Source of the DNA: a virus
Length of the DNA stretch: 24,614 bases
Virus record (IMG/VR): IMGVR_UViG_3300023119_000114
Span: 1 to 24,614 of that record
Strand: one strand, 5' to 3'
Both the position numbers and the translations under genes were made by a program. The notes beneath the pieces were generated by a model. It was given only the letters and a program-made list of their open reading frames with translations. It ran no database searches and had not been told where the DNA came from. Shown one piece after another: positions 1-24,614 of this stretch (position 1 is the stretch's first letter; every line of letters starts with the position of its first letter).

Positions 1-312
1 AGTTGTTTCAAATGTCAAATCAAGAAACGCAACAGATGATCTATTTGAAATAGGAAGATAATTTAATTCTTTTGAATGTGATGCAACTGAATCATATTTC
101 TGAGAAGAATCCAGAAACATTTCAGACGCAACCATATTTAAGTAGAAAGAATTCAAATATGAGTTATATGTCATTACATCAAGTAAGACATTAATATTTG
201 AACCTTCAAAATCAAAGTCTTTAAAAGTATTTTGTCCTTGTAAAAATACTTTTAAATTTTCTTTTAGTGTGTCAAAATCTAATGATGATACGTTTAGAGA
301 ATTATTTGCCAT
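1..312 (-). CDS. 6: Baseplate wedge protein gp6, N-terminal part only
   Basis: Only the first 104 codons lie in the window; the gene runs off the left edge. The product begins MANNSLNVSSLDFDTLKENL and contains GQNTFKDFDFEGSNINVLLDV followed closely by MTYNSYLNSFYLNMVASEMF. The phrase DFEGSN-N-LLD--TYN is typical of the start of T4 gp6, the wedge protein that forms the inner dome ring of the baseplate (T4 gp6 is 660 residues). The ATG at 312 directly abuts the stop codon of the gp25-like gene, so the two are probably translated from one mRNA. The wedge order gp25-gp6 supports the call. The rest of the protein cannot be assessed. Confidence 0.88.
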   Translation of the reverse strand, partial: MANNSLNVSSLDFDTLKENLKVFLQGQNTFKDFDFEGSNINVLLDVMTYNSYLNSFYLNMVASEMFLDSSQKYDSVASHSKELNYLPISNRSSVAFLDLTFETT

Positions 313-789
313 TTAGCGAACTCTTGTTAATATTGTTGTAAGAGTTATTTCTTCTGGGTTATTTATAATATTATAAACAATGGTTACAGATATTGAATTA
401 TTTTGTATTAGAAATCCACTAAAATCTCTAAGTGCTTCACCCTCTGATATTTCTGAAGATTGAACTGATACTTCTAAAAGATTAATTCTAGGTTCATTAT
501 TCTGTATAGTAAGTTTTATATTTTCTTCTATATCATTTAAAAGAATATTATTAACATTTTCAAATAAACTTGCGTTTACATCAGAACCTACAATTGGTTG
601 AAAAAATCTTTCTCCTAGATTTGTTTTAATAAGATTTCTAAGTGATTGGTTTACTGATTTTTCATTTGTGACACGACCAAGCTGATTTCCTACAGGAGTC
701 TTTGCAAAAGAATTTAAGAAATCAGAAAAATATTCTGTTTGTTTTTCTTTTGGTGAAATAGATTCTGCTCTTGTTGGTCTAGTTACCAT
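313..789 (-). CDS. 25: Baseplate wedge protein gp25 (GPW/gp25 family)
   Basis: A 158-residue protein of the GPW/gp25 family, whose members form the inner wedge around the hub and help trigger sheath assembly and contraction. The family core is visible: VNQSLRNLIKTNLGERFFQP, then a GS--N-SLFE segment, then NNEPRINLLEVSV. In this family the loop with GER-F-P and the EPRI segment are the conserved landmarks. T4 gp25 is 132 residues, so this copy is slightly longer at the N-terminus. It lies 12 bases after the PAAR gene and abuts gp6, as expected for a wedge cluster. Confidence 0.93.
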   Translation of the reverse strand: MVTRPTRAESISPKEKQTEYFSDFLNSFAKTPVGNQLGRVTNEKSVNQSLRNLIKTNLGERFFQPIVGSDVNASLFENVNNILLNDIEENIKLTIQNNEPRINLLEVSVQSSEISEGEALRDFSGFLIQNNSISVTIVYNIINNPEEITLTTILTRVR

Positions 790-801
790 TTATTTTTTTC
801 C

Positions 802-1092
802 TTATGGTCCACAGAATACATTTGGTGAACCTGTTGCTACTGAAGTACAAGCAGTTACTGCGTCTCCAATTCTTCCACAACCTTTGTCATTTATAAAAAC
901 AGTAGGAGAACCAGTTGTAATTGGAGCTTGATGTGGTAGACATAGAGGCCCCGCATGAGAATTATTATTATCACCTTGTCTAGAAATACCTATACTATTT
1001 ACAAACACATCAGGAGATCTTTCTAATCTGCGTGGTTTTGTACAATGAGTCATATCTTCATCTACAAGATCACCTCTGCAAACGGCTGGCAT
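802..1092 (-). CDS. PAAR-repeat spike tip protein
   Basis: A 96-residue protein with the PAAR layout: MPAVCRGDLVDEDMTHC at the start, glycine/serine turns, HAGPLCLPH in the middle, and two near-repeats TGSPTVFIND and TGSPNVFCGP. PAAR proteins fold into a small cone that caps the trimeric central spike and bind one metal ion through His and Cys side chains. Candidates here are His16, His46, His54 and Cys82. The protein has six cysteines, more than the single metal site needs. It is the third element of the puncturing device, after the gp5-like hub and the Cys/His-rich needle encoded upstream in the same operon. Its first 23 bases overlap the end of the preceding small gene. Confidence 0.9.
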   Translation of the reverse strand: MPAVCRGDLVDEDMTHCTKPRRLERSPDVFVNSIGISRQGDNNNSHAGPLCLPHQAPITTGSPTVFINDKGCGRIGDAVTACTSVATGSPNVFCGP

Positions 1093-1306
1093 TTTTTCTC
1101 TCCCTTTCCATTAATTTTTGAAGTCTATCATTCCATTTATGTATTTCTTCGTGTTGTTCTTCTGTGTGTGGTCCTGGTGGAAATGCTGGAAGAAATTTAA
1201 TAACATTATCAAAAACTTCTGGTATATCTTCATATTTATCAAATGTTTTTAACTCGCCATCTATAAGTATAACAAACTCATCTTTGTCTCTATGTGCTCC
1301 TGACAT
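1070..1306 (-). CDS. Small charged protein of unknown function in the baseplate operon
   Basis: A 78-residue, highly charged protein with an Ile/Val-rich start (EFVILIDGELKTFDKYEDIP), a proline/glycine hinge (LPAFPPGPHTEEQHEE) and a basic helical end rich in Arg and Lys. No family is recognised. It sits between the spike and PAAR genes and overlaps the PAAR start by 23 bases, which argues that it is really translated. The position suggests a minor baseplate component, or an assembly factor for the spike complex; this is inference from location only. Confidence 0.7.
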   Translation of the reverse strand: MSGAHRDKDEFVILIDGELKTFDKYEDIPEVFDNVIKFLPAFPPGPHTEEQHEEIHKWNDRLQKLMERERKNASRLQR

Positions 1307-1316
1307 TTAAATATCC

Positions 1317-2093
1317 TTAGTCTGCATATTCTTTTGCTGCTGGATTTAGATCAATTCTATCTGCTACAATCTCAATTCTATTTGGTCTAATAAAAATATA
1401 AGAGGAACCACAAACTAATAATATTTCTTGTGAAGCATCTATTCTAGCTTTACCAGAATCTAGTTGTACATCCATATTACCAGAAGGTAAATGAATTCCA
1501 TATTCACCACCAACTGTATCATATCTAGATTTTCCCGTATGATGTGATGAATCTCCTTCAACTGAACAACATTCGTTTCCTTTTGTTCTTTTTCTTACAT
1601 TTCCACTTATAGATTTATGATGATTATTCCTATTATTAAGAACCATTCCTTCCATACCAGAACCAGCACACATATTTTTACCACCGGTTCCACAATAATT
1701 ATTTCCACGTACCTCACAGCCCTTATTACCAGAATTACGGCCTGGTTTATCACCTACAGTATTTTTAGAATGTGTTCCAGAATTATTTTCTGTTTGTGCG
1801 TTAGTAGATGTACCACAGGTTCCACAGTGTTGTTGGTGTTGTCCATCACCCTTATAGTCTGTGCTGTTTCCACTATGTGTGGTACATACACCACCATTAC
1901 ATTCTATGGTTTGACTATAATTATTTGTAGGATAGTCATCATCGTAATAAAATACTGATGCACGCCCATTATTTTTAGTCATAACTTCAGCATTTCTAAC
2001 ATTTGTTCCTACATCAGTAGGTGTTTTATTTTCACTTCGAACATTCCGATGGTTTATTGGAGCACCCCTAGAATCAATTGGTCCCTTTGCCAT
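1317..2093 (-). CDS. Cys/His-rich central spike (needle) protein
   Basis: A 258-residue protein. The last 60 residues have the alternating pattern of a trimeric beta-helix needle: SGNMDVQLDSGKARIDASQE, then ILLVCGSSYIFIRPNRIEIV and ADRIDLNP. This resembles the C-terminal needle of T4 gp5 and VgrG-type spikes. The N-terminal two thirds are glycine/asparagine-rich and unusual: 10 cysteines and 10 histidines, with pairs such as HCGTC, NECC and SHHTG. Its place between the gp5-like hub and the PAAR tip supports a spike role. In T4 the needle is fused to gp5; here it appears to be a separate gene. The function of the Cys/His-rich part is not known; metal binding or disulfides are inferences. Confidence 0.75.
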   Translation of the reverse strand: MAKGPIDSRGAPINHRNVRSENKTPTDVGTNVRNAEVMTKNNGRASVFYYDDDYPTNNYSQTIECNGGVCTTHSGNSTDYKGDGQHQQHCGTCGTSTNAQTENNSGTHSKNTVGDKPGRNSGNKGCEVRGNNYCGTGGKNMCAGSGMEGMVLNNRNNHHKSISGNVRKRTKGNECCSVEGDSSHHTGKSRYDTVGGEYGIHLPSGNMDVQLDSGKARIDASQEILLVCGSSYIFIRPNRIEIVADRIDLNPAAKEYAD

Positions 2094-2094
2094 T

Positions 2095-3846
2095 TTAAAT
2101 TTCCTTTACAAAATCTAATAATTTTTTAATATCTAAATCATCAGCTACTGTAGATAATAAATCTGCTTTTTGTTTAAAATCTTCCAAATCAAAATTCTCT
2201 GGAACATCTGAAGAAACATCATCAGTCATTCTAGAGACATGTGTCATAAAAGCTTCTGCTACTTCATTAGATGTAAGGTTTGTACTAGCAATGGTAGATG
2301 ACATAGAACTAGATTTATTTGGCATTTTTATTGCTTTATATGAGAATTTTTCTATTACATTTTTTAGTTCATTTTGTTCTTTTATTGTGGATTTTAACAA
2401 CTTATTCATTTTACTTTGATCTAGAAATGAATTAGGTAAATGATTAGATTGTGCTTTGTTAATAGCACCTCCTAATACTGGTCCTAACATACTTACCAAA
2501 TCAGTAGATGATCCTGATCCCTTTCCTAATGCTTTTTCTTCTGTTTTATCTGAAACTTGATTACAATATTTTTCTAAGAGAGTGTTTAATATTTCAACTG
2601 TTAAAGAAACAGATACTATATAGGGCCTTAAGTCTGTAGAAAGTCCTATTTCTGCATCACTGTAAACTTCTTGTTCAAGAGAATCAAATGGACTATATTC
2701 ATCAGTTCTTAGTAAATAATAACTTGAATCTCCATCTTCCGGTCCTTCAAATTCTACATATCCTGGATAAGGATCATTATCTTTTGTATAATATACTTGA
2801 GTATAAAAATCTGGAATATCCGAATAATTAACAACTACATTAGGAGGAATATTATCTCCAAAAACTATTTCTGGTATAACACAAACAGGCAAGTCCTTTT
2901 CTCCATATAACAAAACAGAAATATACAATGATATCAACGCATCCTTTACCATATTTTTATAACTTTCTAACAAATCATCGAAGTTTGTTAATAGTGGTAA
3001 AGTAAAGGAAACTAAAACTGGACCATAACCAAGTTCTTTTACCAATCTACTTAATGCTCCAGTTAAAGCATCTGTTATTAATTCTTGTAGTTCTTGTGTT
3101 GGTTCATCACCACTTTGTCCTTCATTAGCACTTGTACTACTTCCAGATCCACCTTTAAAAGATGTTGCACTATTAATCTTTTCCATCATATCATAAAATT
3201 GTGGAAAAATATTTGATGTTCTTTGTGGATCTACTTCATTTAGACCAGCTAATATATTTTTTATATTTTGTTTTGCTCCAGTGTAAGTTTTTTTCTTAGC
3301 AAATTTATTTTTTCTATTATAATTTTGATTAGCTGTTTCTTTTGGATATGGGTGTGCGTTTGGTGGTGTTACATCATTATTAACATGACTTTGTATAATT
3401 TGTTGTGGAACTACTGAAACATTTCCATCATCATCAACATATATATGTTTTTTTACTAAAATTTTTCCTCCTGCTGCCTCATTATGAACAGCAGGGTTAA
3501 GATATTGATCAGAACCAATAACAGGTAAATCAGATTCATTAGAACTTACATCACTTTGGCTTGATGGTTCTTTTGACTTATTTTTATTTGCACTAGATCT
3601 ATTAATAAAACCAGTAATTACCCATTGACCATCCATATTGCGTTTACACATAACGTGTTGGCCTTCTCTTAAAACTAAATTTTGACCAATACCATTACGT
3701 GAAGGTGTAGAGTATTGCATAGCTTTTGATGCTATGGGAAGATCTTCTTTTTTTATTCCCTCACTGCCAAATGGTCTAACTCTCCAACCACCCAATTTAT
3801 TATCATTAACTTCAACCACAACACATCGTATTTCATTATCACTCAT
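2095..3846 (-). CDS. 5: Baseplate central hub protein, gp5-like (N-terminal OB domain)
   Basis: A 583-residue protein, close to T4 gp5 (575). The N-terminus reads CVVVEVNDNKLGGWRVRPFG and continues with KKEDLPIASKAMQYSTPSRN and QNLVLREGQHVMC. This is the OB-fold pattern of gp5/VgrG-type hub proteins, in which a G-(R/W)-V-VR strand is followed by DLP and a P. Unlike T4 gp5, no lysozyme domain is visible: I find no recognisable catalytic Glu/Asp/Thr arrangement, and the remainder is acidic, Ser/Asn-rich and partly helical. The beta-helix needle is encoded by the next gene. It overlaps the gp27-like gene by 8 bases, so the two hub proteins are probably translationally coupled. Confidence 0.78.
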   Translation of the reverse strand: MSDNEIRCVVVEVNDNKLGGWRVRPFGSEGIKKEDLPIASKAMQYSTPSRNGIGQNLVLREGQHVMCKRNMDGQWVITGFINRSSANKNKSKEPSSQSDVSSNESDLPVIGSDQYLNPAVHNEAAGGKILVKKHIYVDDDGNVSVVPQQIIQSHVNNDVTPPNAHPYPKETANQNYNRKNKFAKKKTYTGAKQNIKNILAGLNEVDPQRTSNIFPQFYDMMEKINSATSFKGGSGSSTSANEGQSGDEPTQELQELITDALTGALSRLVKELGYGPVLVSFTLPLLTNFDDLLESYKNMVKDALISLYISVLLYGEKDLPVCVIPEIVFGDNIPPNVVVNYSDIPDFYTQVYYTKDNDPYPGYVEFEGPEDGDSSYYLLRTDEYSPFDSLEQEVYSDAEIGLSTDLRPYIVSVSLTVEILNTLLEKYCNQVSDKTEEKALGKGSGSSTDLVSMLGPVLGGAINKAQSNHLPNSFLDQSKMNKLLKSTIKEQNELKNVIEKFSYKAIKMPNKSSSMSSTIASTNLTSNEVAEAFMTHVSRMTDDVSSDVPENFDLEDFKQKADLLSTVADDLDIKKLLDFVKEI

Positions 3847-5017
3847 TCGTACCTCCTAATATTCCTGAAACTATACAAGTTACAGATGATGGATCTAAAT
3901 TATATCTTATACTAATACCAGTTACTAATACATTTCCCCCAACATACTTATTTCCTTTTGCACTTTCTCCTGCTCCTTTTAAATTATCCATTGAAACAAC
4001 AGATCCTATTTCTAAACCATCTCTTGCCATACATTCAAATTGAACTGTTGGACCGGAACCAAAGGGACCTTTAATAGCATTTCTTCTATCAACAGGTTGA
4101 TTTAAATTTCTTCGACTCTGTTCGTTTTCTGTAAAAGAAGTATTATCAGAAACTCTTGAATTATTTGATGGTGTGCTATTTATTTGTCTTTTATTTGGAG
4201 TTTTAAAATTTCCTGGCCTGCTTTCATTATAATATTCTCCAGTATTTCCATGATAAGTATTTCTACCAGAAGGAACAAATCCAGGGCCAAAAAATTGATG
4301 ACTTGAACCAAAATTTAAAACTGCTGCTTCTGGTGGTGTCCCAGACCCGCTGACACTATTAAAAAATTGTAATGCTGGTGATTGTTGAGAAGCATTTTCT
4401 AAAGTATCAACTCTAATTTCTTTACCATCAGGACTTGCCCAAGAACAAAGTATAGATGATTTGTCTCCTGGAATAGAAGATCTGTGTTGAATTCTATTAA
4501 TACATTGAGAAAATGAATCACGCAAAAATACTTCTGAATATGTTGTACTTTCTTTACATCTGTAATCAACCTTATTAAAACCATAATGTTTATACAATTC
4601 TTCGTAATATTTTTTAGAAGATTGTCCTCTGCCACCCTTAGCATAGATAAAAGATTCGTTTTGAATCTTTTTAAAATTTTTATTTTCACAGTTAACATTA
4701 AAAGATGCATTTTCTGTATCTTGACTAGGATCAGAACCAGATTGAAAATCACCAGCACCAGAAACAACTAAAGACTGTGAAAAATCAACCTGTGCAGCGG
4801 AATCAGGATTGCCAGTAAAAGAAAGTTCTACAGGTGCATATGGTTCTAGATTTTTAAATATATTTACAGGAGTATCTGACGTCTGTATAAAATCAAATGA
4901 AGCTTGTGCTCCACCAGTATTGTATATTGAATTATCTATTCTTAAACACCTAACCATTGATTGTGGTATTTCAGTTCCACCAATAGTACATATAAAATTT
5001 CCACCTTGTTTTAGCAT
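3839..5017 (-). CDS. 27: Baseplate hub protein, gp27-like
   Basis: A 392-residue protein; T4 gp27 is 391. It begins with a short Cys-containing beta segment (GGNFICTIGGTEIPQSMVRC), followed by a tube-like beta domain (ASFDFIQTSDTPVNIFKNLE with PYAPVELSFTG) and ends VTGISIRYNLDPSSVTCIVS. That is the layout of gp27/gpD-type hub proteins, which form a trimeric ring below the tail tube and hold the gp5 spike. The call rests on length, the position directly upstream of the gp5-like gene, and the coupled overlaps on both sides (1 base with gp53, 8 bases with gp5). A Ser/Asn/Arg-rich disordered stretch near residues 245-310 is unusual. Sequence similarity to T4 gp27 itself is not obvious by eye. Confidence 0.7.
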   Translation of the reverse strand: MLKQGGNFICTIGGTEIPQSMVRCLRIDNSIYNTGGAQASFDFIQTSDTPVNIFKNLEPYAPVELSFTGNPDSAAQVDFSQSLVVSGAGDFQSGSDPSQDTENASFNVNCENKNFKKIQNESFIYAKGGRGQSSKKYYEELYKHYGFNKVDYRCKESTTYSEVFLRDSFSQCINRIQHRSSIPGDKSSILCSWASPDGKEIRVDTLENASQQSPALQFFNSVSGSGTPPEAAVLNFGSSHQFFGPGFVPSGRNTYHGNTGEYYNESRPGNFKTPNKRQINSTPSNNSRVSDNTSFTENEQSRRNLNQPVDRRNAIKGPFGSGPTVQFECMARDGLEIGSVVSMDNLKGAGESAKGNKYVGGNVLVTGISIRYNLDPSSVTCIVSGILGGTNE

Positions 5018-5892
5018 TAATCTTCAAATACCTCTATTAAATTTAAAACAATTCTTCTACTTTGATTACTATCAAGAACTTTTATAGTTCTATTAAATTC
5101 ATTTTTTTCTACAACATCATCAAATTGATAAACTGGAGACCAGTATACATCTTCTTCAGGAGAAATATTATTAGACTGTAAAGTGGAATCTGTAAAAATC
5201 GTATTCACTCCACTATCATTACCAAATATATAACTTGATCCTGATATTTCAACTTCAGTGTTTGATTGATATACACCAGAAACGTGTTGAATATATACTT
5301 TTGTATTTGATGTAGATACAACCTGCCCCTTACCACTATTTATTGAATTAAAAACAATATCACATATCTCATCTTTTACAAAATTAGTATTAGATACAGA
5401 ATATGACATTATTCTATTAGTAGATATTTTCCAATCTTTTTTAAATCTCTGGTATTCTAATATTCTTCCAGATTGATCATATATTGGTTGCCAATATTTT
5501 TTTAGTGCTGGTGCTAAAGCCTCAAATCCATTAGTTTCTAATAAATCATCATTAGCCCAATCATTTCTATAATAAAGAACTTTTTGTTTAGCATCCTCTA
5601 AAGAACCATACTTTTCTATGATGTGAGAATTTAAGTCATTTTCATCTAAATACCATTCATAATATGGATCTACTATTTTATTAGAAAAATATAAAATCCA
5701 AGATTTGTATTCATCATTATAGTATCTATAACTAAATTGGTCTGCTCTTTCAGAATCAGATATATCATATGTGTTAAAAACATAAGGATTATCATAAACA
5801 TCATCGATTATTTTTACCCGTCTGGTAATATCAATGGATTTGGTATTATTATATGTTATTTGTGGAAACTTGTCGAAGTATCTATCAGCCAT
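5017..5892 (-). CDS. 53: Baseplate wedge protein gp53
   Basis: A 291-residue protein with a clear gp53 N-terminal signature: MADRYFDKFPQITYN, then RVKIIDDVYDNPYVFNTYDI, ERADQFSYRYYNDEYKSWIL and NKIVDPYYEWYL. gp53 clamps neighbouring wedges together in the T4 baseplate. The first 130 residues carry the family core, including aromatic WxLYFSN-I-DPYYEW. The C-terminal half is a beta-rich extension that makes this protein longer than T4 gp53 (196). It overlaps its neighbours by one base on each side, which fixes it in the tail-cap, gp53, gp27, gp5 operon. Confidence 0.92.
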   Translation of the reverse strand: MADRYFDKFPQITYNNTKSIDITRRVKIIDDVYDNPYVFNTYDISDSERADQFSYRYYNDEYKSWILYFSNKIVDPYYEWYLDENDLNSHIIEKYGSLEDAKQKVLYYRNDWANDDLLETNGFEALAPALKKYWQPIYDQSGRILEYQRFKKDWKISTNRIMSYSVSNTNFVKDEICDIVFNSINSGKGQVVSTSNTKVYIQHVSGVYQSNTEVEISGSSYIFGNDSGVNTIFTDSTLQSNNISPEEDVYWSPVYQFDDVVEKNEFNRTIKVLDSNQSRRIVLNLIEVFED

Positions 5893-6626
5893 TACCCACT
5901 ACTATGCTCCCAACTACCTTTTTCCCAAATTTGAATTTCTTTAAATGTTGCAGCAAGTTTTACATTTACAGGTGCACCATTTCTTAAAAATGCTGGTTGT
6001 CCAGCACCATTATATTGAACCTGTACAGATGTAATTGCTGCAGGCTTCATTCTGAAAGTATATTTATCATTAGGATATAATCTCATTATTGCTATTCTAG
6101 GATAACGATAAAAACCACCATCTTGAAATGGTGAAGATTGGAATTTTAATTCATCTACTATTTCAGCTATTCTATCTGTTTCATTTCTATTATTAGCAAC
6201 TAAGTCCCACCTAAAAGTATATTCTTTAAAGTTTGGCTGTCTAAATGCCATAAAAAGACCTGGATTTGGAGCTACTCCAGTTCCAACACTAAACGTATTA
6301 ATTGCACCTTTAAATCCACTTATTGCTTTAGCAGCAGCAGAACCAAATTTTTCTATTTCACTAACAACATCTGATTGTTCCCAAGATAATATTTGAACAT
6401 CCTCTAGAGAAGTTGGTATTGGTAAAAATATACTTCCAGCTGGAATGCCACTTTGACCACCAAAAAAATTACTGAGACCGATACTATAATCCACAAAACC
6501 TATTCTTATATAAAAATTCCTACCGTTCGCAATTAAATCTTCAGGAAAGAATTTTGTTCTAACCCTTTTATTATCTATTTTTCTTGGTATATTGTTTGGT
6601 AGTCCACCAGTATATCTGACTGCCAT
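5892..6626 (-). CDS. Baseplate tail-tube cap or initiator protein (gp48/gp54-like)
   Basis: A 244-residue protein. The middle contains NPGLFMAFRQPNFKEYTFRW followed by DLVANNRNETDRIAEIVDEL and FKFQSSPF-type residues. Proteins that nucleate the T4 tail tube on the baseplate share this motif (an F-----F-F-W-L-P-N--E------I----K strand-helix pattern). A small-residue segment (KFGSAAAKAISGFKGAINTF) precedes it, as in gp48-like proteins. T4 gp48 (364) and gp54 (320) are longer, and I cannot tell which one this corresponds to. It is the first gene after the leftward late promoter at 6663-6670, with ribosome-binding site AGGAA eight bases before the ATG. Confidence 0.82.
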   Translation of the reverse strand: MAVRYTGGLPNNIPRKIDNKRVRTKFFPEDLIANGRNFYIRIGFVDYSIGLSNFFGGQSGIPAGSIFLPIPTSLEDVQILSWEQSDVVSEIEKFGSAAAKAISGFKGAINTFSVGTGVAPNPGLFMAFRQPNFKEYTFRWDLVANNRNETDRIAEIVDELKFQSSPFQDGGFYRYPRIAIMRLYPNDKYTFRMKPAAITSVQVQYNGAGQPAFLRNGAPVNVKLAATFKEIQIWEKGSWEHSSG

Positions 6627-6646
6627 TTTTATTCCTAATTTATTTT

Positions 6647-6654
6647 TATAAATA
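6647..6654 (+). promoter_or_regulatory. T4-type late promoter for the rightward structural operon
   Basis: Exact TATAAATA octamer, the T4 late promoter element read by the gp55 sigma factor with gp33 and gp45. It lies 23 bases before the gp4 ATG, so the leader would be about 15 bases and has no visible Shine-Dalgarno sequence. It overlaps functionally with a leftward octamer 9 bases away. Confidence 0.75.
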
Positions 6655-6662
6655 CTTTTATT

Positions 6663-6670
6663 TATTTATA
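6663..6670 (-). promoter_or_regulatory. T4-type late promoter for the leftward baseplate operon
   Basis: Read on the minus strand this is an exact TATAAATA, 37 bases before the gp48/54-like start codon. Expected transcription start is about 6656, in front of the AGGAA ribosome-binding site. No other promoter is seen between the permease block and this operon on the minus strand, so it probably drives the whole 1-6626 cluster. Confidence 0.75.
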
Positions 6671-6676
6671 TACAAA

Positions 6677-7117
6677 ATGAGCAAGTATAAAGGTTTTTTT
6701 AAACCAAAAAATCCAGATAAGTATATGGGAAACCCAACTAATATTATTTATCGTTCAAGTTGGGAATTGAAATTAATGATAAGACTTGATGAAGACCCAA
6801 GTATAATATCTTGGGGTTCTGAAGAAGTAGTCATACCATACCGTTCACCTATCGATAATAGAATACATCGTTATTTTGTTGATTTTATAGTAAATAAGAT
6901 AAATAGAAATGGTAAGAAAGAAACGGTGTTAATAGAAGTGAAACCAGCAAATCAAACTAGACCGCCAAAGAAAAAAGAAAAGATTACCAAAAGATATTTA
7001 TCTGAGGTAAAAAATTGGGGTGTAAATGAAGCAAAGTGGAAAGCAGCTAAAGAATTTTGTGAAGATAGGAAATGGACCTTTCACATATTCACAGAAAAAG
7101 AGTTAGGAATTAAATAA
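6677..7117 (+). CDS. 4: Head completion nuclease gp4 (PD-(D/E)XK fold)
   Basis: A 146-residue protein matching the T4 gp4 (gp50) head-completion family, about 150 residues in T4. The start reads MSKYKGFFKPKNPDKYMGNP, then IIYRSSWELKLMIRLDEDP and SEEVVIPY. Nuclease residues are visible: Glu30 in the SWE motif, Asp69 in RYFVDFIV, and Glu87-x-Lys89 in VLIEVKP. This is a PD-(D/E)XK arrangement like that of TnsA-type endonucleases. gp4 acts at the portal after DNA packaging so that tails can attach. The gene is first in the rightward late operon, and its stop codon overlaps the next ATG (TAATG). Confidence 0.93.
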   Translation: MSKYKGFFKPKNPDKYMGNPTNIIYRSSWELKLMIRLDEDPSIISWGSEEVVIPYRSPIDNRIHRYFVDFIVNKINRNGKKETVLIEVKPANQTRPPKKKEKITKRYLSEVKNWGVNEAKWKAAKEFCEDRKWTFHIFTEKELGIK

Positions 7118-7626
7118 TGAACTTTTTCGATATACTAAAAAAATCAGCAAAAAAATTATCACAAAGTGAATATTTTAATTTTTTAAAGAATATATTTTCA
7201 CAAAAGGGAACAAATGCACTTTCTCCTGGAAAACTTTATGCTTTTTCTTACAATGACCCAAAAACTAGAGACAGATTAGACCATTGGGACAAAACACCAA
7301 TTATATTATTTTTAGGCCCAGCAAAAAATGGTTTTTATGGTTTGAACTTTCATTATCTTAGTCCAGGAGAAAGAGCTGCATTTTTAAATGAACTTCAAGA
7401 CAACGAATCTCAAAATGTAAAAATAAATGTAAATGCTATACAAAATTTGACAAAAAGTCCTATGTTTAAAAGAACAATTAAACATTACATAAGTTTTAGA
7501 GCTAAAGGTATTAGAGAAATACCCCCAGGTAAAGATTTTGAAAATTGGATAAATATTTTAAGAATGTCAACAGGAAACTTTACTAGTGATAGAAGAAGAC
7601 TGGGTTCAAATTGGACACCATACTAA
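7117..7626 (+). CDS. Conserved phage protein of unknown function
   Basis: A 169-residue protein. The core reads SPGKLYAFSYNDPKTRDRLD, then HWDKTPIILFLGPAKNGFYG and LNFHYLSPGERAAFLNEL. I recognise the pattern YDPKT-D-L---D--P------GF-GLN-HYL-P--R---L--L as recurring in myoviruses, but I cannot attach an established function. A short N-terminal helix with a basic end (residues 1-25) could be a membrane-proximal or DNA-contacting segment. In T4 the neighbour of gene 4 is gene 2, the DNA-end protector, so that role is a possibility from position only. It is translationally coupled to gp4 by a one-base overlap. Confidence 0.8.
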   Translation: MNFFDILKKSAKKLSQSEYFNFLKNIFSQKGTNALSPGKLYAFSYNDPKTRDRLDHWDKTPIILFLGPAKNGFYGLNFHYLSPGERAAFLNELQDNESQNVKINVNAIQNLTKSPMFKRTIKHYISFRAKGIREIPPGKDFENWINILRMSTGNFTSDRRRLGSNWTPY

Positions 7627-7636
7627 GGAAAAATAA

Positions 7637-8281
7637 ATGCCTTTTAATATAAACGATTTTAGTTCACATATAAATCAAAGTGGTTATCTAAGAAAAAATC
7701 ACTTTGAATTAAATGTGACAGTACCTCCTATATTACAAGGAAGAAATATAGAACGCCCAGGTGGAAGCAATTCAACATCTAATGTAACAAGAATGATGAC
7801 ATTTAGAGTTGCTAATATAAGAACACCACAAGTTCAAATTTCTGGTGTAAGTGTTAACAGATATGGTGTTGGTCCTCCTCAAAAGTATCCAGTTAGTGCA
7901 CAATTTAATGAAATATTTTTTACTGTAACTTGTGATAGGTTAGGTGATATATGGCAATTTTGGCATAACTGGACTAGGAGTGTTTTTGAATTTACAGGTG
8001 TTGCTGATTCTAACTCAGGCAACGTAAATTCATTACCAAGATATTTTTCAAATTTTAGAGACGAGTATTCGTCTCTTATTCAACTTCAACTATTTGATCA
8101 AATAGCACAAAATAATAAATCTGGAGTTCTAAGATTTGATATGTATGAGTCTTATCCAATAGCAATAACTGAAATTCCTCTTTCTTGGAACGACCCAAAT
8201 TTATTAGAATTGACTATAACTATGCATTTTAAAGATTATACAATAGTTGGTTCTAATGTAAGCAGAGAAAATTCTATTTAA
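7637..8281 (+). CDS. Tail tube-fold protein (gp19-like)
   Basis: A 214-residue protein with a tail-tube layout: SGYLRKNHFELNVTVPPILQ at the start, ISGVSVNRYGVGPPQKYPVS, then FFTVTCDRLGDIWQFWHNW, and near the end MYESYPIAITEIPLSWND with LELTITMHFKDYTI. Tube subunits of T4 gp19 type show the same sequence of an N-terminal FEV strand, a CD helix segment, a YE--YP---- motif and a final beta strand. T4 gp19 is 163 residues. Because gp48, gp54 and gp19 share this fold, it could also be the tube initiator gp54. Ribosome-binding site AAGGAAA lies 6 bases upstream. It sits directly before the tail assembly chaperone. Confidence 0.75.
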   Translation: MPFNINDFSSHINQSGYLRKNHFELNVTVPPILQGRNIERPGGSNSTSNVTRMMTFRVANIRTPQVQISGVSVNRYGVGPPQKYPVSAQFNEIFFTVTCDRLGDIWQFWHNWTRSVFEFTGVADSNSGNVNSLPRYFSNFRDEYSSLIQLQLFDQIAQNNKSGVLRFDMYESYPIAITEIPLSWNDPNLLELTITMHFKDYTIVGSNVSRENSI

Positions 8282-8304
8282 TAAAATATTCAAGTGGAGA
8301 AAAT

Positions 8305-9012
8305 ATGTTACCAAAAATTACACACCCAACTCATAAAATTGATATTCCATCTTTAAGAAAGAAAGTTTCATTTAGACCATTTTTAGTAAAAGAAGAAAAG
8401 CTTTTACTTATGGCAAAGGAATCTGAAGATCCTGAAGATATTTTAACATCTATTAAACAAATTGTTAATAATTGTTGTCTAGATGAAAAATTTAATGTAA
8501 ATGAAATTACATTATTTGATTTAGAATATATTTTTATACAATTAAGAGGAATATCTGTAGACAACATAGTAGAAGTTTCATATAGAGATTCTGAAGATGA
8601 TAAGGTATATGATTTTAAAATTGATATTAAAGATATCAAAGTTAATATGCCAGACAAACCAAACAATGTAATTTTAATTACAGATGATATTGGTATTATT
8701 ATGAAATATCCACCATCAACATTATATGATGATAAAGAATTTTTAAATTCTGAAGATGAACATCTATTTAAACTTATTATTAGATGTGTTGATAAAATAT
8801 ATCAAGGCGATGAAGTTTATGAAGCATCTTCTTATAGTAAAGAAGAATTATCAGAATTTTTAGAAGATTTGAGTGTAAAAGTATTTGAACAAATTCAAAA
8901 GTTCTTTGAAGAAACCCCTAAACTCAGTTACACTATAAAATATAAAAATTCATTAGATAATAAAAGAGAAATTCATCTGAATAGTCTTAATGATTTTTTT
9001 ACTTTGCGTTGA
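8305..9012 (+). CDS. 26: Tail assembly chaperone / baseplate hub protein gp26-like (zero-frame product)
   Basis: A 235-residue acidic protein beginning MLPKITHPTHKIDIPSLRKK followed by VSFRPFLVKEEKLLLMAKES. The opening LPKI--PT---DIPS---KV-FRPFLVKEEK-LL is characteristic of the T4 gp26-type baseplate family (T4 gp26 is 208 residues). In long-tailed phages such proteins act as tail assembly chaperones that bind the tape measure. The gene ends 10 bases after a run of seven T. A second reading in the -1 frame extends it by 62 codons with a gp51-like tail (see 8994-9188). Ribosome-binding site TGGAG lies 7 bases before the ATG. Confidence 0.88.
   Translation: MLPKITHPTHKIDIPSLRKKVSFRPFLVKEEKLLLMAKESEDPEDILTSIKQIVNNCCLDEKFNVNEITLFDLEYIFIQLRGISVDNIVEVSYRDSEDDKVYDFKIDIKDIKVNMPDKPNNVILITDDIGIIMKYPPSTLYDDKEFLNSEDEHLFKLIIRCVDKIYQGDEVYEASSYSKEELSEFLEDLSVKVFEQIQKFFEETPKLSYTIKYKNSLDNKREIHLNSLNDFFTLR
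8994..9000 (+). promoter_or_regulatory. Probable programmed -1 ribosomal frameshift site (T TTT TTT)
   Basis: Seven consecutive T in zero-frame context gaT TTT TTT act, four codons before the TGA of the gp26-like gene. This is the ideal X-XXY-YYZ slippery heptamer in which both tRNAs re-pair perfectly. Slippage makes the frame continue into a conserved-looking 62-codon extension that has no good start site of its own. A downstream stimulatory structure is not obvious by eye. Confidence 0.8.
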
Positions 9013-9188
9013 GTCATAACAAGCTTGAAAATTATTATCATACAATATTTTCTATGGCTCAACATCATAAATATTCTATCACAGAACTTGAAAATATGAT
9101 TCCTTTTGAAAAAGACATATATGTTAATATGCTGTTAAAACATCTTGATGATGAAAGAAAAGAGCAAGAAAAAGGGAACTTATTTTAG
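9000..9188 (+). CDS. 51: gp51-like extension of the tail assembly chaperone, expressed by -1 frameshift
   Basis: Reading in the -1 frame from the slippery run gives YFALSHNKLENYYHTIFSMA, then QHHKYSITELENMIPFEKDI and YVNMLLKHLDDERKEQEKGN, then LF and a stop. The phrases LSHN-LENYY and HKYS-TELE-MIPFE-DIYV-ML are the hallmark of the C-terminal part of T4-like tail chaperones related to gp51, the hub assembly catalyst. Expressed through the frameshift, the fusion would be 294 residues. The alternative is an independent 44-codon gene from the ATG at 9054, but no ribosome-binding site precedes it and the LSHN-LENYY motif lies upstream of that ATG. Its TAG overlaps the GTG of the next gene, as in chaperone/tape-measure pairs. 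Confidence 0.82.
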   Translation, partial: YFALSHNKLENYYHTIFSMAQHHKYSITELENMIPFEKDIYVNMLLKHLDDERKEQEKGNLF

Positions 9189-12100
9189 TGGCAGAAGAAC
9201 AAACAGATATTTCTATATTACAAAATATAAGAAATGAAATTGAAAAAAGAATAGATGTTTTAACAGATGATGTAAAAACTCTAAGGAATATTTCCGAAGA
9301 AAAACAACAAGATTTAAAACAACAAATATCATCTGTTTATCAGATAATAGAAGAAAAATTAAGTCAAATACAATCTATTGACTTAAATTTAAAAGATTCA
9401 AATCAAAATATAAATGATTTAAATGCTAGAACTTCTTCTATGTCAGATAATATTTCTTCCCTTCTGCAGTCACAGAATGAAATAAAAAGAAATATACAAT
9501 CTCTTTCTGTTGATATAAACAAAATACAAAATGATAGTGTAAATCAATTTAATCAATTAAATGAATACACTAGAGAAATATCTAAAAAAATAGCAGAAAG
9601 TGCAAAAAGACAAGAAAGACAAACTAGAGAAGAGATGGTAAGAGGACCAAGAGCAGCTGCACAAGCATCTCTTGGTATTACACCATCAGCTGAAGCAAAA
9701 TCACTTCAACAGCCAGAACCAACACAAGAACCAGAATCAGAAGAAAAAAAACCCAGAACATGGGCTAAATGGTTTGAAGAAAATGCAGGTCTTTTAGGTG
9801 CTGCTGCTGGAGCAGCTACTGGTGTAGGAGCTGGTGCACTAGTTGGTTCAGGACCAAAATCTGCACCATCTGGTCCTGGTTATTCTAGTTCACCAGGAGA
9901 AGTTCCATCAGCACCACCAGCCCCTAATATAGTTGGTCCAGGAGTAGCACCAGGTTCTGCACCATCTGGTCCTGGTTATTCTAGTTCACCAGGAGAAGTT
10001 CCATCAGATGGTATGAGTCAAACTCTTGCAGCACAAAGAGCAGCAAGAGGTGCAAATAATTTGTCCGATGCTCAAAAAAGACATATGTATGCTTTAGCTG
10101 TTGCTGAAATGGGTCCTCCTGAAGTTCTAAGAAAAAAAGGAATTGATCCCAAAGAAGCATATGCTGCATTTATGGAAACTCCTTATAATAGGGGTATGAC
10201 AGAAGGAAGAGAAAATACAAATATAGGTATAAACTTATTAAAAGATTATTATCAACCACTAAGACCTGGTGAGGGTAAATGGTATAATAAGGCTTATGGT
10301 CAATTGGGGAATACAGATTCTAAATTGTATAATCTATTAGACAGTGCACATAAAGAAGTTGCTGCTGGTTCTAATTATAGCGAGTTAGGAACACAGAATT
10401 CATCAGCAGGTGTTGCTGATGATGCAAGAGTAACTCAAAGTGTAACTACTGAAAAATATGGAGAACTAATTACCAGAAAAGATAAAGAAGAATATGCTGA
10501 AGATGTAGGAAGATATGAAGGACACGGTATTGGAACAATAAGAAATACTAAAAAATGGCTTGAAAGAACACAAAGACAAGCTCGTGAAATAGATGAAAAG
10601 AGTAGAACCCAAACACCTTCCCAACCAAGTTCTCAAGCAGCACCTCAACCCGATGCTAGTAGAGTGCAGCCACAATCTCAACAAAGCCAACAACCAGATG
10701 CTAGAAGAGAATCCGTATCTGAATTTATGAAATCTATACGAGTTCCTGAAAGAATTGGATATACTTTCAGGGGAAGAACAGCTGCTTCTGGTAGTGGAAT
10801 GCAATCAAGACCTACCAATCTATCTGAAGAATATGTAAAAAATAAATTTTTAGCAGAAGCGGGTGCTATGATGCAATTAGGAATTTGGCCCGGTGGAGAA
10901 AATCCATATTTCAGTGAGGCAGACAAAGGAAAATTAAGATTTGATCCTACTGGCGGTATAAAAATTGATCCAGTTCACAGAGGAAGAACACATTATGGAG
11001 AACATGGTCAATTAGCATTTGATATAGGTATAGGAAGACTGTCAAAACAATTAAATATTAGTAGAAGAGAAGCACATGGTATAGTTCAAGATTTAGGCAG
11101 TGTTTTAAGACAGAGAGTTGGTGGCAGAGCAAGCGGTAGTTCTTTAATAGAAAGAGGCCAATTAGGACACAAAGCACATTTTCATTATGCTCCACAAAAT
11201 GCAGCATTACAAAGTGCTATTCCTGAAATATTATCAAATCCAGAAAAATTTGGTAGAGCAGGACAAAGACTAATAAAAAGATTAGAAAGAGCTGGATCAT
11301 TAAAATACAATCAATCCACTGGTTCATATGAACTTAATAGAGAAAAATTTGGAAAAGATTTTTTAGATGTTTATGATAAATTTAGTAAAGCATATTTCGA
11401 TAGGGAAGGTCCACCAGAACAACAAGAACAACAAGAACAACCAGAACAACAAGAACAACAAGAACAGACACAACAACAATTATTTGCGGGAGATACATCT
11501 GAATCAGTAATAGCAAAAGAAATAGAAATAGAAAAAGAAAAAGTTAGGAGAGAAGGTTTAACTGATAAACAAAGAAGAATGGAAGATATTAAAGAAGGTA
11601 GATTTAATTTTGCTACTGATCGTAGACCAGATCAACAACAAGGAGATGAAAGTAAAAGAAGAAATTATTATAACGTAAAAGAACTAAATGAAGGAAGATC
11701 ACAATTAACGCCTGAACAGCAAAAGAAATTTGATGGTATGCGATTAAGAGGCTTTCAATATCGTCAAAGTGCCTATTTAAATTCTATTTTAGGACCTAAT
11801 TGGTTGAAAAAATCTCAACAACCAGATCAACAACCAGATCAACAACCAGATCAACAACCAGATCAACCACCAGATCAACCACCAGATGATTCTGGCAGTG
11901 TATTAGATTATTTACCTGACATCCCTGCTCCTACTGATTTATTACCCGATGTTAGCGACGTATTCAATTCAGCTCTTAAATCTGTTGGTCGTATTTTATT
12001 TTCATCTGCTGAAGCAGCAGAATTAAAAAAACCTGTAGATAAAAGTAAAATAGATATGTCAGATATGCCGGGATCTTTAGATGATGGTGGTGAAGAAGGA

Positions 12101-12439
12101 CCAAGAACAGATAATAGATGGAATCCTCTTTCACCAGTAACATATGGAAAATCTGAAGAAAAAATTAGAGAAATGATAGAGCTTGCAAAAAAAGCAGCCG
12201 AAGCCGCTGAAACTGCAGCTAAAACATCTACTGAAAATAGTGGAAGTGGAAAAGGCTCCACTGCTTCTGGAGAAAATAAACCACAACCACCACCAGCAAG
12301 ACAATCACCAACACATCCTGGTGGTAATCAAAATGGTAATAACACACCACCAAAAGGATCGACAGGTAATGGTCTCGATTCTAGACCCCGTCCATCTAGT
12401 AGTGATTATCATCCCCCAGCTATGAACGAAGCACCATAA
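9188..12439 (+). CDS. Large coiled-coil tail protein, candidate tape measure protein
   Basis: A 1083-residue protein starting at a GTG that overlaps the chaperone stop (TAGTG). Residues 1-150 are a long heptad-type coiled coil. Residues about 199-220 are a glycine/alanine-rich hydrophobic segment that could insert in a membrane. A Pro/Ser/Gly linker with a duplicated GSAPSGPGYSSSPGEVPS unit follows. Around residues 600-670 lie THYGEHGQLAFDIG and GHKAHFHYAP, reminiscent of the His/Asp metal sites of M15/M23-type peptidases; this is only a resemblance. Gln/Glu and QQPD repeats and a helical C-terminal part end the protein. Position right after the gp26/51 chaperone suggests the tape measure (gp29 role). 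Its shared plan with the next gene is unusual, and an accessory virion protein is the alternative. Confidence 0.8.
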   Translation: MAEEQTDISILQNIRNEIEKRIDVLTDDVKTLRNISEEKQQDLKQQISSVYQIIEEKLSQIQSIDLNLKDSNQNINDLNARTSSMSDNISSLLQSQNEIKRNIQSLSVDINKIQNDSVNQFNQLNEYTREISKKIAESAKRQERQTREEMVRGPRAAAQASLGITPSAEAKSLQQPEPTQEPESEEKKPRTWAKWFEENAGLLGAAAGAATGVGAGALVGSGPKSAPSGPGYSSSPGEVPSAPPAPNIVGPGVAPGSAPSGPGYSSSPGEVPSDGMSQTLAAQRAARGANNLSDAQKRHMYALAVAEMGPPEVLRKKGIDPKEAYAAFMETPYNRGMTEGRENTNIGINLLKDYYQPLRPGEGKWYNKAYGQLGNTDSKLYNLLDSAHKEVAAGSNYSELGTQNSSAGVADDARVTQSVTTEKYGELITRKDKEEYAEDVGRYEGHGIGTIRNTKKWLERTQRQAREIDEKSRTQTPSQPSSQAAPQPDASRVQPQSQQSQQPDARRESVSEFMKSIRVPERIGYTFRGRTAASGSGMQSRPTNLSEEYVKNKFLAEAGAMMQLGIWPGGENPYFSEADKGKLRFDPTGGIKIDPVHRGRTHYGEHGQLAFDIGIGRLSKQLNISRREAHGIVQDLGSVLRQRVGGRASGSSLIERGQLGHKAHFHYAPQNAALQSAIPEILSNPEKFGRAGQRLIKRLERAGSLKYNQSTGSYELNREKFGKDFLDVYDKFSKAYFDREGPPEQQEQQEQPEQQEQQEQTQQQLFAGDTSESVIAKEIEIEKEKVRREGLTDKQRRMEDIKEGRFNFATDRRPDQQQGDESKRRNYYNVKELNEGRSQLTPEQQKKFDGMRLRGFQYRQSAYLNSILGPNWLKKSQQPDQQPDQQPDQQPDQPPDQPPDDSGSVLDYLPDIPAPTDLLPDVSDVFNSALKSVGRILFSSAEAAELKKPVDKSKIDMSDMPGSLDDGGEEGPRTDNRWNPLSPVTYGKSEEKIREMIELAKKAAEAAETAAKTSTENSGSGKGSTASGENKPQPPPARQSPTHPGGNQNGNNTPPKGSTGNGLDSRPRPSSSDYHPPAMNEAP
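9860..10007 (+). repeat. Direct 52-bp repeat within the tape-measure-like gene
   Basis: Two essentially identical 52-base copies (9860-9911 and 9956-10007) encode the same linker SAPSGPGYSSSPGEVPS, separated by 44 bases. The identity at the DNA level points to a recent duplication. A related sequence, KYSSRPGEVPTE, occurs at the same place in the next gene. Confidence 0.9.
11816..11887 (+). repeat. Six tandem 12-bp repeats encoding QQPD
   Basis: Six 12-base units; four read CAACAACCAGAT and the last two CAACCACCAGAT, encoding (QQPD)4(QPPD)2. A shorter Gln/Glu repeat (EQQ/EQP units) lies at about 11417-11480. In-frame tandem repeats of this type change length by replication slippage. Confidence 0.95.
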
Positions 12440-12446
12440 ATTTAAT

Positions 12447-14459
12447 ATGTCTATTAATTTTTTACTATCACAAATAAAAGCAGCAATACAATCTAGTTCT
12501 AGAAACATTAGAACTAGATTAACTATATTGAGACAAATTTCTAGACAAAACGATAAATCAATAGAAAGGTATGTATCATCCTTATCTTTAACTATAGATA
12601 AAAAATTAAACAAATTAAATTCTTCAAAAGAATATAGTGATGATATTTCTGAAAAGATAAAATCTTTATATGAAAAATACAATACTATTTTTGGTATTTT
12701 TGAAGATCTAACAAAAGAAAATACTACAATATCAGATTTATTATCTGACATAATAGTAAATATAAAAAGTTATAAAGATGAACTAGCTTCTAATATAGAA
12801 ATATTAAAGAGAGAATTATCATCTGCTGAAACTTCTTTGCTTAATATACTAAGATCTGATGAAGAAAAAATAGAATCAAAACAAAATTTAGATGATTCTA
12901 TAAAAAATACAAAACAATCATATCTAGATGAGTTAAAAGAAAAAATAAAAAATGAACCTGGATTTTTAGGAAGATTAGCAAAAATATTAGGAAGTTCTTT
13001 AGGTGCAGCTGCAGCAGCAGTTTCACCCTTAGTTACTGGCGAAGCACCAAAATTAGCACCACCTAGACCAAAGTATTCTTCACGACCCGGTGAAGTGCCA
13101 ACAGAAAAATCATCATCAACAACATCACCAACACCACCAAGAATAATACCAGGAAAACCAGGCGATTTTGGTATTGAGTATAGAACTAGAAAAGAGATGA
13201 GACAACAAGGTGAAAGATATGGTAGAGTTCCAGGAAACCGAACAGTATTCTTAGATTTCAATTCTGTTGGACAAACATCAAGAGCAAAGGGATGGGAAAT
13301 TGTAGTTCCTGATGATATTACAAAAGAAGAACTAGAAAGAGTTAGACAAAATAGAGATGGGTTTGTAAATTTAGCAGCACAATATGGTTATGAAAATTAT
13401 AGAATAAGAAGTGGTGGAAAGTATGGTCCTGGTATTTTTACTACTTCAGAAAATAGAAGAAGAAGAAATGGTAGAAGTGGAGGTGTATCTGGAACATTTC
13501 ACACAGAGCCTGGGTTTGCAGGAGATCCAGGTTTTCAAAAGTTAATGGGAAATGAAAACTTTGTAAAAGATTACGCTAGATTAAATGCAGATACATTAGG
13601 AAATATACCCGGTGTAACCTTTCAAACCCCACACGGAGATAGATCTGCTCCAAGTGGAGCAAGTATGAGATTACCAGATGGTACTGTTGTTACTGAAAGA
13701 AGTTTAGCTCCTTCTATATTAGATGAAATGAAAAAATATAAGGAAGAATCTTTAAATAAACCACAACCTACATCCCCACAACCTAGATCTCAACCACAAC
13801 CACAAACCACACCTCCACAATCTAGATCTCAACCACAATCTAGATCTCAACCACAGCCTAGATCTCAACCACAACCTAGGCAACAACCTAGATCTCAACC
13901 ACAACCACAGACTAGAGTCCCTCAATCTAGATCTCAACCACAACCACAGACTAGAGTCCCTCAATCTAGATCTCAACCACAACCACAGACTAGAGTCCCT
14001 CAATCTAGATCTCAACCACAAACCAGATCTCAACCACAATCTAGACAACAGCCTAAATCTAAACCACAACCAAAACAGCAACCTAAACAGCAACCTAAAC
14101 AGCAACCTAAACAGCAACCTAAACAGCAACCTAAAGCAAATAGGCCTGAACCTAAAATAAACCCTCAAATTAAAAAACCAAGGCCATCAGATAGAAATGG
14201 TATTTTTTCAGAAGAAGCAATGAAAGAAGCAAATGATTATTTTAATTCAATTAAAAGATACTCTGAAGGAATTAAACCCAAATCCAAGGAATCAAATTTA
14301 AAATCTAGTGGTTCTGGAAACCCCAATGATAGAAATGCTGCTACTAAAAACCCAACACCCCGATCAAAAAGAGATGCTGCTACTAAAAACCAAACACCCC
14401 CATCAAATAGAGATGCTGCAACAGGAATAAATCCAGAAACACATATGGGCGATACATAA
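12447..14459 (+). CDS. Coiled-coil, Pro/Gln-repeat virion-type protein, architectural paralogue of the preceding gene
   Basis: A 670-residue protein. Residues 1-170 are coiled-coil helices (LLSQIKAAIQSSSRNIRTRL and following heptads). Then come a hydrophobic Ala/Gly segment near residues 185-200 (LGSSLGAAAAAVSPLV) and a KYSSRPGEVPTE linker. A globular module at about 240-430 contains YGRVPGNRTVFLDFNSVGQ, FTTSENRRRRNGRSGG and SGTFHTEPGFAGDPGFQKLM; the last faintly resembles phage amidase-like domains, but I cannot assign it. Residues about 440-570 are Pro/Gln/Arg/Lys repeats, followed by a basic tail with repeated RDAATKN. It starts 7 bases after the previous gene with no clear ribosome-binding site. 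It probably belongs to the same tail complex; its function is unknown. Confidence 0.82.
   Translation: MSINFLLSQIKAAIQSSSRNIRTRLTILRQISRQNDKSIERYVSSLSLTIDKKLNKLNSSKEYSDDISEKIKSLYEKYNTIFGIFEDLTKENTTISDLLSDIIVNIKSYKDELASNIEILKRELSSAETSLLNILRSDEEKIESKQNLDDSIKNTKQSYLDELKEKIKNEPGFLGRLAKILGSSLGAAAAAVSPLVTGEAPKLAPPRPKYSSRPGEVPTEKSSSTTSPTPPRIIPGKPGDFGIEYRTRKEMRQQGERYGRVPGNRTVFLDFNSVGQTSRAKGWEIVVPDDITKEELERVRQNRDGFVNLAAQYGYENYRIRSGGKYGPGIFTTSENRRRRNGRSGGVSGTFHTEPGFAGDPGFQKLMGNENFVKDYARLNADTLGNIPGVTFQTPHGDRSAPSGASMRLPDGTVVTERSLAPSILDEMKKYKEESLNKPQPTSPQPRSQPQPQTTPPQSRSQPQSRSQPQPRSQPQPRQQPRSQPQPQTRVPQSRSQPQPQTRVPQSRSQPQPQTRVPQSRSQPQTRSQPQSRQQPKSKPQPKQQPKQQPKQQPKQQPKQQPKANRPEPKINPQIKKPRPSDRNGIFSEEAMKEANDYFNSIKRYSEGIKPKSKESNLKSSGSGNPNDRNAATKNPTPRSKRDAATKNQTPPSNRDAATGINPETHMGDT
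13893..14009 (+). repeat. Three perfect 39-bp tandem repeats
   Basis: Three identical 39-base units (13893-13931, 13932-13970, 13971-14009), each encoding SQPQPQTRVPQSR. They sit in a longer Pro/Gln/Arg-rich stretch (about 13763-14137) built from TCTCAACCACAA-type units. Confidence 0.95.
14073..14132 (+). repeat. Five tandem 12-bp repeats encoding KQQP
   Basis: Five units of AAACAGCAACCT in frame, giving (KQQP)5. They are basic, in contrast to the acidic QQPD repeats of the preceding gene. Confidence 0.95.
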
Positions 14460-14461
14460 AA

Positions 14462-14482
14462 AAGGGGAGCATTGCTCCCCTT
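14462..14482 (-). terminator. Intrinsic terminator between convergent operons
   Basis: A 9-bp GC-rich stem (AAGGGGAGC / GCTCCCCTT) with a 3-base loop. On the minus strand it is followed by six T, so it ends the gp32 transcript just after the gp32 stop codon. On the plus strand the T-run is weak, but the hairpin may also stop the incoming late transcript. Confidence 0.88.
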
Positions 14483-14486
14483 AAAC

Positions 14487-15380
14487 TTAGCTATTTGCCA
14501 GTTTTTGAAAAAACTCCAATGATTCATCATCATCGTTGTTATTACTAGTAACCTGATAATCAGTATTAGAAAATTCAGGTTGTTTAGTTTCAGGAATATC
14601 CATCTCTGGACGATATACTGGTTCTTGTTTTTGTTCCATATTAAGAACCCGCATAAGACGATCCTTCAACTGATCATAGGACTTAAAATTGGATTCATTT
14701 ACAAACTCTTGCAAAGAATTTTCTGATTTCCAGATACGCTCTAGTTCAGAATCATCTTCACTCAAAGCAGATGGAGAATCAAACTCTGAACGGTCATAGT
14801 TACGATATCCTTCTACATTACGAATCTTGAGTTTGAAATTTGCACCATTCCATAAATCAAATGGGTTTACTGACTCTTCATCAGCAAACTGTGGATTCAT
14901 AGCTTCATTTAGTTTTTCAAAGATTTTCTTACCATACTTGTAAAGGAATACTTTTCCTTCATTTTCTGGTTTTGCAGAATCAGTGACAACATAAATGTTA
15001 CTAATAAAGTGCAAACGACGTTTTTGCTTACGAGCAATCTCTTTATCAGACTCTACACCAGAGTTCCATAGTTTTGAATTATACTCAGAAACTGGATCTG
15101 GTTTACCAATTGTTGTTAGAGAGTTTTCAATATACCAAAGTCCAGTTGGTCCTTGAAAACCGTGGTCATAAAGACGAACAAAAGGAACATCCTCTTCACT
15201 TGGAGGCGGTAGAAAACGAATAATAGCGTAGCCATTACCTGATTTATCTACTGTAGGAGTCCAAAACCGTTCATCTGCACCTTTTTTACCACTGTCTTGG
15301 TTTGCCATCTTTGAAAGTTCTGCATTGAGAGCTTCCATTGACTTTTTTCCAGACATACTTTTCAATTTAGAGAAGTCCAT
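14487..15380 (-). CDS. 32: Single-stranded DNA-binding protein gp32
   Basis: A 297-residue protein (T4 gp32 is 301). Residues 1-15 form the basic LKSM-type N-terminal segment used for cooperative binding. The core has YAIIRFLPPPSEEDVPFVRL, DHGF, GLWYIENSLTTIG, then KRRLHFISNIYVVTDSAKPE and NEGKVFLYKYGKKIFEKLN, matching the PENEGKVF-Y-(F/Y)GKKI strand of gp32. An acidic tail (NNNDDDESLEFFQKLANS) ends the protein, as expected for partner binding. There is no cysteine at all, so the T4 zinc site (one His, three Cys) is absent. Ribosome-binding site AAAGGAAA lies 6 bases before the ATG. It has its own promoter and a structured leader. gp32 coats ssDNA in replication, recombination and repair. Confidence 0.96.
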   Translation of the reverse strand: MDFSKLKSMSGKKSMEALNAELSKMANQDSGKKGADERFWTPTVDKSGNGYAIIRFLPPPSEEDVPFVRLYDHGFQGPTGLWYIENSLTTIGKPDPVSEYNSKLWNSGVESDKEIARKQKRRLHFISNIYVVTDSAKPENEGKVFLYKYGKKIFEKLNEAMNPQFADEESVNPFDLWNGANFKLKIRNVEGYRNYDRSEFDSPSALSEDDSELERIWKSENSLQEFVNESNFKSYDQLKDRLMRVLNMEQKQEPVYRPEMDIPETKQPEFSNTDYQVTSNNNDDDESLEFFQKLANS

Positions 15381-15437
15381 AGTATTTCCTTTCGAGTGTT
15401 TGAGTGTTTGAGTGTTGAATATGACTCATTTGAGTCA
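15381..15437 (-). promoter_or_regulatory. gp32 mRNA leader: 5' hairpin plus AAACACTC repeats, candidate autogenous translational operator
   Basis: Starting near the predicted transcription start, the RNA reads a perfect inverted repeat TGACTCA-AA-TGAGTCA (15422-15437), then a structure-poor stretch with tandem AAACACTC units (15394-15417), then the ribosome-binding site. In T4, gp32 represses its own translation by nucleating on a folded element and then coating an unstructured repeat-rich leader; this layout resembles that. The inverted repeat could instead be a DNA operator at the start site. Confidence 0.6.
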
Positions 15438-15443
15438 AGATTA

Positions 15444-15472
15444 TATATAACATAATCATTTAAAGTAGTCAA
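15444..15472 (-). promoter_or_regulatory. Sigma70-type promoter of gp32
   Basis: On the minus strand, TTGACT (15467-15472), a 17-base spacer and TATATA (15444-15449). The -35 element lies in the last codons and stop region of the gp59 gene. Predicted start is about 15437, directly at the leader hairpin. Confidence 0.8.
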
Positions 15473-16031
15473 GGACTATTTTCTTTAATTTTTCTTCATT
15501 ATACTGAATAAATGGTGTATATTTTTTAATTTTTAACTCAATTTCTTCCCATATTGGTTCACCTTTTAGATTTTTATGAAAATATTTTTCACTTTTTGTC
15601 ATTTTAATCAGTATACAGAGTGTTTCTAACGATATTTTGTTACCCAAATACAGTTTTAACACTATTGGGTGTTGATTTTGCTCTATTTTTAGGTTTTTAT
15701 TGAAGTCATCATCAAGTTTTGATAGGTCTTGCTTAAACAAATAAGTCAAAGACTGTTGTTTCTTCAACCAAGACCTATATTCTCTCTCTGATTCTTCAGA
15801 ATAGACAAGTTCTTTGATCCAACTTTTGGGATTTTTGATAAAATTAGCAATAAGGAACCCTTGAACATCTTCGTGTTTTGCTAATTTCTGAAAAAATATC
15901 TTATCTTTTCTTTTTTCGAATGATTTTTGAGTCATTCGTGACTTACCATTGTATTTTAGGTAGTCAAACCTCTTCTGAGTGAAGTGATTTTTCAATGCAA
16001 TGTACATTGAAAATGCTTCGAATGGTGTCAT
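15456..16031 (-). CDS. 59: DNA helicase loader gp59
   Basis: A 191-residue, lysine-rich helical protein (T4 gp59 is 217). The match to T4 gp59 is clear in the first half: TPFEAFSMYIALKNHFTQKR, FDYLKYNGKSRM, EKRKDKIFFQKLAKHEDVQ and LIANFIKNPKSWIKEL correspond to the T4 pattern Y-V-KYN---R----YQKRRDK-FFQKLS---------I-N-V-N---WI. gp59 loads the gp41 helicase on gp32-coated forks and locks the polymerase until loading is complete. Its gene neighbours gp33 and gp32 are the same as in T4 (order 33-59-32). The ATG overlaps the gp33 stop codon (TAATG), so the two are coupled. Confidence 0.93.
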   Translation of the reverse strand: MTPFEAFSMYIALKNHFTQKRFDYLKYNGKSRMTQKSFEKRKDKIFFQKLAKHEDVQGFLIANFIKNPKSWIKELVYSEESEREYRSWLKKQQSLTYLFKQDLSKLDDDFNKNLKIEQNQHPIVLKLYLGNKISLETLCILIKMTKSEKYFHKNLKGEPIWEEIELKIKKYTPFIQYNEEKLKKIVLDYFK

Positions 16032-16273
16032 TAGAGGGGAAGTCTTTTTGGTTTCTCTAGAATGTTCAATTCTTCTGCTTCATACTGAAGTTTTGACATC
16101 ATAACTGGATCTTTTTTGATTAAACCTGCAATAAGTTCAACTTCAACATTATTTTGTTCACACCAAGAAACTACACCATCAATGTATTCAAGTTTTTTAT
16201 CAATACAATATTTTTGTATTTCATTTAGAATATTTTGATGAGTAAAGTTTTCATTTAAATTTATGTTTTTCAT
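16031..16273 (-). CDS. 33: Late promoter transcription coactivator gp33
   Basis: An 80-residue acidic helical protein. The C-terminal part reads YIDGVVSWCEQNNVEVELIA, then KLQYEAEELNILEKPKRLPL. I recognise the combination Y-D-V---CE---VE-E--A-LI and a terminal LN-L-K---LP in gp33 of marine T4-like phages, though T4 gp33 is longer (112). gp33 bridges the sliding clamp gp45 and host RNA polymerase at TATAAATA promoters. The start is chosen at 16273 rather than 16285, because GGAG lies 6 bases before this ATG whereas the upstream ATG has no ribosome-binding site. The gene order 33-59-32 supports the call. It begins about 20 bases after the tmRNA coding piece ends. Confidence 0.82.
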   Translation of the reverse strand: MKNINLNENFTHQNILNEIQKYCIDKKLEYIDGVVSWCEQNNVEVELIAGLIKKDPVMMSKLQYEAEELNILEKPKRLPL

Positions 16274-16330
16274 AACAATCTCCATAGTTAAGTGGTGGGC
16301 TTCTGTTTCCAGGTGCCCACCGAACCCAGA

Positions 16331-16372
16331 CTAGGCTGCTAGAGCATAGTCAAGAGGTGCATTATCGTTTGC
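16331..16372 (-). other. tmRNA tag reading frame (ANDNAPLDYALAA)
   Basis: Thirteen sense codons from the resume codon GCA to TAG. With the tRNA-borne alanine, the added peptide would be A-ANDNAPLDYALAA. It keeps the conserved AND start (bound by SspB-like adaptors in known systems) and the LAA end recognised by ClpX. The resume codon is preceded by AAATAGTT, like the conserved AUAGUC of other tmRNAs. Confidence 0.95.
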
Positions 16373-16457
16373 AACTATTTAACGGACCCGATAACGGTGG
16401 TATCATGCCGGTGATCTAAACTTTCCCTACACTATCAGTCGATCCTATTTGCCGCCC

Positions 16458-16576
16458 ATCAGAAGTATGATACTTCAGTCTTTCCTAGCCACGCTCCTGG
16501 GCTTTGTACTAGTCTGATTAAGGGTAAAGTCACGGTATTAAGTTATTATTACCTTAGAGTCCAAGTATCATACTTT
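16458..16576 (-). other. Intervening segment of the permuted tmRNA precursor
   Basis: 119 bases between the encoded CCA and the 5' G of the coding piece. It is bounded by a 13-bp inverted repeat, AAGTATGATACTT (16563-16575) and AAGTATCATACTT (16463-16475), which extends a stem from the acceptor end. Inside, TAAGGTAA can pair with TTACCCTTA (one bulge) and AGCC with GGCT. It is presumably removed by RNase P and 3' trimming. Confidence 0.8.
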
Positions 16577-16645
16577 TGGTGGACGGCAGCGGTACTGCCC
16601 CGCTGTCCTGTCTAGTTTCAAGATTGCCTCAAACAATCACAAGTA

Positions 16646-16676
16646 TATTTATACCATATGAAAAATCATTTGTCAA
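16646..16676 (-). promoter_or_regulatory. tmRNA promoter combining sigma70 and T4-late elements
   Basis: TTGACA (16671-16676), a 17-base spacer and TATAAA (16648-16653); extended by two bases the -10 is an exact TATAAATA late octamer (16646-16653). Predicted start is about 16641, three bases before the first acceptor-piece hairpin. The same site could serve host sigma70 early and phage gp55 late. Confidence 0.85.
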
Positions 16677-16697
16677 CCAATATTATTAAAAGAATTT

Positions 16698-16737
16698 AGA
16701 GAATGCCATGAATTTTGTTTTGTACATGGCATTCTCT
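16698..16737 (-). terminator. Hairpin after the permease gene
   Basis: A perfect 13-bp stem (AGAGAATGCCATG / CATGGCATTCTCT) with a 14-base loop, 7 bases after the permease stop. On the minus strand it is followed by AAATTCTTTT, a weak U-tract; on the plus strand by GTTTTTG. It probably insulates the tmRNA promoter from permease transcription, or protects the mRNA 3' end. Confidence 0.72.
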
Positions 16738-16744
16738 GTTTTTG

Positions 16745-17707
16745 TTATGCTAGGACTAAATGAATTAATAGAACAATAGCAACGGATGCTGATAAACCAA
16801 TCATCATTTTTAGAAAATCCATACCAATAAGCGGGAAAACTTTCTTGAATTTTGTTTTACCAGATAGCGAAGCAATTGCAAATTCTCGTCCTGCTAATAG
16901 ACCAACAAATACCCAAGTTGTACTCATTGGAATATCGTTTACTTCTTTGAAAATATAAAGAATGACAAAATATGCAGCATCAATAAGTGTTGCTGACCTG
17001 ACATATCGAGTACTATCTTTTTCAATCACAATATTTTGAATTTTACCACCACCCTCACGAAACATGAATGCAAGAGCAACAACAAAAACAAAACAAATGA
17101 CAAGAAGTAAATCTAGTGAAATTTCACGTGGTAGAAACACAGCAATATTTGCAATATCATGACTCAACCAAGTGTACCATAGAAAACCAGTTGTTACCCA
17201 TTGAGCAACTACCCATTTATTATGATTTTCACTATATCCTTTATCATTAATTTGACCGATTGGCATTTTATTAGAAACATATGTAATAATAATCCATAGA
17301 ACATATGCTGCTACTGCTGCCACTGCATATCCAGCCATTGATTTAAGTAACATTTTTTCTAAAACAAAAGTAGATGCAAATGCACTTAAAACAAGAAAAC
17401 TAGTAGACACAGGAATGCCAAATCGAGTTAACAATAAAAGTAATGCAGGTGCCAAGGCATGATACCATTGAACTTCAATAAAAGGAATTTTGTTCAATCG
17501 TCCATAACTAATATCACCGTTATTAATATACCAACCATAGAAGAGAGTGAATACCAATACTGATGATGCAGCACCCCACATATAAAGTTTTGAAACGGAA
17601 CGGTTTGATGCCATCCACGTTCCAAGAGTTTGTACACTGTCATTTGCTATGACAGAATATGCAGCTAAGAGAAAACCTAACCACATCCATAAAGTTAAAT
17701 CAAACAT
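16745..17707 (-). CDS. PiT-like inorganic phosphate permease (auxiliary metabolic gene)
   Basis: A 320-residue polytopic membrane protein with about 9-10 hydrophobic segments. Two half-repeats resemble the signatures of the PiT family (sodium- or proton-coupled phosphate permeases): VIANDSVQTLGTW near residue 20, with PVSTSFLVLSAFAS near residues 99-112, and SHDIANIAVFLPR near residue 183, with PMSTTWVFVGLLAGRE near residue 259. PiT proteins carry GANDVAN and P-S-TH- motifs twice. The first AND and the second HDIAN fit, with the usual leading glycine replaced. Substrate is inferred from the family; another anion is possible. Ribosome-binding site GAGG lies 8 bases before the ATG. A late promoter octamer sits 94 bases upstream. 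It would act in the host inner membrane, presumably raising phosphate uptake for phage DNA synthesis. Confidence 0.8.
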   Translation of the reverse strand: MFDLTLWMWLGFLLAAYSVIANDSVQTLGTWMASNRSVSKLYMWGAASSVLVFTLFYGWYINNGDISYGRLNKIPFIEVQWYHALAPALLLLLTRFGIPVSTSFLVLSAFASTFVLEKMLLKSMAGYAVAAVAAYVLWIIITYVSNKMPIGQINDKGYSENHNKWVVAQWVTTGFLWYTWLSHDIANIAVFLPREISLDLLLVICFVFVVALAFMFREGGGKIQNIVIEKDSTRYVRSATLIDAAYFVILYIFKEVNDIPMSTTWVFVGLLAGREFAIASLSGKTKFKKVFPLIGMDFLKMMIGLSASVAIVLLIHLVLA

Positions 17708-17800
17708 GACTATTACCTCATACTGTTTGAATTACAATAAAGACGTACACCTTTTAATAGCACTACGTCGGCAAAACGTAACCAGTAAAGATTACAGAAA

Positions 17801-17808
17801 TATTTATA
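17801..17808 (-). promoter_or_regulatory. T4-type late promoter before the permease gene
   Basis: Exact TATAAATA on the minus strand in the 141-base gap upstream of the permease. A weak -35-like TTGGAT lies 17 bases upstream. The resulting leader of about 85 bases contains an inverted repeat GACGTA...TACGTC with a 16-base loop. Confidence 0.65.
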
Positions 17809-17848
17809 CTACTACAATATATCCAATCCAATAGGGATACCACACACA

Positions 17849-18103
17849 TTATCCTCCGAAAACAAACCTCAATAATGATAGTAATAACATAAAAACTAGA
17901 ATGGAATTAAGAACCATCAGTGCTCTATCATGCCACATAAAACCTACCACGAACCATCCTGAACATCCAATCAAACTAAAAACAACATCATAAATTCTTG
18001 GAACTTCTTCAATGGATCTACAAGCAACTGCAAATAGAATAATGATACTTGCTCCCCATTTAATATACCAAGTTATACCTTTCTTCGGTGTTACGAAACT
18101 CAT
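17849..18103 (-). CDS. Small three-helix membrane protein
   Basis: An 84-residue protein with three hydrophobic stretches: WGASIIILFAVAC, DVVFSLIGCSGWFVVGFMW and LMVLNSILVFMLLLSLLRF. The motif GWFVVGFMWHDRALMVLN resembles small membrane proteins common in marine T4-like phages, for which I know no established function. It starts inside the 3' end of the glycosyltransferase gene (44-base overlap) and shares its transcript. GGAG lies upstream at 13 bases, a loose spacing. Confidence 0.75.
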   Translation of the reverse strand: MSFVTPKKGITWYIKWGASIIILFAVACRSIEEVPRIYDVVFSLIGCSGWFVVGFMWHDRALMVLNSILVFMLLLSLLRFVFGG

Positions 18104-18782
18104 CTTTCATTTTTCTCCATATATCAGAATACATTGTTTTTTTATAATCTTTAAACCACGGACCACCATCTGTATAGTGAATAGCACCTATTTCATTTCT
18201 ATTCATATAATAGTAATCATCAAGAACATTCCACTTGATAGATAAGTTTCCTATGTCATCATCATTCAACCATTTAAACTGATGAAAATGTAATCCTGGA
18301 ACATGTGTGTTTAAATTATTTGGTTGTAAAAATGTTTTATTAGAAATGTGAGAATTATTAAATACCATTAGACTAGACCAATTTTTTCTATCATAAGTAT
18401 TTTGTTGTATATCATCCATTTTAATTTTACTATTAGGAATATATCTTGGATGCTTTACAACTGATACTGCTTTATTTTTATCAATCTCTTTCATCATCTC
18501 AATAGGATTTTTTAAGAATAAAAAATCACAATCCACAAAAATAGAAAATCCTTTATAATTACATAAGTATGGAAGCCAAAAACGAGTAAATGTAAAATCT
18601 GTAGATTGTGGTTCACCAGTGTTTCTGTTATATTCTGATATATCTTCTGAACGAAGTTTAACTATTTCAAAATCATAGTAACCCAATCTAGTAAGAGAAT
18701 ATTTGCAAATTTCATATGCTTCATGTTCTCTGTGATCGTAACCTATGAATATTTTTGGTTTGGATATATTTTCTATATTCAT
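18060..18782 (-). CDS. Glycosyltransferase, GT-A fold (GT8-like)
   Basis: A 240-residue protein. It begins with a Rossmann-type strand and helix KPKIFIGYDHREHEAYEICK, and has a DxD metal/nucleotide-sugar motif at residues 84-86 in SIFVDCDFLFLKNP. It ends with IHYTDGGPWFKDY, like the C-terminal His motif of GT8-type enzymes. The likely role is transfer of a sugar from a nucleotide donor to a phage or host surface acceptor; the substrate is not predictable. It overlaps the upstream glycosyltransferase by 62 bases and the downstream membrane protein by 44, forming a tight cassette. Confidence 0.82.
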   Translation of the reverse strand: MNIENISKPKIFIGYDHREHEAYEICKYSLTRLGYYDFEIVKLRSEDISEYNRNTGEPQSTDFTFTRFWLPYLCNYKGFSIFVDCDFLFLKNPIEMMKEIDKNKAVSVVKHPRYIPNSKIKMDDIQQNTYDRKNWSSLMVFNNSHISNKTFLQPNNLNTHVPGLHFHQFKWLNDDDIGNLSIKWNVLDDYYYMNRNEIGAIHYTDGGPWFKDYKKTMYSDIWRKMKDEFRNTEERYNLVY

Positions 18783-19497
18783 CTTTTAATAATTCCATTT
18801 TCATTTTACTGACTTGTACATTATCTTCTAAACTAAAATGTTTTAAATCATTTAATACAACAGACCAAGGAAAGCTAAATTGAGTAAGATTCCTTTTACC
18901 AGAAAATATAACCATAGGACAACCTACATATTTTGCTAACCACATAGTTGAACCATGATAACCAACTGCTGCATAACAATTTTTATAAAGATTTATAACA
19001 TCTTCTGTTTTCATAGAATAATCAACTTTAATAATATTATATCTTTTAGACAATGTCTTGTCAATCTCAAAAAATCCCTCTGTCCCAATCGGATCTTTCC
19101 AGACCTTTCTTGGTTCATAATCTTCAAATTGTTGGTGATTTTTTTCTGTGGTGTTTAGCACAATATAATCACCTTGTTTCCACTTTTCTTCCATATACCA
19201 AACATTATGAAATTTATCGCTATCATCATAATTACTATGATTATAATTTATCTTTTCATTAAACCTATGATTCAAAGTAACAAATCTTTTAACAGGTTTA
19301 ACTATTTGATAAAGATATTCCATTCTAGAGTCTACGGTTTCAATATCCTCATCTTTAAACTTTTCACCTCTTTCGTGTTCCCAATGCATATTCAATTCAA
19401 CATCACAATCATTTTTCCTTGAAATTACATGAGCATAACATAGAGGTGAAACTATATCACCGTAACCAATTTTACCCTTCCAATTTATTTGGATCAT
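18721..19497 (-). CDS. Glycosyltransferase-like protein, GT-B fold (GT9/heptosyltransferase type)
   Basis: A 258-residue protein. The N-terminal KGKIGYGDIVSPLCYAHVIS has the GxGD(I/L) loop of GT9-type enzymes (Gly11-Asp14). Near residues 176-200, AAVGYHGSTMWLAKYVGCPM carries the nucleotide-sugar-site pattern G-(H/D)(G/S)---H-A--LG-P seen in that fold. The middle is divergent and the protein is shorter than the usual 320-350 residues. It starts within the methyltransferase 3' end (26-base overlap). Role in surface-sugar or DNA modification cannot be decided. Confidence 0.72.
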   Translation of the reverse strand: MIQINWKGKIGYGDIVSPLCYAHVISRKNDCDVELNMHWEHERGEKFKDEDIETVDSRMEYLYQIVKPVKRFVTLNHRFNEKINYNHSNYDDSDKFHNVWYMEEKWKQGDYIVLNTTEKNHQQFEDYEPRKVWKDPIGTEGFFEIDKTLSKRYNIIKVDYSMKTEDVINLYKNCYAAVGYHGSTMWLAKYVGCPMVIFSGKRNLTQFSFPWSVVLNDLKHFSLEDNVQVSKMKMELLKDEYRKYIQTKNIHRLRSQRT

Positions 19498-19993
19498 ATT
19501 TTATTCCTCTCACTATATGGTTTTTTACATGCTTTTGTATTTTATTATACCACCACTTTTGATCTTTAACTGTCAAGTGAGCATTTACATCTTTTTTCAA
19601 TTGTTTTTTAGACAATACAGATGATATTGAAAAATAAATAACTCCATCTGTTAAATCAAATATTCTTTTCAATTCATAGTCAACAGAATCTTCTGGTATG
19701 TGCTCCATCACATCAGTGCATATAATCATATCAACTTTCTTATCTGGAAACTTTTTATATATTTCATAGCACGGATCATATAATAAAACTTCATCTAAAC
19801 CTAAAGTTTCTTTTAAATTAGTCTTTATCCAACAATGTGCTTTTCCACATCCATAATCACAAACGCTTTTCACATTATAAATATCAACAAGTTCTATTAT
19901 ATTATTTAAATGATCTTTAATTGAGTTACCAAGAAAAACTCTTTTCTTATGTAATTCTTCATGTAATTTTAAAGATTCTTCATAACTTATCAA
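19472..19993 (-). CDS. SAM-dependent methyltransferase (class I, small)
   Basis: A Rossmann-type methyltransferase. Motif I is VKSVCDYGCGKAHCW (residues 43-55 with the start used here), the acidic post-I residue lies in LLYDPCYE, and motif II/III lies in DMIICTDVMEHIPED. An ATG at 20062 exists in frame, but starting there would overlap the start of the oppositely oriented endolysin gene by 60 bases. I prefer the TTG at 19993, which has AGG 6 bases upstream and gives 174 residues, with the domain intact. The C-terminal end overlaps the glycosyltransferase start by 26 bases. Its substrate is unknown; methylation of the sugar made by the neighbours is one possibility. Confidence 0.78.
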   Translation of the reverse strand: MISYEESLKLHEELHKKRVFLGNSIKDHLNNIIELVDIYNVKSVCDYGCGKAHCWIKTNLKETLGLDEVLLYDPCYEIYKKFPDKKVDMIICTDVMEHIPEDSVDYELKRIFDLTDGVIYFSISSVLSKKQLKKDVNAHLTVKDQKWWYNKIQKHVKNHIVRGIKYDPNKLEG

Positions 19994-20002
19994 GGGATAC
20001 CT

Positions 20003-21295
20003 ATGAGCTATAAATCTGATTTTGCTAACGATAGTGGATGGAATGCAATTGATACTAATCATAAGTTAAATACATCAAGAGCATCTAATTTTGTAAAGTA
20101 TCTTGAAGAAAATAATGTAAAAGTTATCATTCGTTATTATGCTTCCTCAAGAAGGTCTAAAACCATTTCATTAGAAGAATATAAATTTCTCTCTAACAAA
20201 GGATTTCTTATTCTTCCTGTTTACCAAGACATTAATCGCAAGTCAACAGATTTTGGTTATAATAACGGAATTCAACACGCTAAGAATACTTTAGAATTTA
20301 CAAAGTATTTATCTCAACCTGAACATACAACAATACTCTTTGCTGTTGATACAGACTTTACTCCAGAACAGATAGAGAAATACATTGTTCCTTATTTCCA
20401 AGGAATCAATGAAATTATAAAGAATTATCAGATTGGTGCTTATGGATCTGGAGCAGTTCTAGATACACTTTATGAAAAGGATCTCATAGATGTCAGATGG
20501 ATTTCTATGTCCAGACTGTTCTATGGAACTGAAAACACATTCTATTCTAATGCTTGGGATATGAGACAATTACCACCAGATCATATATATGATGGAATTA
20601 ATTATGATGTTAATATCATTAAAAAAGATATTGACACCATTGGAGCATTTAAGTATAATGATTCTGTAGAAAAGAAAGAAACCTATTTAAAAAAATTTTC
20701 ACTACTACAGATATTATTTACAGCCTTAAAGAATCTACTTACACTACTATTTAGTAGTCAAAAAGATGTCAAGTTAAAAACAGAAACAGAGTCAGATATT
20801 GAAGGTCTTCCTTGGATGACAACAGCAATTAATCTGATAGGAACAAAAGAAATACCAGGAAGAGTTAATAATAAAAAGATATTAGAGTGGGCTAAGAATA
20901 TTGGTGGATGGATAAAGAACTTCTACACCAATGATGAAATACCCTGGTGTGGATTATTTGTTGCTCATTGTATGAGAGAAGCAGATATTCCTTTGGAAAT
21001 ATCAAATCCTCTCTCAGCAAGAGAATGGTTAAAGTTCGGGGAAAGTGTGAAACCTGCTTATGGTGCAATAATGGTGTTCTCTCGGAAAGGTGGAGGACAT
21101 GTAGGTTTTTATGTATCTGAGGATACAAACTATTATCATATACTTGGAGGAAATCAATCTAATCAGGTAAATGTAACAAAGATTGCCAAAAGCAGGTTTC
21201 TTGGTGCAGTGTGGCCAAAAACATACCAGTCAGATTATGTTCATAAAAGAGTAGTTAAAAGATTTGATGGTAAAGTTTCAACTGACGAAGCTTAG
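20003..21295 (+). CDS. Modular endolysin: DUF1906-type glycosidase-like domain plus cysteine peptidase/amidase domain
   Basis: A 430-residue protein. Residues about 10-215 resemble the DUF1906/Rv2525c-like TIM-barrel glycoside hydrolase domain: NVKVIIRYYASSRRSKTISL, GFLILPVYQDIN, ILFAVDTDFTPEQI, IGAYGSGAVLDTLYE and NAWDMRQLPP. A hydrophobic linker (residues about 230-248, SLLQILFTALKNLLTLLF) follows. The C-terminal part is a TIGR02594/CHAP-like domain: IPWCGLFVAHC with catalytic Cys316, GGGHVGFYV with His366, and GGNQSN with Asn384. This domain cleaves peptidoglycan amide bonds. There is no signal peptide, so a holin or the internal hydrophobic segment must explain export. Ribosome-binding site AAGGGA lies 5 bases before the ATG. 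It ends tail-to-tail, overlapping the next gene by 3 bases (4-base span). Confidence 0.85.
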   Translation: MSYKSDFANDSGWNAIDTNHKLNTSRASNFVKYLEENNVKVIIRYYASSRRSKTISLEEYKFLSNKGFLILPVYQDINRKSTDFGYNNGIQHAKNTLEFTKYLSQPEHTTILFAVDTDFTPEQIEKYIVPYFQGINEIIKNYQIGAYGSGAVLDTLYEKDLIDVRWISMSRLFYGTENTFYSNAWDMRQLPPDHIYDGINYDVNIIKKDIDTIGAFKYNDSVEKKETYLKKFSLLQILFTALKNLLTLLFSSQKDVKLKTETESDIEGLPWMTTAINLIGTKEIPGRVNNKKILEWAKNIGGWIKNFYTNDEIPWCGLFVAHCMREADIPLEISNPLSAREWLKFGESVKPAYGAIMVFSRKGGGHVGFYVSEDTNYYHILGGNQSNQVNVTKIAKSRFLGAVWPKTYQSDYVHKRVVKRFDGKVSTDEA

Positions 21296-21693
21296 GATTG
21301 TATTCCTGGTTTCTTTTGTTTTACATCAGGAGGTGTATTTAACCATCTAGCTAAAACACATACTTTCTGATCAAAACCATTTGTATCATCATATCTTGGA
21401 GTAATAGTTACTTCAGTAATAATAGTAGCATATATTCTACCACCTGGTTCTACTGCAACTAGTAGATCAATAGTCTGTTTTTTTCTACCATCTTCAAACC
21501 TATCAATAATTGCTTCACTGAGCATACGAAGTTTTAGTGGTTTGAAAATTTTATTCACAAAAGATTTCATATCCCAGCATTGTATATCTCTTTTTTCTAT
21601 AGTTGGTTCTGCAAAAGCTGTTACAGAAAACATAGCAATAAACATTACTGCTAGAGTATAAACTAAAGGTTTATACGAAAGAATCTTTTTCAT
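21292..21693 (-). CDS. Secreted periplasmic protein of unknown function
   Basis: A 133-residue protein with a clear signal peptide: basic MKKILSYK, a hydrophobic core, and a signal peptidase I site after SVTAFA (about residue 28), then EPTIEKRD. The mature part has two cysteines (CWDMKS and KVCVLARW), which could form a disulfide in the periplasm. It lies beside the endolysin, so a lysis or envelope role is possible but unproven; it lacks the lipobox of o-spanins. Ribosome-binding site AAGGAAAC lies 7 bases before the ATG, immediately downstream of a hairpin-T7 element. Confidence 0.8.
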   Translation of the reverse strand: MKKILSYKPLVYTLAVMFIAMFSVTAFAEPTIEKRDIQCWDMKSFVNKIFKPLKLRMLSEAIIDRFEDGRKKQTIDLLVAVEPGGRIYATIITEVTITPRYDDTNGFDQKVCVLARWLNTPPDVKQKKPGIQS

Positions 21694-21706
21694 TTTAGTT
21701 TCCTTA

Positions 21707-21741
21707 TAAAAAAAGGGTTAGGGAAACAAATCCCTAACCCT
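21707..21741 (-). terminator. Intrinsic terminator in the leader of the secreted-protein gene
   Basis: A perfect 10-bp stem AGGGTTAGGG / CCCTAACCCT (21714-21723, 21732-21741) followed on the minus strand by seven T. It directly follows the stop codon of the 55-residue gene (21742) and ends only 14 bases before the ATG of the 133-residue gene. Confidence 0.9.
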
Positions 21742-21909
21742 CTAATGAAATGTTATCCAAGTATCTCCCATTAATACCTTCACTAGAATACCGTCACGAG
21801 ATACTATTGCACACGGTACGCCTCTTGAATCTCCATATTCCATTGCCTCTGTAATACAATCAAAATTTACCACTTCATCATTACTATGTGTAAATACAAG
21901 TCTAAACAT
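21742..21909 (-). CDS. Small 55-residue protein of unknown function
   Basis: Translates as MFRLVFTHSNDEVVNFDCIT, EAMEYGDSRGVPCAIVSRDG, ILVKVLMGDTWITFH. The pattern looks like a small alpha/beta domain with a glycine turn, not random sequence. It starts one base after the stop of the 85-residue gene (ATGTAATATG) and ends just before the terminator, so it is the last gene of a two-gene operon. Ribosome-binding site GAGAG is weak. No family is recognised. Confidence 0.68.
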   Translation of the reverse strand: MFRLVFTHSNDEVVNFDCITEAMEYGDSRGVPCAIVSRDGILVKVLMGDTWITFH

Positions 21910-21910
21910 A

Positions 21911-22168
21911 TTACATACTCTCTTTATTTAACATATCAGATTTATTGTTATTATATCCGATCAGTACACCATTCTCACCAATCTTCAATACTTCATCCTT
22001 TAATAGTTCAGTAATAATTTCATTTCTTACTTGCCAATCATAATTCTCAGCAGATGAAACAACATCCTTAAACTGTTCAAAGAAGTTCTTTCTTACACTC
22101 TTCATTCTATATTGAAACCACATCTCAGCAGACAATACCATTAGACCAATTAATATTAACAATTCCAT
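21911..22168 (-). CDS. Small membrane-anchored protein of unknown function
   Basis: An 85-residue protein with an N-terminal hydrophobic segment (MELLILIGLMVLSAEMWFQY), followed by a charged helical cytoplasmic part (FFEQFKDVVSSAENYDWQVR and EIITELLKDEVLKIGENGVL). It is probably anchored in the inner membrane by its N-terminus. Ribosome-binding site AAGGAG lies 6 bases upstream. The promoter at 22193-22221 has perfect consensus, so strong early expression is expected. No family is recognised. Confidence 0.75.
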   Translation of the reverse strand: MELLILIGLMVLSAEMWFQYRMKSVRKNFFEQFKDVVSSAENYDWQVRNEIITELLKDEVLKIGENGVLIGYNNNKSDMLNKESM

Positions 22169-22192
22169 ATATTTCTCCTTAACAACAGTATT

Positions 22193-22221
22193 ATTATACC
22201 ATACCCATTAAACACTGTCAA
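22193..22221 (-). promoter_or_regulatory. Perfect-consensus sigma70 promoter
   Basis: Minus strand TTGACA (22216-22221), 17-base spacer, TATAAT (22193-22198). Both hexamers are exact. It drives the 85- and 55-residue genes and ends at the 21707-21741 terminator. Confidence 0.92.
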
Positions 22222-22224
22222 GCA

Positions 22225-23289
22225 CTATTTCTTATAAACTGATACTAAAATCATTTGATCATTCACTCTACCAGAAGGTAGTTTACCTTTTGTAGTAATC
22301 TCTTCAAACTCTTTTAATATTCTCAACTTAGTACCTTCAGTCAACTTCTTCAACTGTTGAAATGGTGTTCTCAATACTTTACTAAAACTTTTCTCATCAT
22401 CAAAATTTTGTATTGTAGTTCCAGTTACAGATAATGAATTACCAACTAATACTGTAAACACCCTTGTCTTTGTATTATACAAAGTAACACATTTAGCACC
22501 AATAATATATTCAGGATTAAATGATGTAAGAGATAGTTCATCAAACTTCTTCATATACTTCAGTTTCTTTACTAACTGTGAAGGAGTTTTTGGTTTACTC
22601 TTTCTTACAGTAGTTGAAACTTTCTTCTTCTGTATTTCTTCCAGGGTCTCTAACAAAGCTTTATACCATTTACAGAGTATTTTAAAGTCTCTTTTATTAT
22701 ATTGACTATAACCCTCCAGAACTTCTTTATTCCCGCTGTACGCCTCTGTATACTCGATATAGAGGGGTTCATAGATAGAGTGTAGTCTCTTAGCAACTTC
22801 AGTACTACATCCTTTATTAGCAAACTCTTTTGTAAAGTCAGGAACCTTAGCAGTAATGTTAGTTTCAAGAGATTCAATCAATTCTAACATTACTGCAAAT
22901 GAATCAATCTTCACTGGTTTAGATCTAGCAACAGTAACATTTTCATATTTCTTATTCACTAGAGACTGTATTGTATTATTCAAATATTCTTTGGAGGGAG
23001 AATAGTCATATCCTTTATTTAGTAGATATGCAGTAATACAAAACGAAACTGTTTTGTCATAATCTTTTACACCCTTCATTTTCATTATATCTTTACGAGG
23101 ATAATTTTCCTTCTTCATGTATTCTGGTATGGCATTCTCTAACTCTTTCTTAGTTATCTGTCCTTCCTTTTCCATATTCCATAGAATATTAGATGCAGAT
23201 AACCATTCACTTCTCTGTTGTTCTTCACTATAGGTATTAGACCAATTCAGATCTAATGTAGCATTATATACATTCTTTCTTTTTCTCAT
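22225..23289 (-). CDS. Conserved T4-like phage protein of unknown function
   Basis: A 354-residue, lysine-rich protein. The N-terminus (WSNTYSEEQQRSEWLSASNI) and a middle helical part surround a Lys/Arg/Thr linker at about residues 225-240 (VSTTVRKSKPKTPSQL). The C-terminal domain reads VKKLKYMKKFDELSLTSFNP, IIGAKCVTLYNTKTRVF and later LPSGRVNDQMILVSVYK. I recognise the phrases GAK---YNTKTR and GR-N---ILV in a protein of marine T4-like phages with no assigned function. A good early promoter precedes it. Role in nucleic-acid binding is a guess from the basic character. Confidence 0.78.
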   Translation of the reverse strand: MRKRKNVYNATLDLNWSNTYSEEQQRSEWLSASNILWNMEKEGQITKKELENAIPEYMKKENYPRKDIMKMKGVKDYDKTVSFCITAYLLNKGYDYSPSKEYLNNTIQSLVNKKYENVTVARSKPVKIDSFAVMLELIESLETNITAKVPDFTKEFANKGCSTEVAKRLHSIYEPLYIEYTEAYSGNKEVLEGYSQYNKRDFKILCKWYKALLETLEEIQKKKVSTTVRKSKPKTPSQLVKKLKYMKKFDELSLTSFNPEYIIGAKCVTLYNTKTRVFTVLVGNSLSVTGTTIQNFDDEKSFSKVLRTPFQQLKKLTEGTKLRILKEFEEITTKGKLPSGRVNDQMILVSVYKK

Positions 23290-23328
23290 TAGTTTAACTT
23301 TCCCTTATCCTTTCTGTAATAATGTGTA

Positions 23329-23357
23329 ATAATAACATCTATGTAGGAAAAAGTCAA
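23329..23357 (-). promoter_or_regulatory. Sigma70-type promoter of the 354-residue gene
   Basis: Minus strand TTGACT (23352-23357), 17-base spacer, TATTAT (23329-23334), about 32 bases of leader before the ATG. Confidence 0.82.
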
Positions 23358-23374
23358 GGTCAATAAATTATCTC

Positions 23375-23403
23375 TTGACAATATCTTGAATAGATGATAA
23401 ATT
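23375..23403 (+). promoter_or_regulatory. Sigma70-type promoter of the HNH endonuclease gene
   Basis: Plus strand TTGACA (23375-23380), 17-base spacer, TAAATT (23398-23403) with TG one base before it (extended -10). It is divergent from the promoter at 23329-23357, with -35 boxes 17 bases apart. The leader is about 45 bases. Confidence 0.7.
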
Positions 23404-23452
23404 GTAGAGATAAAGATTAGTAGTAAAACTATCAGAATTAAGGAAACTAAAA

Positions 23453-24004
23453 ATGACGAAACCTACAACCCTACCATCACAAAAAAAACTACAAGAACTA
23501 TTTGACTATAGGGATGGACAACTATATTGGAAAGAAAGAATTCACTCCTCTATAGACCTTTCAAAACCAGCTGGTGACATTGATACTAATGGATACCGAA
23601 GAATACAAATAGAAGGTAAAAGATATAAAGCACATAGACTTATATGGAAATATCATTATGGTAAGGACCCAAAAGAATTTATTGACCATATTGATGGTAA
23701 TAAAATAAACAATGATATAAAAAATCTAAGAGAATCTACAAGACAACAAAATGGGTTTAACAGAGGTCCACAAAAAAACAATAAATTAGGTATAAAAGGA
23801 GTGATAAAATATGGAAACAAGTATAGAGCAGCAATAAGAATAAACGGTAAAGAGAAACATCTTGGAATGTTCTTTACAATAGAAGAAGCTAGGTTAGTAA
23901 GAGAAGAAGCTGAAAAGAAACTATTCAAAGAATTCTCTGTACTTAATAGAAAAGAAAGGTATGAAATAAAGGATACCAGTAATGGCAAGAAAAAAGAAAA
24001 ATAA
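23453..24004 (+). CDS. HNH endonuclease with AP2-type DNA-binding domain (homing-type)
   Basis: A 183-residue basic protein. Residues about 15-110 are an HNH_3-type nuclease: LFDYRDGQLYWKERI, AGDIDTNGYRRIQIEGKRYK, AHRLIWKYHYGKDP, FIDHIDGNKINNDIKNLRES and TRQQNGFNR. The His-Asn-His-type residues are His58 (AHRLIW), the DHIDGN segment and the N-NL-- loop. Residues about 110-165 (NKLGIKGVIKYGNKYRAAIR, INGKEKHLGMFFTIEEARLV) are an AP2-like three-strand-plus-helix DNA-binding domain. Free-standing HNH-AP2 genes spread between T4-like phages. Ribosome-binding site AAGGAAAC lies 6 bases upstream. It overlaps the following gene by 23 bases. Confidence 0.93.
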   Translation: MTKPTTLPSQKKLQELFDYRDGQLYWKERIHSSIDLSKPAGDIDTNGYRRIQIEGKRYKAHRLIWKYHYGKDPKEFIDHIDGNKINNDIKNLRESTRQQNGFNRGPQKNNKLGIKGVIKYGNKYRAAIRINGKEKHLGMFFTIEEARLVREEAEKKLFKEFSVLNRKERYEIKDTSNGKKKEK

Positions 24005-24206
24005 AAATAAAAATAAACAAAAACCATATGATAAGTTAACTTTTGAAAAAAGAGAGAAACTAAGAGAGAAAAAAAGAAAAGAAAGAGTCTACACTAAAAA
24101 CTTTAGAACAATTCAATCATTTGGTGCTGCAAGTGAAGTAAGACATATCCCACCAGAAGAATATTCTTCAATTATTCATAATCTTAATAAAGATATAAAA
24201 CAATAA
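23982..24206 (+). CDS. Small very basic protein of unknown function
   Basis: A 74-residue protein with a Lys/Arg/Asn-rich first half (MARKKKNKNKNKQKPYDKLT, then FEKREKLREKKRKERVYTKN), followed by a more ordinary segment FRTIQSFGAASEVRHIPPEE. The start is supported by AAAGGA 8 bases before the ATG, inside the end of the HNH gene. The charge suggests nucleic-acid or ribosome contact, but no family is recognised. Confidence 0.68.
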   Translation: MARKKKNKNKNKQKPYDKLTFEKREKLREKKRKERVYTKNFRTIQSFGAASEVRHIPPEEYSSIIHNLNKDIKQ

Positions 24207-24221
24207 AAATGGAGAACATTA

Positions 24222-24293
24222 ATGAACAAAAGCTATGAAGAAAAAGTTATCAGGATGTACTGTAACATCTTTAATATCAACTGGATGAATTAA
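24222..24293 (+). CDS. Possible 23-residue peptide
   Basis: Reads MNKSYEEKVIRMYCNIFNIN, WMN and a stop, with a good ribosome-binding site (GGAG, 7 bases before the ATG), 15 bases after the preceding gene. The well-placed site is the only support; it may be a remnant of a longer gene. Confidence 0.4.
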   Translation: MNKSYEEKVIRMYCNIFNINWMN

Positions 24294-24392
24294 TATTTTT
24301 GGCGGAAATTTTTGGCGAAAAAATTTTCAGAATTGACTTCGTGTTTTTTTGAAAAGTTAAATTCCAAATATAAGGGGATGGGGTCTAGACCG

Positions 24393-24463
24393 TCAGCACA
24401 CTGACTATCAGCATACTGATATAACCCCCCCACCCTCAGCACACTGACTATCAGCATACTGAT
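24393..24463. repeat. 28-bp direct repeat made of TCAGCAyACTGA units
   Basis: Two identical 28-base copies (24393-24420 and 24436-24463). Each holds two half-units TCAGCACACTGA and TCAGCATACTGA, which are themselves imperfect palindromes (TCAG-N4-CTGA). That gives four evenly arranged binding-site-like units, separated in the middle by a run of seven C. Confidence 0.92.
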
Positions 24464-24470
24464 TATAGTG

Positions 24471-24610
24471 TTGCAAAAATACCACAGTTGTATATACAAC
24501 TGTTGCAAAAATGCCACTTGACTCTGTACATACCCTGTGGTAATATTATCACATAATGAGGCAGAAAAACAATATGACAAAAATGCAATATATTATTGCA
24601 AAAATGCCAC
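24471..24610 (+). repeat. Three copies of TTGCAAAAAT(A/G)CCAC flanking a palindrome and a promoter
   Basis: Copies at 24471-24485, 24503-24517 and 24596-24610; a partial ACAAAAATGCAAT lies at about 24578-24590. A perfect 16-bp palindrome AGTTGTATATACAACT fills the gap between the first two. The window ends just after the third copy, so the array may continue. Confidence 0.92.
24518..24546 (+). promoter_or_regulatory. Possible sigma70 promoter inside the repeat region
   Basis: TTGACT (24518-24523), 17-base spacer, TAATAT (24541-24546). The -35 directly abuts the second TTGCAAAAATGCCAC box, so the box could be an operator or activator site for a gene beyond the window. Confidence 0.55.
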
Positions 24611-24614
24611 AGTG

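Follow-up and report, generated by a model that had tools for sequence, protein, structure and literature searches.

A tmRNA gene in a T4-like phage

Ribosome rescue is nearly universal in bacteria, and the locus analysed here bears on why phages should carry their own copy of the RNA for it. The stretch of DNA studied, hereafter the window, is a 24.6-kb (24,614-nt) IMG/VR virus record from a T4-like phage. Judged by its sequence, the source is a T4-like virus of water bacteria with its own complete copy of the ribosome-rescue RNA.

ARAGORN called a permuted tmRNA with tag ANDNAPLDYALAA on the minus strand of the window, and an Rfam covariance search, the check that a preliminary description made from the sequence alone had proposed, matched both RF01849 (alpha_tmRNA; full model at 16694–16291, 120.8 bits, E 8e-33, gathering threshold 50) and RF04321 (tmRNA_permuted; 100.7 bits, gathering threshold 47). 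The three programs and models thus bear out the reading of that description, a phage-encoded, two-piece, circularly permuted tmRNA gene of the alphaproteobacterial type, complete at 16290–16641 on the minus strand, and its coordinates and parts proved right to within 1–2 bases; it had included neither the promoter, nor the operon with gp33, nor the inverted repeat of the intervening segment. A detector for tmRNA anatomy found nothing in 2.2 Mb of shuffled sequence, so that the match in the window is far above chance. The features, in the order in which they would be transcribed, are as follows.

16646–16676, minus strand: composite promoter TTGACA-N17-TATAAATA, a sigma70-type −35 element with a T4-type late −10 box (exact match)
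16577–16641, minus strand: acceptor piece, first in the permuted gene, its 5′ end predicted from the promoter (ARAGORN, Rfam)
16588–16604, minus strand: T-arm AGCGG-GGCAGTA-CCGCT (5/5 pairs, compensatory changes across viral relatives)
16577–16587, minus strand: acceptor 3′ strand GCCGTCC (16587–16581) and encoded ACCA (16580–16577) (7/7 pairs with 16457–16451, including G3:U70)
16458–16576, minus strand: intervening segment of 119 nt, predicted to be removed, without an open reading frame
16451–16457, minus strand: acceptor 5′ strand GGGCGGC, where the coding piece begins (Rfam, script)
16290–16457, minus strand: coding piece with D-arm-like part, first pseudoknot region, tag frame and 3′ hairpin (RF01849 alignment)
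16331–16372, minus strand: tag reading frame ANDNAPLDYALAA with stop TAG and resume codon GCA at 16372–16370 (ARAGORN, script)
16031–16285, minus strand: gp33 late-transcription coactivator, directly downstream of the tmRNA (Pfam PF16805, E 1.4e-12; PHROG 254)
15456–16031, minus strand: gp59 helicase loader (PHROG 269, E 7e-54)
14487–15380, minus strand: gp32 single-strand DNA-binding protein (Pfam PF08804, E 3e-45)

The covariance score, the permuted order, the G3:U70 pair with a CCA end, and the resume codon with a tag ending in hydrophobic AA place the gene among the alpha-type permuted tmRNAs. The acceptor stem and T-stem are paired throughout, and the third acceptor pair, the G3:U70 wobble, is the alanine identity element. 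The coding piece was no more stable than its shuffles (z −0.39) in a folding program that is blind to pseudoknots. A 13-bp inverted repeat (AAGTATGATACTT; arms at 16575–16563 and 16475–16463) extends from the acceptor stem to close the intervening segment, and might be a processing aid or the mark of a former insertion. The order in the window is tmRNA, gp33, gp59, gp32, with gp33 probably starting at the ATG at 16273, after GGAG; no SmpB gene was recognised within the window.

Relation to known tmRNAs

The nearest annotated isolate by gp32, which is 57% identical to that of the window, is the OM43 phage Methylophilales phage Melnitz (MZ577097; locus L002 here), which has an annotated two-piece SsrA. 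Like the window, Melnitz has a permuted alpha-type tmRNA in the order tmRNA, gp33, gp59, gp32, the composite promoter TTGACA-N17-TATAAATA and a tag ending in DYALAA (ANDNYVPVDYALAA). Unlike the window, it has a 54-aa reading frame in the intervening segment and a glutamine riboswitch between tmRNA and gp33 (L002:9402–9450, RF01739, 52.8 bits), which was not found in the window even at E ≤ 5. The Melnitz authors reported the two-piece tmRNA and its relation to SAR11-type genes (PMC9004378). Given the SsrA annotated at the corresponding place in Melnitz, and given that Buchholz et al. (2022) counted 53 tmRNA structures of the two-piece kind in phage genomes, 50 of which came from marine or aquatic samples (PMC9004378), the tmRNA of the window is already known in kind. 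What is fresh concerns the family: its phage-type promoter, the exchange of modules and the genes nested within the discarded segment.

Among bacterial genes, Caulobacter ssrA (Alphaproteobacteria, RF01849) resembles that of the window in gene order, first pseudoknot region, ANDN tag start, G3:U70 and 3′ hairpin, whereas the phage promoter of the window and the greater length of viral intervening segments set the phage genes apart from alphaproteobacterial ssrA. The window has no extra stretch separating the tag stop from the 3′ hairpin, as is also the case in a minority of the bacteria. The one-piece tmRNAs of the mycobacteriophage Bxz1 group and Bacillus phage G are likewise complete and phage-carried, but are not permuted. 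Both are listed among phages with ssrA (PMC4131195).

Conservation of the locus and selection on pairing

tmRNA had been called rare in phages in the preliminary description, and for this group that had to be rejected, since a permuted tmRNA lies upstream of gp33, 0.3–3.6 kb away, in 30 of 37 distinct relatives, counted by hand among loci that have at least 2.5 kb upstream and were fetched by gp59/gp32 proteins independently of the tmRNA (the raw count, 42/51, takes in loci fetched by tag); moreover, marine phages with two-piece tmRNAs had been reported in 2022 (PMC9004378).

Across 27 distinct viral tRNA-like domains, no acceptor or T-stem pair cell departs from standard pairing (324/324 standard, 82 of them changed on both sides), a figure made slightly favourable by excluding rows with a displaced D-arm anchor and by picking the 3′ strand as the best-pairing CCA site, as against 41–56% paired in slid-partner controls; G3:U70 is invariant in all 27. 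The covariation of the viral stems is not explained by the choice of rows or strand. That every acceptor and T-stem pair has been kept despite 82 two-sided changes argues that the viral tmRNA is under selection as RNA.

These data also bear on whether the gene could be host contamination, an assembly artefact or a pseudogene. The window is a metagenomic contig, and some of the mosaic genes described below, two of which (L122 and L123) are known from one contig each, are perhaps partly chimeric assemblies; but phage genes flank the tmRNA on both sides, it recurs at this position in about 10 near-identical contigs, a tmRNA is present in the cultured phage Melnitz and all pairs are intact, so that we attach negligible probability to such an origin.

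A composite promoter with a late box

The heptamer ATAAATA stands at a fixed place relative to the acceptor piece in 27 of 35 T4-like loci (selected by protein) and in 46 of 53 other viral permuted tmRNAs, the late box at this place being found in 73 of 88 viral tmRNA genes versus 0 of 59 bacterial ones, and it is almost absent elsewhere upstream of these tmRNAs. When 2.9 million viral contigs were scanned for the composite in its exact form, at least 117 distinct sites emerged, at least 28 of them directly before a permuted tmRNA, and by eye at least three further sites among those listed precede a tmRNA. The T4 late promoter is TATAAATA and its cyanophage counterpart NATAAATA; early promoters that overlap late ones have been proposed to provide a middle mode in RB49 and probably S-PM2 (PMC2984593). 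The box in the window has the motif and position of a putative T4-type late promoter. In the Melnitz work the ssrA promoter was classed as early (PMC9004378), but the position of the late box suggests that it would be used late as well, or late instead of early. The early half of the composite may be weak, since the TATAAA of the window promoter is without the final T usually needed by sigma70; the built-in promoter scan of the window, which demands T at the last −10 position, for that reason did not call the composite site. The conserved place beside gp33, together with the late-type promoter, yields a testable prediction on the timing of the phage tmRNA, for which the Melnitz work assumed early expression.

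Over the whole window TATAAATA is not enriched (6 found versus 5.15 expected); the case for the promoter is built on where the box lies in the relatives. Exact boxes at window positions 6647, 6663, 16646, 17801 and 19876 are upstream of genes and in the right orientation, in a total count no higher than chance, and some TATAAATA boxes lie between divergent baseplate and head-closure genes, as expected of T4-type late promoters.

Possible roles of the phage tmRNA and its tag

From the observed gene, anatomy, selection on pairing, conservation and promoter motif we infer how the tmRNA of the window would be transcribed, processed, charged, used in tagging and timed. In our judgement it is probably a working permuted tmRNA of a T4-like phage, which would provide ribosome rescue through infection via host AlaRS, SmpB, EF-Tu and proteases. 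Transcription from the promoter with host-type −35 and T4-type late −10 elements would give one precursor running into gp33, and removal of the 119-nt intervening segment would yield two pieces, acceptor and coding, joined by base pairing. Host AlaRS would charge this RNA through G3:U70, host SmpB and EF-Tu would bring it to stalled ribosomes, and ANDNAPLDYALAA would be added to the stalled proteins, directing them to host proteases. The likely benefit would be that ribosome recycling is kept up in the middle and late phases, as host DNA disappears, taking the supply of host ssrA with it, and broken mRNAs accumulate.

A tmRNA could also act as a decoy that binds SmpB or ribosomes and so blocks the host's own rescue, and a precedent exists in a tRNA-like form without a tag, similar to the one in phage DS6A (cited in PMC4131195, PMC11915505). 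A decoy would not need a tag frame, however, and the relatives retain theirs in full, from resume codon to stop, with 28 distinct tags; a pure decoy therefore seems very improbable to us.

The tags bear more directly on a second proposal, made by Buchholz et al. (PMC9004378), that the main effect of the phage tmRNA is to redirect proteolysis, with a tag of its own that leads to another protease or another rate of degradation, for instance in recycling host proteins. The tag of the window had been described as alphaproteobacterial, and this stands for its alpha-like ANDN start but not for position −5, before ALAA, which is Y/F/M in 26 of 28 distinct phage tags versus 8 of 46 sampled Alphaproteobacteria (Fisher p 1e-10), a sample that represents the class only and may not carry the tags of the true hosts. 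The tag part has, moreover, been swapped as a module between phages (L122, below), and such swaps between otherwise near-identical phages are natural experiments on the role of the tag. Nonetheless, all phage tags retain the general hydrophobic AA-COOH end, so that any change would be only of degree, and we consider redirected proteolysis unlikely to be the main role, though it deserves some weight beside ribosome rescue.

Longer and odd tags (ANIKVSNDNTPFEAMKVAA, ATYASNDNVPYSAMKVAA, AAKAANDNTPFEAMKIAA) were seen in three related viral permuted tmRNAs (L130, L202 and L359). The tag did not serve to assign a host: NDN-x-DYALAA occurs in 7 places across ~85,000 species, only 3 of which are tmRNAs by ARAGORN, 1 of them alphaproteobacterial.

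Intervening segments and nested genes

The intervening segment has a median length of 77 nt in viruses versus 23 nt in sampled bacteria (p ~1e-12, neither set being phylogenetically independent). That of the window has a reading frame of 5 codons only and no endonuclease gene. In L313, L314 and L316, three assemblies with one arrangement, it measures 642 nt and holds a 207-codon homing-endonuclease-like gene (L313:5441–6064; PHROG 655, E 2.8e-12; Pfam HNH just below cut-off) that runs at its end into the acceptor strand. Group I introns with homing endonuclease genes occur in tmRNA T-loops (PMC11915505) and, like the L313 gene, are mobile DNA within a tmRNA gene; unlike them, the HNH-type gene sits in the intervening segment of a permuted gene and needs no intron, because this segment is discarded anyway. 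A second partial D-arm motif (TAGGATCGACTGAT) just before the HNH-type gene looks as if left from an insertion. A trans-split tmRNA, suspected in L313 as ARAGORN found none there, was rejected, the acceptor piece being 642 nt upstream with a perfectly matching stem.

Most other long segments (~130 nt or more) contain frames of 32–75 codons soon after CCA, most with a purine-rich ribosome-binding-like site; small frames were found in L002 (9100–9264), L009, L037, L098, L054, L043, L104, L131, L087, L126 and L127. Two families of them have dN/dS of 0.15–0.16 and 0.19–0.32, the second including Melnitz, values that point to small genes under purifying selection. The Melnitz frame (L002:9100–9264) is without an annotated CDS. 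Genes nested in the discarded segment, including this unannotated one in a cultured phage, would represent unusual genome economy.

Mosaic tmRNA genes

Near relatives whose gp59 is 96–100% identical to that of the window nevertheless differ from it in the tmRNA interior. In L123 the T-arm, both acceptor strands (GGGGATG/CATCTCC, 7/7 paired with G3:U70) and the intervening segment are different, and exact copies of its T-arm and acceptor 3′ strand are present in marine T4-like phages whose tags are ANESYALAA and ANNNFAMAA. In L122 it is the pseudoknot and tag block that differs (ANDNEAFDYALAA), and this block is common to L313, L314 and L316. L313, in turn, equals the window exactly over 76 nt of promoter and 5′ block (window 16680–16605) and over 57 nt at the 3′ end (to 16289), despite a gp33 only 40% identical, and these exact end blocks suggest that the tmRNA gene was transferred, promoter through 3′ end, between distant phages.

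We put at about even the chances that the tmRNA genes of phages are mobile cassettes of modular build. In the permuted layout the T-arm and both acceptor strands adjoin the discarded segment, so that one recombination would swap a complete matched acceptor stem and another the tag; within the discarded segment homing endonucleases and small phage proteins would nest without harm, and the composite early/late promoter would bring the gene under phage late control.

Mobility of this kind could mean that the locus is selfish, a cassette kept by homing endonucleases that target the intervening segment and of little benefit to the phage. The HNH-type gene in L313, L314 and L316, the 76-nt promoter block that L313 shares with the window and the modules swapped among near-identical phages are all in keeping with this. 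Most copies, that of the window included, are without an endonuclease gene, yet their pairing and tag are kept, and mobility and usefulness can coexist; we therefore think a purely selfish locus improbable.

Genes beside the tmRNA

The gene upstream of the tmRNA in the window (16745–17707) encodes a 320-aa membrane protein without a Pfam match, possibly a PiT-type phosphate transporter. It is swapped in near-identical phages: the corresponding genes at L122:1–1735 read, by eye, like PstA/PstB of a phosphate ABC transporter, and L126 is similar. As a guide to the host the transporter-like gene was not decisive, its best matches (53–61%) being in sampled Alphaproteobacteria, with none in phage records. 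On the other side of the tmRNA, a tRNA-Asn gene follows directly in L313 and L316 (L313:6192–6267).
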